Shown here: in pieces, positions 1 to 64,000 of the stretch | Position numbering within the stretch: the first letter of the stretch is position 1 | How the letters are laid out: each line of letters opens with the position of its first letter | NCBI GenBank assembly: GCA_945881775.1 | Contig: CAMCVE010000006.1 | Span: forward strand, 1 to 64,000 | Length of the DNA: 64,000 nt | Direction: 5' to 3' | From: Bacteriovorax stolpii | GTDB taxonomy: Bacteria > Bdellovibrionota > UBA2428 | Translations under genes and position numbers: made by a program | The notes under the pieces: generated by a model | Databases searched by the model: none | What the model was told of the DNA's origin: nothing | What the model saw: the letters and a program-made list of their open reading frames with translations, nothing else

Positions 1-88
1 CAAGCGAAAGCGCCGAGGGCTCCCCACTCAATTTTGTGTCCTGGCAAGGCGGACTCGAAGCGAGCAGCGCAATGGCCAAAACGGCCAT
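1..88 (-). CDS. Possible N-terminus of an exported protein (partial, runs off left edge)
   Basis: On the minus strand an ATG at 88 opens a frame that stays open to the window edge and begins with a hydrophobic stretch (MAVLAIALLASS) followed by polar residues, as in a short signal peptide. In-frame codons just upstream encode two arginines and more hydrophobic residues but offer no ATG, GTG or TTG. There is no clear Shine-Dalgarno sequence. It would lie directly downstream of the tRNA on the same strand. Too little sequence is present to name a product; it may be non-coding. Confidence 0.25.
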   Translation of the reverse strand, partial: MAVLAIALLASSPPCQDTKLSGEPSALSL

Positions 89-141
89 GAGCAGCGGAGC
101 AAGAGTCCAACGCCGCCAGGGCGCAAAAGTGAGTAGGGAAG

Positions 142-218
142 TGGTGGGCCCAGAGGGACTTGAACCCCCGGCCAAGTAGTTATGAGCCACCTGCTCTAAC
201 CAACTGAGCTATGGGCCC
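142..218 (-). tRNA. tRNA with CAU anticodon (Met elongator or Ile2)
   Basis: The minus strand folds as a complete 77-nt cloverleaf: acceptor stem GGGCCCA/TGGGCCC, D-arm GCTC..GAGC, anticodon loop CTCATAA (anticodon CAT), T-loop TTCAAGT, and an encoded CCA. A CAU anticodon can be elongator methionine or, after lysidine modification, isoleucine-AUA. The G-C-rich acceptor stem resembles many bacterial Ile2 genes, but sequence alone does not settle it. It is not the initiator, because the 1-72 pair is matched. Confidence 0.93.
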
Positions 219-536
219 CACCGACTCTAGAGCCTAGCTTCTTGGCCCGCCTCGCTCAATCGAGGAGACAAGAAACCTTTCGCGAAGTCAGAAGTTTTTG
301 AAAGTGAATTTGCAGTCCCGTTTCTTGACGGTCGGTGGCCCATTCAGGAATACGGAAGCTCTATCGACCTCTCACCCTCAAGGAACAGCCCAAAATTAGC
401 TGAGGACCGCTTTTTCAGTGGATCAGCCAAAAACACTTGGATATAATGACCTCCGAACCGCGACCAGACAGAGTCCCCAGCGTCCAGCTAGTGATCTTCT
501 TCTTTAGCGGCCATTGCCTAAAGGAGGCACATTATA
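219..536. other. Non-coding stretch between the tRNA and the RRM gene
   Basis: No convincing gene is visible in these 318 bases. The left part holds the tRNA promoter on the minus strand. On the plus strand a TATAAT at 442-447 could be the -10 element for the RRM gene, but no good -35 lies 16-18 bp upstream. That would give a leader of roughly 80 nt before the AAGGAGG ribosome-binding site at 521-527; long leaders are frequent on cold-regulated RNA-binding protein genes, but this is only inference. Confidence 0.5.
231..259 (-). promoter_or_regulatory. Putative promoter of the CAU tRNA
   Basis: Minus strand: -35 TTGAGC (254-259), a 17-bp spacer, then -10 TAGGCT (231-236), about 13 bp before the tRNA 5' end. 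Spacing is ideal and the motifs are moderate. A G/C-rich -10 and discriminator are common for stable RNA promoters. Confidence 0.4.
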
Positions 537-905
537 ATGGGTAAGAAACTTTACGTAGGAAACCTCTCTTTCAAAACTGACGACTCGGCTCTCCAAGCTT
601 TGTTTTCGCAAGTTGGCCAAGTCGAATCGGCTCGAATCATCACTGATCGCGATTCCGGCCGCAGCAAAGGCTTCGGATTCGTGGAAATGTCGAGCGACGC
701 AGAAGCCCAAGAAGGCATCGCTAAGCTCAACGGCCAAGACTTCGAAGGTCGTCCTCTGACTGTTACCGAAGCTCGTCCCCAAGCTCCCCGTGAAGGTGGC
801 TTCGGCGGCGGTCGCGGTGGTGGCGGCGGCGGTGGTTACGGCGGCGGCGGCGGCGGCGGTGGTCGCGGCGGATCCGGCGGCGGCGGTCGCGGCGGTCGTT
901 ACTAA
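537..905 (+). CDS. RRM-type RNA-binding protein with glycine-rich tail
   Basis: A 122-residue protein with one RNA recognition motif (about residues 4-80). RNP2 is LYVGNL near the N-terminus and RNP1 is KGFGFVEM around residue 45. The C-terminus (about 87-122) is almost entirely Gly, Arg and Tyr, an RGG-like low-complexity tail. The family (Rbp proteins of cyanobacteria and many proteobacteria) binds single-stranded RNA and is often cold induced. Start chosen because a perfect AAGGAGG lies 9 bp before the ATG. Monocistronic: a strong terminator follows directly. RNA targets cannot be inferred from sequence. Confidence 0.93.
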   Translation: MGKKLYVGNLSFKTDDSALQALFSQVGQVESARIITDRDSGRSKGFGFVEMSSDAEAQEGIAKLNGQDFEGRPLTVTEARPQAPREGGFGGGRGGGGGGGYGGGGGGGGRGGSGGGGRGGRY

Positions 906-931
906 GACCTGGCCGAATCATTTTAAACGTC

Positions 932-968
932 AAAAGGGTGGGTTCCTTCGGGAACCCACCCTTTTTTT
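932..968 (+). terminator. Strong intrinsic terminator after the RRM gene, probably bidirectional
   Basis: A 14-bp stem (GGGTGGGTTCC pairing with GGAACCCACCC plus flanking A-T pairs) closed by a TTCG tetraloop and followed by seven T. On the opposite strand the hairpin is followed by TTTT, so it may also end rpoD transcription arriving from the right. Confidence 0.92.
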
Positions 969-1012
969 ATTTCTAAAAAGTCAGCACAGTCGGGCCCACA
1001 GGGCCCAGCTGC

Positions 1013-3181
1013 TTAGTTTTCGACGAACGCCTTGAGGTGCTTGGCGCGACTCGGGTGACGAAGCTTGCGGAGCGCCTTGGCTTCAATCTGACGAATCCGC
1101 TCGCGGGTCACAGAGAAGTCCTGTCCCACTTCCTCGAGGGTGTGGTCGGAGCGTTCACCAATCCCAAAGCGCATGCGCAGAACCTTCTCCTCACGAGGCG
1201 TGAGTGTGGCGAGAACCTTACGCGTTTGCTCGGAGAGGTTGAGGTTGATGACGGCTTCAGAGGGATTGATCGCCGTTTTGTCTTCGATGAAGTCTCCAAG
1301 ATGCGAGTCTTCTTCTTCGCCGATAGGGGTTTCGAGTGAGATCGGCTCTTTGGCGATCTTCAGGACCTTGCGGACCTTCTCGACAGGAAGTTCCATCTTT
1401 GCGGCGATTTCTTCAGGCGTGGGCTCACGACCGATTTCTTGCATGAGGTAGCGCGAGGTGCGCACAAGCTTGTTGATCGTTTCGATCATGTGGACGGGAA
1501 TACGGATCGTGCGAGCTTGGTCAGCAATCGCGCGGGTGATTGCTTGGCGAATCCACCAGGTGGCATAGGTCGAGAACTTGTAACCACGGCGGTATTCAAA
1601 CTTGTCGACAGCCTTCATCAGGCCGATGTTGCCTTCTTGAATAAGGTCGAGGAACTGGAGTCCGCGGTTGGTGTACTTCTTTGCGATCGAAACCACGAGA
1701 CGCAGGTTGGCCTCGACGAGTTTGGCTTTCGAGAGGTCGGCCTTCTTCTCACCTTCGACGATCTGCGAGTACATCTTCTTGAGCTTTTCGATGGGAAGGC
1801 CCGACTGACCTTCGACATCTTCAAGGCGAGTGCTTTGCTCAGCAACGATCTGCGCCAGGACACCGATCTCGGCGAGGGTGCGGTTGCCCGCCTGCTTAAA
1901 GGCTTCGAGCTTGCGCTTGGGATCGTCGAATTTTTTCTTGAGCTCTTCGTAGTCCCCAATACTCTTACAGCGAACTTTTCCAAGCTCACGGACGAGGGTG
2001 GCCTCCGAGTCTTCGATAACCTGTACGTAGCCCTTCATGCGACCAACGATACGGTTGATTGTCTTACGGTTGAAGGAAATTTCCTGGAAGGCAAGGAACA
2101 TTCCGTCACGAGCTTTCACAAGATCTTCTTGCTTGGCGTTTCCTGCGTCTAGGAGCAAAGCTTCGAAATCGCGCACACGCTCGATGGCAGTGAGAATCTT
2201 GTCTCGGTATTCGTCTTCGTTGACTTCGGGATCGTCTTCGTCGAGTCCGCGCACGACGTCGCGCACGCGAATCTTGCCGGCCTTGATACGCTCGCCGACT
2301 GAGAGAACTTCTTGGATACCGATCTGAGAGTTCAGAACGACGTCCATGACTTCGGCTTCGCCCTCTTCGATCAACTTAGCGATTTCAACTTCGCCCTCTT
2401 TTGTAAGGAGCGGGATAGAACCCATTTTGCGAAGATAGAGTCGGACAGGATCGTTGGCTTTAGAGAGCGTGTCGACGTCGACTTGCTCCTCTTTTTCGGC
2501 TTCGTCGGCTTCGCCGCCCTCTGGGGCAGCGGCCTCGAGCTCTTCGTCACCGTCCTCAGCGGACTCTTCACCGGGCGCAGCAGCGGCCGGGCTTTTCTTT
2601 TTGGTTTTACCTTTGGCGGCGAATTCTTCTTCTGATTCGACAAGCTGAATTTCTTGATCGATGAGATAGTTTACTGCTTCTTCGAGCTGATCAGACGAAT
2701 TCATTTCCTTCGGAAGAGCAGAGTTGATCTCTTCATAGGTCAGGAAACCCTTCTTCTGACCAAGCGCTGCGAGCTTCTCGAGAACAAGCTCGGGGCTATC
2801 AGGAGTCCGGCCTTTGCGTTTCGTGGTGGCGGCCTCGACAGGGGCTGCGCCTTTTTTTGCGGGCGCAATAGGAGCAGCGATCTTGGCGCTAGCGGGAATT
2901 TGTTTGCCTGCAGCTGCGACCTTAGTGGGTGCGGCTGTCACGATCGTTTTCGTCACAGCGACTGACTTGGTGGCAATGACCTTAGCGGTTTTCTTGTCGA
3001 CGACTGGCGTAGCAACTTTAGCTGTTGAAATTTTCGCAGGTACTTTTTTTGCGGCGAGCGTTTTTGGAGGCGTTGCCTTGGGAGCCGCGACTTTTTTTGC
3101 AGCCGATTTTTTCACCGTGCCCTTTGTAGAAGGTGGGGTGGTCTTGGCGCTTGAATTTTTCTTGGTGCTTTTTTGGGGCAT
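1013..3181 (-). CDS. rpoD: RNA polymerase primary sigma factor RpoD (sigma-70)
   Basis: A 722-residue housekeeping sigma factor. Region 1.1 spans about residues 128-185, followed by an acidic linker (about 200-235) and region 1.2 ([12 protein letters not shown], about 243). Region 2 ([35 protein letters not shown]) and region 4 ([33 protein letters not shown]) are intact, so -10 and -35 recognition should be canonical. Unusual: residues 1-125 form a Lys/Ala/Pro/Thr-rich histone-H1-like tail not found in typical RpoD. It is last in the rpsU-yqeY-dnaG-rpoD cluster, 47 bp after dnaG. The ATG is preceded by GGGAG at a longish spacing, so a start further inside the tail is possible. Confidence 0.97.
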
Positions 3182-3228
3182 TGAGTGCGGGTTCTCCCTA
3201 TCGTCAAAAACTATGGCAGCCTAGCGAA

Positions 3229-5076
3229 TCAGCTTCTTTTTTCCAAACTCAATCTGAGTCGCTGGATCCGCGACAACACCTCAAGTGCTTCTTCCTCGTT
3301 GGGCCGAGAGCGAAGTTGTTGCTCGAGTCGCGCGATTTCTGCGTGAGCTTTTTCCTTCTTAAGGCTATACGCCAATTCCTTAAAAGAAATCAATGCCTTA
3401 TCTGCATTTTCTACACTTTCAAAGCCCTCGGGACTTACGAGTCCGCGGTAGAGCCACTGCTGCAAAAGTGGGTCCAACTGACTTTGCTCAAGCGGTAGAC
3501 TGACAAAAGAGATTTTGAGCTTCTCGTTCGTGCGACGAGCCTCGTCCGACCACGAGCGAACAAGCCCCTCGGCGAGCGACCCGACGAAGAGATCAACTCG
3601 TTGATCCCACTCAGCTTCGCTCGAGGGATGGAGCTTGTCCCAATGCCGTAGCCACCAGACAAGCAGCTCTTCGGCATCACGGTCCCAGGAGTGCTTGGAG
3701 CGCGAATGATCCTTGAAAGGCTCATAGCGGTCTTCATCCAGTCGAGCCACCTTCACAGGAGTCCCAATCTCGTCAAAAGCTGCCTTGAGCTCCTCCGCCC
3801 TGAGACCCACCGAGGCTGCAATTTGGTTAATCAGAAGCTCTTTATGAGTCGAGTCCACACCACGAGCCCAAAGATCTCGCACTCTCTGCAAGGTAGGAAC
3901 CCGGCCAAGCTGCTCGGCACGAGCCTCGCTCACGGTTTGTAAAATGAGCCACTCAAGCCCCTCAGGCGAGCTCTTAAGGAGCCGTCCGACCTCATCGGCT
4001 CCGTGTTTTTGTGTCTTGAGCCATTCATCGGGGTCCTTGCCCTGCAGTCCCGAAAACACGCGCGTGTCCCATCCCGCATCGAGAAGCTGCGGGAGACTTC
4101 GTTTGGTCGACGCGACTCCGGCCTTGTCCGCATCGAGGACAAGAACCATTTGCTTGGTGAAACGCTCCAAGTCGCGCAAGTGTTCGGGTGTGAGCGCCGT
4201 GCCCATGACAGCGACCGACGGAATGCCTAGACGCTGAAAGGCCCACTGGTCGAAATAGCCTTCGACAAGACAGACAAAGCGCTTCTCGTTCATAAGCGGG
4301 ACGGCGAGATCCAGTCCGTAGAGAATTTCTTTTTTCTTGAAGAAAGGGGATTCAGGCGAATTTTTGTATTTTGGATTCTTGGTGTCGACGGGCTTTAGCG
4401 TGCGACCCGAAAATGCAATGACTCGAGAGCGGCGATCGCGAATCGGGATCATCAGCCGGTCCTGGAAAAAGTCGTAGTGCCGGCCGCCGTAGTTGCGCAC
4501 GAGACCTGCATCTTCTGCGACTTGCAAGAGCCCAGCGCTTCGCAGCTTTTGTGCGAGCGTGTCTGGCGATTCGGGGGCCCACCCAAGCTGAAGCTTCACA
4601 ATCTCTTCGTCGGAAAGTCCACGGTCCACGCGCAAGTACTCCAGCGCGCGTTTGGCTCCGGGCGAAGTGGGGTTCATGAGAAGGTAATGAAAAAATTGGG
4701 AGCTACGTGTGAGAGCTTCGAGACCTTGTTCGCGGAGGCCCTTTTCTTGGCGTGAGCGCTCGGCCTCTTGGGGCGAAGCCTTTGGCAACTCGATGCCCAG
4801 TTGTTCGGCGAGCTCTTTGACGGCTTCCATAAAACTAAGGCCCTCGACCTCCTCGAGAAACTTGAAGACATCGCCGCCGCGCTGGCAGCCGTAGCAATAG
4901 TAAAGATTTTTGCGAGTATCGATGCCGAACGACGGTGTCTTCTCGGAATGCCCCGGCAAAGGGCAGCAGGCCTTGTAACCGCCCGATGTTTTCACCAGCT
5001 TGGCGTGTTTCGACACGACCTGGCTGAGATCGATGCGATCTTTGATCTCTTCTTTGATTTCGGCGAGCGAACGCAA
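3229..5076 (-). CDS. dnaG: DNA primase DnaG
   Basis: A 615-residue primase that makes RNA primers at the replication fork with DnaB helicase. It has an N-terminal CHC2 zinc-binding domain (C38, H43, C61, C64), the RNA polymerase core, a Toprim fold (LVEGYFDQWAF, then VLVLDADKAG) and a C-terminal helicase-interaction region. The zinc motif reads CPLPGHSEKTPSF, with four residues between Cys and His instead of the usual two. Start is TTG with GGGGG ten bases upstream. It lies between yqeY and rpoD in the classic macromolecular-synthesis arrangement. Confidence 0.97.
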   Translation of the reverse strand: MRSLAEIKEEIKDRIDLSQVVSKHAKLVKTSGGYKACCPLPGHSEKTPSFGIDTRKNLYYCYGCQRGGDVFKFLEEVEGLSFMEAVKELAEQLGIELPKASPQEAERSRQEKGLREQGLEALTRSSQFFHYLLMNPTSPGAKRALEYLRVDRGLSDEEIVKLQLGWAPESPDTLAQKLRSAGLLQVAEDAGLVRNYGGRHYDFFQDRLMIPIRDRRSRVIAFSGRTLKPVDTKNPKYKNSPESPFFKKKEILYGLDLAVPLMNEKRFVCLVEGYFDQWAFQRLGIPSVAVMGTALTPEHLRDLERFTKQMVLVLDADKAGVASTKRSLPQLLDAGWDTRVFSGLQGKDPDEWLKTQKHGADEVGRLLKSSPEGLEWLILQTVSEARAEQLGRVPTLQRVRDLWARGVDSTHKELLINQIAASVGLRAEELKAAFDEIGTPVKVARLDEDRYEPFKDHSRSKHSWDRDAEELLVWWLRHWDKLHPSSEAEWDQRVDLFVGSLAEGLVRSWSDEARRTNEKLKISFVSLPLEQSQLDPLLQQWLYRGLVSPEGFESVENADKALISFKELAYSLKKEKAHAEIARLEQQLRSRPNEEEALEVLSRIQRLRLSLEKRS

Positions 5077-5110
5077 AGTGATCTTTCCCCCTTGAAACGT
5101 TCTCAGGCCT

Positions 5111-5575
5111 TTAGCCGAGAATGGATTTGACTGCGGCCTGAACTGCTTTGCCCTCAGCTCGAGCTCCGATGCGAGCCATGGTCGCCTTCATGAGCGCACC
5201 CATCGCTGCAGGACCGGCGGGAAGTGTTCCAGCAGTCTTAAGCTCTTCGTAGATTTTCTTAGTTTCAGCCAGAAGATCCGCCTCGCTCATGGCTTGGGGC
5301 AGGAAGGTTTTGAAAGTTGCTATTTCGTATTCGCACTCTTCGATCGATTCGGTGCGACCGAGTGACTTGGCCTGCTCTAGGGTTTCACGCACCTGCTTTT
5401 CGAGGTTCATGATGAGCTTAAGGACTTCGGCGTCTGTGAGTTCCTTGCGTTCGTCGACCTCCTTTTTCTTGATAGCGCTGGTGATGTTACGCAGAACTTG
5501 TGTCTTGGCGCTGTCGCGCGCTTTCATACTTTCGACGACACAGGCTTGGATTTGGGCTTTGAGAGAAAGGGACAT
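5111..5575 (-). CDS. yqeY: GatB/YqeY domain protein
   Basis: A 154-residue YqeY family protein resembling the C-terminal tRNA-binding helical domain of GatB. It begins with the typical MSLxxxI..... KARD....VLRN(I/L).SAIK pattern and ends in the helical tail (MGALMKATMARIGARAEGK). The cellular role is not well defined; a tRNA-related function is inferred from the GatB similarity. It has a good AAGGAG ribosome-binding site. It sits between rpsU and dnaG, a frequent gene order outside the enterics. Confidence 0.92.
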   Translation of the reverse strand: MSLSLKAQIQACVVESMKARDSAKTQVLRNITSAIKKKEVDERKELTDAEVLKLIMNLEKQVRETLEQAKSLGRTESIEECEYEIATFKTFLPQAMSEADLLAETKKIYEELKTAGTLPAGPAAMGALMKATMARIGARAEGKAVQAAVKSILG

Positions 5576-5596
5576 TCATCGCTCCTTAAAACATTT

Positions 5597-5642
5597 TAAA
5601 AAAAATCGTGGGCCCTGAGCTCTGTTAGAAGCCCGGACCCAC
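5597..5642 (-). terminator. Terminator or attenuator between rpsU and yqeY
   Basis: On the minus strand GTGGGTCC pairs with GGGCCCAC (one G-U pair) around a loop of about 19 nt and is followed by GATTTTTTTT. It lies just downstream of rpsU and just upstream of the yqeY ribosome-binding site. In E. coli a partial terminator at the corresponding place (after rpsU, before dnaG) lowers dnaG expression relative to rpsU; the same role is plausible here. Confidence 0.7.
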
Positions 5643-5668
5643 TTAATTGGACAATCTCTAATGATGAT

Positions 5669-5887
5669 TTAGCGGTTCTCGGGTTTGAAGCGAGGACGGG
5701 GCGGACGGCTCTTCTTCTCGAGGCGTTTGACGGCTGCGATAGCTTTGCGTTTTTTCTTCACGGAGGGTTTTTCGTAGTGCTCGCGCTTACGGACCTCAGT
5801 GAGAATGCCTGCTTTTTCACACTGCTTTTTGAAGCGGCGGATAGCGGAATCGAATCCTTCACCTTCGCGGATTTTGACGATTGGCAT
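5669..5887 (-). CDS. rpsU: 30S ribosomal protein bS21
   Basis: A 72-residue, very basic protein with the bS21 pattern: [20 protein letters not shown] at the N-terminus, then K(A)[14 protein letters not shown] and a KKKRK-rich tail. It belongs to the small ribosomal subunit platform and helps initiation. The C-terminal tail is longer and richer in Arg/Pro than in E. coli. First gene of the rpsU-yqeY-dnaG-rpoD cluster. Confidence 0.96.
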
Positions 5888-5972
5888 TTAAAAAATCACC
5901 CCATTTCTTTTGAAGATTCAGACCTTAGGATATGGCACAAGGCCCCGGGGGGCGTCAATGCCAAAGCCGCTC

Positions 5973-7259
5973 TCAGGAATCCACATGGCGATCGACTTCG
6001 GCGCCGAGAGCTTCGAGCTTGTGCTCCATGGTCTCGTAGCCGCGATCGAGGTGATAAATGCGCTTGATCTCGGACTCACCGTCGGCGACGCAGGCCGCCA
6101 GAACCAGGCTGGCACTCGCCCTTAAATCTGTCGCCATAACGGGGGCCCCATGTAGGGTCCCGCGCTTGCCCTTGATTCGAACCGAAGACCCGCTGATCGT
6201 AAGGTCTGCGCCCATGCGCACCAGCTCGGGGACGTGCATGAATCGATTTTCGAAAATGGTCTCAGTCACGAGACTGTCTCCATCGGCCTGAGTCATGAGC
6301 GTGATCCATTGGGCCTGCACATCTGTGGGAAATCCAGGAAATGGCGCGGTGATGGCATCCACGGGACGGATCTTTTCAGATCCGATCACACGCACATAAT
6401 CGGCACCTCGCTCGACCTTGGCGCCCGTTTGCTCGAGCATCTGCAAGACGACTTCCATGTCATCGGCGCAGGCGCCCCTCACAGTCACGTCGCCGCCGCT
6501 CATCTGCGCCCCAATAAGATAAGTCGCCACTTCAATGCGATCAGGAGGAATGGCGAAGTCCATCGGCCTGAGCTTCTCGACGCCTTGGACTTCGATCGTC
6601 GACGTTCCTTCGCCAGAGATCATCGCACCCATGCCACGCAGGGCTTTTGCAAGCGACTGGATTTCGGGTTCGCGTGCTGCGTTCTCGATGACGCTAGTTC
6701 CTTGAGCGAGCACCGCTGCCATGAGAGCATTTTCGGTGGCGCCCACTGAGACTTTAGGGAAGATGACCTTGCCTCCACGGAGGCGTCCTTTGCACGAAGC
6801 CTCGGCATATCCGTTTGTCTGAACGATATCGGCGCCAAGTTTTTCGAGTGCCATCAAGTGAAGATCGATCGGACGCGCGCCAATCGCGCACCCGCCGGGC
6901 AAAGAAACTCGAGCACGCCCTGTGCGAGCGAGAAGAGGACCCATACAAAAGAAACTCGCGCGCATTTTGCGCACGTAATCGTAAGGGGCCTCACTGCTGG
7001 TGATCTTTGTGGCGTCGACCATCCAGTCGGCGCCAAAGCTCTTATGAAAACGTTGCTCAACGGGACATCCAAAATGCAAAAGCATTCGCTGCGAAAATTC
7101 CATATCGGCGAGCCGCGGCACATTTCGAACCGAGTGGCGCCCTTCTGCGAGCAGTGTCGCGAACATGATCGGCAGAGCGGCGTTCTTCGAGCCGCCCGCG
7201 TCGATCGTGCCTTTGAGTCGATGGGGTCCCTTAATGACGAATTTATCCACGCGCCACAT
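5973..7259 (-). CDS. murA: UDP-N-acetylglucosamine 1-carboxyvinyltransferase MurA
   Basis: A protein of about 428 residues catalysing the first committed step of peptidoglycan synthesis, transfer of enolpyruvate from PEP to UDP-GlcNAc. Visible marks are GGSKNAALPI near the N-terminus (catalytic Lys) and LPGGCAIGARPIDLHL with the active-site Cys that fosfomycin alkylates. Cys is present, so the enzyme itself is predicted to be fosfomycin sensitive. I chose the ATG at 7259 (MWRVDKFVI); a GTG at 7250 would give the family-typical MDKFVI start and a TTG at 7277 is also in frame. It lies 32 bp after prmC in the same direction. Confidence 0.96.
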   Translation of the reverse strand: MWRVDKFVIKGPHRLKGTIDAGGSKNAALPIMFATLLAEGRHSVRNVPRLADMEFSQRMLLHFGCPVEQRFHKSFGADWMVDATKITSSEAPYDYVRKMRASFFCMGPLLARTGRARVSLPGGCAIGARPIDLHLMALEKLGADIVQTNGYAEASCKGRLRGGKVIFPKVSVGATENALMAAVLAQGTSVIENAAREPEIQSLAKALRGMGAMISGEGTSTIEVQGVEKLRPMDFAIPPDRIEVATYLIGAQMSGGDVTVRGACADDMEVVLQMLEQTGAKVERGADYVRVIGSEKIRPVDAITAPFPGFPTDVQAQWITLMTQADGDSLVTETIFENRFMHVPELVRMGADLTISGSSVRIKGKRGTLHGAPVMATDLRASASLVLAACVADGESEIKRIYHLDRGYETMEHKLEALGAEVDRHVDS

Positions 7260-7291
7260 CTTAGGTCGGAGCTTCAAGAAAGGCGAGAGCT

Positions 7292-8134
7292 TTAAGCGAG
7301 GCGCTGCATGATCCAGAAACGGGCTTTGCCCCCCATGTCGGAGACGAGTTCCCCTGACCAGAGAGGATAGTTTTGCTTCACGTGTTCAGAGATCCAAGAC
7401 GCCTGAGGCGCCCCGAGTTCAAAAGCTGCAATGCCTCCCGGCTCGACACAATGCTGGGCCAATCTGATGAGCTCTCGGTAAGGGCCGCTCGCATCGGGGA
7501 AGCGCCGCAAATCCTCTGGGAAAAGAGCAGAATGAGGCTCCCACTCGGCAACGCTCTCGTCAGGTTTGTCAGCGCCGACTCCCGAGATGTAAGGAGGATT
7601 TGAAACAAGAACTTGAATGCGCTCTGGAGGCCACTCGAGCCAAGACCCCTTAAACAAATTTGCAGTGGGTGCGTGCTGAGCAATGTTCTTCTCTAAACAT
7701 GGCCAAGCCTCTTCAGACAACTCGATGAGCGTGAGCTTGGGGTCTAGTTGCGGCCGTGAGTTTCCCGCTTCCAACTGAAGAGCAATCCCGAGACACCCTG
7801 ATCCCGCTCCCGCGTCGACAATGTGCCACGAGGGGAAGGTCCTGTTGCGAGAGCGCATCCTCTCCAACACAAGATCCACAAGTTCTTCTGTCTCTGGTCG
7901 AGGAATGAGAACGCCCGGCGCGACATGAAATTCGTGACTGCGAAAAGCCCAGTGCCCAAAGATGTAGGCGAGGGGCTCGCCCTTGCTTCTTCGCTGGAGA
8001 ACTTCCTGAAGATATGAGTCCCCGCGTCCGAGTCTCAGCATTTCATCCAGCACCCAGCGAACTTCGTGCTTTACCCCTAGTGCTTCCATCCCTTTTTGGA
8101 ACAAAATGAAAGCCGCCTCGTCAGTCATCGTCAT
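7292..8134 (-). CDS. prmC: Peptide chain release factor N5-glutamine methyltransferase PrmC
   Basis: Methylates the Gln of the GGQ motif in release factors. The protein has an N-terminal helical domain, the SAM-binding motif region (VDAGAGSGCLGIALQLE) and the diagnostic NPPY signature (SNPPYISGV). The frame is open further upstream, but that part lies inside prfA. The ATG at 8134 or the one at 8128 (MTDEAAFILF) fits the family and overlaps the prfA end by a few bases, implying translational coupling. Its neighbour prfA encodes its substrate. Confidence 0.94.
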   Translation of the reverse strand: MTMTDEAAFILFQKGMEALGVKHEVRWVLDEMLRLGRGDSYLQEVLQRRSKGEPLAYIFGHWAFRSHEFHVAPGVLIPRPETEELVDLVLERMRSRNRTFPSWHIVDAGAGSGCLGIALQLEAGNSRPQLDPKLTLIELSEEAWPCLEKNIAQHAPTANLFKGSWLEWPPERIQVLVSNPPYISGVGADKPDESVAEWEPHSALFPEDLRRFPDASGPYRELIRLAQHCVEPGGIAAFELGAPQASWISEHVKQNYPLWSGELVSDMGGKARFWIMQRLA

Positions 8135-9254
8135 CGTGAGAGGGCTTTGCAGACATCGAATCGGGAGATTCTCCGCGAAGAGCGAGGGTCTGATAATGGT
8201 CAGCCAGAGCCTGGATGAAAGGCTCGACGCCGCCACCCATGACCGCATCGACGTTCTGAATCGTCATACCGATACGATGATCGGTCACACGGCCCTGCGG
8301 GAAATTGTAAGTGCGAATACGTTCATTGCGCATACCGGTACCGACCTGAGCTTTGCGAGCCGACGAGATGGCAGCGTTCTGCTCAGCGGCGGCCTTGTCA
8401 TAAAGACGCGTGAGAAGAACCTTCATCGCCTTGGCTTTGTTCTTGATCTGGGATTTTTCGTCCTGACAAATCACAACCGTATTTGTGGGCAAGTGCGTGA
8501 GTCGCACGGCTGAGTCGGTGGTGTTCACGGACTGACCGCCGTTGCCGCCCGCACGGAACACATCCGTGCGCAGGTCGTTGGGATGAATCTGAATGTCGAC
8601 TTCCTCGGCCTCCGGGAGCACAGCTACAGTAGCCGTACTTGTATGAATACGTCCGCTGGCCTCGGTTTTGGGCACGCGCTGAACCCGGTGCACACCGGTC
8701 TCGTACTTCATTCGGCTGTAAACTGCGTCGCCTTCGATCAGAAAGATAATTTCTCGAAATCCGCCTGAAGTGGCTTCGGAAAGGCTAAGAAGCTCAGTCT
8801 TCCAACGCTTGGACTCAGCAAACCGCGTGTACATGCGGTAGAGGTCGCCCGCAAAAATTCCAGCCTCATCGCCCCCCACTCCCGCACGAATTTCCACCAC
8901 CGTATTTTTTTCGTCGTTAGGATCTTTGGGTAGCAGCAAGAGTTGCAGTTTTTTGAGCTCGTCGTCGAGCTCGGGCTCGAGTTGAGCGATCTCCTCTTGA
9001 GCCATCCCGCGCATCTCGGCGTCTTTGGTGTTCGAGAGAATTTCCCGTGCGTCGATGTAATTTCTAAGCTTACGCCCATAGGACTCATACGCCATGACCA
9101 TGGGCTCAAGCTTGGCGCGCTCTTTACTAATCTTTTGATAGATGTCGGTACGCGCAAGCGTTTCAGGCTGCATGACCTGCTCTGTGAGATAATTGAAATG
9201 CTTGAGGGACTCGTCGAGCCTCTCAAGCATTTCTTTTTGTGGAACATGCGCCAT
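8121..9254 (-). CDS. prfA: Peptide chain release factor 1
   Basis: A 377-residue class I release factor for UAA and UAG. It shows the catalytic GGQ loop (RAGGNGGQSVNTTDSAVRLT) and RF1-type sequence upstream (GVHRVQRVPKTEASGRIHTS). The C-terminus ends in four aspartates (SHDDDD), slightly extended. The 3' end overlaps prmC. It lies 20 bp after rho in a rho-prfA-prmC-murA series on one strand. Confidence 0.96.
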   Translation of the reverse strand: MAHVPQKEMLERLDESLKHFNYLTEQVMQPETLARTDIYQKISKERAKLEPMVMAYESYGRKLRNYIDAREILSNTKDAEMRGMAQEEIAQLEPELDDELKKLQLLLLPKDPNDEKNTVVEIRAGVGGDEAGIFAGDLYRMYTRFAESKRWKTELLSLSEATSGGFREIIFLIEGDAVYSRMKYETGVHRVQRVPKTEASGRIHTSTATVAVLPEAEEVDIQIHPNDLRTDVFRAGGNGGQSVNTTDSAVRLTHLPTNTVVICQDEKSQIKNKAKAMKVLLTRLYDKAAAEQNAAISSARKAQVGTGMRNERIRTYNFPQGRVTDHRIGMTIQNVDAVMGGGVEPFIQALADHYQTLALRGESPDSMSAKPSHDDDD

Positions 9255-9274
9255 TTCGCAGAAACCGCTTGCCG

Positions 9275-10900
9275 TTAACTGTTCATGTTGGCGATAAACT
9301 CATCGTTTGTTTTGAAACGCTTGAGCTTGTCGATCATGAACTCCATGCTATCGACGGCGCTCATTGGCGAGAGGACCTTACGAAGGATCCAAAGCTTTTG
9401 GAGCGTGTCGTTCTTGATGAGCAAGTCTTCTTTGCGAGTGCCGGACTTGTTGACGTCCATACAGGGGAAGATCCGCTTTTCCATCAGCTTCCGGTCCAGA
9501 GAAATTTCGCTGTTACCTGTGCCCTTGAACTCTTCAAAAATGACTTCGTCCATACGGCTGCCGGTTTCAATCAGCGCAGTGGCAATGATTGTCAGAGAGC
9601 CGCCGTTCTCAATGTTACGAGCGGCTCCGAAGAAGCGTTTGGGACGTTGAAGTGCGTTTGAGTCGACACCACCGGACAGAATTTTGCCAGAGGGAGGAAC
9701 AACGGAGTTGTAAGCGCGACCAAGGCGCGTGATCGAATCGAGTAAGATCACGACGTCTTTTTTGTGCTCCACAAGGCGCTTCGCTTTTTCAATGACCATT
9801 TCGGCGACTTGAACGTGGCGCTGAGCGGGTTCGTCGAAGGTCGAGAAAACGACTTCGCCCTTCACAGAGCGCTTCATGTCAGTGACTTCCTCAGGCCGCT
9901 CGTCCACCAGAAGAACGATCAGGGTGACTTCGGGGTGGTTCCGAGTGATCGCGTTGGCGAGATCCTGCATCATCATCGTCTTGCCGGCCTTGGGAGGCGC
10001 AACGATGAGTGCTCGCTGCCCTTTACCGATCGGCGCGAAAAGGTCGATCACTCGTGTGGTCATGTTCGAAGGATCGAACTCCAGATTAAAGCGCTCGTTA
10101 GGATAGAGGGGCGTGAGATTCTCGAAGAGGATCTTTTGACGAGCAACGCTGGGATCTTCATCGTTCACCGTGTCCAGACGCAAGAGAGCGAAGTAGCGCT
10201 CTCCAGGATTTGGAGGACGAACTGATCCACCTACGGTGTCTCCGGTGCGCAGCGAATTCTTACGAACTTGGCTAGGTCCGACGTAGATATCATCGGGGCT
10301 TGCGAAATAGTTGTAGTCTGACGAACGCAGGAATCCAAAACCGTCCGGGAGAATCTCTAAGACTCCCTCGGCGTAGATCGCTCCTCCGGCTTTTGCGTGA
10401 GCCTGAAGAAGCGTGAAGGTGAGATCTTGACGACGAAGGCCAGAAGCGTTGTCGACGTAGTACTTCTCTGCGAGCTCCACGAGATCTTTGATTGGCATCT
10501 CGCGCAGTTCACGTATGTTGAGCTTTTCGACGATCGGCTGCGTCAGTCGCGGACGCTCTTCCTTGCCAGAATCATCATCTCCACCAAGATCGGCATTGGG
10601 GGCGTTGTTGGCGTGGCGGGAGCGGTTCTGATGATGGTTGTGATTGTTTTGCTGCTGCTGGCCTTGGCCAGAGTGTTGGTGGCTCGCATTGTTGTTCTGA
10701 TTGCCCTGGGGTTGCGGCCCCGCCGTTCCTTGGGAGTCCGCGCCGTCCGCTACAGACTCTTGAGATGATTGAGGATCGAAGGAAGCGTTGCCACCGGATT
10801 CATTCCCGCCATCGCGGCGCTTCTGGGAGTGGGGTTTGCCACGCCCTTTGTTAAAGCGACCGCCACCGCGTTTTTGTGACTTTTCTGGGTTTTCGGACAT
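9275..10900 (-). CDS. rho: Transcription termination factor Rho with long low-complexity N-terminus
   Basis: A 541-residue hexameric RNA-dependent ATPase that ends transcription. Residues 1-125 are a Gly/Asn/Gln/His-rich disordered extension. The Rho_N helical domain starts near 127 ([19 protein letters not shown]), followed by the cold-shock-like RNA-binding domain ([13 protein letters not shown]). The ATPase core has Walker A (APPKAGKT), Walker B ([10 protein letters not shown]) and the [10 protein letters not shown]-loop region. GGAGG lies 9 bp before the ATG. N-terminal insertions of this kind are known in Rho from several phyla and can affect RNA binding or drive condensate formation. 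Confidence 0.96.
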
Positions 10901-10974
10901 TTGAAGTTGCCTCCGGGGTTAGATGTGTGGGGAGAGTTTGAAGAGGGCTAGAACGAATGTGTTGCCCTTAATCT

Positions 10975-11003
10975 TCATTACGGCTCACCACGCGCCCTGT
11001 CAA
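10975..11003 (-). promoter_or_regulatory. Putative rho promoter
   Basis: Minus strand: a perfect -35 TTGACA (10998-11003), exactly 17 bp of spacer, and a weak -10 TAATGA (10975-10980), about 75 bp before the rho start codon. It sits in the divergent rho/ftsK intergenic region. Confidence 0.5.
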
Positions 11004-11071
11004 TAGTCTGCCTCTGGCTCTTTACGAAGCCCCGTGACATATTGGAATTAGAGGGTTTTTTTTCAATTACC

Positions 11072-13441
11072 ATGGCTGCAGTGATTCGCAACAAACGTGA
11101 TCCCGAAATAAAGACTCATTGGCGCTCGGTTGGACTTTTTGCCTTTGCAAGTCTGGCGCTGATTCTTGCCCTGGGCTCCTATCATCCGCAAGACCCTAGC
11201 CTCAATACCTTCAGCTCCCCCTGGCTCGAACCCCAGAACGTCTTAGGGTATTTTGGATCCTGGTTCTCAGACATTTTCTATCAGCTCTTCGGATATGCGG
11301 CCTGGTGCTGGCCATTGCTTTGGGGCAGTACGGTCATCCGTTGGCTCACCCAAGACCAAAAAGACGAAGCCGTTTTCAAAACACGTGACTGGGGTGGACT
11401 CGCACTCGCAGTCTGTGGACTCGACCTCCTTATTCACCTTCTCGATTTTTCGGGTGAAGCTCTCGGATTCCCACCCCAAGGACTTTTGGGCATCGCCATT
11501 TCAGGCGCCACTCTCCCTCTCTTTGGGAAGATTGGATCGTACTTCCTTGTCGTTTTTGCGAGCTGGCTCTTTTGTATGTTGTGGTGGGAGGAACTCCCGT
11601 TCCACATGCTTCGCGGTTTGCGCCATGCGGCCCGAGCGCTTCACGGAATGGTCATGCGATCTTCAGGCAACCCCCAGACGCAGAGCCCAGGCGCCCTGAA
11701 GCGTCCGAACAGATTCGGCTCCCTCATCGCCCTCATGGCCCATACAGTGACCAAAACTGTCGCCGCCTTTGTGCGTTTTTTCACGACACTTCGCGGTGTC
11801 CGCTTAGCCCGCGAAAATTCCAATTCTTCGCCCGCCGTGTTGCCTGTCACACCCCTTGAAGCCTCTCCGGAGACCGAAGAAAGCAAAGAAGAGGCGGAAG
11901 AAGACGAGGAATCCGAAGAGCTGTCTGCGAACTCCGCCAGGCCCACCATTCGCATGGGTGGAAACGAGAAGCGCGCCCCTGAAAAAGACAAAGTGCGGCC
12001 TAAAGCGGGACGTTCTGCCGACGAGGTCACCAACTGGCAACTTCCTCCGCTCTCGCTGCTACAATCGGCCAAGACCAAGATCAAGGGACCCACACAGGAA
12101 CAGCTCTATGCAACCGCAGAACGCATCACCAATGCGCTAAAGAGTTTCGATATCGAAGGCGAAGTGGTCGAAGTTTCTCCCGGACCCATCATCACGATGT
12201 ATGAATTCCAACCGGCTCCCGGCGTGCGAGTGAACAAGCTTGTCTCCGCTCAAACCGACCTCGCGATGACACTGGGAGTTCCCAGCGTCCGCGTTGTCGC
12301 TCCGATCCCCGGAAAATGTGTCGCAGGCATTGAGGTTCCCAATCTCCAGAAACAAGAAATTGTTCTCAAAGATGTCTTCGAAAACACCAAAGACCGCGTC
12401 GCCAATATGAAACTGCCCCTTGTGTTTGGTGTCGACACTGAGGGCAACGCCGTTGCTGAAGATCTCGCGCGCATGCCCCACCTTCTTGTGGGTGGAGCTA
12501 CGAACATGGGCAAGTCTGTTCTCGTGAACTCAATGCTCACAGGACTTCTCTGCCGCTTTACACCCGAACAACTTAAACTCATCGTCGTCGACCCAAAGCT
12601 TGTTGAGTTCAAAGTTTTCGAAGACATTCCTCACCTGCTCCTGCCAGTGGTAAACGATCCTGCAGACGCAAGTCAGGCGCTGAAATGGGCTGTTGGAGAA
12701 ACCAAGCGACGCTATCTAGAGATGCAAAAAGTCTCAGCCAAGAACCTCGAGGCCTACAACAAAAAGGTCGGCGAAGGGAAAGTCGAAAACGCCGAACAGT
12801 TCCCCTACATTCTCATCATCATCGACGAGCTCGCAGAACTCATGCTCACCGCCAAGAAAGACGTCGAGCAATCGATCGTCCGTCTCTCGCAGCTAGCGCG
12901 CGCCGCGGGTATCCACCTTATTATGGCGACTCAACGCCCCTCTGCCGATGTGGTCACCGGGCTGATCAAGTCCAACTGCCCCAGTCGCGCAGCGCTGCGC
13001 GTGGCATCGGCTTCGGACAGTCGCATCGTGCTGGATTGTTCAGGAGCCGAGCAGCTTCTGGGTCGGGGCGATATGTTCTTCACCAACGCAGGCCCCATGG
13101 GCCTTAGGCGCATGCAAGGATCCTTTGTTTCTGACGAGGAAATCGAGCGGGTCTGCGACTTCTGGCGCGAACAGGGCGAACCCTCATACCGCGAAGAAAT
13201 CCTTGCCCCAGAGGACGATGCGCTTGCAATGGATCTCGAGGGCAGCGCTGAAAACGTGGACTCTCTCTTTGGTGATGTCCTTGAATTCGCTAAAGAAAAA
13301 GGCAAGGTTTCAACGTCCCTGATTCAGCGACGCTTCCAGATCGGATACACACGCGCGGCTCGAATTATGGACCAACTGGAACAACGAGGCATCGTCGGCG
13401 AGCCAGGTGCCGCCGGGAAGGCCCGCGACGTCATCATGTGA
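11072..13441 (+). CDS. ftsK: DNA translocase FtsK/SpoIIIE
   Basis: A protein of about 789 residues. The N-terminus has several membrane segments anchoring it at the septum, followed by a short acidic/charged linker and the motor domain with Walker A (GGATNMGKSVLVN) and Walker B (ILIIIDELAELM). The C-terminal winged-helix gamma domain (STSLIQRRFQIGYTRAARI) reads KOPS-type sequences. It pumps chromosomes through the division septum and activates XerCD. The linker is far shorter than in E. coli FtsK. I chose the ATG at 11072 (MAAVIRNK); a TTG at 11042 is in frame. lolA and rimO follow on the same strand. Confidence 0.95.
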   Translation: MAAVIRNKRDPEIKTHWRSVGLFAFASLALILALGSYHPQDPSLNTFSSPWLEPQNVLGYFGSWFSDIFYQLFGYAAWCWPLLWGSTVIRWLTQDQKDEAVFKTRDWGGLALAVCGLDLLIHLLDFSGEALGFPPQGLLGIAISGATLPLFGKIGSYFLVVFASWLFCMLWWEELPFHMLRGLRHAARALHGMVMRSSGNPQTQSPGALKRPNRFGSLIALMAHTVTKTVAAFVRFFTTLRGVRLARENSNSSPAVLPVTPLEASPETEESKEEAEEDEESEELSANSARPTIRMGGNEKRAPEKDKVRPKAGRSADEVTNWQLPPLSLLQSAKTKIKGPTQEQLYATAERITNALKSFDIEGEVVEVSPGPIITMYEFQPAPGVRVNKLVSAQTDLAMTLGVPSVRVVAPIPGKCVAGIEVPNLQKQEIVLKDVFENTKDRVANMKLPLVFGVDTEGNAVAEDLARMPHLLVGGATNMGKSVLVNSMLTGLLCRFTPEQLKLIVVDPKLVEFKVFEDIPHLLLPVVNDPADASQALKWAVGETKRRYLEMQKVSAKNLEAYNKKVGEGKVENAEQFPYILIIIDELAELMLTAKKDVEQSIVRLSQLARAAGIHLIMATQRPSADVVTGLIKSNCPSRAALRVASASDSRIVLDCSGAEQLLGRGDMFFTNAGPMGLRRMQGSFVSDEEIERVCDFWREQGEPSYREEILAPEDDALAMDLEGSAENVDSLFGDVLEFAKEKGKVSTSLIQRRFQIGYTRAARIMDQLEQRGIVGEPGAAGKARDVIM

Positions 13442-13495
13442 CCCGGATTGAATGGGGATTGACGCCCCGCTCCTATTTGTGGAGAATGCGCCCCA

Positions 13496-14221
13496 ATGAA
13501 ACGGTCTTTGATTTTGATTTTACTCGCAAATTTTGGCGTGGCTTCGGCCGTAGCTCAGAAGCCAAAAACAAATACACCCGCTGCCAAAGCTGATGAGATT
13601 TCGCCACAGACCGAGCTTGTTTTAAAGAGTCTCTCTGAGCGCTACGAGAAGCTGCGCCTGTGGAAAGCGAAATTCTCTCACAACAACAAGTCCGCAGCCC
13701 TTGGCACCACCAAATTCTCGGAAGGTGATTTTGTGTTCTCTTACCCGAATCGCTTTCGCTTCAGTCTCAACGGACCTTCTGAGATCTCGGATTTTATAAG
13801 CGACGGCGAGCAGGGCTGGTACGTGAAATTCCCTAAAGGCCGCAAGTCACCGGCACTCGTTCAACATTTTTCCAAAGTCGGAAACCTCGAGCTCGATAAG
13901 TATCTTATCCTCCTACGCGGACTTCCTTCGTACACGCCAGAGAGTCGCACGAAACTGCTCAAGGACTTTAAGGTGTCCTCGAACGTGAATTCGAAAATGC
14001 TCACACTCGTGCTCGAGCCACGTATGTCCGAAGACCTCGTGAGAGTGGAGCTCGCTTTCGAGCAACTCAAAGAGTATCCCGACAGTGCCCTCATCGCAGA
14101 CTCTCTCGGCGGAGAATCGACAATCAAGATCAGCGATGTGGTGCGCCTGCAAAAAGTCTCGCCCGAAGACTTCAAGCCGAAATACCCCAAGGATTCGCGC
14201 GTGGAAGAGGTTAAGAACTAA
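13496..14221 (+). CDS. lolA: Outer-membrane lipoprotein carrier protein LolA-like
   Basis: A 241-residue exported protein. The signal peptide ends near AVA-QK (about residue 21). The mature part has the LolA pattern: an N-terminal helix (LKSLSERYEKLRLWKAKF), then a half-barrel with GDFVFSYPNRFRF and GEQGWYVKFP. LolA ferries lipoproteins from the LolCDE complex across the periplasm. It lies 55 bp after ftsK, the same order as ftsK-lolA in E. coli, and one base before rimO. Sequence divergence makes the family call likely rather than certain. Confidence 0.85.
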   Translation: MKRSLILILLANFGVASAVAQKPKTNTPAAKADEISPQTELVLKSLSERYEKLRLWKAKFSHNNKSAALGTTKFSEGDFVFSYPNRFRFSLNGPSEISDFISDGEQGWYVKFPKGRKSPALVQHFSKVGNLELDKYLILLRGLPSYTPESRTKLLKDFKVSSNVNSKMLTLVLEPRMSEDLVRVELAFEQLKEYPDSALIADSLGGESTIKISDVVRLQKVSPEDFKPKYPKDSRVEEVKN

Positions 14222-14222
14222 G

Positions 14223-15572
14223 ATGAAAAATATCCACATGATTTCTCTCGGCTGCGCGCGCAACCTCGTTGATTCCGAGGTCATGCTCGGTCTCATGAAG
14301 CGCGATGGTTACGCCATCACAGGTGACCCATCTAACGCCGATGTGATCGTCGTGAACACGTGTGGCTTTATCGACAAGGCAAAAAAAGAAAGCGTCGATA
14401 CGATTCTTGAAGCCGCTTCGTTCAAGGACCCCGACAAGGGCCGCTGCCAAAAGCTCATCGTCGCGGGATGTCTTGCCGAAAGATACCCGGGCGAACTCAA
14501 AGAATCACTTCCTGAGATCGACCTTGTCATGGGCACAGCCGGTTTTTCAAAAATCGTCGATGAGCTCACGAAGATCGATTTGGTCGAGAACAAATCCTCC
14601 TACGACGGCATCCGAATCGACCATGAGCGCCTGAAAGACTACGATCTTCCTCGTGTGAACACGCAGCCATTTTGGCGTGCATATCTCAAGCTTGCCGAAG
14701 GTTGCGCCAAGCGCTGCAGCTTCTGCGTCATCCCTGATCTGCGCGGGCCCCTTCGTTCACGCGCGATCGAATCTCTTGTCAAAGAAACCCAAGACCTCGT
14801 CGCCACAGGAGTGCGCGAGCTAAATCTTATCGCCCAAGATCTCACCGACTACGGGCGCGACCGCAAAGATGGCGCCTCGCTTGCAGCCCTTTTGCGAGAA
14901 CTTGTCAAAATCCCTGAACTCAAGTGGATCCGCCTTTTCTATGTTTACCCGGACCAGCTCTCCGACGACGTGATTGAGCTCATTAAGTCCGAAGAAAAAA
15001 TCTGCAAGTACCTCGACATCCCGCTTCAGCACATCGACGACGAGGTGCTTGCGAACATGAATCGCAAAACTACGGGTGATCAGATGCGCCAGATGCTTGT
15101 GCGCCTCAAACGCGAGATTCCCGAAATTGTAATGCGCACCTCTCTGATGGTGGGATTTCCTGGTGAGACAAAAGTGCAGTTCCAAAAACTTGTCGACTTT
15201 GTCGGCGAGGGACATCTCGACCAAGTCGGAATCTTCACCTACTCGCACGAAGAAGGCAGCCGCTCAGCCAAACTCTTTAAAGACGATGTCACCGCTCGCG
15301 AAAAAACACGCAGGCAAAAGGTGCTCTATCAGGCTCAGCAAGATGTCCTAGCCTCCAAACTCGATACCTGGGTTGGGCGCGAGATCGAAGTGCTCATAGA
15401 AGGCTTTCACGACGAAACCCCTCTGCTCCTCAAGTCACGTCACTACGGACAGGCTGCTGATGTCGACAACATCACGATCATCAACCGTGGCTCAGCGAAC
15501 AAGGGCGACTACGTTCGGGTTCGCGTGACCGAGCGAGTGGGCCCCGATCTAGTCGCGGAAATTCTTACCTAG
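14223..15572 (+). CDS. rimO: Ribosomal protein uS12 methylthiotransferase RimO
   Basis: A 449-residue radical SAM enzyme that methylthiolates Asp89 of ribosomal protein S12. The N-terminal UPF0004 domain starts SLGCARNLVDSEVMLG, as in RimO rather than MiaB. The radical SAM motif is CAKRCSFC (CxxxCxxC) followed by VIPDLRGPLRSR. A C-terminal TRAM domain binds the substrate. The frame is open upstream into lolA, but the ATG one base after the lolA stop gives the conserved N-terminus. Confidence 0.96.
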   Translation: MKNIHMISLGCARNLVDSEVMLGLMKRDGYAITGDPSNADVIVVNTCGFIDKAKKESVDTILEAASFKDPDKGRCQKLIVAGCLAERYPGELKESLPEIDLVMGTAGFSKIVDELTKIDLVENKSSYDGIRIDHERLKDYDLPRVNTQPFWRAYLKLAEGCAKRCSFCVIPDLRGPLRSRAIESLVKETQDLVATGVRELNLIAQDLTDYGRDRKDGASLAALLRELVKIPELKWIRLFYVYPDQLSDDVIELIKSEEKICKYLDIPLQHIDDEVLANMNRKTTGDQMRQMLVRLKREIPEIVMRTSLMVGFPGETKVQFQKLVDFVGEGHLDQVGIFTYSHEEGSRSAKLFKDDVTAREKTRRQKVLYQAQQDVLASKLDTWVGREIEVLIEGFHDETPLLLKSRHYGQAADVDNITIINRGSANKGDYVRVRVTERVGPDLVAEILT

Positions 15573-15704
15573 AGATACCCTTGATATACGGTGCAACCGG
15601 GCGCCAAAAAAGAATCTCTTTTCATTTGCGGGCTCGGCCCGTCGATGGCGCCGCCAGTGAAAGCTTGCTAGACTTTCTGCAGGAAGCTTTGGGGGTCCGA
15701 AAAA

Positions 15705-16802
15705 GTGAATTACAAATTGTCTCTGGACACTAGAGCCGCATCAAACGCGTACGGCTTGGGCTTGTTCGGGCTCTTGTGTGCGATCTTCTTCGGCCTCTCC
15801 TCACCGACTCTGAAAGCTTCTCAGCTCGGTCCTATCCTGCCGACGCACCACTTTCCGACAGATCGGAGCTTCCACCTCGCCTACCGTTTTCATTTTATTA
15901 ACTCGTCGTCGAATTTTTTGGAAAGACTCGTCACGGACCCACTCACAAACAACGCTCGTTTGCGCATCATCCGCCACGAGCTGATTCCGGAGTTTCAGCC
16001 CAATCGAAAGTTGAGTTTTGGAGCGCGTGTGGTCCTTGATTCTTTGTCGATGACGGCCGATTCAGGATCGTGGGCCGGAAGAACCACTCTCGGCGACCAA
16101 GCTTTCTTTGTAGAATTTCGCGTGCTCGATGAGCCGGGATCTTCGCTGGGTTTCGCAGGTGTTGTGAAGATTCCCTCTTACAGCAATCCAACGCTACTTG
16201 AACTTACAGAGAGTAGCGCGCCCAACAACACTCTTTTGCCGGGTGATGCACAAACAGACACCACCTTGCTTCTCACGACAGAGTATTGGGCGGGCGCCAA
16301 TCTACGCCTTCGCGCCGACGCCGGCCTCACGAAGCGTCTTGACGGCTACGCCTCGGAGTTACCGTACAATTTGTCGATAGGTGTCGTTAATCCCAAGATG
16401 GATTTTGAACTTCGACTTCGTGGCAACTTTTCTCTCGGCAAAGGGGAATCCAACGACACCGACACAGAGACTATTCGTGAGGCCTTTTCGAATTCCGACT
16501 ATGCTTACTCGCCCAGCCCCTGGGTGATGGTCATCGAACCCAACGTTGAGTTATGGCTCTCTGCAAAGACCGCGGTTTCGCTTCAGTATTCTTATTCAGT
16601 CATGGGCAAGAATTCGCCCTCTTATCATGCGATGTCTGCAGGACTCATCTACCGCTGGGCCGAAACACACAACAGCCCCCGCAAGACCTTCAAAGAGGTT
16701 CCCATCTACACAGACCAAGAGTCAGGTAGGTTCGAGGGAGATTCAACAACTCCGCAATCAGAGTCGCTCTACCTCGACGAAGATCCCGTGTTTGAAAAAT
16801 AA
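15705..16802 (+). CDS. Predicted outer-membrane beta-barrel protein, unknown function
   Basis: A 365-residue protein with a GTG start (GGGGGT about 9 bp upstream). An N-terminal hydrophobic segment (GLGLFGLLCAIFFGLSS) with a possible cleavage site at LKA-SQ indicates export. The remainder alternates polar and hydrophobic residues in strand-like blocks (LSFGARVVLDSLSMTA, VELWLSAKTAVSLQYSYSV), ending in a strand with an aromatic residue (GLIYRWAE) before a short charged tail. This pattern is typical of transmembrane barrels. No family recognised. Convergent with the downstream gene. Confidence 0.7.
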   Translation: MNYKLSLDTRAASNAYGLGLFGLLCAIFFGLSSPTLKASQLGPILPTHHFPTDRSFHLAYRFHFINSSSNFLERLVTDPLTNNARLRIIRHELIPEFQPNRKLSFGARVVLDSLSMTADSGSWAGRTTLGDQAFFVEFRVLDEPGSSLGFAGVVKIPSYSNPTLLELTESSAPNNTLLPGDAQTDTTLLLTTEYWAGANLRLRADAGLTKRLDGYASELPYNLSIGVVNPKMDFELRLRGNFSLGKGESNDTDTETIREAFSNSDYAYSPSPWVMVIEPNVELWLSAKTAVSLQYSYSVMGKNSPSYHAMSAGLIYRWAETHNSPRKTFKEVPIYTDQESGRFEGDSTTPQSESLYLDEDPVFEK

Positions 16803-16817
16803 TTTTCCCTGAAAGGC

Positions 16818-17597
16818 CTAAGCCTTGCCACTCTTTTCGAGACGACGAATTCCTCGGAAGATTCCTGTGCTGCGCGAGACCGCGGTCCAAGTCGACCCGA
16901 GACACATGAAGTAGATTCCGAATTTTACGAGATCGTCGCCCCAGCCCCAGAAATACTCAAACAGAGGAGCCATCGACATGGTCACTGAAAGAACAATCAT
17001 GCGCTCTGCCCGCTGAAAGAAACCTCGCTGTCCAAGTTCCGGAAAACCAAGACCTTCTGCGCGCGAGCGCGAATAGCTCACCACCTGCGAAGCAGCAAAG
17101 CCCATAAAAATCACAATAAAGAGTGGATCATCATTACGGAAATAGCGCGTGAGTCCGTAAAAAATCGCAACTTCACCGACACGGTCGAGCGTAGAATCCA
17201 GAAAGGCACCTGACTTGAGCTTGATCTCACGCAGACGCGCGAGTTGCCCGTCGTAAATGTCGCACGTCGCAGCGAGAATCACGAACCAGCCGCCAACTCC
17301 AAAGTCCCCAATCGAAAAAAAGTATCCTGCAACAAAGGAAAGAGCGAGCCCCCAATAGGTCAATGCGTTGGGCGAAACATTCCAATCAACCAACTTCTTC
17401 TTGAATGGACCAATCACGAAGTACCAGTATTCTCTGAAAATGGCATTGCTCACAAAGCTCCGTGGACGACGCTTGGTTTCGTCGCTGAGCTCACGTTTAG
17501 GGTAGATAAACAGAGCGAAGACCGCAAAAATCAGAAGCATGCAGCCGTTCACAACAAAGAGCCAAAGCACTGAAAAAGGCATTGATTGTATGTCCAC
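16818..17597 (-). CDS. CDP-alcohol phosphatidyltransferase family protein
   Basis: A 259-residue integral membrane enzyme with the complete family signature D-x2-DG-x2-AR-x8-G-x3-D-x3-D, seen as DIYDGQLAR followed by GAFLDSTLDR. Such enzymes move a phosphatidyl group from a CDP-linked lipid to an alcohol (glycerol phosphate, inositol phosphate, serine). About six membrane segments are visible. The acceptor cannot be told from the sequence. The start is GTG overlapping the upstream stop by one base (TAGTG), implying coupling with the preceding small gene. Confidence 0.85.
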   Translation of the reverse strand: MDIQSMPFSVLWLFVVNGCMLLIFAVFALFIYPKRELSDETKRRPRSFVSNAIFREYWYFVIGPFKKKLVDWNVSPNALTYWGLALSFVAGYFFSIGDFGVGGWFVILAATCDIYDGQLARLREIKLKSGAFLDSTLDRVGEVAIFYGLTRYFRNDDPLFIVIFMGFAASQVVSYSRSRAEGLGFPELGQRGFFQRAERMIVLSVTMSMAPLFEYFWGWGDDLVKFGIYFMCLGSTWTAVSRSTGIFRGIRRLEKSGKA

Positions 17598-18151
17598 TAA
17601 AACCTCAGCTTTTCTAGTTCCAGACCCAACGCGGCTGCTGTCTCGGATTCGCCCAGACAGTGCGCAACAAGAATCTTTTTCTCAAGGAGATCGGGGAAAA
17701 CGCCCTCTCTCACCTCTATCTCTTTTAATTCAGCTTGCGCAAGCCGACAATCTCCAGACCCTAAAGCCCGACGCGCTTTTTCCCAACGAGGGGCGCTCGC
17801 CTCAAAGAACAAGAGTCCCTTCAGTCGCTCAGACCAAAAACTCTTGAGCCCCGCACAGGTTTTACTTGGTGTGATACGGTTGCTGCACTCGTTGGCAAGA
17901 CCCAGCGCTTGCACATAGGCACTGAGCTGAAGCCGATCTTTTCGCCCCACCAAATTTTCGAGAAAGGCCTCCGCGAGAACCAGATCGTCTGGCCGATGTT
18001 TGAGGGCCTCAGTCCGGAGTGTGTCGAGTTCAGAGACAGCTCCACGTTCCGCGAGGTAGTTCATAGCCTCCTCCCAGACCCTGGAATCGACTTCCTGAGC
18101 CCGAAGGGACCGACTCAACGTTATGGCGCAACAGAGAATCAATAAAAACAA
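17597..18151 (-). CDS. Small exported protein, unknown, possibly helical-repeat
   Basis: Encodes about 184 residues from a TTG at 18151, or 203 from an ATG at 18208. The shorter form starts with a signal-peptide-like segment (FLLILCCAITLSRSLRAQ) and has GAGGAGG ten bases upstream; the longer form would begin in the terminator of the preceding gene. The rest is helical and Leu/Ala/Glu-rich (EEAMNYLAERGAVSELDTLR; CRLAQAELKEIEVREG) with paired cysteines, reminiscent of TPR-like repeats, but no family is assigned. Coupled to the downstream phosphatidyltransferase gene. Confidence 0.65.
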   Translation of the reverse strand: MFLLILCCAITLSRSLRAQEVDSRVWEEAMNYLAERGAVSELDTLRTEALKHRPDDLVLAEAFLENLVGRKDRLQLSAYVQALGLANECSNRITPSKTCAGLKSFWSERLKGLLFFEASAPRWEKARRALGSGDCRLAQAELKEIEVREGVFPDLLEKKILVAHCLGESETAAALGLELEKLRF

Positions 18152-18183
18152 GAAAGGGAAGCCTCCTCGCGGAGCTTCCCTTT
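18140..18183 (-). terminator. Intrinsic terminator overlapping the start of the next gene
   Basis: Minus strand: AAAGGGAAGC pairs with GCTTCCCTTT around an 11-nt loop, followed by CTTGTTTTTATT. It is placed to end transcription of the gene at 18217-18849, yet it covers the 5' end and ribosome-binding site of the next gene. Confidence 0.75.
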
Positions 18184-18216
18184 CAGCTAACTGCAAACGC
18201 AAAAACATTATCTAAG

Positions 18217-18849
18217 CTATTTCTTGCCGAAATCTTTCAAAAGCATTTCGACGGGACCCATTTGGGACTGGACCTTCACTTTGAGCATTCCATCGAGGTT
18301 GACGTCGATCGGATTGATCCAAGCTTCGAGCTCTTGGGTCTGACCCTTTGAGGTCACTTTTGCCTTGATGTACATACAGTCAAATTTCCCTGCAGGAACC
18401 TCAACGCTGGTCTCAAATTGCTCGAGGATTTCCAACTGGTCATCGCCGCCAACTTCTTCCTTTTTGCCGTTCACGATCAACTCAAGCACCTTGCCATTTG
18501 AGCGGTCCATGAGAGCTTCTGTCTTTTGTTTTTGGCCGAGGATCGAGACTTCGTTATTGAACCAGAAGGCATTACGAGCCGGCTCGTCTTTTGCGACAAC
18601 CTTGTGGCCGGTGCCGGGGAAGGGGAGCGACAACTTGATGGTGTTGTTGTGGTACTCGCCCACTTGCCAGTTGATTAGGTTGTTTGCTGCGAGACCGATC
18701 TCGAGCTGTTGAACAAGCAGAACAATGCGAGCGACTTCGCTCGAAAGGTGAGAGCTGGACGCGTCGACGACTTGCTCAGCCTTCACAGTTGCGGTTGCGG
18801 ACATTCCTGCGACCAGAGCGGCCGACATCATGACTTTCACAAATTTCAT
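18217..18849 (-). CDS. Exported protein of unknown function
   Basis: A 210-residue protein with a clear signal peptide (MKFVKVMMSAALVAGMSATATVKA, cleavage after VKA) and an ideal GGGAGG ribosome-binding site. The mature part is beta-rich and contains VEVPAGKFDCMYIKAKV and ELEAWINPIDVNLDGMLKV, resembling periplasmic half-barrel proteins of the DUF3108/LolA type in texture only. No family recognised. An intrinsic terminator follows. Confidence 0.75.
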   Translation of the reverse strand: MKFVKVMMSAALVAGMSATATVKAEQVVDASSSHLSSEVARIVLLVQQLEIGLAANNLINWQVGEYHNNTIKLSLPFPGTGHKVVAKDEPARNAFWFNNEVSILGQKQKTEALMDRSNGKVLELIVNGKKEEVGGDDQLEILEQFETSVEVPAGKFDCMYIKAKVTSKGQTQELEAWINPIDVNLDGMLKVKVQSQMGPVEMLLKDFGKK

Positions 18850-18954
18850 AGATCCTCCCACGGGGCGCGAGTGCAAGCCCCAAGCATTAAGTCTTACTTC
18901 GGGGGTTTGACGGTGTAAAATTCCGGGACCAAGAATTTTTCTCCACACCACATG

Positions 18955-18988
18955 GCAAAAAAAAACCGGCCCCTTGGGGGGGCCGGAG
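18955..18988 (-). terminator. Intrinsic terminator of the barrel-protein gene at 19096-20358
   Basis: Minus strand: CCGGCCCC pairs with GGGGCCGG through a short loop and is followed by seven or more T. It lies about 110 bp after the stop codon of the gene at 19096-20358 and before the gene at 18217-18849. Confidence 0.88.
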
Positions 18989-19095
18989 TTCTACACTGCG
19001 CTCCGTAAAAGCACTGATGGAAAGCATTGTTGTCGTACTGGTTGCGGATCACGAAGGATATCCGGCCCTTACCACAGCGTAGAAATCGTTAACAA

Positions 19096-20358
19096 TTAGA
19101 AGCTAAGCGCACCCTTGAGCTCAAATCCCCAGGTCGCCTTGGGGTCGCTTCCGAAGGCCTTGCCTGGAACGAGTAAACCCAGAGCGTATTGCAATTTGAA
19201 ATTCTCATACCACTGGTGAGAAACAAAGACGTCAGTCTCAAAACCCAAACCACTTTCGCCGTTCGAGCCCTTCTTTCCGAGCGACGCGAAGCCAAAGTCC
19301 GAACCAAGGGTGAGTTGTGATCCCGCGAACTGGTAGGAGGCATTGATCTTGTTTACAAGCGCTCCCGCTCCCCCATCCCCAGCCACGTCGCTTCCAACGC
19401 CACGTCCGTTACGGAACTCCGTAGCGGCGGGGCTAGACCCAAGACTCTGGCGGAAGAGGAACATGAAAGGACGATAGTTCGGATTGAACTTGAATCCCGA
19501 ATTGCTCGATGCGGAAGCATAGGCAAAATCGTAGCCGAGACGGAAGTTTCCGAGTGTGCCGTCGACTTGCGCCAGGAAACCCGTGGAAGCATTGCGATCC
19601 TCTTCGGAAATGCTCACGAACTCGCCGCCCAACTGAAATTTGTTCCACGCCTTTTTGGCGAAGATCGACACGTCGTGGGAGCTGTTGAGGCCACCGACTT
19701 TTTGCGATCGGATGTTGCGAGAATAAAGAATCCCGACGTTGCTCGAGCCCTCAGCATTCGAGTAGTCGATGGCAAGTTCGTAGGTGTCGACATCGTCGAA
19801 ATCGCCATTGATGACCCCTTCGGCGCCCTTCTCGAATCCGAAACGAAGGCCCAGGCTCCCGAGCATGGCTTGGAAATCGGCGCGATCACGAATCGTCTTG
19901 AAGTCGTCGAAGGCGTCTTCGCCCGCATCATATAGAAGACCGAGTCCCCAGCTCTTAGGGATCCGACCGAAGCGGAAGAGGCCCCAGTCCGAGGCCCAAT
20001 TGAGATACAGCTGACTGACGATGAGCTGATCCTGCAAGGTCTGCTGTGAGGTGTTTGAGTCCAGCGGCGTCCCAAAAAAGGGAGGCACATCGTTGGCACC
20101 ATTCACGTTGTTGGCTTGTAGGAAATTAAGTTCGCTCTTGATTGTGAAGCGCTCGTCGATCAGCACGTCGGGACGCAGGAGAAAGCGCTGCTCGAGAAAA
20201 CTCGAAGTGTTGCCTGCGCCGGGTTTTTTGCCGTCGGCCAAGTCCGTATTCACGAGCATGTTGGTTCCGAAGCGGTAGTTTCCGCTCAGCGAGAAGCTGG
20301 CCGCAAACACGGGAAGCGTAAGAGAAAGGACTGAAGCAATGAGAGGGATTTTTGACAT
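19096..20358 (-). CDS. Predicted outer-membrane porin-like protein
   Basis: A 420-residue protein with signal peptide MSKIPLIASVLSLTLPVFA, followed by strand-like repeats (FSLSGNYRFGTNMLVN, FTIKSELNFLQANN, WGLFRFGRIPKSWGLGL). It ends in an outer-membrane signature with terminal aromatic residue (KATWGFELKGALSF). The RIPKSWGLGLLYDAGEDAFDD segment resembles the plug/eyelet region of large proteobacterial porins, but I cannot name a family. The start is ATG with AAAGG five bases upstream. It has its own promoter and terminator, so it is monocistronic. Confidence 0.78.
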   Translation of the reverse strand: MSKIPLIASVLSLTLPVFAASFSLSGNYRFGTNMLVNTDLADGKKPGAGNTSSFLEQRFLLRPDVLIDERFTIKSELNFLQANNVNGANDVPPFFGTPLDSNTSQQTLQDQLIVSQLYLNWASDWGLFRFGRIPKSWGLGLLYDAGEDAFDDFKTIRDRADFQAMLGSLGLRFGFEKGAEGVINGDFDDVDTYELAIDYSNAEGSSNVGILYSRNIRSQKVGGLNSSHDVSIFAKKAWNKFQLGGEFVSISEEDRNASTGFLAQVDGTLGNFRLGYDFAYASASSNSGFKFNPNYRPFMFLFRQSLGSSPAATEFRNGRGVGSDVAGDGGAGALVNKINASYQFAGSQLTLGSDFGFASLGKKGSNGESGLGFETDVFVSHQWYENFKLQYALGLLVPGKAFGSDPKATWGFELKGALSF

Positions 20359-20501
20359 AAGGCCTTTCGGAGAGGTCTCGAGGGGCTTCGAGCAAGAAAT
20401 TGTCTCGAGCTCTGACACGCAAACCGGGGGAGTGGTGTTACGCGCCAGAAGCTCGAGCCCTTTCGTTGAGAGGTTTCTTCTGACTTGACTCAACAGTCTC
20501 A

Positions 20502-20530
20502 GAATTAAAAGCACAATGCCCCCCTGTCAA
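20502..20530 (-). promoter_or_regulatory. Putative promoter of the porin-like gene
   Basis: Minus strand: perfect -35 TTGACA (20525-20530), 17-bp spacer, -10 TAATTC (20502-20507), about 145 bp before the start codon. The 275-bp divergent region also holds an inverted repeat TGACC..GGTCA at about 20530-20556, just upstream of the -35, which could bind a regulator. Confidence 0.5.
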
Positions 20531-20633
20531 TGACCCTATATCGTCACATATGGTCATTTGTGCGCTCCACATAATGCGCTGCACATTTTTGCTTTTTGGA
20601 ATTCGCGGGTTTCTGCAATAAAATCAAATTGTT

Positions 20634-22691
20634 GTGCGAAGCTCAGGAATAATCATATCCGCCTGCCTTGGAGCCCTCTTGGCGCTGTCTGCAGCTGCGG
20701 CCTTTTTCGTGTGGAGCGTCGACCGCGAATGGTCGGGCGTCTTGAAGGATCGAATCCTCGAGGAAAACAACCGTTCCTCAATTCGAGTCATGGTTCGCGA
20801 CACAGTAAGTGGCGAAAAGAAATGGATGGGGTCGATCTCCGCAGGGCGCTTGGAGGATCGCCAGCCCGTGGCACTCCCCGACGTACCCCCGCTCCTTCTG
20901 CAGTCGATTGTCACACTCGAAGATCCGCGCTTCTTGGGACACGGTGGTTTCGACACGGCCGGAATCCTGCGAGCGATGTTCACAAATCTCAAGATGCTAC
21001 GCTACGCACAGGGCGGAAGCACCATCACGCAGCAGCTCGTGAAGAACGTTTTCCTCAGCAACGAAAAGACTCTCCGCCGCAAACTCACAGAGCTGGTTCT
21101 CTCGGCGCTGGTCGAAAAAAACTTTTCCAAAGACGACATTCTCGTGGCCTATCTCAATGAAATTTATTTTGGCCAACTCGGCCCCGTCGAAGTTCATGGA
21201 GTTGCACGCGGTGCTGACTACTACTTCGGCAAGCCTCTCAAAGATCTCGAGCTCCACGAAATGGCGTTGCTCGCCGCACTCGTTAAAGGCCCGGGCTACT
21301 ACTCACCCTGGCGTCACGCCGAACGTGCGCTGACGCGCCGCAATTTTGTGCTCGGAAAGCTTTTCGAGAGTCAGATGATTCTGGAAAGTGAGTATCAAGA
21401 GGCGCTAAAAAAACCACTGCCCGTGCGCCGCAACCTTATCACACCTTTCCGCGCCCCCTACGTGATGGACGCCCTCCGCCAACGTCTACTTGAAGAAAAA
21501 GGTGAGAGCGCCCTTCTGTCGAGTGCTTTCGACGTAACGCTCTCGCTGGACCTCCAGCTGCAAGAGCAGGCCGAAAAAATCTTGCTTGAGATAAGCCAAA
21601 GCTGGGAACCCGAACAACAAGCCATTCTTTTTGCAGCACGCCCCAAGGATTGCCGCATTCTGGGCTACGTCGGCGGCACACACTATCAAGTCACACAACT
21701 CGACCACATTCGCCAAATCGAGAGACCGATTGGTTCGCTCGTTAAGCCTCTCCTGCTCAGCTCACTGCTGGATGGACCCGATTTGAATCTCGCCAGCACT
21801 TTCGATGATCAGCCTCTTGAATGGTCCTACGACAACAAGCGCGGCAAATGGTCTCCCTCGAACTTCGACAGAAAATTCCGCGGCAAAGTGCGCGTGCGCG
21901 AAATTCTCGAGACTTCACTTAACGTTCCCTTCGTGAGAATCTTTTTTGAACGCAACCCATCGGGTCTTCTTTGGGATGATCTCGACCCCTTGCGCGCCAT
22001 GGGCCTTAAAGCGCCCCAAGATCGCGCGCTGCCCGCAGCCCTTCTCGGCACGGTCGAACAAAGCCCTTGGCGTACGATGGAAGCCTATCTTCGACTTACT
22101 CGACGCGCGCTCGGTCTGGCTTCTAACGCCGCAGATCTTGACTGTCGCCTCGATTTTGAAGAACCGAATGCTCATCAGAACTCCGTGAGCGAAGCCGTTC
22201 CCTACGGACAAAATGGGGCACGCCTCTCGATCGCAGCACTCGAAGGAGCCCTTCGAAGAGGAACATCGATGGCATTAGGGTCGAAGCTTTCCGAGAAACA
22301 AACATGGGCAGGAAAGACGGGAACCAGCTCCGATCAGCGGGACTCATGGTACGCCCTCGTGTCGCCCGAAATTGTGATGATCGGGTGGGTGGGTCGTGAC
22401 GACAACAAGGAAACGCGTTTCACGGGAGCGACGGGCGCGTTGCCTCTGATCTCTGCCTGGGTGCGCTCGCGACTGAAAACTGCCGAACTCGCCGATGCCG
22501 AGTGGACCTGGCCAACCCCACAAGGCATGGAGTGGAAACTCATTGATCCCGCCGTGGGTTGCGAGCGGTCATCTTCGGGACTCTCCCAACCCCTTTCCAC
22601 GACGCCCCCGCCCGCAATTTTTGATCACGAGGGTCGCAAAGCGGTATGGGAAATCTTCAAAGCCGGAACACCGCTCGAGGCCTGCACATGA
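20634..22691 (+). CDS. Bifunctional class A penicillin-binding protein (transglycosylase/transpeptidase)
   Basis: A 685-residue inner-membrane protein with one N-terminal anchor (IIISACLGALLALSAAAAFF). The GT51 glycosyltransferase domain shows LEDPRFLGHGGFD (catalytic Glu), QGGSTITQQLVKN and KLTELVLSALVEK motifs. The transpeptidase has IGSLVKP (SxxK serine), a TSLN (SxN-like) element and WAGKTGTSSD (KTG). It polymerises and cross-links glycan strands in the periplasm. The layout is closest to the PBP1 group; whether it is the PBP1a, 1b or 1c functional equivalent is unclear. GTG start without an obvious ribosome-binding site. Confidence 0.92.
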   Translation: MRSSGIIISACLGALLALSAAAAFFVWSVDREWSGVLKDRILEENNRSSIRVMVRDTVSGEKKWMGSISAGRLEDRQPVALPDVPPLLLQSIVTLEDPRFLGHGGFDTAGILRAMFTNLKMLRYAQGGSTITQQLVKNVFLSNEKTLRRKLTELVLSALVEKNFSKDDILVAYLNEIYFGQLGPVEVHGVARGADYYFGKPLKDLELHEMALLAALVKGPGYYSPWRHAERALTRRNFVLGKLFESQMILESEYQEALKKPLPVRRNLITPFRAPYVMDALRQRLLEEKGESALLSSAFDVTLSLDLQLQEQAEKILLEISQSWEPEQQAILFAARPKDCRILGYVGGTHYQVTQLDHIRQIERPIGSLVKPLLLSSLLDGPDLNLASTFDDQPLEWSYDNKRGKWSPSNFDRKFRGKVRVREILETSLNVPFVRIFFERNPSGLLWDDLDPLRAMGLKAPQDRALPAALLGTVEQSPWRTMEAYLRLTRRALGLASNAADLDCRLDFEEPNAHQNSVSEAVPYGQNGARLSIAALEGALRRGTSMALGSKLSEKQTWAGKTGTSSDQRDSWYALVSPEIVMIGWVGRDDNKETRFTGATGALPLISAWVRSRLKTAELADAEWTWPTPQGMEWKLIDPAVGCERSSSGLSQPLSTTPPPAIFDHEGRKAVWEIFKAGTPLEACT

Positions 22692-23611
22692 AGACACTTT
22701 CGTTAAAGTCCCTTATGCTGAACAACGTGAAATTCCCTTCACCACGCGGCCTTCTCTGTTTTTCACTTTGTCTGACTGTTCTGCCCTTCTCGGCACGAGC
22801 CCAGGAGTCCTGGTCAGATAGCGTGCCTCGGGTGATGAAACTCACGCGAGCCTGTCCACTCAAAGTGCGGGACAAAAACGGCGAGTGGGCCAATTTCAAG
22901 GACTCTCTTCCTGCCGGCCGCAACGTCGTCGGGGCCATTAATCCACGTCGTCCGGACCTTGTATTCTTTCAACTCGCCCGTGACAGTCGCTTCATGTTTG
23001 CCGCCGCTCGCACCTGCTTTGAGGGCGAAGAGAACTGGAACGTTCTTCTCGAAGAAGAGAAGCAGGCCGGTTTCCGCGCACCCCGAGTTGCTCACGGCTA
23101 CATTTTCACCTCAGTCGACTGGCTTGTTGATAAGGCGAAAGTGAAACCCGACTCCATTGGCGGAACCACGACGGATCTTAAAACCAGAATCCGTGGAGCG
23201 TGTCTCGGAGGAGGCTTCGAGTCTCGCAAGTCTCACTGGTTCTATGGTGGCGCCGGTTGTTTTGGCCTGGGACGAGCCGAGTACCGCACCGCCAACATCG
23301 ATGCGTCTGCGTACGGAGACAGCGTCATGGCTTTCTACGGCTCTGGACGAGGCACGGCCTACTACGACTTTTTGAGCCTTCCCTACGCAGTTGGGGGTGA
23401 GCTTTACGCTGGATTCTCGAAAGCAAATTTCGAAACGCCTCTGGTCGGATTCACTGTTCAGCCGTCGTTCAACTTCACTTATGGCGCTGCTGCGAGTTGG
23501 CGTTTCTACTGGGAAAACGCAACGATCACGCCAAAGCTTGTGTTCAATAAGTTTCTTCCCTCGAACCTTGGCTTCGAAATTCAAATTGCCTATCTCTTCG
23601 GGGGTCGCTAG
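22688..23611 (+). CDS. Exported beta-rich protein coupled to the PBP gene
   Basis: A 307-residue protein whose ATG overlaps the PBP stop codon (ATGA), so the two are translationally coupled. The signal peptide ends at ARA-QE (about residue 38). The second half has repeated beta strands (GELYAGFSKANFETPLVG; PSFNFTYGAAASWRFYWENA) and ends in LGFEIQIAYLFGGR, like an eight-strand outer-membrane barrel. No family recognised. Coupling with a PBP suggests, but does not prove, a cell-wall-related role. Confidence 0.7.
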   Translation: MKTLSLKSLMLNNVKFPSPRGLLCFSLCLTVLPFSARAQESWSDSVPRVMKLTRACPLKVRDKNGEWANFKDSLPAGRNVVGAINPRRPDLVFFQLARDSRFMFAAARTCFEGEENWNVLLEEEKQAGFRAPRVAHGYIFTSVDWLVDKAKVKPDSIGGTTTDLKTRIRGACLGGGFESRKSHWFYGGAGCFGLGRAEYRTANIDASAYGDSVMAFYGSGRGTAYYDFLSLPYAVGGELYAGFSKANFETPLVGFTVQPSFNFTYGAAASWRFYWENATITPKLVFNKFLPSNLGFEIQIAYLFGGR

Positions 23612-23631
23612 CTGGGCCGGGGCTCGAACCA

Positions 23632-26600
23632 TTAAGCCTTTCGAAGTTCGAAGACGAAGGCCGCCTCGTCACCCACATCGCAGGCGATCGTCGTTGAGAG
23701 TGCGTGGTTTTCCATGAATTTTACTGCCAAGGTCTCTTCACTGACGAGACCCAACTTTTCGCTTTCTCGCCTCAAAACCTGAGCGAGTAAATCTCCCTGG
23801 AGGTGTTTCCATGAAACTTCAATTCGGTCCGCGAGATGGAGTTGCATCTCTTTGCGTCTTTGCTGGATACGGTTGATGAGCTCTCGCTGCATGCCCTCAA
23901 AAAGCAGCTCGTGATCGAGCGCGATGTCTATTTCGGCGACTAGCCCGTAACCTGCCAGCGCCGAGCGCCCGTCCTTGGCTTTACGGACGATTTCAACATC
24001 ATCCACACCACACTCGATACCCGCGACCAGAGCCGACTTCGTTTTCTCGAACGAAGCAATTTCCGCGTGGCCCCAGGCAAGGAGCTCCTTCTGAAGATCT
24101 TTCATTTTCGAGCCGGCCTTTTTGCCGAGTGTGCGGAAATTCGGTTTGACGCTTTCTTCGACGAGGTCCGAGGCCTTGTTCACCATTTCAAGAGATTTCA
24201 CGTTCACCTCTTGGCAAATGAGTGCCTCAACAGACTTGAGTTGCCGTTGTTGGACATCAGACAGCCCAGCAACCCGCAAAAGCCTGAGCGGCTGGCGGAG
24301 TCCAATTTTGACTTCACCGCGCAGGCTTCGACCCAGGAGAATCACCTTTTTGGCGAGATCTGTTTCAGACAGCGTCCGAAGTTCTCTTTCGTTCAAGGCG
24401 AGTTGGGCGGTGTTTCCATAATCCTTCTCATGAACGCTGAGGCGCTTGAGATCTGTGGCGAGCCCGTCGACGGAGACTCCCCTAAGGGCTGCGTGCATGG
24501 TTTCCGCAATGAAAGGCAGGCCCGGCGCCAGAAGAAGCGAGAGTCGGTCAAGAACCGTCCACAGGGTGGCGTAGGCCGCAAGCTTGTCGCTCGAATGAGT
24601 TGCGTCGTTCTCGCTCCAGAAACGGTCGCGGTTCAGGCGGATGTACCAGTTGGTGAGGTCGTCGACGAGTTGGATCTGGATCGGCGCGACCTCGTAGAGA
24701 CGGTAGGCCTCCATATTTGAGTGGATCTGGACTTCCGCCTCCTTAACACGCGCGAGGATCCATTGATCAAGGCGCGGACGATCCTTCTCGGCAGGAGCGC
24801 GACTGATATCTTCGGGTTTCCAACCATCGATGTTCGCATAGGACGCGAAGAAACTGTAGGCGTTCCAAAGAGGAATCATCACGGCGCGCATGAGCTCGAC
24901 GAGGCCGCGCTCGGAAAAGCGCAGCTCTTCGGCGCGCGTCGCGGGAGATTGCATGAGATAGAGCCTGAGCGCGTCTGCGCCGTATTTGGTGAAGATCTCG
25001 TTGGGGTCGGGATAGTTCTTCAGGCTCTTCGACATCTTCTTGCCGTCTTCGGCGAGAACCATACCGTTCACGATGCAGTTCTTGAAAGCAGGCTTGGCGA
25101 AAAGCGCCGTAGACAGAACAGTGAGCGTGTAGAACCAGCCCCGCGTTTGATCGAGACCTTCGGCGATAAAGTCTGCGGGAAAGGCTTTCTCAAAAGAGGC
25201 TTTGTTCTCGAAGGGATAATGTTCCTGAGCATAGGGCATCGATCCCGACTCGAACCAGCAGTCAAGAACTTCGGGCGTGCGGCGATAGCGCTTGCCGTCT
25301 TTTTCGATGACAATCTCATCGACGAAGTGCTTGTGCAAATCGGGCATCGACTTGCCGGCGTATTTTTCGAGCTCTTCGCGCGAGCCGATCACGATGCAAT
25401 CGTTCTGATCTTTTTCGTTCACCCAAACCGGGATCGGCGTTCCCCAGAAGCGGTTGCGTGACACGCACCAGTCGCGTGCGTTCTCGAGCCACTTTCCGAA
25501 GCGCCCCTGCTGAATGTGATCGGGGACCCAGTTGATCTGGTTGTTGTTGGCGAGCATCTGCTCTTTGTTTTTCTCGACGTTGACGTACCAGCTCGAAATC
25601 GCCTTGTAGACGAGAGGTTGATCCGAGCGATAGCAGAACGGATAGCTGTGCTGAAGAGTGTCTTGTTTCAGTAGTCGATGCGAATCCTTGAGGACTTTGA
25701 TGATCGCCTTATCTGCGTCTTTGACAAACAGGCCAACGATCTCCTTGAGTCGCTCGTCGCGAGCGACGTCCGACGTGAACTTACACTCGATGTCCGTGGG
25801 GTCCACACTCTGGATGCCCGCGGCAAGACAAGTGTAGTAGTCGTCTTCTCCGAAGGCTGGCGCCATGTGCACGAGGCCCGTGCCGTCCGTAGCAGTGACG
25901 AATTTAGAACCGTCGATGATGCGGAAGGCGTTCTGCTTAGAGCGGTCAGCGTCCTGGAAACTCGAGAAGAGAGGCTCGTAATGTTCTCCAACGAGTTCTT
26001 TCGCCGAGATGTCGCGAACTTTTTCCTTAAGGCCCGCACGCTCGGCAAGCGGGTTGGCGATCACAGCAAACTCGATTTCACCGATGGGCTTCTCGAGTTT
26101 GTAAATACCGTAGTCCACCACTGCGGTGTCCGCGTGCACGGCGACCGCGAGGTTTGAGGGAAGAGTCCATGGGGTCGTCGTCCAAACGGAGAGCGCCGTC
26201 TTCGTGAATTTTGCGCTCTTCAAAGGGAAGAGCACGGTGATTGCAGGGTCCTGCACGTCTTTGTAGTTGAGCGAAGCTTCAAAGTTCGAGAGCGCCGCCG
26301 TGAGGCGCCACGAGTAAGGAACGACTTTCTTGCCTTGGTAAACGAGGCCCTTGCGCCAAAGTTCAGCAAAAACCCACCACACAGATTCCATGAACTTCGG
26401 GTCCATGGTCTTGTAGTCGTTGTCCATGTCGACCCAACGGCCCATTCGTTCGACGACCTTGCGCCAGTCTTTTGTGTAACGAAGCACGATCTCGCGACAG
26501 GCTTCGTTGAATTTCGCGACGCCGTAGTCGAGGATGTCGAGCGAACCTTTGAGGTTGAGGGTCTTTTCCATTTCGAATTCGACAGGGAGTCCGTGACAAT

Positions 26601-26871
26601 CCCAACCAAAGCGACGTGGGACATGATAGCCGCGCATCGACCAGTAGCGCGGCACGAGGTCTTTCATTGTCCCACCGACAAGATGTCCGTAGTGAGGAAG
26701 TCCCGTCGCGAAAGGGGGGCCATCGTAGAAGAAGTACTGAGGCTTGGACTTTGAGGCCTCGAGAGAACGTCTGAAAATTCCGCCCAACTGCCAATAGCCC
26801 AAAACTTTCTCCTCGAAACTCGAGAAGGAATAATCGCCACCGTATTCAGGAAAAAATCTCGCCGAACTCAT
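23632..26871 (-). CDS. ileS: Isoleucyl-tRNA synthetase, IleS2 (eukaryote-like) type
   Basis: A 1079-residue class I synthetase that charges tRNA-Ile and edits Val. The signature around HIGH is PFATGLPHYGHLVGG and KMSKS is GKKMSKSLKNYPDP. The ATP-GLPHYGH form and the long C-terminal region without the CxxC zinc finger are features of the IleS2 clade, shared with eukaryotic cytosolic enzymes. Known IleS2 enzymes are much less sensitive to mupirocin than IleS1. The start overlaps the stop of the upstream Rsm22-like gene (ATGA). Confidence 0.96.
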   Translation of the reverse strand: MSSARFFPEYGGDYSFSSFEEKVLGYWQLGGIFRRSLEASKSKPQYFFYDGPPFATGLPHYGHLVGGTMKDLVPRYWSMRGYHVPRRFGWDCHGLPVEFEMEKTLNLKGSLDILDYGVAKFNEACREIVLRYTKDWRKVVERMGRWVDMDNDYKTMDPKFMESVWWVFAELWRKGLVYQGKKVVPYSWRLTAALSNFEASLNYKDVQDPAITVLFPLKSAKFTKTALSVWTTTPWTLPSNLAVAVHADTAVVDYGIYKLEKPIGEIEFAVIANPLAERAGLKEKVRDISAKELVGEHYEPLFSSFQDADRSKQNAFRIIDGSKFVTATDGTGLVHMAPAFGEDDYYTCLAAGIQSVDPTDIECKFTSDVARDERLKEIVGLFVKDADKAIIKVLKDSHRLLKQDTLQHSYPFCYRSDQPLVYKAISSWYVNVEKNKEQMLANNNQINWVPDHIQQGRFGKWLENARDWCVSRNRFWGTPIPVWVNEKDQNDCIVIGSREELEKYAGKSMPDLHKHFVDEIVIEKDGKRYRRTPEVLDCWFESGSMPYAQEHYPFENKASFEKAFPADFIAEGLDQTRGWFYTLTVLSTALFAKPAFKNCIVNGMVLAEDGKKMSKSLKNYPDPNEIFTKYGADALRLYLMQSPATRAEELRFSERGLVELMRAVMIPLWNAYSFFASYANIDGWKPEDISRAPAEKDRPRLDQWILARVKEAEVQIHSNMEAYRLYEVAPIQIQLVDDLTNWYIRLNRDRFWSENDATHSSDKLAAYATLWTVLDRLSLLLAPGLPFIAETMHAALRGVSVDGLATDLKRLSVHEKDYGNTAQLALNERELRTLSETDLAKKVILLGRSLRGEVKIGLRQPLRLLRVAGLSDVQQRQLKSVEALICQEVNVKSLEMVNKASDLVEESVKPNFRTLGKKAGSKMKDLQKELLAWGHAEIASFEKTKSALVAGIECGVDDVEIVRKAKDGRSALAGYGLVAEIDIALDHELLFEGMQRELINRIQQRRKEMQLHLADRIEVSWKHLQGDLLAQVLRRESEKLGLVSEETLAVKFMENHALSTTIACDVGDEAAFVFELRKA

Positions 26872-27878
26872 TTCAACTCACCCGCCACAATTTTCTTTTT
26901 TTCTTCGTCAAGCTTGAAGCTTGCTAGGGACATGGTCGGCGGATCAGAAAGCTTCTTGAAAAGTTTCTTATCCACACGCTGAGGAAGGATATACTCCTGC
27001 ACGCCCTCTCGTCCATGACAGCTTTGAAGTTTGAGATAGCCTTTGTAGGTCCGCGGAGTGCCAACAATGCGATGGGCCTCGGCATCCACGGACCCCGTTC
27101 GCGGTGTCTTGGCGAGGACAAGGACGCTGAAGGGCAAGGCTCGCAAGTCCACGCCCACCCGACGTGAAAACTCTCGCCAGAACCCGCTTTGATGAAATTC
27201 ACCCGGAGCTGTCGCAAAAAAATGGCACCAGTCCTGTTCGCGTTCAGGCTGAGTGATCATCCCGCAGGCCGCAGAATGCGGGCACGGACTCCAAAGATGA
27301 AATCCCCAATTCTTTCGAAGCAAGATGTTGCGGCATTCTGAAAGTTTGCGACTCGTGAGCCTTGATCCCGCCTCAACCCAAATCACAACCTCGGCTGTCC
27401 CGAGACGATCGAGGAGTCGACCCATTTCTCCGGGCGACATCTCGTTGAGCACGTGACTGAGCAAGACCCCCGACCCTGCATAACTGACACGATCGCGGTC
27501 GAGTGCTTCGGCATCATTCAGTCCGAGTGTTTTGAGTTTGCGCGCAGCATAAGCCCGAGCGAGCTGGGAGTGATCCCAAAGAAAGGACTTTTCGAGAAGT
27601 TGGCGCTCAAAGAGTCGCTCCGAGGCCACAGCAGAACCACATCCCCAATCAAACCAACTCTTCACTCCGAGACGACGTAGTTCGTCCTCGATCGGGTCCA
27701 AGACCGCGTCCCACTTGGCCGCGATCCTGCGAGCGAAGGTCTGGTCGTAGGCTTCCAAGTCGGCGTCGTCTTTCCAGTAAGCGGGAGCGGGCGTTGTTGA
27801 AGACTCACGCGCAAGAAAGACCGACCTGAGTCGCTCAAGACGCGCCCAAAGTTCGGGGGTGTCGTCGGGTTCAGACAT
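26868..27878 (-). CDS. Rsm22-like methyltransferase-fold protein
   Basis: A protein of about 336 residues of the Rsm22/METTL17 family. It has a SAM-binding Rossmann core (SWFDWGCGSAVASERL) followed by the family's cysteine-rich signature, CPHSAACGM and then DWCHFF, which in mitochondrial homologues coordinates an iron-sulfur cluster. Rsm22 proteins associate with the small ribosomal subunit. The start at 27878 (MSEPDDTPEL) was chosen over an upstream frame extension. It is coupled to ileS by an ATGA overlap and diverges from lspA. Confidence 0.82.
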   Translation of the reverse strand: MSEPDDTPELWARLERLRSVFLARESSTTPAPAYWKDDADLEAYDQTFARRIAAKWDAVLDPIEDELRRLGVKSWFDWGCGSAVASERLFERQLLEKSFLWDHSQLARAYAARKLKTLGLNDAEALDRDRVSYAGSGVLLSHVLNEMSPGEMGRLLDRLGTAEVVIWVEAGSRLTSRKLSECRNILLRKNWGFHLWSPCPHSAACGMITQPEREQDWCHFFATAPGEFHQSGFWREFSRRVGVDLRALPFSVLVLAKTPRTGSVDAEAHRIVGTPRTYKGYLKLQSCHGREGVQEYILPQRVDKKLFKKLSDPPTMSLASFKLDEEKKKIVAGELK

Positions 27879-27928
27879 CGTGTTTGGACCCCTTGCTCTC
27901 ATGGTCCCGAAAGAATACATTCATCGTG

Positions 27929-28474
27929 ATGTCCCGCATTTACGCCATTATTCTCTGCCTCGGAGCCTTTGTCATTTCCACGGACCAGTGGACAAAATAT
28001 TTGGCGCTTGAAAAGCTCCACTTCGAAGGTCAGTCCATTCCCTTTTGGAGCTGGTTTAGCTTCACGCTCGTCCACAACCACGGCGCTGCTTTCGGGATGC
28101 TTCGCAACTTGCCTGACAGCATTCGCGTGGCTTTCTTTCTCGTGATGCCACTCGCCGTCCTGGGCATTCTTTGGGGGTCGCTCGTTCGCCATTACAAACC
28201 CAATCAGCTCCTTGCTCCCCTTGCCATGGGTCTGGTTTTTGGTGGCGCCATCGGAAACCTGATCGATCGCATGCGCTTTGGCTACGTGATCGATTTTGTG
28301 GATTGGTTTTATCCCTCGAATGACGGAAGCTGCATTCCTCTGTTTTTCTACCAGCCGGGATCGGGCTGCCACTGGCCCGTCTTTAACATCGCTGACTCCG
28401 CAATTTCCATTGCGGTCGTTCTTTTGGCCGTTGATTCGTGGCGAAATCCTGTCACATCCCCCACGAAAACGTGA
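27929..28474 (+). CDS. lspA: Lipoprotein signal peptidase LspA
   Basis: A protein of about 181 residues with four membrane segments. Both catalytic aspartate motifs are present: GGAIGNLIDRMRFGYVIDFVD and PVFNIADSAISIAV. It cuts the signal peptide of diacylglyceryl-modified prolipoproteins in the inner membrane. The start at 27929 (MSRIYAIILCLG) fits the family; a GTG directly before it is an alternative. Its stop codon overlaps the start of the lgt-like gene (GTGA), so the two lipoprotein-processing steps are co-expressed. Confidence 0.95.
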   Translation: MSRIYAIILCLGAFVISTDQWTKYLALEKLHFEGQSIPFWSWFSFTLVHNHGAAFGMLRNLPDSIRVAFFLVMPLAVLGILWGSLVRHYKPNQLLAPLAMGLVFGGAIGNLIDRMRFGYVIDFVDWFYPSNDGSCIPLFFYQPGSGCHWPVFNIADSAISIAVVLLAVDSWRNPVTSPTKT

Positions 28475-29178
28475 CCCCTTTTCCGTATTACGAATTGTTC
28501 TTTGCGCTGGCCTCTTACGTCGCGGTTTTGGGCTTCGCGTATTTTGCCCGCATCTCTCCCCCCGTTTTTGCAGTCCAGAAGGGGCGGTGGACCCCTTGGA
28601 AACCCCTCGCGTTTGTCTTGGGTTCAGCTTGCTCGGTATTTTTGGGTGCAGGGTCTCTCGCTCGCATCCAAGGCCTTGAAAGCGGCTTCGTGTTCTACGG
28701 TGGGCTGCTTGGATTTGTAATTTTCGCCGCCGTTTTCGCGCGAGTGAGTCGCGTTAGGGGACTTGAAATTTTTGATCGCGCCAGCCCCGCCCTGGCTATG
28801 GCGCATGCCGTCGGACGCCTGGGCTGCTTTCTTGAAGGCTGTTGCCATGGAACTCACTGCGATCTGCCCTGGGCCGTGACTTACGACGCAGCTCACGGCC
28901 CGGTGCATCCGGTGCAGCTCTACGAGTCAATTGCCCTGGCTATCGTCGGACTATTCCTCTGGAAAAACGAGCTTCTGCGCCTGCAAACAAAGCAAGCTCG
29001 CCCCTCGAGCGCGGCTGTTTACCTCATGGTCTATGCCGGCCTTCGTTTCGCTCTTGAGTTTTGGAGGGGAGACGAAACCCGCGGCGCATGGGCCGGGCTT
29101 AGCAGCGCCCAGTGGATCTCGATTCCTCTTTTTGCCACAGGGGTCTTTCTGCTTCGGGCCAGGCGTCCCTCACTCTAG
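28471..29178 (+). CDS. Prolipoprotein diacylglyceryl transferase-like protein (Lgt family)
   Basis: A 235-residue polytopic membrane protein with Lgt family marks: FYGGLLGF (HGGL-like, His replaced by Tyr), AVGRLGCFLEGCCHGTHC (GRIGNF-like with conserved Arg), HPVQLYES and a C-terminal RGDETRG..LSSAQ block. Lgt transfers diacylglycerol to the lipobox Cys before LspA acts. The start is the GTG overlapping the lspA stop. It is shorter than E. coli Lgt and belongs to the divergent GCC-containing branch, so it may be the main Lgt or a paralogue. Confidence 0.8.
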   Translation: MTPFPYYELFFALASYVAVLGFAYFARISPPVFAVQKGRWTPWKPLAFVLGSACSVFLGAGSLARIQGLESGFVFYGGLLGFVIFAAVFARVSRVRGLEIFDRASPALAMAHAVGRLGCFLEGCCHGTHCDLPWAVTYDAAHGPVHPVQLYESIALAIVGLFLWKNELLRLQTKQARPSSAAVYLMVYAGLRFALEFWRGDETRGAWAGLSSAQWISIPLFATGVFLLRARRPSL

Positions 29179-29222
29179 AGGCGGCTTATGACTCAAAATT
29201 TTCGGACACCGCTTCGGATCGC

Positions 29223-29251
29223 TTGATTTCAGCTCCCTCTGGCAGCATAAC
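29223..29251 (+). promoter_or_regulatory. Putative promoter of tig, implying a very short leader
   Basis: -35 TTGATT (29223-29228), 17-bp spacer, -10 CATAAC (29246-29251). Transcription would begin around 29258, a few bases before the tig ATG at 29261, and no Shine-Dalgarno sequence is visible. Confidence 0.42.
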
Positions 29252-29260
29252 TTTTGCACT

Positions 29261-30547
29261 ATGAAAGTCGAAATCGAAAACCTGAACGGCCACTTCAAGA
29301 AACTGAACATTGAAATCCCTGCGGACATCATCTCCACCCGCATCGACAGCCACTTCAAAAATATCCAACGCGAAGCCACCCTGAAGGGCTTCCGCAAAGG
29401 CAAGGCTCCCATGAATCTCGTGCGCGAGACCTATGGACCTCAAGAAACTCCCCGCATCACTCGCGATCTCGTGAACGAGTACCTCAATAAGGCGATCGTC
29501 GACAACTCCTTCGCTCCCGTAGCGAGCCCCGAGATCAACCTCGAAAAGCCGGTTCTTGAAGGCGCTCCTTTCTCTTTCAGTGCCACTTTCGAGAATCTTC
29601 CTCGCGTAGAACTCAAGAACCACACGGGATTCAAAGCCACCAAGAAAGATTTCGTGGTCGAAGACAGCGAAGTCCAGGAAACCTTGAAGAACATCCAACA
29701 ACAAATGTCCAAGTTGGAGCCCGCTCCCGGCGTCGCCCTCAAGAAGGGCATGGTTGCGCAGATGGACTATGAAGGCACTGAGAACGGCGTGCGCGTAGAA
29801 AGCACTTGCGCCGTGGACGCTTTCATTGAGCCCGGCAACGGCCAGCTCATCGAAGATTTTGACAACAACGTCGTAGGCCTCAACGAAGGCGACTCTAAAG
29901 AGTTCGACGCCAAGTTCCCCCTCACGGGCGACGATGGCCAAGACCCACACCCCCTCGGCGGTAAGACTCTTCACTTCAAAGCGACCGTGAAGAAAATCTT
30001 CAATAAAGAACTCCCTGCACTCGACGACGAATTCGCCAAACGCGTGGGCCCCTTCGAAAATCTCGCAGCTCTCAAGACGCGCGTGATCGAAGACATCAAG
30101 TCCCAGAAAGACCAACAACAGCGCCGCGAAATCCAAGAACAAGCCATCCAGTGGCTCATCGAGAAAAACCCCGTCCAAGCTCCTGAGACCCTCGTGAACC
30201 AACAGATCCAGAACCTCGCTATCGAGGCCGGCATGCAGCTGCAGAACATGGGACTTCCCCAAGACCAGATCGAAGAGCGCCTGAAAGAGTGGAGCGAAGA
30301 AATGACCACCCGCGCCAACACGCAGGTCAAAGCGTCATTGCTGCTGGGTGCCATTGCTCGTGAAGAAAAGATTCAAGTCAACGACGAGGACATCCGTAAA
30401 GAACTCGGCCGAATGGCTACGCAAATGCGTAAAAATCCACAAGAAATTGTGAAGGACATGCAGGAAAAGAACATGATCGCAGGGTTTATGAGACAGATCC
30501 AAGAGCTCAAAGCCCTCGATTGGCTCATCGAGAAATCCCTGTCCTAA
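29261..30547 (+). CDS. tig: Trigger factor
   Basis: A 428-residue ribosome-associated chaperone with peptidyl-prolyl isomerase activity. The N-terminal ribosome-binding domain has GFRKGKAP (the signature loop that contacts uL23). The FKBP-like middle domain (about 150-240) is followed by the helical C-terminal cradle. First gene of tig-clpP-clpX-lon, a conserved order linking folding of new chains to ATP-dependent proteolysis. Confidence 0.96.
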
Positions 30548-30557
30548 GAAAGGGCCC

Positions 30558-31172
30558 ATGACTAAGAGAATTGAAGACGTCGTAGCTAACATCCCCTTTG
30601 TTGTTGAGAACACTCCCCGCGGAGAACGCACCTACGATATCTATTCAAGGCTCCTCATGGACCGCATCGTTTTCCTGGGCACCCAGGTCAACGACCAAGT
30701 CGCCAACGCGATCATCGCCCAGTTTCTCTTTCTCGAGAGCGTGAATCCCGAGAAAGAGATCAGTCTTTTCATCAACAGCCCCGGCGGTAGCGTCACCGCA
30801 GGCCTCGGCATCTACGACATCATGCAGTACGTGACCTGCCCCGTGTCGACAATGTGCACAGGCATGGCGGCGAGCATGGGCTCACTGCTTCTTGCGGGCG
30901 GCACCAAAGGCCGTCGCTTTGCGCTCCCCAATGCCCAAGTCATGATCCACCAGCCCCTGGGCGGTGCTCAAGGTCAAGCCACCGATATTGAAATCGCTGC
31001 CCGGAACATTCTTCGCATGAAGAAGCTCCTCAATGGCATTTACAACAAGCACTGCGGCCAAACCTTGGAGCAGATCGAAAAAGACACCGACCGTGACAAT
31101 TTTATGACAGCCGAACAAGCCAAATCATGGGGCTTAATTGACGAGATCATCACCCATCGTCGGGACCTTTAA
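30558..31172 (+). CDS. clpP: ATP-dependent Clp protease proteolytic subunit
   Basis: A 204-residue serine protease that forms a tetradecameric chamber. The catalytic Ser is in [16 protein letters not shown], the His in [15 protein letters not shown] and the Asp about 50 residues later in the KDTDRDNFM segment. The N-terminus ([20 protein letters not shown]) is the typical axial-pore loop. It lies 10 bp after tig and 18 bp before clpX, its unfoldase partner. Confidence 0.97.
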
Positions 31173-31190
31173 GGGTAGGATTAGAAGAGC

Positions 31191-32474
31191 ATGTCTGTAA
31201 AAGAACTCTATTGTTCATTCTGCGGCAAAAGTCAGCGCGAAGTTCGTAAACTCATCGCCGGTCCTTCGGTGTATGTTTGCGACGAGTGCATCTCCCTCTG
31301 CAACGAAATCATTGCAGAAGAAGCGAGCAAAGAAGACGTCAAAACGGGTCTCACCGCTGTTCCCAAACCGAATGAGATCAAAACGATTCTCGACGAGTAC
31401 ATCATCGGCCAAGATCAGGCGAAGAAAGTCCTCGCGGTTGCTGTTCACAATCACTACAAGCGCATCATGCTCCCTAAGACCTCACGTCCCGACGACGTCG
31501 AAGTCCAGAAGACCAACATTCTTCTCATTGGTCCCACAGGTTCCGGTAAAACTCTCCTCGCACAGACTCTCGCGCGCGTCTTGAAAGTTCCTTTCACGAT
31601 CGCGGACGCAACGTCTCTCACCGAAGCCGGTTACGTCGGCGAAGACGTCGAGAACATCATCTTGAGCCTCTTACAGGCCGCCGATTGGGACGTCGAAAAA
31701 GCCCAGCGCGGCATCGTCTACATCGACGAAATCGACAAGATCGCCAAGAAATCTGAGAACCCTTCCATCACGCGCGACGTGAGCGGCGAGGGCGTGCAAC
31801 AAGCCCTACTTAAGATTATCGAAGGCACACGCGCCAACATCCCACCTAAAGGTGGCCGCAAACATCCTCAGCAAGAATACATTCCTGTCGACACCACCAA
31901 CATCCTCTTCATCGTGGGCGGCGCTTTTGTCGGTCTCGACAAGATGGTCAGCGAGCGCCTCACCGCACGCACCGTGGGTATCGGCTCTAACATCCAAGAC
32001 GCACGTAAAAAGCAGGGCAACACCCTTCTCTCAGACAACCTCCAGACAGAAGACCTCGTGAAATTCGGACTCATCCCCGAGTTCCTTGGTCGTCTTCCAA
32101 TGGTCGCAGCCCTCGAAGAACTCGACGAGGACGCCCTCATGTCGATCCTCACGCAGCCCAAGAACGCGATCACCAAGCAGTACCGCAAAATGTTCGAGCT
32201 CGAAGGCTGCAAACTCGAGTTCGACGAAGCGGCTCTGCGAGCTGTCGCTCAAAAAGCGATCAAGCAAAAGACCGGTGCCCGCGGCCTGCGCTCTATCCTC
32301 GAGAAAGCCATGCTCGATGTGATGTTCGAGATTCCTTCGCTCACAGGAGTGCGCAACTGCACCGTCCACGCCGAAGTGATCACCAAAGGCGAGAAGCCCC
32401 GCATCTCGCTTGGCGACGCCTCGACAGCCCCCGTAGTGGCTGAGGCCCCTGGTCCAAAAAAAGTCAGCGCCTAA
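31191..32474 (+). CDS. clpX: ATP-dependent Clp protease ATP-binding subunit ClpX
   Basis: A 427-residue AAA+ unfoldase. The N-terminal zinc-binding domain has CSFCGKSQ and VCDECISLC (four Cys). The AAA core shows Walker A ([13 protein letters not shown]), Walker B ([11 protein letters not shown]) and sensor/arginine-finger elements near the GARGLRSI motif. It feeds substrates into ClpP, encoded just upstream. Confidence 0.97.
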
Positions 32475-32566
32475 AAGGCGCGTGACACCCAGAATTCGCC
32501 TCCCAGCCATGAATTTGTTGCGAAAGTCGTTTGTGCCGCACGGCAGCCTTCTGAGACAATAGAAGG

Positions 32567-35050
32567 ATGTCGAGCACCAAAGGCACACCCAAGAAGCGCA
32601 AGACCAAAAAGAAAACTGATGCGAGCGCTGGCGGCGCACAAGCACGCCAAGTCGTTCCGATGCTGCCCCTTCGCGACATCGTGATCTACCCGCACATGGT
32701 TGTCCCCTTCTTCGTCGGACGAGAGAAATCGATCAATGCGCTCGAGGCTGCGATGGCCGACAAGATCGACATCATTCTCTGCACTCAGCGTGACAGTCAG
32801 AACAATCAGCCGGGCCTCGACGACGTCTATCCCGTGGGATGCCTCTCGACCGTGGTGCAGCTCGTGAAACTTCCCGACGGAACCCTAAAGGTTCTTGTCG
32901 AAGGCAAGAAGCGCGCTCAAATCACGCAGCTCTCTGACGACAAGGACTATGTCCTCGTTGAAGTTGTAGAACTCCCCGAAAACATCGAGAGCCCTACAGA
33001 GGCCGAAGCACTGCTGCGTTCGCTCAATAAAACTTTTGAGAGCTATGTGAAGCTCAACAAGCGCATTCCGGCTGAGCTTCTTATGTCGATCCAAAGCATG
33101 GATGAGCCCTCACGACTTGCGGACACCATCGCGTCTAACCTGAACATCAAGCCCGAAGACAAACAGGCACTCCTGGAACTCGTCGACCCTGTCGAGCGCA
33201 TGGAGCGACTGCTCACGATTCTCCAAAGTGAAATCGAAATCCTTCAAGTCGAGAGGCGCATTCGCTCCCGCGTGCGCAAGCAAATGGAGAAGGGCCAGAA
33301 AGAGTACTACCTCAACGAACAAATGGCCGCGATTCAGAAGGAGCTCGGCGAGCGCGACGAGTTTAAGACCGAGATCGAAGAACTCGAAAAACAAATCAAA
33401 GCTTCAGGCATGAGTCCGGAAGCGCGCGATAAAGCGGACACCGAACTGCGCAAGCTCAAAATGATGGCCCCCATGAGCGCAGAAGCCACCGTGATCCGTA
33501 ACTACATCGACTGGCTCCTCATCCTTCCTTGGAAGAACACCTCCCAAGACAATCTCGATCTTGTTCATGCCAAAGACATTCTCGATCAAGATCACTACGG
33601 GCTCGAGAAAATCAAAGAACGCATCATCGAGTATCTCGCGGTGCAAAGCCTTTCAGAAAAGCTCAAGGCGCCGATCCTTTGCCTTATTGGCCCTCCTGGC
33701 GTCGGCAAAAGCTCGCTTGCGAAGTCCATCGCTTCGGCTGTCGAGCGTCAGTTCATTCGAATTTCTCTCGGCGGGGTGCGCGATGAAGCCGAGATCCGCG
33801 GTCATCGCAAAACCTATGTCGGCGCCATGCCCGGCAAGCTCATTCAAAGCATGAAGAAAGCCGGCACCCGCAATCCCGTCTTCCTTCTCGACGAGATCGA
33901 CAAGATGGGATCGGACTACAGGGGAGATCCCTCGTCGGCAATGCTCGAAGTCCTCGATCCCGGTCAAAACGCGACCTTCAACGACCATTATCTTGAAGTG
34001 GACTTCGATCTCTCTGGGGTCATGTTCATTGCAACAGCCAACAACCTCGACACGATTCCACAGCCGCTGCTGGACCGAATGGAACTCATTTTTGTCTCGA
34101 GCTATCTCGAGACAGAGAAGCTCCAAATCGCCAAGCATCACCTCGTTCCCAAGCAGATCGAAGCGCACGGACTCAACGAAAAGAAAATCCTCATCGAGGA
34201 TTCCGCCCTTCTCGAGCTGCTCCGCTATTACACCCGCGAAGCAGGCGTTCGAAACATCGAGCGCGAGATCGCCAACATCTGCCGTAAAACCGCTAAGAAA
34301 TGGGTTGAGCTCAAAGATAAATCCAAACCCATCTCCGTTAAGGCCGAGAATATTGAAGAGTACCTCGGGCCACGTCGCCACAAGTTCGGTCAGATGGAGC
34401 TGAGCGATCAAATCGGAATGTGCAACGGCCTTGCATGGACCGAGGTTGGTGGGGACACGCTCAATATCGAAGTCTCCGTGATGCCCGGCAAAGGCAATCT
34501 CAAAATCACAGGAAAACTCGGAGACGTGATGCAAGAGTCTGCGCACGCCGCCTACAGTTACGTGCGATCGAGGGCGACGCGCTGGGGACTGCCTCCCGAC
34601 TTCTACGAAAAAGTGGACATCCATATCCACGTGCCCGAAGGAGCGGTTCCTAAAGATGGCCCCTCAGCGGGGATTACGATGGTTACGGCACTCGTTTCGG
34701 CGCTCACGCAAAAACCTGTCCGTCGCGACATCGCCATGACGGGTGAGATCACACTGCGCGGAAATGTTTTGCCGATTGGTGGCCTGAAAGAGAAGCTACT
34801 CGCGGCCCAACGAGCGGGACTCACGCGTGTTCTCATTCCAGAGGAAAACGTCAAAGATCTTTATGACGTGCCAGAAGAGATCCTCAGGGACGTGGCGATC
34901 GTGCCCGTTGATCACGTCGACCAGGTTCTACGCCTGGCCCTGAATATCGAGACCGATGATCCCTTAGCGAGCATTCTTGGCGAAGCCCGAAGACCCGTGA
35001 CTCAGGTCAAAACCAAGAATGGTTTTGTGAGCGTTCACCAGACTCACTGA
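32567..35050 (+). CDS. lon: ATP-dependent protease Lon
   Basis: An 827-residue LonA protease: an N-terminal substrate-binding domain (starting [20 protein letters not shown]), a coiled region, an AAA+ module with Walker A ([13 protein letters not shown]), and a C-terminal Ser-Lys protease domain ([10 protein letters not shown]; Lys in [16 protein letters not shown]). A short basic N-terminal tail ([12 protein letters not shown]) precedes the usual start. It degrades misfolded and regulatory proteins in the cytoplasm. A short AAGG ribosome-binding site precedes the ATG. Confidence 0.97.
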
Positions 35051-35102
35051 CAAAGCTTTGGCTGGGTGCCGAAACCTGTCCGCAGCTATTATACTCAAGG
35101 TG

Positions 35103-35801
35103 ATGACTCGATTGCCGTATTTGAAACGTTCCTCATTGTTCGCCCTTCTTGCGCTGAGCGCCTGCGCCACAAAACAAGATCCGTGGCCCGATGCGCAGGA
35201 CCAAATGGCCGGCTTTGCAAAAATTCATTCTCTGCAAACTCGTCGCCCCGGCTCAACAGGGAAAAGCGCAGCCGCGATCTGCTTCGACTCAAAAACAGCA
35301 TCTGGCCTCGCACCCACAGCAACGCTTGAACTCGAACTCTCGCATGCGGACGTGGCCTATGCCGCAGAAGACGGATCAAAAGTGGAGCTTGGCCTGGACG
35401 GTAGTCTCCGTAGCTTCTCACAAGTCGAGGCCAAGGCCGAGGGGGGCTTTAGCCGTAACGGCGCCATGGTCGATAGCCTCGGATCAAGTGACAGCGTGGT
35501 GATCGACACCTACCAGACCGTGAGCATGCCGCGCACGATCGACCTTCGCCTGAGCGGCCTTGCCCTCAACGAACTTTTAGAGAAAACCGCTCACCCCAAG
35601 CACGCTGAACTCGTGGTGAGCGTTCAAAGAAAAGACCAGGGACGCCCCCAGAATCTAGGCCGCCTGGTGGTCTCAGTCGGGGCCCTCCGCGACACTCTCG
35701 AGAAGAACGCTAGCGGCTTCCGCTCCGAAGAGAAAATCCCCCTCAAATATCGGGGCCTCGCCTCAATCAAAAATTCTGTTTCCTGCGAAACGCCCCAGTA
35801 A
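35103..35801 (+). CDS. Predicted lipoprotein of unknown function
   Basis: A 232-residue protein. The signal peptide MTRLPYLKRSSLFALLALSAC ends in a lipobox (LSAC), so it should be lipidated on that Cys by Lgt/LspA. The mature part is beta-rich with no recognisable family. The start at 35103 was chosen because it gives a normal lipoprotein signal and has AAGGTG close upstream; an upstream in-frame extension lacks support. It lies between lon and the tRNA-Val pair. Confidence 0.72.
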   Translation: MTRLPYLKRSSLFALLALSACATKQDPWPDAQDQMAGFAKIHSLQTRRPGSTGKSAAAICFDSKTASGLAPTATLELELSHADVAYAAEDGSKVELGLDGSLRSFSQVEAKAEGGFSRNGAMVDSLGSSDSVVIDTYQTVSMPRTIDLRLSGLALNELLEKTAHPKHAELVVSVQRKDQGRPQNLGRLVVSVGALRDTLEKNASGFRSEEKIPLKYRGLASIKNSVSCETPQ

Positions 35802-35809
35802 GTCACACA

Positions 35810-35838
35810 TTGACCCTCGGACGGGGACACGTTATATC
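35810..35838 (+). promoter_or_regulatory. Promoter of the tandem tRNA-Val genes
   Basis: -35 TTGACC (35810-35815), 17-bp spacer, -10 TATATC (35833-35838), with the first tRNA starting 12 bp after the -10. This is one of the best promoters in the window. Confidence 0.7.
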
Positions 35839-35850
35839 TCTCTCTGGACC

Positions 35851-35927
35851 AGTCCCTTAGCTCAGTTGGTTAGAGCACCTCCCTTACAAGGAGGGGGTCA
35901 TCCGTTCGAGCCGGATAGGGACTACCA
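35851..35927 (+). tRNA. tRNA-Val (anticodon TAC)
   Basis: A complete 77-nt cloverleaf: acceptor AGTCCCT/AGGGACT, anticodon stem CCTCC/GGAGG with loop CTTACAA (anticodon TAC, reading GUA/GUG), T-loop TTCGAGC, encoded CCA. Confidence 0.96.
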
Positions 35928-35938
35928 CGACACTTTGC

Positions 35939-36015
35939 AGTCCCCTAGCTCAGTTGGTTAGAGCGCACCCTTCACACGGGTGAGGTCGCTGGTTCGAACC
36001 CAGTGGGGACTACCA
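35939..36015 (+). tRNA. tRNA-Val (anticodon CAC)
   Basis: A complete 77-nt cloverleaf 11 bp after the first: acceptor AGTCCCC/GGGGACT, anticodon stem CACCC/GGGTG with loop TTCACAC (anticodon CAC, reading GUG), T-loop TTCGAAC, encoded CCA. Probably co-transcribed with the TAC isoacceptor. Confidence 0.95.
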
Positions 36016-36362
36016 CATTCGTTGCAGCACTCTCATCGACGCGGGACAATCTTTACCATGACACCCTTCCGCTTCGTAGGCCTCTTCGCATCAAAGTTCC
36101 TGTGATGCGATTCGAGTCGCCGGAACTAGAGGGCCCAGAAAAACAAAACTTCAACTTTGCGGCAGGCGCGCAAAGTTACAACGAAGCCGAGCTCAGTCCT
36201 GGTGCACGGCGGACTTGATCTCTCGAAAAGTTTTTAATGTGTCGAGATTTTGACGCTTATGCTGCGCATCAGCACAGGCGTCTAAGAGTCGTCCTTGTCA
36301 GGACTCCTTCAGAGGCAGAATATAAAGAGGTTAGTGTTGTGCAACTTTTGGAGGACAAACAC
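36016..36362. other. Intergenic region, no gene seen
   Basis: These 347 bases contain no open frame with coding character. Toward the right is the leader of the next gene, with GGAGG at about 36350. Several AT-richer spots (for example GAATATAAA near 36318) could be a promoter -10 but lack a well-placed -35. No terminator-like hairpin after the tRNAs was found. Confidence 0.5.
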
Positions 36363-37001
36363 ATGAAATTTCTAAAACCACCTTTTCTTCGCAACTCGGC
36401 CCTCGTACTGATCGGAATCCTTTCTGCAAACCCCGCGCAAGCGCTCGTGAGCCTTGGCGTTAAGGGTGGCATCAACCTCAGCTCTGTCGCCGCCACGAAC
36501 TCTGCTGGAAATTCAGTTAGCAGCTACTCCACGCAGGGCATGGGATACGAAGGCGGTCTTGGCGTTGACATCGGACTCGGGCCAATCGGAGTTCTTGTCG
36601 ACGTGCTCTACACCAAGCGGACGGTGGGATTTGGAACGGGAACAATCCCTGCCCTCAATGGCTCCGACCTGTCATTCAATTCTCTCCTAGTTCCCGTTCA
36701 AGCGCGCTTTGCGATCATTCCACTGCTCTCGCTCACCGGGGGTCTCTATTACTCCATGATCCTCGGTGACGGAACTCTCACCACATCGTCGGGCACCGAA
36801 AGCACTGTCACGTTTTCTGACAGCGCGAAATCTGATTTTGGTCTCGTAGGTGGAGTCGGCGTGTCGCTACCTCTTGGAGTGACCACGCTGACCCTTGAAG
36901 CCCGTTATCTCTACGGCCTGAAGAATACAGCTGACGCGCCTACGGGCGACGAATCTTCAAAGCATCGCGTGATCGACGTGCTTGCCGGCGTCACCTTCTA
37001 A
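36363..37001 (+). CDS. Small outer-membrane beta-barrel protein
   Basis: A 212-residue protein with signal peptide MKFLKPPFLRNSALVLIGILSANPAQA and cleavage after AQA. The mature part has alternating strands of an eight-stranded OmpX/OmpA-like barrel (GVKGGINLSSVAATN; GIGLGPIGVLVDVLYTKRTV; TTLTLEARYLYGL) and ends in a Phe (VLAGVTF), the usual outer-membrane insertion signal. GGAGG lies 8 bp before the ATG. An in-frame upstream extension is rejected because it would bury the signal peptide. Function unknown. Confidence 0.8.
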   Translation: MKFLKPPFLRNSALVLIGILSANPAQALVSLGVKGGINLSSVAATNSAGNSVSSYSTQGMGYEGGLGVDIGLGPIGVLVDVLYTKRTVGFGTGTIPALNGSDLSFNSLLVPVQARFAIIPLLSLTGGLYYSMILGDGTLTTSSGTESTVTFSDSAKSDFGLVGGVGVSLPLGVTTLTLEARYLYGLKNTADAPTGDESSKHRVIDVLAGVTF

Positions 37002-37022
37002 CAAATTCTGTTTTTACAAATT

Positions 37023-37064
37023 TAAAATGCCCCTGCGACTCTTTCGAGTGGCGGGGGCATTTTA
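37023..37064. terminator. Bidirectional intrinsic terminator
   Basis: AAAATGCCCC(T)GC.ACTC pairs with GAGT.GCGGGGGCATTTT, with T runs on both strands. It separates the convergent genes ending at 37001 (+) and 37062 (-). Confidence 0.85.
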
Positions 37065-37697
37065 CTTGAGTCCAAGTTCTTTCTTGATGTGTTCCTCGAA
37101 GCGTTCGCCGATCAGTCCCGTGGGCGGCAACTCCATTTGGAACGAGTCTAACGAGGGGGCACCCGCATCAGCAAGAGCGCTCCCCACGGGACCGCCTCCA
37201 CCCCCCGCTAGACTTGCACTGTTGACTCCGGCCCCACCAGCCGACATCGAGTCTATTTTTTCGTAATCCATGAGTTTGAAGGCGCCTTCGCTTTCGAGCT
37301 TACGAGCTTCTGAAACGATTTTACGACGGGCCGATTCAACCTGAGACTCCGAAGGGGGTCGCTCCAGAAACACATCACGCTCCGATTTGTATTCAGAAAA
37401 CTTGTTTCCGAGACAGCGCTCACCAAGCCTCACGAAAGCTTCGGCCTCGCCAAAAAGTGCAAGCGCCATGATCTTTGCAGGACACGTTGAGATCACTTCG
37501 GCCACGATGCTGTCCTCGAGCGCCTTAAACTTTTCCCAATCGAAAAGTCGTCTTTGGATTTTGGCGCCAAACTCGGGATCCTCCTGCGTGACCATATTGA
37601 AAAGATTGGAGCGCTTGGGCTCGCTCGATTCTTCGATAAGCTTCACCAGTTCCATCATGGTCTGACTGTTTTTTTTGTACCGTGCGAGCATCGACAT
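37062..37697 (-). CDS. FliG C-terminal-domain-like protein
   Basis: A 211-residue protein. Residues about 30-150 follow the FliG middle/C-terminal domain: an EDPEFGAKIQRRLFDWEKF segment matches the FliG pattern DPxLAxxIRxxMFxFEDL, followed by an ALALFGEAEAFVR helix and RPPSESQVESARRKIVSEAR, like FliG's GPVRLSDVExAQxxI. In motors this domain carries torque and binds FliM and stators. Here it lacks the FliG N-terminal domain and ends in a Gly/Ala-rich linker plus a short conserved-looking tail. No other flagellar gene is nearby. It follows the REC/FHA/DUF4388-like gene with a 2-bp gap, so the two probably act together. Confidence 0.72.
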   Translation of the reverse strand: MSMLARYKKNSQTMMELVKLIEESSEPKRSNLFNMVTQEDPEFGAKIQRRLFDWEKFKALEDSIVAEVISTCPAKIMALALFGEAEAFVRLGERCLGNKFSEYKSERDVFLERPPSESQVESARRKIVSEARKLESEGAFKLMDYEKIDSMSAGGAGVNSASLAGGGGGPVGSALADAGAPSLDSFQMELPPTGLIGERFEEHIKKELGLK

Positions 37698-37699
37698 GT

Positions 37700-39073
37700 T
37701 TATGCGTTTCTCCTGGCTATTGTCTTTATAGGCTTAACGAGGCCCTGTTTTCTAAGGCTGATGAGAGTGTCATATATTTCCATGTCGGGCAAGGGACAGT
37801 AGTTGAGCACATCTCGCACGAGCGAGTATTCGGCCACGCTTGCGAGCACGCGCGCCTCGGCCACACCCCAATCAACTTTTGTCTGGAAGACCGCAGGATC
37901 TACGAGCAACGACACCGAAGGTGGTGGCATAAATGGTTGCACGTTTTTGAGCAGCTTCCGCGCTTCCTGCACGCTCCGCGTGAAGCCTAGCAAACTGAGT
38001 TTCATCGTATCGTGGATTTCGGAGTGTTCTTGGTCTGGCGTGAAACTCCACTCGACATCGGTCCACAGGACACTCCGCAGGAGCGCCTTGAGTCCGCTCA
38101 CCGCTCCCGAAACCGCGTGACTCACAACTCCAGAGTTAAAATAGATAAGTGCCCGGCGATGCGCCGATCTGACTTGCACCTCGCCGACAGCTTGACTGTA
38201 CAAAAGGGAGGTGAAATACGATTCCAGGTCACTCGCTGAAAACGCCACACGCGGCTCGTCGCTCGACTCGTGTATCGTCTCATCTCCAATAATCGAAAGT
38301 TTGCGTGCGATGGAGTAAATTTCTTCGACCTCGGGGTCCATGCCAACAAGAAATTTCAAGTCGCCGATCATGATGTGATCGCCTGTGCGCAGGTTTTCCA
38401 TGTCGCCTTTGACTTCGACGGGCACATCGCGGCTGAGCGGCTTCACAGACCATTTTCCATCGAAATGGCGCAGCTCGCAGATATCTCCACTGCCTGGAAG
38501 AGGCAGCTTCCAACTCGACTCGGAATCGAGCATGCCAAGGCTTAAGAGTCCCTCTGAACGATCAAGCGTGCGGAACGCAAATCCCGACCAAGACTTGGGT
38601 GGATTGAGGAGTTGCAACTGGCCGACAGCGCCCACCCGTTTCTTGATCCACGTCGTCGCCGAATCTAAGAAAGCTTTGCGATGAATGCTGTCTTCATTCT
38701 GCCTGACAAGTTGCTCTATCTTGTTGGAAATCTCATCGAAGGAGACCCCGTCCCAAGCCATAGCCCCCCAAGATGACGCCTCGCTCAACGCCAGAAGCTG
38801 TCCAGGTGTCGGCTGTATGAAACAACAGAGCCCATCTCGAGATTGCGCCACATCACGGAGTGTCTCGATCGGAACAGGCTGGCCGAGGTCCAGCAGGACC
38901 ACAATAAAATTGTAGTTCTGATAGTGGTCACGAATGTCTTGGAGCTGAGCGCGATATATTTTGTAGTGGCGACGCGAGGGCGAGTGATGGTCAAGGGCCC
39001 ACTGAAGACCCTTAACCTGCTCGGGAGAACCTAAGCAAAGAATGTGCAGTGCTTGGTCAAAATCAATTCCCAA
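37700..39073 (-). CDS. Signalling protein: receiver-like, FHA-like and DUF4388-like domains
   Basis: A 457-residue cytoplasmic protein. The N-terminal ~130 residues look like a degenerate response-regulator receiver fold (YNFIVVLLDLG at the phospho-Asp strand). A central region (about 160-260) resembles an FHA fold, with WKLPLPGSGDICEL and LRTGDHIMIGDLKFLVG. The C-terminal part (about 285-457) has the DUF4388 pattern (YFNSGVVSHAVSGAVSGLKALL), common in myxobacterial and Bdellovibrio signalling proteins. TTG start overlapping the end of the subtilase gene by 11 bp; no better start is seen. Domain calls are by eye. Confidence 0.65.
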   Translation of the reverse strand: MGIDFDQALHILCLGSPEQVKGLQWALDHHSPSRRHYKIYRAQLQDIRDHYQNYNFIVVLLDLGQPVPIETLRDVAQSRDGLCCFIQPTPGQLLALSEASSWGAMAWDGVSFDEISNKIEQLVRQNEDSIHRKAFLDSATTWIKKRVGAVGQLQLLNPPKSWSGFAFRTLDRSEGLLSLGMLDSESSWKLPLPGSGDICELRHFDGKWSVKPLSRDVPVEVKGDMENLRTGDHIMIGDLKFLVGMDPEVEEIYSIARKLSIIGDETIHESSDEPRVAFSASDLESYFTSLLYSQAVGEVQVRSAHRRALIYFNSGVVSHAVSGAVSGLKALLRSVLWTDVEWSFTPDQEHSEIHDTMKLSLLGFTRSVQEARKLLKNVQPFMPPPSVSLLVDPAVFQTKVDWGVAEARVLASVAEYSLVRDVLNYCPLPDMEIYDTLISLRKQGLVKPIKTIARRNA

Positions 39074-40499
39074 AAGTCCTTGCCCTCTCCAGGGCGGCCG
39101 AAGCGTTAATGATGCCGCCTGATACAGTTATACCCTGGAGAGCAGCGAGAGGGCTAACCGTATCGATGATGATTTGTTTGACATCAAGAGCGGAGAGGTC
39201 GGGACGTTCCGAGAGAATGAGCGCAGCAAGGCCTGCGACATGCGGACATGCCATAGAAGTGCCACTGTTCATCATGTACTTATTTCCAGGAACCGAGCTC
39301 ATAATGTTCGATCCAGGAGCGCCTACGTGCACCGTGCGTGCGCCGAAGTTCGAGAAGAAAGAGCGACGATCTGACGAGCTGGTGCTAGCCACCGTAATGA
39401 TATTGGGGACGGTCATCGAAGCGGGATACATGGGACGTGTGTCGTTGTTGGTCCCGTCGTTGCCTGCTGCAGCCACAAAGAGAACGTTCGCATCGTTCGC
39501 ACGCTTGATGGAATCCTCAAGTGCGACGTTCTCGGCGTCCTCTTCTTCAGGAGCACCGCCCCATGAGTTGCTCAGCACTCGAGCGCCGTTTTTCACCGCA
39601 TAGTCGATCGAAAGAATTGCATCTGAAGTGGTTCCGTAACCTTCCGTTCCAATAAAGCGAAGCGCCATGATCGAGGCCTTTTGCACAACACCCGAAACAC
39701 CAACACCGTTTCCGCCCGTTCCGCCGATCGTGCCCGAAGTGTGCGTTCCGTGCCCGTGGGTGTCCCAAGGAAATGCGTCTTTATCCGCAAAGTCGTAGCC
39801 GAGGCCCGACCACATGTTGTGACGAAGGTCTTCATGGTTGTAATCAACGCCGGTGTCGATATCAGCAACGACGATGCTCCGGCTTCCGCGCTGGAGATTC
39901 CAGGTTGCCGCTGCGCCGACGCGTTTCATGCCCCACAAGTCGGATTCAAGGGCATCGGGAAGACCTTCGGGGGCCTCTGTAACTGGACGATCAAAGACAG
40001 GATTCGAACTGGGAACAACAGGCTTGCCCGAGGCCACCTGGGCAAACAAGCTAGAGCGCCCGTTCAAGAGCGATGCAAACCCAACATTCAACGAATCCAT
40101 CGTCTCAGAGCGGTCAGCAATCGTGTCGGGACTTGTAAAGATCGAAAGGTAATAGTCGGGCTGAGCCCATTCAATACGAGGGTCTTTCTGGAGTTCTGCG
40201 ACAATATCGCCAACCTCGGCACCCGCCGCAAAACGCAAGAGGTCCGTGTGTGCCGACATCTTCGTGAGGCGCTGAACCGACCCCATCTGGCGAAGTCCAC
40301 GGAATGCGTTTCCTGAGGGTCGCTGCATCTCGCGCATGAAGTCTTGCTGGATCTGCGGGTTCTTGTATTTCACCAGGACTCGCTGAGGCACATAGGAACC
40401 TCGAGCTTTGGGAAGAAGACTCGAACCCGGACTCGCGAAAAGACTTAGCGAAGAAAAGGTGACAATTGCAGCGGCGGCACGACTTGCGAAACAGTTCAT
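39063..40499 (-). CDS. Subtilisin-like serine protease (S8), exported
   Basis: A protein of about 478 residues: signal peptide (MNCFASRAAAAIVTFSSLSLFAS), an I9-type propeptide (VPQRVLVKYKNP..., about 35-110) and a peptidase S8 domain with Asp in VVADIDTGVDYNHEDL, His in DTHGHGTHTSGTIGG and Ser in NSGTSMACPHVAGLAAL. Secreted or periplasmic. GGGAGGGGAG precedes the ATG at 40499. It is transcribed towards the FHA/DUF4388 and FliG-like genes, with overlap. Confidence 0.95.
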   Translation of the reverse strand: MNCFASRAAAAIVTFSSLSLFASPGSSLLPKARGSYVPQRVLVKYKNPQIQQDFMREMQRPSGNAFRGLRQMGSVQRLTKMSAHTDLLRFAAGAEVGDIVAELQKDPRIEWAQPDYYLSIFTSPDTIADRSETMDSLNVGFASLLNGRSSLFAQVASGKPVVPSSNPVFDRPVTEAPEGLPDALESDLWGMKRVGAAATWNLQRGSRSIVVADIDTGVDYNHEDLRHNMWSGLGYDFADKDAFPWDTHGHGTHTSGTIGGTGGNGVGVSGVVQKASIMALRFIGTEGYGTTSDAILSIDYAVKNGARVLSNSWGGAPEEEDAENVALEDSIKRANDANVLFVAAAGNDGTNNDTRPMYPASMTVPNIITVASTSSSDRRSFFSNFGARTVHVGAPGSNIMSSVPGNKYMMNSGTSMACPHVAGLAALILSERPDLSALDVKQIIIDTVSPLAALQGITVSGGIINASAALERARTFGN

Positions 40500-40585
40500 A
40501 GAGCTCCCCTCCCAAGGAAGAGCCCTCAATTTAGGGAGCAAAATCCCTAAGGGAAAGTCTGTTTGCGAATGTAAGAATTTTTAGG

Positions 40586-40619
40586 GGCTGAGTGCATCAT
40601 CGTCATGATGCACTCAGCC
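40586..40619. repeat. Perfect 15-bp inverted repeat between nagZ and the subtilase gene
   Basis: GGCTGAGTGCATCAT, a CGTC loop, then ATGATGCACTCAGCC. It would make a very stable hairpin three bases after the nagZ stop. It lacks a T-run on the nagZ strand (CCCCTAAAAATT follows), so it is a factor-independent terminator only with reservations; it may stabilise the nagZ mRNA 3' end. Confidence 0.75.
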
Positions 40620-40622
40620 ATC

Positions 40623-41756
40623 TTATTCGTCGTCGTCTTCAAGAATCGATTCCGGCACAATTCCGTTTGCGATCGACTTGGCAATCGTTCGGTGCGAGGC
40701 CTGTCCAACGAAGGCTTTCACGTCTTCCAAGTTGGCATCGCGGTACGGGCTCAAGTACTTCATCTTAAGCTCTGTCACACGCGCAAGACTCTCATCGAGT
40801 CGAGACATGGGAAGAGCCCCATCCATAAACGCTTTCGAGAGATGAGACCAAACATCCTCAACCTTGTCCCACTCGTGCCCAAAGATGAGCTGATCGCAGC
40901 CCGCCTGCAACGCGAGAAACGCTGCATCGCGGAGATCGTACTTCTTCTTAATGGCCCCCATCTCGAGATCGTCCGAAAAAATCAGCTTCGTAAATCTCAA
41001 GTCTTTTCGCAGAGAGTCCTGTAAGAGCTTGCGAGACAGCGTCGCGGGACGTGAAGGATCGATGTTCTCGAAGAGAATATGTGCTGTCATGATTCCCTCA
41101 ACGCGCGAACGAATGGCACGACGGAAAGGAATCCAGTCGATCTCCTCGAGCTGCTCCACCGTTTTTGGACTCACAGGAAGTTCTTCGTGAGAATCGGGCT
41201 CCACAGAACCGTGCCCTGGAAAATGCTTGGCCACGGCGAGGACACCTGCCTTTTGGATTCCGCGCACGACAGCGGACCCCATTGTCGCAACCACTTGAGG
41301 ATCACTAGAGAAAGACCGATCGCCGATGGCTTTAGCGTTGGTTTGTAGAACGTCCACCACTGGCGCAAAGTTTAAATTAATCCCGCAGGCACGAAGCTCT
41401 TTACCCATGATGAAACCTGCTTCAAAACAAGTTTTGGGAGAATTCAAAGCGCTCCACGTGGCCGCGGCGGGCATCACAGTAAAGGGGTCCTTAAAGCGCT
41501 GCACACGCCCCCCTTCCTGATCGACGGCTATCCAGACAGGATGCCCTTTGTAGCTAGCGGGAATGAGATTTTTTTGAATCGTGTTGGTGAGGCCGACAAG
41601 CTGCTCCGGCGATTCGTAGTTGTGCTTAAAAAGAATAACTCCGCCCACGCCCATCCGCACAAACGAGTGTAGGACCTCAGAGTCAAAGCGTGGCTCAGGA
41701 ATTCCAACAACCAAAAGCTGTCCGACCTTTTTTTCAATATCTTCTAATTGCCTCAT
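40623..41756 (-). CDS. nagZ: Beta-N-acetylhexosaminidase NagZ (glycoside hydrolase family 3)
   Basis: A 377-residue cytoplasmic enzyme with no signal peptide. The GH3/NagZ signature KHFPGHGSVEPDSHEELPV includes the His-Asp dyad that acts as acid/base, and DDLEMGAIKKKYD carries the nucleophile Asp. It removes GlcNAc from GlcNAc-anhydroMurNAc peptides during cell-wall recycling. Neighbours on the same strand are two oligopeptide-permease genes, murU and amgK, which act on the products of this pathway. It ends in an acidic tail (ILEDDDE). Confidence 0.93.
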   Translation of the reverse strand: MRQLEDIEKKVGQLLVVGIPEPRFDSEVLHSFVRMGVGGVILFKHNYESPEQLVGLTNTIQKNLIPASYKGHPVWIAVDQEGGRVQRFKDPFTVMPAAATWSALNSPKTCFEAGFIMGKELRACGINLNFAPVVDVLQTNAKAIGDRSFSSDPQVVATMGSAVVRGIQKAGVLAVAKHFPGHGSVEPDSHEELPVSPKTVEQLEEIDWIPFRRAIRSRVEGIMTAHILFENIDPSRPATLSRKLLQDSLRKDLRFTKLIFSDDLEMGAIKKKYDLRDAAFLALQAGCDQLIFGHEWDKVEDVWSHLSKAFMDGALPMSRLDESLARVTELKMKYLSPYRDANLEDVKAFVGQASHRTIAKSIANGIVPESILEDDDE

Positions 41757-41786
41757 AACTCTTTACCCTTTCGAAAACGTCCCACT

Positions 41787-42605
41787 TCAGCGCGTCTTGG
41801 GATCGAATCGATCCCGCAAACCATCGCCCAATAAGTTCAACCCCAAAATCGTCAGCGCCAGCGCTACGCCGGGCACGATCACCACATGGCTCGCGGTGGT
41901 GAGCACTTCGCGTCCTTGATTAAGAAGCTGTCCCCAAGACGGCGTTCCTGCAGGAGCTCCAAGCCCAAGAAAACTCAAAGAGCTTTCGACCATGATCGCG
42001 CCGCCAAGACCAAACGTCATTTGAACCACTAAGGGCGCCCAGAGGTTGGGCCAGAGATGAAAAACGAGCACCCGCCAGGTCGAAGCGCCTTGAGCTTCTG
42101 CCGCGTGCACGTATTCGCGCTCTCGCAAACTGAGAGTCACACCGCGCATCAGGCGAGCGTATCCGGCCCACGACGTCGCAATCATCACAATCATCATGTT
42201 CCGAACGCTCGGACCGAGAACCGCTGCGAGTGCAACTACCAACAGAATGCCTGGAAAAGCATAAAGCAAGTCCACAAGCCGCATCAGAATGTCGTCCCAG
42301 CGCCCGCGCTTGTATCCGGCCCACGACCCTAAAAATAGTCCGACAAACGCCGACACAAAAACACTGCCGAGTCCTACACCGAGCGACAGTCTCGCGCCCC
42401 AAAAGACTTGAGAAAGAAGATCAATACCGTTTTCTCCGAGCCCAAAAGGATGTGTCCAACTCGGTCGCGCGTATTGCTCCGATAGGCGCAGCGCCTGCGG
42501 ATCCGAGAAGGGAAGCAAGGGTGTGAGAAGAGAAACGAGGATCATCACTGCGACAACGCCGCCACCGATCCAAAGCGAGGCCTGTCCCCGTCGTTGCGCT
42601 TTCAT
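41787..42605 (-). CDS. ABC transporter permease, DppC/OppC type
   Basis: A 272-residue inner-membrane permease with about six membrane segments. The EAA loop that contacts the ATPase is EREYVHAAEAQGASTWRVLV. The N-terminus has the OppC-like cytoplasmic start plus HPFGLGENGIDLLSQVFWGAR. It pairs with the DppB-like gene upstream (4-bp overlap). No solute-binding protein or ATPase gene is adjacent. Position between nagZ and murU suggests import of murein-derived peptides, which is inference. Confidence 0.9.
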   Translation of the reverse strand: MKAQRRGQASLWIGGGVVAVMILVSLLTPLLPFSDPQALRLSEQYARPSWTHPFGLGENGIDLLSQVFWGARLSLGVGLGSVFVSAFVGLFLGSWAGYKRGRWDDILMRLVDLLYAFPGILLVVALAAVLGPSVRNMMIVMIATSWAGYARLMRGVTLSLREREYVHAAEAQGASTWRVLVFHLWPNLWAPLVVQMTFGLGGAIMVESSLSFLGLGAPAGTPSWGQLLNQGREVLTTASHVVIVPGVALALTILGLNLLGDGLRDRFDPKTR

Positions 42606-43525
42606 GAATCAAACCTCACACGAGGGTCGACAAGTGAGTACAGGATATCGACCAGGAGGTTGATGAGAACGTAGCTCACCGCAATCCATAGAACGACGCC
42701 TTGGACGAGTGGATAGTCGCGCGATTGGAACGCGGAAAAGAAAAGCTTCCCGATGCCCGGCCAATCAAAAAGCGTCTCCGTGATCACCGCTCCCGCAAGG
42801 AGTCCCCCGAGCATATTTCCCATAATCGTGATCACCGGAATCATCGCATTCCGGAGAGCGTGTTTAAAAAGCACGTCTCTTTCCGCGAGTCCCTTCGAGC
42901 GCGCAGTGCGCACGTAGTCTTCACCAAGGCATTCCAGCATCGACGTTCGAACCATGCGGGTGAGAATTCCAGACAATCCAAAACCTAAGCACAGCGCCGG
43001 TAGAGCCAAATGCGCCAAGGTCCCATAGCCGGCTACCGGGAAAATTCTCAAGTTCACCGAAAAAATAAGAATCGCAACGGGCGCCACAACATAAATCGGC
43101 ACACTCATTCCGAGCAGAGAAAAACCCACCGAGAACGTGTCGGTCTTAGAACCTGCATGGCGGGCGGCATTCACTCCAAGCGGAAAACTGAGCAAGACCC
43201 CGATCACAAGACTCGTGAAAGAAAGAAGCAGGGTTGCTCCAAAACGATCGAGAATCAGGCTGAGTACAGGTCGAGAGAATGCGATCGATGTTCCCCATGT
43301 TCCATTAAATATGTTTTTCCAAAAAAGAAGATATTGCTGCGGCAAGGGCAGATCCAAGCCCAGTATGTGTCTAAGATGAATTTTGTCAGCAACTGCCGCC
43401 GCATCTCCAAGCATCATCTCGACGGGATCGCCTGGAATAAAATGAACCAGAAAAAACACGAGTGTCACCACTCCCACGATGACCGGGATGGCGGCGAGCA
43501 GACGACGAAAAATAAAGCTTCCCAT
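42602..43525 (-). CDS. ABC transporter permease, DppB/OppB type
   Basis: A 307-residue permease beginning with the family hallmark (FIFRRLLAAIPVIVGVVTLVF) and HFIPGDPVEMMLG. The EAA-type loop is EDYVRTARSKGLAERDVLF. It overlaps the DppC-like gene by four bases (ATGA) and follows the murU-like gene after 13 bp. The substrate is not determinable from sequence. Confidence 0.92.
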   Translation of the reverse strand: MGSFIFRRLLAAIPVIVGVVTLVFFLVHFIPGDPVEMMLGDAAAVADKIHLRHILGLDLPLPQQYLLFWKNIFNGTWGTSIAFSRPVLSLILDRFGATLLLSFTSLVIGVLLSFPLGVNAARHAGSKTDTFSVGFSLLGMSVPIYVVAPVAILIFSVNLRIFPVAGYGTLAHLALPALCLGFGLSGILTRMVRTSMLECLGEDYVRTARSKGLAERDVLFKHALRNAMIPVITIMGNMLGGLLAGAVITETLFDWPGIGKLFFSAFQSRDYPLVQGVVLWIAVSYVLINLLVDILYSLVDPRVRFDS

Positions 43526-43538
43526 CCGTCTCGAACCT

Positions 43539-44648
43539 TTAGAGAACCCGAATTTCGTCGTGAATATCAGAGGGACAAGTTGTTTCAGGAGATTCTCTCG
43601 ACACCAGTACGACGGAATTCGAGATCCGAATCGGAGGCAAGCTCACGTCGCCTGTCGTCATGCGCCCGTAGTCGTGGATCATCGAAGCGTTGGGTCCCAC
43701 CTCAAGCGGACCAAAGCGTCTTTCCAGTTCTCCTTGGATGGTCTCAACGAAGATAGCGGGTCGCAAAAAACGACATTTGAGCTCCGTGCCCGCATCGATC
43801 CAAACGCCAGGACTGCGCTCACGAATTCGTGGATGCCTGGCGACAAGAACTCGCGACCACCACGATCCTTGTTCCAGGTTCTCAAGAACAAACCGTTGGG
43901 CCTCAAGCAAGAACTCTGTGTTGGTCATGTCGAACCAAAAAGTCTCGGCGGTGTAACGACGCTCGGAGCATTTTTCCATTGAGACGACGGCTCGAGGGTT
44001 TGAGCCCTTATTTACGAGAGGCCGATAGATGCCATTGAAGAGATCTGTTTCCAGAATTTTTTCTGGGAGATGCTCGGACAGATACGTCACGTCTTGACCG
44101 CAAATATAGTGCGCACCCAGGAAATGAGCAGGCTGCGCTCCGGGCTCGGGAGCCGTTGGTCCAATTCCGACCCAGGCGCCTTCAGGTCCCGTCCAAAGAG
44201 GTTTGTACTTTGTGAGATGCTCAGACACGAGCGAGATCGCGAAGCGCGACCCGTGGGACTGGTCCTGAACCAGGGGACGGAGATCAAATGCCGCTAGCGT
44301 GTCGCCATTGAGAACCAAAAGACCTCGTCCGTGAAAAAGTTCAGAGTAATCTGCCAAAACCTTTTGAATCGCGCCGCCGGTTCCCAAAATCGATGGCTCT
44401 TCTCGAGAAATCACGATTCGAAGCGAGGGGAGGAGGCTCGACCAGCGCAGGACAGCGCGCTCGATTTGATCTGAGAGATAGTGGGCGTTGACGACGACGT
44501 CTTTAATGCCAAGTTCTTGCATCTGAAACAACGCATGAAAAAGTGGCTCGATTCCACCAACTGGAATCAGCGGCTTAGGGCAAAACTGCGTGCTGGGACG
44601 CAAGCGAGTGCCAAACCCAGCCGCTAGTATCAATCCGGTGACGTTCAT
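43539..44648 (-). CDS. murU: Sugar-1-phosphate nucleotidyltransferase, probable MurU
   Basis: A 369-residue protein with the nucleotidyltransferase signature LAAGFGTRLRPSTQFCPKPLIPVGG (GxGxRxRPxT..PKP) and VLNGDTLAAF (metal-binding Asp). In Pseudomonas MurU turns MurNAc-alpha-1-phosphate into UDP-MurNAc after the kinase AmgK. Here it overlaps the AmgK-like gene by four bases (ATGA), the same pairing. The C-terminal ~120 residues are longer than in MurU and may be a beta-helical or regulatory extension. Confidence 0.8.
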   Translation of the reverse strand: MNVTGLILAAGFGTRLRPSTQFCPKPLIPVGGIEPLFHALFQMQELGIKDVVVNAHYLSDQIERAVLRWSSLLPSLRIVISREEPSILGTGGAIQKVLADYSELFHGRGLLVLNGDTLAAFDLRPLVQDQSHGSRFAISLVSEHLTKYKPLWTGPEGAWVGIGPTAPEPGAQPAHFLGAHYICGQDVTYLSEHLPEKILETDLFNGIYRPLVNKGSNPRAVVSMEKCSERRYTAETFWFDMTNTEFLLEAQRFVLENLEQGSWWSRVLVARHPRIRERSPGVWIDAGTELKCRFLRPAIFVETIQGELERRFGPLEVGPNASMIHDYGRMTTGDVSLPPIRISNSVVLVSRESPETTCPSDIHDEIRVL

Positions 44649-45748
44649 CTTTTTTCGATTATAGCTGAATCCCGTGACAGAAAAGCTTCTAACAAAGTCA
44701 AAAGTCTTTCATCTTCGCGACTCGCCCACCCGGCATTGCCGAGCAGCGTCTTAAGAGCCTCTACAGTCGAGCGAAGTGCGGGCTCAATTGACGGCAGATA
44801 ATCGGTGCGGCCCTTAAGGAAATAGAAACTCGCGTAGGAGCCCGCGGCCTTAAGAAGCCTTTGCACCTTCATGCGCTCTAATTCGAAGCGCAGCGCGCCT
44901 CCGTCTCCCAAAGAGCCCGGGGGAATTCTTTGCGCAACCTCGTCCAGTCCGCGCGATGCCGACTCCTGCTGAAGACGCTTCTCCCAATGCGCAAGAAGTT
45001 TTGAGCGCAGCGGCAAAGAGATTTGCACATAGGGATCCCAGAGAAGCGAGACGACGTCATAAGTCAGCGGACCGAGTCGAGCGTCTTGAAAATCGATCAC
45101 CCAAAGTTTGCTGTCGTGCACCATAAGATTTCGGCAGTGGTAATCCCGGTGGCACAGAAAGCGCGGCACACGATCTAGCTCGAGCACCGTCGGACGCACG
45201 AGTTTCTGAAATAAATCAGGGTCCTCGCCGAAATAGCCCTGCACAAGGTGCTTGGCCGTGTAAGCCATTTCCTGACTGAGCTTTGTCTCGTCAAAGGCCC
45301 ATCCGAAGTGAGGGCCGGCGTAGATCGCGTCAAATTTTTGTCTCCGGAATTCTTCGCCCTCGCAGACCAGGCGCACCAAGAGATCGATCGCTTCTTGATA
45401 GAGCCACTCTTCGGGCCGTTGCTGCAGAGTTACATCGCCCAGGTCCTGCATGAGAATCCAACCCTCACTCGAGGATGCCCCGCAGAAGTGTGGGACAGGC
45501 ATATTCAGTCGATCGAAGAGCTTGAGCGCGCTGATGTAAGCATGCGAATCGAGATTTATTTCTGGGAAGGCTTGATCCACCTGGAGAACATACCGATGCG
45601 CATCCGAATGAATTCTGTAATAGCGCCGGCTCGAGGCGTCTCCACTCAACACTTCGACTTTGAGACTCACAGCACCACCCAATTCGGTCGGAAAACGCGT
45701 TCTCAGCGTCGCTGCGAGGGGAGCCAGGGAATTGTCTATTGCCTGCAT
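44645..45748 (-). CDS. amgK: Aminoglycoside-phosphotransferase-fold kinase, probable AmgK
   Basis: A 367-residue sugar kinase of the APH fold. The catalytic loop and metal site are HRDYHCRNLMV and WVIDFQDARLGP. The N-terminal lobe has LSGDASSRRYYRI, typical of AmgK (anomeric MurNAc/GlcNAc kinase). It phosphorylates recycled MurNAc at C1 for MurU. The ATG at 45748 has AAGGA nearby and removes a doubtful 9-residue extension. First gene of a probable amgK-murU-dppBC-nagZ unit on the minus strand. Confidence 0.8.
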   Translation of the reverse strand: MQAIDNSLAPLAATLRTRFPTELGGAVSLKVEVLSGDASSRRYYRIHSDAHRYVLQVDQAFPEINLDSHAYISALKLFDRLNMPVPHFCGASSSEGWILMQDLGDVTLQQRPEEWLYQEAIDLLVRLVCEGEEFRRQKFDAIYAGPHFGWAFDETKLSQEMAYTAKHLVQGYFGEDPDLFQKLVRPTVLELDRVPRFLCHRDYHCRNLMVHDSKLWVIDFQDARLGPLTYDVVSLLWDPYVQISLPLRSKLLAHWEKRLQQESASRGLDEVAQRIPPGSLGDGGALRFELERMKVQRLLKAAGSYASFYFLKGRTDYLPSIEPALRSTVEALKTLLGNAGWASREDERLLTLLEAFLSRDSAIIEKR

Positions 45749-45815
45749 GTTCGAGTCCTTTTTTTCACAGTACATTAGAGATGTTGCAAAAGGAAATTTC
45801 GAGGGAGTCGTTTCT

Positions 45816-47546
45816 ATGAAAATTTCACGCCGTCAAAATTCAATATGGGTGTTGGGCCTGGGCTTTGTGGCCAGTCAACCTTGCGCCTTCGCAGCAGTTT
45901 CCAAGCAACCTCAAGTTCTTTCTCAACTCCCCGCGACTCTAAAACCTCTTCACAAATCTTTGCTCTTCGACCAGACCTTCGACTCGGGTCCACTTCGCCC
46001 CTTCTTGCCCGAAAAAATTGTCGCGGAATATGTCGAACGCAGCGAAGCCAAGCGCACTCCCGCGCGTCTCATAGAAGAAGTAAAAGTCGCGGCATCGCAA
46101 GTTCCCACACTCTCGGTCAAAGCTCTCGAACCTGTATCGCCGCTCGCTGATTTGCCCGTCCTTGTCGCGGCGAATTCCGAAGCTGTTAGCGCTCCGGCGG
46201 CCAAGCTCCCGACCCCAACGCCCGCTTTCGTGGTCGGGGCTCCAGAAAGGCCGACTAAGGAAATCTTAAAAGACCTCGAAAAAGAGGCCAAGATCGTCGT
46301 CAAAACCAACGACGTCCCCAAACTAAAAAACCTGGAAAGTGCGCGTGCCGGAGTCTACGTCCTCGACGAATCTTCGTTCTTAGAGAGCCGTTTTGAAACC
46401 GTTCCGGGCGCGAACGTTCAATGGCTTCACCCCAATTCAAATCTCACTTCGAAGCCCAACAAAAAGGGTCTCGCATTTGTCCCCTATCCCAACGCTTACT
46501 CGGCTCGTTACATCGTCAATGCGCCGGGGTATCTTCCCGCCGTTGGCTATGCCGTCAAAGGGATGATTTCCCCCGTGCTGCTCTACCGAGAAGCGCGCCT
46601 TGGCCCCATCCTCAAGTCACTCAACCAAACAGCGCAGCCCGGCCATGCCATCTTGATCGGAAAGTTTCTCAGTCGTCAGCTAAAGCCCATTGAAAAAGTG
46701 AGCTTCGATCAATTCCTAAGAGACACTCAAACGAGTTTCTACTCACTCGGACTCTTTGGACTCTTCCATCCCGCCGCCAAAGAAACCGGTCCGCGTGGTG
46801 ACTTCATGATCAACGAGCTGGATCTCTCGCTCCAATACCTGCTGGCCAAACAAGACCTCGGCACTCAAGAGATTCGCGAATGGCCCGCTCAGCTGATCGA
46901 CCTCAAGGGCCTGAGCCCCGTTCTCACCACGACACTCATCGAGCCTGAAGCTCGCGTGCTGAGCACACAGCTTGTTGATTCGTTTAGTCTCGAGAGACCC
47001 GAAACCGGAATCTACGCGAGTATTGGCGGACAGCGCGGCCTCTACGAGCCCGACGCCGACGGCATTCTTGACCTCAACGAGGCCTTTGAGCGTCCGAGTG
47101 TCGATCTGATCGAAATTCAGTCGCAAGGCTACTTAAAAACCTGGCTCAACACGCCGGCCCTGAGCGAAGCTCTGCCTGATTTCGTTCCTCTCTTCACTCT
47201 GGAGCAGCTCGACGAGGTTTTAAAAACCGTCGACGCGTCGGCAAGCCTCAACCAAAGCTACGTCATTGGTGCCGTGCGCCCCGAAAATATCCGTCGCAAA
47301 TTTTCACTACGGGTCTACGGATCTAACGGTCGCATGTTTAAGAATGCAAAAGTCTTCTACTTCGGAAAACAAAACAGCCTGACGGCATCGGCCGAAGGGC
47401 TGAACCCGAAGGACGCGCGTTTTGTGATTTCTGGCCTGCCCGAAGGGGAATGGCACATTGTTCTCGTTGACACGAAAACCGGCCAAGGCCGCGGCATCCA
47501 AGTCGTTCGCACTCAACGTGGAACGATCTCGCAAACCCAGTTCTAA
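45816..47546 (+). CDS. Exported protein with repeated beta-sandwich-like domains, unknown
   Basis: A 576-residue protein. Signal peptide from MKISRRQNSIWVLGLGFV to about AFA-AV. A Pro/Ala/Thr-rich linker (residues ~90-150) is followed by several modules, each starting with GVYVLD/GIYASI/SLRVYG-like strands and containing PGANVQW, GLAFVPYP or GLPEGEWHIVLVD segments. These resemble carboxypeptidase-regulatory-like beta-sandwiches. No catalytic motif seen. It is divergent from amgK and convergent with the patatin gene, with overlapping stop codons (47543-47546). Confidence 0.7.
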   Translation: MKISRRQNSIWVLGLGFVASQPCAFAAVSKQPQVLSQLPATLKPLHKSLLFDQTFDSGPLRPFLPEKIVAEYVERSEAKRTPARLIEEVKVAASQVPTLSVKALEPVSPLADLPVLVAANSEAVSAPAAKLPTPTPAFVVGAPERPTKEILKDLEKEAKIVVKTNDVPKLKNLESARAGVYVLDESSFLESRFETVPGANVQWLHPNSNLTSKPNKKGLAFVPYPNAYSARYIVNAPGYLPAVGYAVKGMISPVLLYREARLGPILKSLNQTAQPGHAILIGKFLSRQLKPIEKVSFDQFLRDTQTSFYSLGLFGLFHPAAKETGPRGDFMINELDLSLQYLLAKQDLGTQEIREWPAQLIDLKGLSPVLTTTLIEPEARVLSTQLVDSFSLERPETGIYASIGGQRGLYEPDADGILDLNEAFERPSVDLIEIQSQGYLKTWLNTPALSEALPDFVPLFTLEQLDEVLKTVDASASLNQSYVIGAVRPENIRRKFSLRVYGSNGRMFKNAKVFYFGKQNSLTASAEGLNPKDARFVISGLPEGEWHIVLVDTKTGQGRGIQVVRTQRGTISQTQF

Positions 47547-48721
47547 GGACTGAGATAGAGGTCGCGCATTGCGACTCGTCCTGCGATGTACCCCTTTTTC
47601 ACGATCTCTTCGGTCGTCCGGCGCTTCAGCGAGAAGTGAGGAGCCCTGAACATCTCGACGTCAGTCGGGCGTGGATGAATATAGATATAGTCAATGTACG
47701 GCTTGTAGATCATCCGCTCCTCGACCTCACTGATCAGCTTGTCGCGGAGATCCTCTGAGAGCTCGTGGGTACGGAAGAACTTAGAGATCTGTTCGACGAT
47801 ATCTCGTTCACGTTTTCGCGTGCCACGAGCCGCGCGAATTTTTTGTTCGATGGACTGATAGATGGCCTGAAGGGTGATGCTCTCGACGCCCATGTCGGCA
47901 ACCGATTCAGACCGATTCGATGGCACCCTGAGAGGTTGATGTGTGTAGCTGCAGATAACCAAATCGCAATCAAGGTCCCTGCCGATGTGAGCACTGAGTG
48001 GCTCCCAAATTTCACCGTCGTAGAAATCCGTTTTTCTACCATCAATTTGAATAGGGAAGGGATGATAAATCGGGGGCAGACTCATGCTGGCAGCACAAGC
48101 ATCCGCAATGCTCACGTCGTTTCTATAAACATAAGTAGGGTCAGCACTTGCGATCTTTTTCTTGCCGAAGATCACCTTACGTGGGCGATTGAGCTCCGTG
48201 GTCACCACATAAAAGTCCGCGCGCAGTTCGGAGAAATTGTCTGTCTCAAGAATGTTCTGATGAAGATACCGCACGATACCCGAAGTGCTAAGCGGACTTT
48301 GAAGCATCTGACCCTTGAGCATTTTCAAGAGAAAGGTGTTCCATCCCATAATGTCCCACGGACGACTCACTCGGGGCGAAAGCATTTCCCAGTACTTCAT
48401 GCCGGGGATTGCTTGACTGCTCGGATCATTGCGAAAGGTCGCAAGCAAATCCTTCAGTCCTTTTCCGCTGGCCAAGTAAGCCGTGATCAGAGTTCCAGCC
48501 GAAGAACCCACAAAGGTGTTGATAACTTTTGCAGGATCTACGGATCCAAGCTCAGAGTTTTGGCCGGCAAGACCCCCTTCAAAGACAAATCCCGCATGCT
48601 CGATTGCGAGCGCAACGCCGACGTGGAACGCCGCCGCCTTGACCGCGCCACCGCTGCAGATAAATGCGACCTTGCGCTTCGAGCTAAGGTCGATGCGTGC
48701 TTCGTCTCGGATGCGGACCAT
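47543..48721 (-). CDS. Patatin-like phospholipase
   Basis: A protein of about 392 residues with the patatin Ser-Asp dyad: oxyanion-hole loop FICSGGAVKAAAFHVG, nucleophile elbow FVGSSAGTLITAY (GxSxG) and Asp in DFYDGEIWEPL (DG). Such enzymes hydrolyse acyl esters of lipids. There is no signal peptide, so it is cytoplasmic or effector-like. A charged C-terminal helix region (RAARGTRKRERDIVEQISK) follows. ATG at 48721 preferred over a TTG at 48757. Confidence 0.88.
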   Translation of the reverse strand: MVRIRDEARIDLSSKRKVAFICSGGAVKAAAFHVGVALAIEHAGFVFEGGLAGQNSELGSVDPAKVINTFVGSSAGTLITAYLASGKGLKDLLATFRNDPSSQAIPGMKYWEMLSPRVSRPWDIMGWNTFLLKMLKGQMLQSPLSTSGIVRYLHQNILETDNFSELRADFYVVTTELNRPRKVIFGKKKIASADPTYVYRNDVSIADACAASMSLPPIYHPFPIQIDGRKTDFYDGEIWEPLSAHIGRDLDCDLVICSYTHQPLRVPSNRSESVADMGVESITLQAIYQSIEQKIRAARGTRKRERDIVEQISKFFRTHELSEDLRDKLISEVEERMIYKPYIDYIYIHPRPTDVEMFRAPHFSLKRRTTEEIVKKGYIAGRVAMRDLYLSP

Positions 48722-48811
48722 GGCACTCAGTCTAAGACTCAAGCTCCAATCCAGCAACTAGTTGCACTCCAAGTGCTTGCATCCTCAAAGAAAGTGTTTA
48801 AAGTGAAACGT

Positions 48812-49183
48812 ATGGATCACGGGGGATGGATCGACCTTCACGCATTTGCAGCCAAATATGGCATCAGCCTATCGACGCTCCGTCGTCGAATTCGCTCGAA
48901 GAGCATCGAGTTCAAACTCGAGCGAGGTCGTTATTGGCTTCCGGATACCTTGAACGTCATGAGTGCGGCCCCGCTCTTCTCTCGCAAGGGAGACGATCTT
49001 CCGCAACAGGCCGTTAAGGCTCGCGACTTCGCCGCAGCTGAGAACTCTGATCTTGTCACCCTCGAGAACGAGAACCGCAAACTCAAGGCTCAGATCGCTG
49101 AACTCGAGACCCTTGTTCGCGTCTTAGAGTCTGAACTCGAAGATCTTCAGACAAGCTCAACCCAGGGCAGCGCCCAGGCCTAA
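48812..49183 (+). CDS. Helix-turn-helix and coiled-coil protein
   Basis: A 123-residue protein. The first ~50 residues form an excisionase/MerR-like HTH (WIDLHAFAAKYGISLSTLRR, then RGRYWLP). The C-terminal ~50 residues are a heptad-rich coiled coil (LVTLENENRKLKAQIAELE). Likely a DNA-binding dimer; target unknown. The long open frame upstream on this strand is antisense to the patatin gene and not coding. The TPR/SH3 gene starts 10 bp downstream, so they are probably co-transcribed. Confidence 0.72.
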   Translation: MDHGGWIDLHAFAAKYGISLSTLRRRIRSKSIEFKLERGRYWLPDTLNVMSAAPLFSRKGDDLPQQAVKARDFAAAENSDLVTLENENRKLKAQIAELETLVRVLESELEDLQTSSTQGSAQA

Positions 49184-49193
49184 TTAAGCCTCC

Positions 49194-49895
49194 ATGAGCG
49201 AACAAGCACTCTCAATCGATGAGGCCTACTCCCAGGCTCTCAAGATCCTTGGCGACAAAGACACCAAACAGACTGAACTTGGACAGGCTATCGAGCTCCT
49301 TCAAAAAATCGGCACGGCCGGATACACCTCAGCTCAGCTCGAAGGCAACCTTGGTCGCGCTTTCGCCAGGCTCGAGAACTGGCCCCAAGCCGTCCTTCAT
49401 TTTCAAAATGCTGTGAGCCTTGATCGTTGGAACTCCGAGCTCCGCGATGATCTGAGTTTTGCGCAAGAAAAAATTGAAGGCGGCCAAGGCCGTCCTCTCT
49501 CTCATCCCGCGGAATGGGGCTACAAAATCGCCTCGCACGTGCGCCCAATAGAACTTTTTGCAGGCGCACTGTTTCTGACGTGGTTGTTTCTCATGTGGGC
49601 CTTCTTGCGAAAAGGATTGGCGCGCAAGATCTGGATCCCGACTTCAATCGTTCTTGCAACTCTTTTTGCTCTCGCAGGCTTTAGCAGCACCGGATCGAGC
49701 CTCGCCACCGTCGCAAGCCTCGAGGCGGCTCCGCTCCGAAGCGCTCCCTTAGAAAACAGCGAAGAGAAATCCGCTCTTCGACCAGGGACTCGTGTTCGCG
49801 TGATTCGCACGAGCGGAAGCTTCACCGAGGTTGAGGGTCCAGATGCTGGCCGCGGTTGGGTGTCGAGCTCTTCGCTAAGAGCCGTCCCTCTCTAA
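49194..49895 (+). CDS. TPR, membrane and SH3-like domain protein (BatE-like arrangement)
   Basis: A 233-residue protein with TPR repeats in the N-terminal half (AIELLQKIGTAGYTSAQLEG; AFARLENWPQAVLHFQNAV), two membrane segments (ELFAGALFLTWLFLMWAFL and WIPTSIVLATLFALAGF) and a C-terminal bacterial SH3-like module (LRPGTRVRVIRTSGSFTEVE, GWVSSSSLRAV). The same order occurs in BatE proteins of Bat operons, but no VWA genes are adjacent, so only the architecture is claimed. Confidence 0.78.
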   Translation: MSEQALSIDEAYSQALKILGDKDTKQTELGQAIELLQKIGTAGYTSAQLEGNLGRAFARLENWPQAVLHFQNAVSLDRWNSELRDDLSFAQEKIEGGQGRPLSHPAEWGYKIASHVRPIELFAGALFLTWLFLMWAFLRKGLARKIWIPTSIVLATLFALAGFSSTGSSLATVASLEAAPLRSAPLENSEEKSALRPGTRVRVIRTSGSFTEVEGPDAGRGWVSSSSLRAVPL

Positions 49896-49902
49896 GAAAA
49901 TT

Positions 49903-50559
49903 TTAGACTCGCTCCCCAAAAAGAAGGCTGCCCACCCGAATCACGTCGGCTCCTTCACTGATTGCGATTTCGAAATCACCGGAAGTTCCCATGTTAAGTA
50001 GACCTCGTGGAAGCTTCTCGTCTCGGAGCTTCCGGAGCGCAGTCATTTCCAAACGCACCCGCGACTCCCCAACTTCTTCGAGAGACGAAGGCAGGGCCAT
50101 CAGCCCAAGACAGTTTGAGGAGAGTCCAAGACGCGCCACCTCATCCAAAACTTGGGAAAGATCTGCCGGAGCACAGCCGTTCTTTGAGGCCTCGCCGGAA
50201 ACATTCACTTGCACAAAAAAGTCCCGCGCCTGCTTTGCGATAATTCCAAGCTCTTTCGGACGCGAGACCGTGTGCACGGCCTCACAGGCCCCTAAGATTT
50301 CTGGAAGTTTTCTGGACTGCAGCCTCCCGATGAAATGCCATCTAAGATTTGCTCGTTCATTTTGGAAGTGTGTTTTTTTTGCGAGAAGTTCTTCGAGATA
50401 ACTCTCACCCAGCGACCAGAACTCGAGTCCCGTAGTTAAGAACTCCTCAATGCGCAGGCTGGGCTGCCCCTTGGAGACAGCCACAAGCTTCACGGGATGC
50501 CCCGCTCGGGCACACGCACTCTCAAAACGCCGCTGGAAATCTTCCAAAACAGGATTCAT
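49903..50559 (-). CDS. PLP homeostasis protein, YggS/PROSC family
   Basis: A 218-residue TIM-barrel protein that binds pyridoxal phosphate. The PLP Lys is in KLVAVSKGQP, followed by WHFIGRLQSRK and the phosphate-binding C-terminal motif MGTSGDFEIAISEGADVIRVG (usual MSxDFxxAIxxGxTxVRxG). It buffers PLP rather than catalysing a reaction. Its start overlaps the maf stop (ATGA). Confidence 0.92.
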   Translation of the reverse strand: MNPVLEDFQRRFESACARAGHPVKLVAVSKGQPSLRIEEFLTTGLEFWSLGESYLEELLAKKTHFQNERANLRWHFIGRLQSRKLPEILGACEAVHTVSRPKELGIIAKQARDFFVQVNVSGEASKNGCAPADLSQVLDEVARLGLSSNCLGLMALPSSLEEVGESRVRLEMTALRKLRDEKLPRGLLNMGTSGDFEIAISEGADVIRVGSLLFGERV

Positions 50560-51149
50560 TGAACGCCCAGTTTTAGGACAGCCTTGCGGAGTTCGTCGAG
50601 CGGCAGACCGACGATGTTTGAATAAGCCCCCTCGATGCGAGCGATGTTCTGAATGCCAATCCCCTGGAAACCGTAGGCCCCCGCCTTGTCCATGGGCTCG
50701 CGGCTACGCACATAATCTCGAATCTCTTTCGAGCTGAGTTTGCGAAAGCTCACCTTCGACTCAACGATTTGCTGAGTCGCACTCGCCGAGCCGTCCGCGC
50801 GCCCCACCCGAAAGCCGGTCCAAACCAGATGCGGCTTCAGAGAAAGCGCCCTGAGCATCTCGGCGGCCTCGGTCGGATTGCGAGGTTTTCCAAGCACGCG
50901 CGAACCCTGCACGACAATCGTGTCAGCCACGAGAAGCAGCGCGTCTCCGGGAGCCTTTAGAGCAAGTAGCGCGCTGCGCCATTTCTCATCGAGACAGCTG
51001 TGCAAATAGTCCTCGGCGGACTGCCCTTTTTGCCAAACCGGCTCCTCGCACGGATAGCGCAAAACCTCAGCATTTTTAAATAGATACCCTATGAGTTCTT
51101 TGCGCCGTGGTGAGCCCGACGCGAGTATTACCTTGTGTTTAAACAGCAT
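50556..51149 (-). CDS. maf: Maf family nucleotide pyrophosphatase
   Basis: A 197-residue protein with the Maf N-terminal signature VILASGSPRRKELIGYL and the catalytic region LLLVADTIVVQGSRVLGKP (Asp as base). Maf enzymes hydrolyse dTTP/UTP or modified nucleotides (house-cleaning) and over-expression can affect septation. Coupled to the yggS-like gene. Subfamily (YhdE or YceF) not decided. Confidence 0.93.
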   Translation of the reverse strand: MLFKHKVILASGSPRRKELIGYLFKNAEVLRYPCEEPVWQKGQSAEDYLHSCLDEKWRSALLALKAPGDALLLVADTIVVQGSRVLGKPRNPTEAAEMLRALSLKPHLVWTGFRVGRADGSASATQQIVESKVSFRKLSSKEIRDYVRSREPMDKAGAYGFQGIGIQNIARIEGAYSNIVGLPLDELRKAVLKLGVQ

Positions 51150-51305
51150 CAGTGATACACTCCCTTCACTTTAAGGCCCTGTGTTTCTTGTGAATAACGT
51201 GGCGAGTCACAAAAATTGTGCCCCACAAATTCGGTCCTCTTATAGGATCCCTCAAGAACCGGTGCCTGGGAAGCAAATTTAGTCCAAGGACGGAGGTCAT
51301 TTAAT

Positions 51306-51800
51306 TTGGCCATATTTAAAGTCGGAGACAATGCGGTTTACCCATCCCACGGCGTAGGTGTCGTTCGGGGAGTTCAGGAAAAGGACATCGGCGGAAAGAA
51401 GAAATACTTCTACATCCTCCAGTTGCTCGAGAACGGAAGCACGATCCTCATCCCCACCAATAAGGTCAAGGATGTTGGTCTGCGTTCGATCATCGCGAAA
51501 AAAGATGTTCCCAAGATCTATAAGATTCTCAAGACCAAAGAAGTTGCGGTCGACAACCAGACCTGGAACCGCCGCTACCGCGAGTACATGGAAAAGATCA
51601 AGACCGGCTCCGTGTACGAAATCGCCGAAGTCATGCGTGACTTGTTCCGTCTCAAAACGGACAAGGACCTCAGCTTCGGAGAGCGCAAGATGCTCGACAC
51701 CGCGAAGAGCCTCCTGATTAAGGAACTCTCGCTTGCTCAGCAGCTGCGCGAAGACGTGGTTGAGAGCGAAATCCGCGAGATCTTCGACGCGTTCGCCTAA
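51306..51800 (+). CDS. CarD/CdnL family transcription regulator
   Basis: A 164-residue protein. The N-terminal Tudor-like RNA-polymerase-interaction domain is FKVGDNAVYPSHGVGVVRGV, and the C-terminal helical DNA-binding domain ends in LREDVVESEIREIFDAF. CdnL/CarD binds the beta subunit and stabilises open complexes at rRNA and other promoters. TTG start with a good GGAGG 10 bp upstream; the protein is full length for the family. Confidence 0.93.
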   Translation: MAIFKVGDNAVYPSHGVGVVRGVQEKDIGGKKKYFYILQLLENGSTILIPTNKVKDVGLRSIIAKKDVPKIYKILKTKEVAVDNQTWNRRYREYMEKIKTGSVYEIAEVMRDLFRLKTDKDLSFGERKMLDTAKSLLIKELSLAQQLREDVVESEIREIFDAFA

Positions 51801-51848
51801 AGATCATCAGTTAATGTGGGTCCAAGGATGGACCTCGCGATACGACGG

Positions 51849-51881
51849 ACCCGAGGAGAGCAAGGAACGCTCCCCTCGGGT
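51849..51881 (+). terminator. Hairpin between the cdnL-like gene and cysS
   Basis: CCCGAGG.GAGC pairs with GCTC.CCTCGGG around a 7-nt loop (one bulged position), followed by TTCACTATTTTT. The T-run is interrupted, so this could be a weak terminator or an attenuator in the cysS leader. Confidence 0.5.
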
Positions 51882-51947
51882 TCACTATTTTTGGCGACCC
51901 TTGGTTTCTCGACTTGCTCGCCGTAGTCTTTTAGAAGAGATTTCCCG

Positions 51948-53405
51948 ATGGCACTTCCCACTATTTTGCTCACGAATACCCTCTCAGCCAGAAAAGAGCC
52001 GCTCAAGACCCTCAAAGAGGGTGTCGTGAACGTGTACATGTGCGGGCCCACGGTTTACGGATTCACTCACATCGGCAATGCGCGAGCCGCGCTCACAGGT
52101 GACCTTGTCGTGCGAACGCTCGAGTACGCGGGCTACAAAGTTCGATTCGCTCGCAACGTCACTGACATCGACGATAAAATCATCAAGAAGGCTCAAGACG
52201 AGTCCCGTGACGCAAGATCTGTCGCGAAAGAGTTTGAAGCGGCTTACGACTCCGAACTCGCGCAGCTCGCAGTACGCCGACCGGATTTTATTCCCCACGC
52301 GACTGAACACGTAGAAGGTATGCACGCCATTATCCGCGGGCTTATGACCAAAGATTTTGCCTATGCGGCCGATACTCCGTTTGGCAAAGACGTCTATTTC
52401 CGCGTCGAAAAATTCAAGCCCTATGGCAAGCTGTCCAAGCGCAACCCCGATGACATGCAGGCCGGCGCACGCATCGAAGTGGGCGAGGCCAAACAGAGTC
52501 CTCTCGATTTCGCGCTTTGGAAGGCCGCAAAACCCGGCGAGCCCTCGTGGAATTTTATGGACGTGGGCGAGGGTCGACCCGGCTGGCACATCGAGTGTTC
52601 TGCGATGATCCACGCGATCTTCCCAGAAGGACTCGACATTCACATGGGGGGTCTGGACCTCATTTTCCCACACCACGACAACGAGATCGCGCAGAGCGAA
52701 GCGGCGTTTGACCGAGAACTTGCTCCCCAGTGGGTCCACAACGGGCTCCTCACCATTCAGAGAGAGAAGATGTCCAAGTCTCTTGGCAACATCTTCCGCA
52801 CCAACGATTTTCTGGAGCAGTTTGGTGCCGAGACGCTGAAGCTCATTTACCTGCAGCATCACTACCGAAGCCCCATCGACTTTAGCGATGAGGCGATCTT
52901 GCGTGCCGAAGCCCTGGTTGAGCGCCTCTACCGTGCGAAGACGAAGGCTCTTGAGCATGCCCACGTGCACTACGGTCACATCGAGATGCCCGCGGCTTTC
53001 AAAAATCTAGATAAGCTCGATGAGTGCCTTTTCGACGATTTCAACGCTGCCAAGGCGATCGGACACGTGCTCGGCGCGCTTCGCATCTGCCATAAAGAAG
53101 ACAAACCCGAACTCTGGTCCGCATGGGGTCACGCTTGCATGAAAATTTTCTCGCGCGTGTTTGGACTGCTCGAGGCTGATCCTACACAAGCCATTCAGGC
53201 GATTCGCGCGCGTCGACTCAGCCGCATGAAAGTCACCCCCGAGCTCGCCGAACGCGTCGACCTCGAGCTCGCTTCGCGTGAGGAGCTGCGCAAGAACAAG
53301 CAGTTTGAGGAGGCCGACAAAGTCCGTCAGCGCCTCGAGGCCGAGGGCTTTCAAATCATGGATGGCCCTGATGGCGCCTGCTGGACTGTGCCCGAAAAGC
53401 CCTGA
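51948..53405 (+). CDS. cysS: Cysteinyl-tRNA synthetase
   Basis: A 485-residue class I synthetase. HIGH is in GPTVYGFTHIGNARAAL, with zinc ligands including the Cys of MCGPTVYG and a later CSAMI; KMSKS is REKMSKSLGN. The C-terminal anticodon-binding helix bundle ends in ELRKNKQFEEADKVRQRLEAEG. Full length for the family. The tRNA-His gene lies about 100 bp downstream. Confidence 0.97.
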   Translation: MALPTILLTNTLSARKEPLKTLKEGVVNVYMCGPTVYGFTHIGNARAALTGDLVVRTLEYAGYKVRFARNVTDIDDKIIKKAQDESRDARSVAKEFEAAYDSELAQLAVRRPDFIPHATEHVEGMHAIIRGLMTKDFAYAADTPFGKDVYFRVEKFKPYGKLSKRNPDDMQAGARIEVGEAKQSPLDFALWKAAKPGEPSWNFMDVGEGRPGWHIECSAMIHAIFPEGLDIHMGGLDLIFPHHDNEIAQSEAAFDRELAPQWVHNGLLTIQREKMSKSLGNIFRTNDFLEQFGAETLKLIYLQHHYRSPIDFSDEAILRAEALVERLYRAKTKALEHAHVHYGHIEMPAAFKNLDKLDECLFDDFNAAKAIGHVLGALRICHKEDKPELWSAWGHACMKIFSRVFGLLEADPTQAIQAIRARRLSRMKVTPELAERVDLELASREELRKNKQFEEADKVRQRLEAEGFQIMDGPDGACWTVPEKP

Positions 53406-53432
53406 GCCCGCACCTAAACCCGCAAATGGCCT

Positions 53433-53461
53433 TTGAAATCCCGGGGGATTGTGTGTAGAAC
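53433..53461 (+). promoter_or_regulatory. Putative tRNA-His promoter
   Basis: -35 TTGAAA (53433-53438), 17-bp spacer, -10 TAGAAC (53456-53461). A perfect hairpin CGGGTCT-ACCC-AGACCCG (53474-53491) lies in the leader just before the tRNA; it has no T-run and may guide leader processing. Confidence 0.5.
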
Positions 53462-53500
53462 CGCAATCGTCATCGGGTCTACCCAGACCCGGACAGCTGT

Positions 53501-53578
53501 GGTGGCTGTAGTTCAGTTGGTTAGAACGCTAGATTGTGATTCTAGAGGTCGCGGGTTCGACCCCCGTCAGTCACCCCA
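53501..53578 (+). tRNA. tRNA-His (anticodon GTG)
   Basis: A complete cloverleaf with the extra 5' G (-1) typical of tRNA-His and C at position 73, acceptor GTGGCTG/CAGTCAC, anticodon loop TTGTGAT (GTG), T-loop TTCGACC and encoded CCA. Its last 20 bases are part of a 72-bp direct repeat that recurs 2.2 kb downstream, marking it as an integration site. Confidence 0.95.
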
Positions 53579-53630
53579 ATTTTAGGTTGAAGTTTGCACT
53601 CCGCAAAAAATTCACAAACAAACTCAAACG
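53559..53630. repeat. Left 72-bp direct repeat (attL-like)
   Basis: The first 21 bases, which include the tRNA-His T-stem/acceptor 3' end and CCA, are identical to 55776-55796. The whole 72-bp stretch matches 55776-55847 at 67 positions. The repeat extends about 50 bp past the tRNA end. Confidence 0.9.
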
Positions 53631-53701
53631 CCTCTAAACACGAAGCTGGGTTAGCTCGTGGGCTTGTTCATTTCATCAGATTTCTGGGAATACCTGTAGC
53701 T

Positions 53702-53744
53702 TGCTACTTTTTTGCTACACGGATGCTACACCGGTGCTACACGG
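53702..53744. repeat. Four tandem 11-bp TGCTAC repeats
   Basis: TGCTAC recurs at exact 11-bp intervals at 53702, 53713, 53724 and 53735; the last three share TGCTACAC(C)GG. An inverted half (TGTAGC, 53695-53700) precedes them. They lie between the left repeat and the antitoxin gene. Spacing near one helical turn suggests cooperative protein binding, such as integrase arm-type sites, an excisionase or a plasmid-like initiator. Confidence 0.8.
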
Positions 53745-53745
53745 C

Positions 53746-54063
53746 CTAAGCAGCGGGCTTGAGCGAAACGCTGTATTTGAGACCTGCGGCAGCAAGGCTT
53801 TCTTCGATAGACATCTCAACCAATAGATTCACAGAGTATCCCAGTACCTTGGCAATTTCTGCGGCCTTTTCGGGACTCACACCTTTGCGCCCCATTTCGA
53901 TGTCGCAGAGATTTGCACGGCTGATACCAAGTTTCTTTGCAAAAGCTACTTGAGAGAGCTCATTGCTCATTCGCCAAGATCTCAGGAAAGCTGCCACGCT
54001 TCTTTTTCCAAGACGCTTTTCGAGATCTTTGATTCCGTATGAATTTTTACTTTTTGTACTCAT
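53746..54063 (-). CDS. XRE-family antitoxin, HigA-like
   Basis: A 105-residue protein with a Cro/C1-type HTH in the middle (QVAFAKKLGISRANLCDIEMGRKG) followed by a short dimerisation tail. It overlaps the end of the toxin gene by 17 bp, in toxin-first order as in higBA. The HTH probably binds the palindrome in the promoter upstream and, with toxin, autoregulates the pair. It sits inside the tRNA-His element. Confidence 0.85.
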   Translation of the reverse strand: MSTKSKNSYGIKDLEKRLGKRSVAAFLRSWRMSNELSQVAFAKKLGISRANLCDIEMGRKGVSPEKAAEIAKVLGYSVNLLVEMSIEESLAAAGLKYSVSLKPAA

Positions 54064-54331
54064 GTTTACTCACCTTTGTTACTTCTGCGACCTTGATGCT
54101 TCCGTCGGCAGATTCGAAATAAAAGACCCTGTGCGCCTTTGAGATTCGCACTGACCGGAGCCCTGCCAACTCGCCACGCAACTTTTCGTCGTGGTATCCT
54201 GCGAGCTTTCGAATGGATTCCATTCCATCTTTCTCGACTGCCTTGGCCCAGTCATAAAAAGACCCCACGATATACTCCGGCAGGTCATCCAACTGTTTTT
54301 GAACTTTCCGACTCCAACGCACCTGCCACAC
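54047..54331 (-). CDS. RelE/ParE-superfamily toxin, HigB-like
   Basis: A protein of about 94 residues from a GTG at 54331 (MWQVRWSRKVQKQLDDLP). It follows the HigB-like pattern: DWAKAVEKDGMESIRKL, then GYHDEKLRGELAGLRSVRIS, HRVFYFESADGSIKVAEVTK and a KHEY end. Family members are ribosome-dependent mRNA interferases neutralised by the partner antitoxin. The frame is open upstream to 54511, but that part lacks family similarity and would run through the promoter. The -10 sits only six bases before the GTG, so the mRNA may be leaderless. Confidence 0.8.
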   Translation of the reverse strand: MWQVRWSRKVQKQLDDLPEYIVGSFYDWAKAVEKDGMESIRKLAGYHDEKLRGELAGLRSVRISKAHRVFYFESADGSIKVAEVTKVSKHEYKK

Positions 54332-54337
54332 AACCTC

Positions 54338-54366
54338 ACTGTACTGCTTTAAGAAGTACAGATCAA
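54338..54366 (-). promoter_or_regulatory. Toxin-antitoxin promoter with embedded operator palindrome
   Basis: Minus strand: -35 TTGATC (54361-54366), 17-bp spacer, -10 TACAGT (54338-54343). A perfect inverted repeat CTGTACT-N9-AGTACAG (54339-54361) fills the spacer and overlaps both boxes, an ideal position for an antitoxin to block polymerase. Confidence 0.7.
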
Positions 54367-54621
54367 CCCTTAAACATTGGGATGCTCTTGATTTGTGCCG
54401 GCCAAACCCCGCAATTTTTTGGATAAATATTGGAAATTTAAAAGCTACGCTGACCTGTGGTTGGCTATAGGCTTTGGGGCTACGGAGGCCTGCGCGCGTA
54501 GCGTTTGCCATAGTTCAGTTTATTAAACACCTGATGAAATGCTGGGACTTTCCGCCGCGATCCGCGAAGTTCAGACATTGGATTTCTAGACGCTTCAATA
54601 GAACGACGATACCCTGATTGA

Positions 54622-55071
54622 GTGGTAAAGATCAGGAGCGCTCTCCCTGTAGACGCTCAAGAAATTTCTAAGGTCGAGTCTGAGGCCCATCCGCAGGAAG
54701 TCGCAGCAACTCTCGAAGATTTTCGCGAGTATCTTAGCGATCCACAGAAACGGCAAACGATTTTAGTCGCTGAAAACGACGGCATTGTAGCCGGCTTCCT
54801 CGGCTACACAATTCAAGAGAAGTATCGAGTATATATCTGGGATATTGCAGTCAGGCAGAATCAGCGGTCGAGAGGAATCGCAACGAACTTACTGACGGCC
54901 CTAATCACCAAGGCGGCAGCCCAGGGCATGCGTTCCGTTTTTCTAAAAGTTTCTGATGAAAATATTCCGGCGCATCGCCTATACGGTCGATTCAATTTTG
55001 TCCTAAAAGATCAACTCAAAGACTATTACGGACATTCTCGGGATGCTTTTGTTTTGGAGCTTATTTTATAA
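54622..55071 (+). CDS. GNAT family N-acetyltransferase
   Basis: A 149-residue protein with the acetyl-CoA-binding motif A (IAVRQNQRSRGIATNLLTAL; R-x2-G-I/L-A pattern) and motif B region (NIPAHRLYGRFNFVLKDQLKDYY). This resembles RimI-type peptide acetyltransferases. The substrate is unknown; it could be a cargo gene. Start is GTG. It lies inside the tRNA-His element and has a strong terminator downstream. Confidence 0.85.
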   Translation: MVKIRSALPVDAQEISKVESEAHPQEVAATLEDFREYLSDPQKRQTILVAENDGIVAGFLGYTIQEKYRVYIWDIAVRQNQRSRGIATNLLTALITKAAAQGMRSVFLKVSDENIPAHRLYGRFNFVLKDQLKDYYGHSRDAFVLELIL

Positions 55072-55116
55072 CCCTAAACTTTAAGCCGGGCGCTGCCCGT
55101 TAGACTTCAGAAAAAG

Positions 55117-55154
55117 ATAACGCCGGTCTGGAAAAATCCAGATCGGCGTTTTTG
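55117..55154 (+). terminator. Intrinsic terminator after the GNAT gene
   Basis: AACGCCGGTCTGGA pairs with TCCAGATCGGCGTT (one G-T pair) around AAAA, followed by TTT; the T-run of the stem and tail together is TTTTT. Confidence 0.88.
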
Positions 55155-55221
55155 CTTCGTATTTCCTAGCTCTTCTAATCTTCGATCCGATCAAAGATTA
55201 GTGTTTTAGACTGCTGAGAAT

Positions 55222-55350
55222 TCAACTGGGGACTTTCTCGGGTTCAATTTTTGAAAATATATCCAGGATCTCTTGGTAAATAGGAGATTCAAACTGAATT
55301 AAACATACTTCATTATCTGAGAATACTGTGCACTCATATTCAGCAGCTCT
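55222..55350 (-). pseudogene. Possible remnant of a truncated gene (3' end)
   Basis: On the minus strand this stretch encodes AEYECTVFSDNEVCLIQFES followed by a helical IYQEILDIFSKIEPEKVPS tail and a stop. It looks protein-like, but upstream the frame runs antisense into the recombinase fragment and no suitable start is present. It may be the surviving 3' end of a gene cut at the same junction as the recombinase. Weakly supported. Confidence 0.3.
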
Positions 55351-55663
55351 GTCTAACAAATTTTGGGAATGGGAAAAGGACGAACAGGCGCGTGTGCTCA
55401 GGCACCTCTGCAAAAGCATCGGCATCACGCTCGTGAAGTTTCACGACCTCAGGGCAACGTTCATCACGCAGCTTTTGCTTAAAGGTGTTTCTCTGGCCCA
55501 GGTCATGGCTATCGTAGGTCACGCGGAACTCAAAACCACCAACCGCTATCTGCGAGTTCTAGGAACCGATCTGGACGGAGTCACAGACAAGCTCGGCTTT
55601 TCGCTCCCACAAGACCAGCTCGCCAAGGTTATCGACCTTAGGGCGAGCGGGGAAAGGGGGTGA
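55328..55663 (+). pseudogene. Tyrosine recombinase/integrase, C-terminal fragment
   Basis: About 111 codons that carry only the C-terminal part of a phage-type integrase: FHDLRATFITQLLL (HxxR, box II), VMAIVGHAELKTTNRYLRV (His and the nucleophile Tyr). The N-terminal arm/core-binding domains and the first catalytic Arg are missing. Integrase-like sequence begins at about FWEWEKDEQARVL; codons before that do not fit. It points towards the right direct repeat, as integrases often lie next to an att site. Confidence 0.85.
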
Positions 55664-55718
55664 GATAAGATGCGTTTTTGGCTCCAAGTTCCGCTAAAAA
55701 TGTTGCCTTGCGCCACTT

Positions 55719-55735
55719 GGCTACACGGCGCTACA
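55719..55735. repeat. Two further GCTACA repeats near the right end of the element
   Basis: GGCTACACGGC (55719-55729) matches the left-end repeats and is followed by GCTACATT at 55730, a 10-bp interval. They lie 40-55 bp inside the right direct repeat, mirroring the left-end cluster. Confidence 0.7.
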
Positions 55736-55775
55736 TTCGACTTCGATCTCATTAGTAATTACGGGATGATGACGG

Positions 55776-55847
55776 GACCCCCGTCAGTCACCCCAAGTTT
55801 AGATTGAAGTTTGCACTCCTTAAAAAATTCACAAACAAACTCAAATG
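55776..55847. repeat. Right 72-bp direct repeat (attR-like)
   Basis: The second copy of the repeat at 53559-53630: 21 identical bases covering the tRNA-His 3' end, then about 51 bp with five mismatches in total. The remainder of the tRNA is absent here, as expected for the distal end of an inserted element. Confidence 0.9.
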
Positions 55848-55884
55848 AAGTGCAAAGGCTTTGAGATACAACTCTCATAAGGCC

Positions 55885-58101
55885 CTAGGCGGCCTTTTTT
55901 TTCTCGAACTCGAGCTCGAGGTGCGCTTCGGCGTCTCGCAACCAATCTCGATCCAGATCGAACTCACGCTGCGAGTCCCTCAGACGGGCTTGCACCAAGT
56001 CCAAACTTTCGGGAGCCAATCGCACGAGCTCCTCCCAGAGACGACGACGCTCCGAGGGGTCCAGGAAGCTGAGACCCAGCACTAAGATTTTTGCGAAATC
56101 GGGGTCGTCCCCAGAAGTCAACGCCAACACAGCCCGCCTCAGGGCACCGCGATGACCGATGCGCACCAGAGAGAGGAGCGCGTTTTTGTGGCGCCAATTG
56201 GAATCCGTGCAAAGGTCCAGGAGCAGCGATTCGAAGTGCCTCAGCTTGAGCACCCCGATGGCGAAAACGGCGCCTGATCGATCCATAGGATGGGGTGAGG
56301 CGATAAAACCCAAAATCACTTGTTCGGCTTGCGCGCTCCAGGGACTGCGGCGGTAAAGTGCGATGGCGGCATTCACGCGCTCCCGACGTGAGTGGTTCTG
56401 GCCCAGAAACTGCGACAAAAATTCCATCAGGTGTTGATCCCGCTCAGCGGCAGCATACTCGCCCATCACCTCGATCGTGTTCGCTTTCACCCGCGGGTCT
56501 GCGTCTTCGGTGAGCACTTCGATGAGATAGGGAATCGAAAGCCCCCCGAGCTTGCGCATCAGCGCCCGCACCATCGATAGACGAGGCTCTTGCCGGCTGC
56601 GCACGAGTTCTCGGAGCATGCGCAAGAGTTCCAGGTTTCCATGGTGGCCCGGAAGCAAACCCAGAGCGGTGGCGGCCGCGGTTTGGATGTCCTCGCGCCC
56701 GTCGCGCAGGAAAGCCGCGATCGCCGAGGTGTGGCGAGCATCGCCCGCGCGGCCCAAGGAAAGCAGCAAGTTTTTGGTGAGCACGGGGCGCGGTTTGGAT
56801 TCGAGCACGCGCACGAGGGCCGAGGAATAAGCGACGTAGTCCGGGGTTCCGAGCGACTGGATAGCGGTGATCTGGCTCTCGAGATCTTTCGAGCTCACGA
56901 GCGACATGTGATAGTGACCGACTTGGCGCAGGTTCAGTCTTAGCAGCCAGAAAGCTCCTCCAGCGATCACCGCTCCCGTGAGCCAGATTGGCCAATCCCG
57001 CAGTCCCACCCCGGAGAGCATCGCGCAGACCAGCCCGGCAAGCGCGAGGCCAAGGGGCACGGACCACTTTTCGACTCCGCGTCGAACAAGGGTACGATCG
57101 CGGTTCGGCAAGCCAGCAACGAGCAGGCGCATCGATCGTGAGTAAAAACCATGCTCGAAAACCTTGCGCGTCACCTCGCCCAAGCAAAGCAGGACCGCGA
57201 AGACCTCGACCTTCGCGAAAACGCAGACTAGCGCCGCCGAAAACACCAGACCGGCGTGAAGCGGCATCATTCTGAAACCCCGAAACCACGTCGGCGCCCG
57301 CCCGGTAGAATTCACCCAAGCCAAAGTTGCAAGCGTCGCGAGCGATTGGAAGAACGCGAGCGACGAGAAGAGCCAGGCTAGCGAAAGCTGCGCATTCGCG
57401 AGTTCACGTAAACCCTGAGCGAAGCCGTAGGCTAGGATCCACTTGAGCGCGGCAATCAGCCCGAAGCTAACGAACAGAGCGCGACGAAAGTTCGGGGGCT
57501 CCGATCCTTCCTCCGGTACGAGACTTAAAGACGGCGCCGCCCGCAGCGCCACTCGAGAGCGAGCGACCAGCACGAGACCCACAGCGGCAGGCGTGGACCA
57601 CAGCCAGGGTCCCCAAGAGACACCCAGGAAATACTCCGCCAACAGTGCCGCTGAGCCCAGAAGAAATCCTGTTTCCTCAGCCATGGACAAGTTAGTGGCC
57701 GCACTCGCGCCACTCATGGGCGAAAGGCGAGTCGCAAAGAAGAGTTGGCTCGTCGTGCGCAAAAAACTAATGAGCACTTGTCCCGCCAAATAGAGGGCGG
57801 CAGTCTGAAGCAAACTCGTCGACTTCAAATCCAAGTGGCGTTCCGCAAAACAAAGCACGAGCGCCAGCGAACAAAAGATAATCCATTGTTTTTTGAGCGA
57901 GGCCAAATCACCCCGACGAGCGAGGCTCCCGAAAGCAAAAGCTATCAGCGCATGGCCTATAAAAAGCCACGGCAAAACACCGATGCCGCCAGCCGAGCCG
58001 ATGACCAGCGAAAGGGCCGCGTACTGGAGCGCGAAAATGACCCACCCCTGGGTCGCCGAGATCACAAGCCAACGGAGGGCAATGCCTCCCCTACGATTCA
58101 T
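55885..58101 (-). CDS. Multi-pass membrane transporter-like protein fused to HEAT repeats
   Basis: A 738-residue protein. Residues 1 to about 405 contain roughly 11-12 membrane segments in an MFS or ADP/ATP-translocase-like arrangement (WVIFALQYAALSLVI ... WLTGAVIAGGAFWLL). Residues about 415-700 form HEAT-like helical repeats (LLSLGRAGDARHTSAIAAFL, TAAATALGLLPGHHGNLELL, VKANTIEVMGEYAAAERDQH). Such fusions are known among NTT-type nucleotide carriers of intracellular bacteria and relatives, but the substrate is not inferable. It ends 38 bp beyond the right direct repeat of the tRNA-His element. Confidence 0.75.
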   Translation of the reverse strand: MNRRGGIALRWLVISATQGWVIFALQYAALSLVIGSAGGIGVLPWLFIGHALIAFAFGSLARRGDLASLKKQWIIFCSLALVLCFAERHLDLKSTSLLQTAALYLAGQVLISFLRTTSQLFFATRLSPMSGASAATNLSMAEETGFLLGSAALLAEYFLGVSWGPWLWSTPAAVGLVLVARSRVALRAAPSLSLVPEEGSEPPNFRRALFVSFGLIAALKWILAYGFAQGLRELANAQLSLAWLFSSLAFFQSLATLATLAWVNSTGRAPTWFRGFRMMPLHAGLVFSAALVCVFAKVEVFAVLLCLGEVTRKVFEHGFYSRSMRLLVAGLPNRDRTLVRRGVEKWSVPLGLALAGLVCAMLSGVGLRDWPIWLTGAVIAGGAFWLLRLNLRQVGHYHMSLVSSKDLESQITAIQSLGTPDYVAYSSALVRVLESKPRPVLTKNLLLSLGRAGDARHTSAIAAFLRDGREDIQTAAATALGLLPGHHGNLELLRMLRELVRSRQEPRLSMVRALMRKLGGLSIPYLIEVLTEDADPRVKANTIEVMGEYAAAERDQHLMEFLSQFLGQNHSRRERVNAAIALYRRSPWSAQAEQVILGFIASPHPMDRSGAVFAIGVLKLRHFESLLLDLCTDSNWRHKNALLSLVRIGHRGALRRAVLALTSGDDPDFAKILVLGLSFLDPSERRRLWEELVRLAPESLDLVQARLRDSQREFDLDRDWLRDAEAHLELEFEKKKAA

Positions 58102-58347
58102 GACTTCTTTTCGACTTAATCCTCTGAATCCTGAAAGCCTTCACGGAAACATAACGAAAGGACCTGGGCCTGCGCTTCCGAAGTTGCACCGCAGTATGAG
58201 GATGACTTGGAGATAGCCACATAGCGGCGCGCCCTGATTCCATTCCTGAAAAAATTTATCGCAGAAGGTCACGACGAATTTGTCTATGCGAGCCCGTTCT
58301 CTGGCTTCGCCCAAATTGCGCTAGCCGCAAGTTGCCGTCGCCTTGGA

Positions 58348-59253
58348 GTGAGGTGCCGGGTCTTCGCAGCAAAAGACATCGCCACCGATGAGGCGCACGA
58401 ATTCTCGCGGCTCGCAGAAAGCTTCGGCGCGAAACTGCTCTTGTGCGACAACCTGGCCGAAGCCGAAACCCGCAGCATTCTGCACGCCAGTTCCTCGCGC
58501 TCGGCGTTCAAACTTCCGCTTGGATTCAACCACGCTGATTTCCGCTCGCACTTAAAGACGCAACTCGCGGTGCAATGGACCGAAATCTGCCGGAGTCTCG
58601 GTTCCGCGCCCTCGCGCGTGTGGATACCTGTTGGCAGCGGGACTCTACTCCACACATTCCGGAGCTTGCTCGCGCCAACGATTGAAATTCTTGGCATCGG
58701 GGTGAATGTGCTGCCCGAGAAAGATCTGCGCATTTGCAGCATTCGTAAACTCCCCAACACCTCGTACGCCACTTGCCCCGAGGCGTTCGAGACGCCGGCG
58801 CGTTTGCCGCCACCGATTCCTTCAAACGCGTTCTACGACGCCAAACTCTGGTCGTGGATTGAGAAGTCGGCGCGTCCCGGAGATCTAGTAGTTGCGCGGG
58901 CAAAACAACCTTTGCAAGGCAACTATCAGCTGCGATTGGCGCAAAATATATCTTGGCCAATTGCAGACACTTTAGTCTGGCTCGATCCTTCGCTGCTGAT
59001 TGTTTTACGGCGCTTTTTCCTTCGTTCTTTTCTTCGATCAATTCGCGGTGACCTACTTTGGGGCCATTCCAAAAAAACGTTAAGAAATAATATCTTTTCG
59101 AAAAATTCACTTCTGATGTGGATTCTTAGCACCCATAAGAAAAGAACGGCTTCGTACCTCAAATTACTTGAAAACCCACCTGCGGGAGTAGCGGTTTTCC
59201 GACTGCGAAGTGAAAAACAGGTCTCAGAATTCTTCCGTCAGTTGCCGCGGTAG
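58348..59253 (+). CDS. Chimeric ORF: PLP-fold-II-like front joined to FlaR-like kinase tail, probable fusion pseudogene
   Basis: A 301-codon ORF from a GTG. The front half (EAHEFSRLAESFGAKLLLCD; RVWIPVGSGTLLHTFRSLL; EILGIGVNVLPE) resembles the cofactor-binding part of fold-type II PLP enzymes. The back half (LQGNYQLRLAQNISWPIADT, VWLDPSLLIVLRRFFLR, LRSEKQVSEFFRQL) resembles FlaR-type small P-loop kinases but lacks the P-loop. Coding-like sequence continues upstream to a stop at 58222-58224 (EFVYASPFSGFAQIALAA) with no ATG, GTG or TTG in between. GC content drops at the junction near 58920. Most simply two genes fused by deletion; expression is doubtful. Confidence 0.55.
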   Translation: MRCRVFAAKDIATDEAHEFSRLAESFGAKLLLCDNLAEAETRSILHASSSRSAFKLPLGFNHADFRSHLKTQLAVQWTEICRSLGSAPSRVWIPVGSGTLLHTFRSLLAPTIEILGIGVNVLPEKDLRICSIRKLPNTSYATCPEAFETPARLPPPIPSNAFYDAKLWSWIEKSARPGDLVVARAKQPLQGNYQLRLAQNISWPIADTLVWLDPSLLIVLRRFFLRSFLRSIRGDLLWGHSKKTLRNNIFSKNSLLMWILSTHKKRTASYLKLLENPPAGVAVFRLRSEKQVSEFFRQLPR

Positions 59254-59287
59254 ACACGAGGTAAACTGCGGGGATCTCGACTGCGAT

Positions 59288-59317
59288 CGTCATTCGGGCA
59301 CCTAGTCCCGAACGACG
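59288..59317. repeat. Inverted repeat in the intergenic region
   Basis: CGTCATTCGGG, an 8-nt loop, then CCCGAACGACG (one mismatch). No T-run follows on either strand, so it is not a classical terminator. It lies about 190 bp upstream of the CrtC/AttH-like gene and could be an operator. Confidence 0.55.
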
Positions 59318-59507
59318 CAAAAGAGAGCGTCAGAGAAAGCGCAAGAATGTAGGATTTTTTAAGACTCAAGCACTCTCAAATTATCACGCCCGAGTTTTTG
59401 TGCAAATTGAGTCTGCTCGGACATGAAGCCAATCTCCTTCGACATCTTGCGGGAGTCAGCTCTTTGACACGGTTCTGAAGATTCAAAATTCAACTTATAC
59501 TTGGTGA

Positions 59508-60734
59508 ATGGATCTTATGAAGTTTCCCAAAGACGTCATGCTGCCAAAAGTCATGGGCCAAGTTTCCAAGCGCCTTGAGAAAATTCAAGACCGACTGCGC
59601 ATTGTGGGTCGATTCATTCCGACCGAGTCCGGCCAGAATTTGCACCCCGCACTTCCTCAGGGTGAAGATTTCGAGCGCTTCCAAAGCTCCAAGGAAGCCC
59701 TCAAGTCTTGGGCGAACAAACAAACGCAGTGGTGGTATTTTACGGGTCACCTGACTACTGCAGCCGGCCGTCGTTTTTCGTTTCAGTACGTTGCTTTTGA
59801 ACGTCATGCCTCAAAAGACTTTTTCGGCGTTCTTCCCACACGACTTTGGACGGAAGAGTTTTATGTCGCTCACTTCGCGATCTCGAATATTGATGCGCGC
59901 TCCGGGGAGAAGCCCTTTCGCTACTACCAAAAGGGCGGACTCATGCCCCATTTTGGTTTCTCGTCTGAAGAGCGCTTCCATATCGATCTCGACGGATGGC
60001 AAATGCACCAAGAAGACGACGAGAGCTTTCGTTTGCTTGCGAGCGACGACGGAACAACTCTCCAGCTCAGAGTCGAAGCCGATAAGCCCCTCTGCTATCA
60101 CGGTGCGGGCGGCTACCTCGCCAAGAACAAGCGCACGGAAGATGGCTCCCTTTACTGCAGCTACACTCGCCTCAAGGCGAGTGGCAAACTCCTTATCGAC
60201 GGCGTCCTCCACGAAGTTACGGGATCTGCGTGGATGGACCACGAAAAAATGGCCGCCGATGACCGCGTCTTCCACAACGGTTGGGACTGGTATTCGCTGC
60301 AGCTCGATAACTCCTGCGAGCTGATGCTTTATCTCCTCAAAGACGAGCAGGGTCGGCTCAGTGAATTCGCGTCAGGCACCTACTTCGATGCAAGCGGCAA
60401 AGCCCACACCATTCATTCCCGCGACATCGAGTGGGATCGCCTTCGTTTTTGGCAAAGTCCGCGCACAAAGGCCCGCTACCCGGTCGCAAATCGCCTGCGT
60501 ATCGCAAAGCTTGGTCTCGATCTTCGCGTCGACCCGATGCTTGACGACCAAGAAATGGACACCTCCAAAACAGCCTTCGTGACTTATTGGGAAGGTGCCG
60601 TCTCTGCAGAAGGCCGCTGCGACGGAAAGTCCGTTCGCGGACGCGGCTACCTCGAAATGGTGGGCTACGACCGTCGTCCGACAAGTCAGATTTTGAAGTT
60701 TCTCACGCGGCCGACCACTAAAAATCCGCTATAA
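59508..60734 (+). CDS. CrtC/AttH-like lipocalin-fold protein
   Basis: A 408-residue protein of the AttH/CrtC (carotenoid 1,2-hydratase-like) family, two lipocalin-like beta barrels. Visible marks are QWWYFTGHL near the N-terminus, GSAWMDHE (catalytic-type Asp-His), HNGWDWYSLQLDN, TYWEGAV and GRGYLEMVGYD at the end. CrtC members hydrate carotenoids; AttH members act on other hydrophobic molecules. There is no carotenoid gene nearby and no signal peptide is seen. It lies 10 bp before metG. Confidence 0.82.
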   Translation: MDLMKFPKDVMLPKVMGQVSKRLEKIQDRLRIVGRFIPTESGQNLHPALPQGEDFERFQSSKEALKSWANKQTQWWYFTGHLTTAAGRRFSFQYVAFERHASKDFFGVLPTRLWTEEFYVAHFAISNIDARSGEKPFRYYQKGGLMPHFGFSSEERFHIDLDGWQMHQEDDESFRLLASDDGTTLQLRVEADKPLCYHGAGGYLAKNKRTEDGSLYCSYTRLKASGKLLIDGVLHEVTGSAWMDHEKMAADDRVFHNGWDWYSLQLDNSCELMLYLLKDEQGRLSEFASGTYFDASGKAHTIHSRDIEWDRLRFWQSPRTKARYPVANRLRIAKLGLDLRVDPMLDDQEMDTSKTAFVTYWEGAVSAEGRCDGKSVRGRGYLEMVGYDRRPTSQILKFLTRPTTKNPL

Positions 60735-60744
60735 AGAGTGCGCT

Positions 60745-62667
60745 ATGAATTCTCGCGTGCCCGGACCCCCAACCCTCGAGGACCTCAAGAAAAACGTCAA
60801 ACGCCCTAAGCGCGCTGTCGTGACGGCAGGCATGCCGTATGCCAACGGTCCCGTTCACCTCGGGCACCTTGCCGGCGCACTGGTACCTCCCGACATTTTT
60901 GCGCGCTACCTCGGCATGCTCATCGGCAGAGAAAACGTTCTCTTTGTCAGCGGAAATGACGACCACGGTTCTACGAGTGAGCTTGCTGCCCTCAAAGCAG
61001 GAGTTCCGATTCGTGAATTCATCGACACGATCCACGACAAGCAGCTCGAGACTCTAAAAAAATATTCTGTAGGCTTTGATGTTTTCTCGGGGACCTCGCG
61101 CCCTGAGGCTTTCCCAATTCACAGCGCGCTCGCTCAAGAGATGCTTCGCAAGATGCACAAGAACGGTCTGCTCGAAAAGCGCGTAAGCCGTCAGTGGTTT
61201 GATCCCAAGCTTTCGCGCTTTCTCCAAGACCGCTTCGTCAACGGCACCTGCCCTAAGTGCGCCAACACTCGCGCTTACAGCGACCAGTGCGACAACTGCG
61301 GTGCACAGTATGAGCCTTCCGAGCTCATCGAACCTCGCAGCACGTTGAGCGACGCGACCCCAGAGCTACGTGACACCGTCCACTGGTGGCTTGATCTTTG
61401 GAAAGTCTCCGAACCCTTACGCGAGTGGATCCAGTCCAAGGAAAAGACCTGGCGCTCGGCCGTCTACACAGAAGTGCTTGGAACGGTGTTGCCTGCACTC
61501 GCATTTGCGAACACCTTCGAAGAAAAATACAAAGGCATCAAAGCCACGCTCCCCAAACACAAGAGCAAGTACGCCGCCGGGAAAAAGGTGCAGCTGCAGT
61601 TCGAGAGCAAAGCCGATTTTGAAGTCGCTCGGAAGGAGCTTGCAAAGCTTGGCATCGAAAACCAAATCCTCGATGGATGGGCCCATCGCTCGATTTCTAG
61701 AGACGTGGCTTGGGGCATCCCTATGCCTGCAGACATCGATCCCGAGATGAAGGGCAAGACTCTCTACGTCTGGCCCGACTCGCTCATCGCGCCCATCGCC
61801 TTCACTCAAGTCGCACTCCTTGCGAAAGGAAAAGATCCCGAAGACTACAAGAAATTCTGGACCGATCCCGAGTCCAAAGTTTACCAATTCCAAGGACAAG
61901 ACAACGTCTACTTCTACACGCTCATGCAAGGGGCGATGTGGCTCGGCACTCAGACCGATCCCATGCGCCAACCCGTAGTTGGCGAATTGCAAATGACAGA
62001 AATTTTTGGGTCGTATTTGTTGTGGGTCAACGGCGAGAAAATGTCCAAGTCCACGGGCAATTTCTTTACCGGAGACGAGCTCGTCGACGATAAAGGCTAC
62101 CAAGGTGACCAAGTCCGTTACTTCCTCGCGACACTCAATTTGGCAGAGAAAAATTCGAACTTTGATTTTGCCACTCTTGATGAGAGAAACAAGTTTCTTG
62201 CCGGCCCCATGAACGCAGCCTTTGAGAAACCCCTAAGCGCATGTCACTCTCAGTTTGGTGGAAAAGTGCCCGACGGCAAGCTTCTTCCCAAAGTTCTCGA
62301 TGAAACCACGAAGCTCGTTCAGAAATATCTGAGATCGATGGAAAAGTCGGACTATCCGGTGCTTCTCGGTCAAATCGAGAACTACGCACGCCAGATCAAC
62401 AGTCTTTTCACTCAGCACAAGCCTCACGATGACCGCCATCCCTTAGATGAGCGCAAAGACGCCCTCTACTCGTGTTTCTACGTACTAAAGAATCTCATGA
62501 TTCTCTTGTATCCCTTCGCGCCTGTAACCATGAGCAAGCTTCGCGAATCGCTTCGCTTGCCCGAATCTGTCTTCACGATCGACGAGCTCGGCACGGGGCT
62601 TCCCGCTGGACACGCGGTTGGCGAGAAGCAAGAATTCTTCCCAGCGGTCGGCGGAGCCACGATTTAG
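60745..62667 (+). CDS. metG: Methionyl-tRNA synthetase
   Basis: A 640-residue class I synthetase: VVTAGMPYANGPVHLGHLAG (HIGH region), zinc knuckle CPKCANTRAYSDQCDNCG, WGIPMP and KMSKS as EKMSKSTGNF. There is no C-terminal Arc1p/EMAP-like tRNA-binding domain. The segment normally HFIGKDIxYFHxLxWPAxL reads YQFQGQDNVYFYTLMQGAMW, an unusual variant of the Met pocket/editing region. It overlaps the stop of the convergent gene by three bases. Confidence 0.95.
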   Translation: MNSRVPGPPTLEDLKKNVKRPKRAVVTAGMPYANGPVHLGHLAGALVPPDIFARYLGMLIGRENVLFVSGNDDHGSTSELAALKAGVPIREFIDTIHDKQLETLKKYSVGFDVFSGTSRPEAFPIHSALAQEMLRKMHKNGLLEKRVSRQWFDPKLSRFLQDRFVNGTCPKCANTRAYSDQCDNCGAQYEPSELIEPRSTLSDATPELRDTVHWWLDLWKVSEPLREWIQSKEKTWRSAVYTEVLGTVLPALAFANTFEEKYKGIKATLPKHKSKYAAGKKVQLQFESKADFEVARKELAKLGIENQILDGWAHRSISRDVAWGIPMPADIDPEMKGKTLYVWPDSLIAPIAFTQVALLAKGKDPEDYKKFWTDPESKVYQFQGQDNVYFYTLMQGAMWLGTQTDPMRQPVVGELQMTEIFGSYLLWVNGEKMSKSTGNFFTGDELVDDKGYQGDQVRYFLATLNLAEKNSNFDFATLDERNKFLAGPMNAAFEKPLSACHSQFGGKVPDGKLLPKVLDETTKLVQKYLRSMEKSDYPVLLGQIENYARQINSLFTQHKPHDDRHPLDERKDALYSCFYVLKNLMILLYPFAPVTMSKLRESLRLPESVFTIDELGTGLPAGHAVGEKQEFFPAVGGATI

Positions 62668-64000
62668 AGAGCGTCGCAGTTCGCTTTGTTCTCAGCTCCC
62701 AGAAACTGCACTTCGGGGTCGAGGTCGAGCTTGAGGGCTCCGGATTTGCAGTTGGCTCTCAGCGAGTCCGCTACGGACATGAGATTCTTCTCAAATGAGG
62801 CAATGTGCTTAGGTGACATCGCGAGCTCAGTCGCTAGGAAATCTTTGACCGAAGAGTCGGCAGTCCACGCTTTTGCAAGTCTCATCACGCCCGCGTAGGT
62901 GCGTGGGTGAAGGTGCCTGAGGCGAGCTGCATAGCCCAACTTCGCATTCGTGTTACCGTTCACAAAAGTGCAGTCGTTGTCTATTGAAGCCATTCGACGC
63001 ACCAGAAGCGCCCCTTCGGGAAGTGGCTTCTCGCCTTTATCGACTTTGCGCTTCTCTAAGGACTTCAATTTTTGATTCTCGTCTTTGTAATAGTAATACT
63101 GCACCGACGCGAGATTTTGGCCCGAGTAGCGGTCGCTCTGCGAACTCAGCTGATCAAGCACAATGAGATCCGCGTAGTCGCGGGCCGTCTGCAGGCGCTG
63201 CAAGCTTAGCTGTGAGAGAGTCCCACCAAAAAGACTCGAAGCCGGAGTCGACGCAAAAATGTCTTTCACTCCTTCGATTTTTTCAAAAGCGGAGCTCGGC
63301 AGATTCTCAACCCAACCCGAGTGGACGGAGTCACCCTTCACCTTGTCTCGCAGATAGCCGTAATGTTGTTTGAAGTCGTTTGTAAAAATCCAGCTCGCGT
63401 AGTCCCAGCGCGCTGGATCGCGGTAGGCATCGATGTAATTTTGATAAGACCTCCTGAGAAGTCCGTTGATGCTCATTTTGACGGCTTGAGTGGCGACTTT
63501 TTGCATCGTCGAGATGTCGACCGTGCGAAGAACCATCACCGGAACCTGCAGCACATCTCCTAGGTAGCGTGACAAGTGATAGGTCAACATCGCGCCCGGC
63601 ACATAGGTGCACGTGCGATCGTTGTCCGAGGTTTTGAATTTTGTGAGGTTGTCGGTAACTCTCGTACGACCGCAACTTGCGGCCGACTCCAGCTTCGCCT
63701 TTGAGCCTGGCTCGACAATTTCCTGAAACTCAATCGCGGCACTCGTGCTCGAGACCTTTGGACAGGCCGCAACCCCGCGGTCAGCCGTGGTGGGACCAGG
63801 AAGATACAAATTGTGGGCGCAGAGTTCGCGTTCTGACTCACGGTCCTTTGCGCCCTCCTTGCCTCGGTAGTCGGCTCCAGCAAGGTGCTTTGGAACAACG
63901 CAAATCTCTTTAGCGCCAGACGGCGAGGAGTAGGACAGGGTCTCTAGGCCTCGCGGCAGCGACAGATCAAAACCTCCGGCAGCTTCGGCTCCCACTGAAA
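62664..64000 (-). CDS. Atypical kinase-like protein (partial, 5' end beyond window)
   Basis: At least 443 residues, open to the right edge. The C-terminal half shows a PI3K/Fam20-like pattern: helices with CTYVPGAMLTYHLSRYLG and VPVMVLRTVD, then DYADLIVLDQLSSQSDRYSG with QN (compare DxLxxNxDRHxxN) and about 50 residues later RRMASIDNDCTF (compare IDNDLSF, the metal-binding Asp). A lysine-bearing nucleotide loop is not evident. Multiple cysteines suggest an exported protein. Function unproven; it could be a pseudokinase. Convergent with metG. Confidence 0.6.
   Translation of the reverse strand, partial: SVGAEAAGGFDLSLPRGLETLSYSSPSGAKEICVVPKHLAGADYRGKEGAKDRESERELCAHNLYLPGPTTADRGVAACPKVSSTSAAIEFQEIVEPGSKAKLESAASCGRTRVTDNLTKFKTSDNDRTCTYVPGAMLTYHLSRYLGDVLQVPVMVLRTVDISTMQKVATQAVKMSINGLLRRSYQNYIDAYRDPARWDYASWIFTNDFKQHYGYLRDKVKGDSVHSGWVENLPSSAFEKIEGVKDIFASTPASSLFGGTLSQLSLQRLQTARDYADLIVLDQLSSQSDRYSGQNLASVQYYYYKDENQKLKSLEKRKVDKGEKPLPEGALLVRRMASIDNDCTFVNGNTNAKLGYAARLRHLHPRTYAGVMRLAKAWTADSSVKDFLATELAMSPKHIASFEKNLMSVADSLRANCKSGALKLDLDPEVQFLGAENKANCDAL

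Follow-up and report, generated by a model that had tools for sequence, protein, structure and literature searches.

The integrases of Tn916/ICE elements and of the lambda type carry an N-terminal domain that reads short direct repeats, the arm sites, at the ends of the element. Elements that have lost their integration and transfer genes but keep attL and attR, and that may be moved after accretion, have been called CIMEs (PMC5704250, after Pavlovic et al., 2004, and Bellanger et al., 2011). The Islander search for tRNA and tmRNA islands accepts a candidate only if it has an integrase gene and spans 2 kb or more (PMC4383910). In Dehalococcoides, islands are stacked in tandem at ssrA, and the roughly half of them without an integration module have been proposed to be cis-mobilizable (PMC3146451). 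Finally, the tycheposons of Prochlorococcus are described, at second hand in PMC10872708, as tRNA-bounded elements with tyrosine recombinases and cargo.

The locus compared here with these systems lies at positions 53559-55847 of a 64-kb stretch of DNA, which we call the window. We consider it very probable that a small integrative element once inserted into the tRNA gene here and that this segment is what an internal deletion has left of it. The integration target is tRNA-His(GTG) (53502-53578, plus strand; ARAGORN; Rfam RF00005, 67 bits), the 3' end of which is restored. A 72-bp direct repeat brackets the element. Its attL copy (53559-53630, plus strand) consists of 20 nt of the tRNA 3' end and a further 52 nt, and its attR copy lies at 55776-55847 on the same strand, so that the restored 3' end of tRNA-His and the 3' fragment at the far end of the element have the same orientation. 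The copies are identical at 67 of 72 positions, with mismatches only at positions 22, 28, 45, 46 and 71, and the identical first 21 bp are the last 20 bases of tRNA-His plus one. The length and identity of the repeat and the identical first 21 bp agree with the original prediction. A genome-wide search returned the second copy with an E-value of 7e-25 and found no third. The G+C content of the element is 0.47, compared with 0.58 in the flanks. The sole further near-match to the repeat on the same contig (G000:C6:91557, two mismatches) was considered as a third att copy that might bound a larger outer element, and was rejected because it falls within a signal-peptidase-like (lepB) gene. A tRNA-like 15-mer at 54511 is a short two-copy match that we judged to be due to chance.

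The anatomy of the ends provides a second line of evidence. A left-end motif with an inverted-repeat stretch (53621-53690, plus strand; CTAA..TTNAAAACAC ... ATTTC..GAAATTTC) aligns with the left ends of related elements. It is followed by four GCTAC arm sites at an exact spacing of 11 bp (53703, 53714, 53725 and 53736; together 53703-53744, plus strand), and matching arm sites are found at the right end, GCTACACGG at 55720 and GCTACATT at 55730 (55720-55734, plus strand). These terminal arm repeats, which lie inside both ends, were absent from the earlier reading of the bare sequence. A GCTAC triple at 11-bp spacing is unique to the left end in the whole genome. Within the 64-kb window, GCTACACGG occurs only at 53714, 53736 and 55720. 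Because all of these sites are at the two ends of the element and nowhere else in 64 kb, they tie the ends together independently of the 72-bp repeat.

What remains of the integrase is a C-terminal fragment (55367-55663, plus strand, within an open frame at 55328-55663) that corresponds to residues 272-362 of about 365. It is 67% identical to the relative at locus L034. The HxxR, H and Tyr motifs are kept, and the arm-binding domain, the core-binding domain, the first Arg and the Lys are absent. The loss of the N-terminal part had been predicted and extends to three quarters of the protein. As the first catalytic Arg and everything N-terminal of it are gone, no active recombinase is possible, a verdict that draws on established knowledge of tyrosine recombinases. 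No full-length integrase of this family was found in the element's own genome, where the recombinases that could be considered as cognate enzymes are only 24-27% identical, and a search of other reading frames for remnants of the N-terminal part gave nothing convincing. Homology to the integrase begins abruptly at 55367, and an orphan frame on the minus strand (55222-55365), which would encode the C-terminal 48 aa or so of a protein, stops at about the same place. The simplest reading is that one internal deletion fused the 3' part of a cargo gene to the 3' part of the integrase gene. The orphan frame would then be a possible remnant of the lost cargo gene; a search with it gave no convincing relative from which that gene could be named. 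The deletion could also be an assembly join.

Since both ends are kept and the N-terminal three quarters of the integrase are lost, our results support the view that the segment is an att-bounded, self-immobile relic that resembles a CIME. As in CIMEs, the integration function has been lost while attL and attR have been kept, and related elements accrete at the same site. In contrast to CIMEs, the window element gives no sign of ever having had conjugation genes, and toxin-antitoxin pairs and arm repeats are prominent in its family. Its relatives are 4-13 kb in size, with no visible transfer genes in those examined; transfer genes were found neither in the window element nor among the gene families named for L044, L051 and L253. 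With the islands sought by Islander, it shares the integrase-mediated split of a tRNA gene and the 3' fragment at the far end. It differs from them in that the integrase of its family is at the tRNA-distal end, and, since only an integrase fragment is present, it is a relic of a tRNA-integrated island rather than a functional one. The Dehalococcoides islands are similar in their tandem stacking at one RNA gene, partly without an integration module, but use serine recombinases and the tmRNA gene, whereas here one tyrosine recombinase family uses several tRNAs. Tycheposons are likewise bounded by tRNA sequence and carry tyrosine recombinases and cargo, but have other hosts and other cargo. Other origins were rejected. 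No structural or packaging genes of a prophage or phage satellite were found in the window element, and no close relative was found in viral or phage collections. An integron cassette does not fit, because the ends are tRNA 3' copies with arm repeats and the integrase scores 49 bits against an integron-integrase cut-off of 265 bits.

Full-length relatives of the integrase were sought and found. A scan of species genomes with the fragment gave 72 loci, 69 of them at 49-67% identity and the other three weak. The 69 loci come almost entirely from records titled Bdellovibrionota, Oligoflexia or Bacteriovoracia, with other taxa named in the titles of a few MAGs. They represent a family of tyrosine recombinases whose full-length members are about 365 residues long and combine an integrase catalytic domain with a SAM-like core-binding domain. 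The latter, like the N-terminal arm-binding domain, is shared with Tn916- and lambda-type integrases, although the closest phage and plasmid integrases are just 25-28% identical. Intact elements follow one blueprint: a tRNA gene, about 50 bp, a conserved motif, a set of three or four arm repeats that are 11 bp apart, toxin-antitoxin genes or cargo, an integrase (in some cases with an excisionase), arm repeats and a copy of the tRNA 3' end. The integrase reads away from the tRNA and stops about 15-115 bp before the core. The core finishes with the acceptor 3' strand of the tRNA and CCA, and His-, Pro-, fMet- and Ser-like ends are recognizable, the tRNA type being assigned by eye where it was taken from the core alone. 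Short arm repeats lie between the integrase stop and the core; in the branch to which the window element belongs they are TTGCTACTTNNTGCTACTT. In the alignment of left ends, tRNA-CCA is followed by some 45 variable bases, a motif similar to CTAAnTAnTTnAAAACAC and a stretch with inverted repeats; then come the 11-bp-spaced arm repeats. This motif and the 11-bp period of the arms are shared by the left ends and tandem junctions of most relatives, and the window element fits the alignment. With a fragment of the cognate integrase, 11-bp-spaced arms at both ends and the left-end motif, it belongs to this Bdellovibrionota family of tRNA elements. The original prediction of a decayed integrative element in tRNA-His is thus supported, as only residues 272-362 of the integrase remain and the ends are those of intact relatives.

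Four complete elements illustrate the family: L044 (tRNA-Pro, 5.3 kb), L051 (tRNA-Pro, 5.7 kb), L253 (tRNA-Ser, 3.9 kb) and L252 (tRNA-Ser, 13 kb). The plan of L253 (tRNA, a CopG antitoxin/DUF4160 pair on the minus strand, cargo, the integrase on the plus strand, att) matches that of the window element. L051 has a Gp49-like toxin with an HI1420-type antidote, and both L051 and L044 encode a small HTH_17 protein directly upstream of the integrase that is probably an excisionase. Toxin-antitoxin pairs were present in seven of the ten delimited units examined. The arm repeat varies with the branch of the integrase (GCTAC, GGTAAC, TTGCCAA, TGATGAC or GTGAAC), which looks like a specificity code. 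We found no description of this family in Bdellovibrionota in the literature searched, of which subscription journals made up a small part, and these small tRNA-targeting elements are widespread and apparently undescribed.

All four genes that had been reported between the repeats were confirmed: an HTH_3 antitoxin, a ParE/RelE-like toxin, a GNAT gene and the C-terminal part only of a Phage_integrase gene. The HigA-like antitoxin (53746-54063, minus strand, 105 aa) overlaps at its start by 17 nt with the toxin (54047-54331, minus strand, about 94 aa). The toxin frame is open to 54511, but homologues begin at about 54331, and we place the start there. Matches to Pfam PF05016 and to HTH_3 above the cut-off, together with conservation of the pair in relatives, predict a toxin-antitoxin system of the ParE/RelE superfamily. 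The pair had been thought to look intact. This holds for the open reading frames and for their conservation, but the toxin deviates at otherwise conserved positions (HDEP to HDEK and GQRS to GLRS). Homologues of the antitoxin are found in 121 of 291 genomes of the phylum (E ≤ 1e-8), and a homologue of the toxin (E ≤ 1e-10) is also present at 14 of 20 antitoxin loci examined. As most homologous pairs have no recognizable att repeat adjoining them, the pair counts as a common module, and its homologues were rejected as markers by which the window element could be traced. The GNAT acetyltransferase (54622-55071, plus strand, 149 aa) has one weak relative only among 192 genomes of the phylum and is therefore probably acquired cargo. 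A strong terminator-like hairpin, not assigned to a strand, lies 3' of it (55119-55150). A defence-system label was rejected, as the PADLOC matches are to generic HTH domains only, and so was an RNA element, as the weak ctRNA_pGA1 match is the terminator hairpin and scores far below gathering. At another locus (L262, 9904-10309), tRNA-Leu is followed after 13 bp by the end of a gene related to the window antitoxin, and the two are oriented relative to each other as tRNA and antitoxin are in the window.

The site was also compared with the nearest genomes available, all from other genera of the same family. In these, carD and cysS still precede tRNA-His, and the stretches compared contain no second repeat behind it (L106 and L108; at L107 only cysS is seen, and at L108 the contig stops shortly behind the tRNA). 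The HEAT-repeat gene to the right of the element has no ortholog in these relatives, and the right flank is not alignable. The comparison, which covers the cysS-tRNA-His side, therefore supports absence of the element in these genomes, short of a base-exact empty site.

Related loci contain arrays. At L048, L062, L072, L077, L093 and L095, the left end of another element, with motif and arms, stands directly behind the att core of the integrase (190-205 bp past the integrase stop, where measured), and this is tandem accretion. At L060, L093, L095, L079 and L049, successive cores enclose units that lack an intact integrase. Among them are units of 1.5-2.9 kb with toxin-antitoxin pairs, some of which have matched terminal arms: L093 6361-8021 carries a Gp49/HTH pair and L095 1910-4771 carries mobile mystery proteins A and B (HTH and Fic). 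In both, the arms at the left end match those at the right (TGATGAC) and differ from the arms beside the neighbouring integrase, which suggests a different cognate integrase. L060 also has units of this kind between successive tRNA 3' copies (6394-9429). The first has a BrnT/CopG-type pair and a C-terminal integrase remnant between two cores, a parallel to the window element; the second has mobile mystery proteins A and B (HTH and Fic), and no matching right arm was found for it. Arm matching was a 7-mer test that also gives chance matches between unrelated ends. Two clear units and one negative thus lend limited support to a putative mobilization of integrase-less units in trans. The original prediction had also remarked on how far the repeat runs past the tRNA. 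The 50 bp were confirmed, but the feature is not unique, as L049 (about 557-2915) has a similar repeat of about 88 bp, its extent read by eye, with copies 2.26 kb apart. That repeat consists of a tRNA-His-like 3' end and a terminator hairpin. Between its copies lie genes for an amino acid permease and for a CDP-alcohol phosphatidyltransferase, but no integrase gene. We tentatively suggest, as a possibility we would not yet favour, a system spanning the phylum Bdellovibrionota in which one tyrosine recombinase family with matched 11-bp arms moves both autonomous elements and 1.5-3-kb integrase-less toxin-antitoxin units into tRNA 3' ends, where they are stacked in arrays. This would be an integron-like capture of genes on tRNA genes, with the window element as one unit.

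These arrays bear on how the window element should be understood. It might be non-autonomous by design, one of a class of integrase-less, toxin-antitoxin-carrying elements with matched arms that are moved in trans, so that the truncated integrase would be the normal mobile state. The L093 and L095 units, with their cores, toxin-antitoxin pairs and arms unlike those of the neighbouring integrase, point in this direction, as do the first L060 unit and the retention of both ends in the window. We nevertheless regard this as rather unlikely, because the element is present in a single copy in a genome that has no cognate full-length integrase, the 7% divergence of its repeats suggests a long stay, the second L060 unit has no matching right arm, and in no genome pair was the same integrase-less unit seen at two sites.

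A different difficulty for a simple integrative element is that the homology beyond the tRNA (about 50 bp, 92%) exceeds what a crossover within the core alone would require. Two explanations were weighed: that a copy of the region downstream of the host tRNA-His came with the element, and that the second copy is all that is left of a tandem neighbour. If a further element had once followed this one and had been deleted except for its left tip, the second repeat with its 50 bp, the homology past the tRNA end would be explained, and left ends behind att cores at the six tandem loci, together with repeats past the tRNA in such arrays (L049 and L093), give this idea some basis. We think it improbable, as neither a left-end motif nor arm sites were found downstream of 55847, where the terminator and 3' end of a native gene follow within 40-50 bp, and as there is no third core copy. 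The end of the repeat coincides with the start of the element-specific left motif, and the end of a native gene lies just behind the second copy. Both points favour the carried downstream region; integration would then restore the tRNA 3' end and its trailer together. That the repeat contains tRNA sequence might also suggest chance or an ancient tRNA duplication with unrelated genes between the copies. This is extremely improbable, because, of the tRNA, the second copy repeats no more than the final 20 bases, its genome-wide match is far too strong, and the integrase stop and arm sites directly precede it as in intact relatives, an anatomy that contradicts duplication.

Based on these results, we propose a history for the internally deleted element. 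Recombination between the attP of a circular form and the 3' end of tRNA-His would have inserted the element, the N-terminal domain of the integrase binding the 11-bp-spaced GCTAC arm sites at both ends and its catalytic part cutting within the tRNA 3' core. The tRNA would have received its present 3' end, together with the following 50 bp, from the element, and its original 3' end would have been displaced by 2.2 kb. A later internal deletion with its junction near 55366 may then have taken the N-terminal 271 codons of the integrase, any excisionase and some of the cargo, leaving an element that should be unable to excise itself. The toxin-antitoxin pair near the tRNA end probably penalizes loss of the element. 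As both ends remain with arms and cores, the relic might in principle still be moved, either by a cognate integrase acting in trans or after a related element has accreted.

Taken singly, the window element is an ordinary decayed tRNA island, and illustrates decay in which the ends and an addiction module remain. It is the family, with its 11-bp arms, toxin-antitoxin cargo and tandem stacking, that is worth following, because the relatives outline a seemingly undescribed group of very small tRNA-targeting elements in lineages of predatory bacteria. With the matched terminal arms, trans-mobilization of integrase-less units can be put to a direct test. Island finders that insist on an integrase miss such units, and Islander, with its two requirements, would filter them out. 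In a separate observation, a different full-length tyrosine recombinase gene (about 2731-3891 of L133, G000:C14:66000-72637) lies just behind tRNA-Arg(TCT), and a copy that is 71% identical is found at the start of contig C3 (L134).

Follow-up and report, generated by a model that had tools for sequence, protein, structure and literature searches.

The TGCTAC arrays described here are very likely the arm-type sites of a tyrosine integrase that targets tRNA and tmRNA genes and belongs to an island family of the Bdellovibrionota, the copy in the window (the whole 64,000-nucleotide stretch of Bacteriovorax stolpii DNA that was analyzed) being a remnant. Judged from sequence comparisons, the motif is very probably where the arm-binding domain of the integrase docks. 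This reading, put forward in the earlier note, gains support from arrays placed at tRNA edges, from motifs present at both ends of islands and from relatives with an intact integrase. The object in the window, a decayed tRNA island, is of an ordinary kind; what is interesting is the family, in which the geometry stays fixed while the motif changes, exposing arm-site specificity.

The window element lies at an intact tRNA-His(GTG) gene on the forward strand (53502–53578, found with ARAGORN), whose 3′ end is the integration target. The forward-strand attL (53559–53628) is a 70-nt direct repeat made up of the tRNA-His 3′ end and 50 nt beyond it. It is 94% identical to attR (55776–55845, forward strand), in which repeat comparison found the 3′ end of tRNA-His and the next 50 nt duplicated; the two differ at 4 of 70 positions. 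At the 3′ end of a tRNA gene, the element carries the att repeats that are expected of a functional integrative element, and inside them a repeated short motif flanks the core on both sides. The distal array (53702–53744, forward strand), defined by motif position and by genome and phylum searches, starts 124 bp past the tRNA-His 3′ end. It holds four TGCTAC units in steps of exactly 11 bp (53702, 53713, 53724 and 53735), just as the earlier note had it. At the other end, the integrase stop codon is followed by 56 bp, a pair of GCTACA sites and then the tRNA copy. This integrase-proximal pair (55719–55735, forward strand), recognized by a place and spacing shared with most relatives, was correctly located in the earlier note; its spacing is 10 bp rather than 11 (55720 and 55730). 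An inverted half-site reported before the array does exist as GTAGC at 53696–53700. It is absent from that place in relatives, and we dropped it as probably due to chance.

Between the two arms lie three cargo genes and what is left of the integrase. A HigA-like XRE antitoxin or repressor (53746–54063, reverse strand; PF01381, with TIGR02607 under the cutoff) is followed by a RelE/ParE-like toxin (54047–54511, reverse strand; PF05016, barely over the cutoff), a GNAT acetyltransferase (54622–55071, forward strand; PF00583) and a 111-aa C-terminal remnant of a tyrosine integrase (55328–55663, forward strand) that matches only positions 112–168 of the 172 in the PF00589 profile.

The repeat is unlike what chance produces. 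When the window was shuffled 60 times with dinucleotides preserved, no exact array of three or four 6-mers at 11 bp arose, and in the real window all such matches belong to the TGCTAC array. In the 2.3-Mb genome, a search with GCTACA-N5 repeated three times (18 bases, up to two mismatches) returned only the window site, against one match for the reversed control. A loose search of the genome for the single unit TGCTACACSG with a mismatch was not significant, with 6 matches where 3.8 are expected, so the signal resides in phasing and placement. Across 369 Bdellovibrionota genomes, TGCTAC-N5 repeated three times gave 30 matches, two of which are the window's own and overlap; the corresponding GGTAAC search gave 15, and the reversed controls gave none in either case. 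The earlier note had named a random genome-wide frequency, or absence from related elements with an intact integrase, as grounds for doubting its reading; the array is unique in its own genome and is present in such elements. Three other genomes of the same family yielded no TGCTAC array, and a search of own-family genomes for homologues of the flanking gene, intended for an empty-site comparison, also found none.

The placement of these arrays is as telling as their number. Of the 28 TGCTAC matches outside the window, 12 start 125–127 bp (one, at a tRNA-Ser, 136 bp) past a tRNA gene on the same strand, the tRNAs ahead of such distal arrays being tRNA-Pro, fMet, Ser and His. Another four start 137–138 bp past tmRNA, and three are GTAGCA arrays, 123–124 bp from tRNA-Gln or Asn, read from the opposite strand. 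Several of the remainder have a tRNA or tmRNA 3′-end fragment at the equivalent place. GGTAAC arrays behave alike, with 10 of 15 at 121–126 bp past tRNA-Gln, Pro or Asp and one at 191 bp. Together, the counts against reversed controls and the near-fixed distance from tRNA genes rule out a chance repeat and tie the array to the island edge. For many of the arrays found across the phylum, no integrase was seen within the roughly 20–39 kb examined, or the contig ends.

On the integrase side, one scan recovered related integrases at about 70 loci, of which nearly all belong to Bdellovibrionota. In most of them the integrase stop codon is directly followed by a short motif in two copies, usually exactly 10 bp apart, and then by a sequence that resembles a tRNA 3′ end and finishes in CCA. 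The motif takes several forms (GCTACT/A/C, GGTAAC, GGTAGC, CTTGCC, ATCTTC, GATGAC, TTCTAC and CCCTAC). Scanning the relatives for GCTACA alone gave few matches because the motif differs between integrases, and repeats had to be detected de novo. Several islands with an intact integrase have matching motifs at their two ends: this is so for a 33-kb tRNA-Pro island (L121+L144), a 25-kb tRNA-Ser island (L125+L146) and a 3.9-kb tRNA-Ser island (inside L141), while GGTAACC marks both ends of a tRNA-Asp island (L184+L174), and GCTTCT both ends of a 5.3-kb tRNA-Pro island (L018), with a single copy on the integrase side. The 33-kb island, from an Oligoflexia genome, carries TraG/TraD, TrbI and TraC together with kdp potassium-uptake genes, and is a probable integrative conjugative element. 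A separate subgroup (L115–L120, arrays at 779–851 after orientation) targets the tmRNA 3′ end; the integrase of one member, L116, is only about 36% identical to the family.

This layout bears directly on two other ways of explaining the repeat. The earlier note had allowed that the tandem array might be an iteron, which its 11-bp phasing does resemble; it would then bind the replication initiator of a plasmid-like element that had integrated. However, no Rep gene was seen among the open reading frames of the element, and a second half-set stands at the far end beside the integrase. In relatives, the array likewise sits at the tRNA edge with a matching pair after the integrase at the opposite edge, and the class of motif follows the integrase arm domain, all of which makes iterons highly improbable. 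The array also ends just short of the higA stop codon, as might suggest operator sites for the neighboring HigA-like XRE regulator. That places it 3′ of higA, outside the promoter; matching sites lie 2 kb away, and the arrays of relatives adjoin unrelated cargo (kdp, other small genes and conjugation genes); we consider an operator function very improbable.

A second phased array, overlooked in the earlier note, adjoins the arm-type sites. In the window, ATTTC-type sites in 10-bp phase (53670–53694, forward strand) form candidate sites for an excisionase, or recombination directionality factor (RDF); two are kept (53670 and 53680) and the third (53690) has degenerated to ATACC. The set is conserved in relatives, where TTTC or ATTTC recurs at 10-bp intervals, about 31, 21 and 11 bp ahead of the arm array, across 35 non-redundant left ends; in the tmRNA group, ATCAC replaces ATTTC at similar spacing. 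A gene of the excisionase type, HTH_17-like, lies upstream of the integrase in 50 of 55 loci. By analogy with known systems, its product probably binds the ATTTC array.

Full-length integrases of the family comprise arm, core-binding and catalytic domains. Phage_integrase was matched in all 35 relatives and Arm-DNA-bind_4 in 13 of them. AlphaFold, supplied with the family alignment, predicts a β-β-β-α fold for the N-terminus (strands 3–8, 11–21 and 27–35, helix 38–58; mean pLDDT 84, pTM 0.65), and the best matches among solved structures are the Tn1549 and lambda integrases. An all-helical fold obtained for the arm domain alone from a single sequence was set aside, as it is most likely an artefact of the missing alignment.

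Motif and arm domain vary together. Among 37 integrases, with hexamers assigned by hand, motif distance tracks arm-domain distance when the remainder of the protein is controlled for (partial r 0.60, p 0.0002; shared ancestry is only partly removed by such Mantel tests), and the reverse control, the rest of the protein given the arm, shows no such relation (partial r −0.006, p 0.51). An uncurated rerun on 26 integrases gave a partial r of 0.29 (p 0.0006). Statistical covariation thus suggests that motif specificity follows the arm domain; for the window array, this specificity is read from relatives that are 60–67% identical over the C-terminus. The highest excess mutual information with the motif falls on residues 19, 17 and 29, all in arm strands 2 and 3; residue 27 is among the top six columns, and some columns outside the arm domain are also high. 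Residue 19 is Asn with TGCTAC, Lys with GGTAAC and GGTAGC, and Thr with CTTGCC. These pairings raise the plausible, still tentative reading that arm residues 17, 19, 27 and 29 form a decodable code that sets the hexamer within a fixed geometry.

Such a code, if true, could allow several islands to be stacked at a single tRNA gene with no integrase recognizing its neighbor's sites. Stacking itself is evident at five loci (L036, L051, L067, L069 and L046), where the distal array of a second island stands behind the att site of the first, about 190–215 bp after the integrase stop codon. The motifs of the tandem neighbors are clearly different in four of the five.

In the mechanism that these features suggest, the N-terminal β-β-β-α arm domain of intact relatives would read the hexamer. 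The distal arm would offer three or four sites at an 11-bp pitch and the integrase-proximal arm two at a 10-bp pitch, a spacing that would line up integrase protomers along a single face of the helix. In the window, the only account of why the spacing is 10 bp on the right and 11 bp on the left comes from analogy with relatives. The arm sites would also bridge these protomers to the core, which lies at the 3′ end of the tRNA gene, and the HTH_17 excisionase, whose gene immediately precedes that of the integrase, probably binds the phased ATTTC array beside the distal arm sites.

Comparable arrangements are known elsewhere. In lambda, a small N-terminal domain of the integrase binds repeated sites on both attP arms, and the stretch between arm and core sites holds those for the accessory proteins Xis, IHF and Fis (PMC4880445). 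The Bdellovibrionota islands share the repeated sites on both arms and have candidate sites for a second protein between arm and core. In contrast to the lambda set, which differs in sequence and arrangement, their arrays are regular, at 11 bp distally and 10 bp proximally, and are tied to tRNA 3′ ends. In the attP sites of cluster K mycobacteriophages, which use tRNA or tmRNA genes, the core is flanked by 11-bp arm repeats in pairs or sets, and changes at N-terminal positions 17 and 19 were proposed to alter arm-site recognition (PMC3203893). The agreement on residues 17 and 19 is one of position number, and that comparison drew on a few closely related phages, whereas the Bdellovibrionota islands provide 37 integrases of divergent sequence with about ten classes of motif. 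For ICEMlSymR7A, IntS has five P/arm motifs and the HTH_17-like directionality factor RdfS binds beside an arm site (PMC11963761). The motif sequences differ from those found here, and rdfS lies far from int, whereas the HTH_17 gene of the Bdellovibrionota islands is just upstream of it. Elements of the Tn916/Tn1549 type, with a three-stranded-sheet arm domain (Arm-DNA-bind_4), give the best fold match for the core-binding and catalytic parts (PDB 6emy). The solved Tn1549 chain (aa 82–397) is without the arm domain. Tn1549 is not known to target the 3′ ends of tRNA genes.

Mapping of arm sites normally proceeds by experiment, element by element. A phylum-wide family with constant layout, in which the hexamer and the residues that read it vary, turns arm-site recognition into a comparative problem, and the recognition rules of such integrases could be worked out from dozens of relatives. 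The family also supplies a rule for finding islands in Bdellovibrionota: a tRNA 3′ end, about 125 bp, then three 11-bp repeats. It extends to remnants that have lost their integrase.

The window element is itself most likely a grounded remnant, 2.2 kb long and unable to move by itself. Its integrase fragment aligns to residues ~278–382 of full-length relatives, so that about the last 100 of some 370 residues remain. The arm-binding domain, the core-binding domain and the regions of the first catalytic Arg and Lys are gone, leaving the R-K-H-R-H-Y catalytic set incomplete. A search of the element for a remnant of the integrase N-terminus found none, and the excisionase is lost too; both ends are kept. 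Elsewhere in the 95%-complete genome no close relative of the integrase was found, the best other match being 41% over 58 aa. It is this reduction to the C-terminus, together with the lack of a close relative in the genome, that leads us to regard the element as grounded. The rival to this view, which leaves the arm-site reading untouched, is that the element is live but non-autonomous and could be mobilized in trans by a full-length integrase from another island. In its favor, the element and a second reduced island (L139) both keep two ends, and those of L139 nearly match the ends of the intact 33-kb island. The absence of a close integrase relative argues against it, and the degenerate third ATTTC site and the differences between the att copies suggest age; we consider this alternative unlikely.

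L139 (~663–6500 after orientation), a twin of the window element, is a 5.6-kb island that retains both ends and only the last ~47 aa of its integrase. In the window, the part of the remnant closest to the distal array is the HigA-like/RelE-like pair (53746–54511), a toxin–antitoxin pair that could help to hold the dead island in place.
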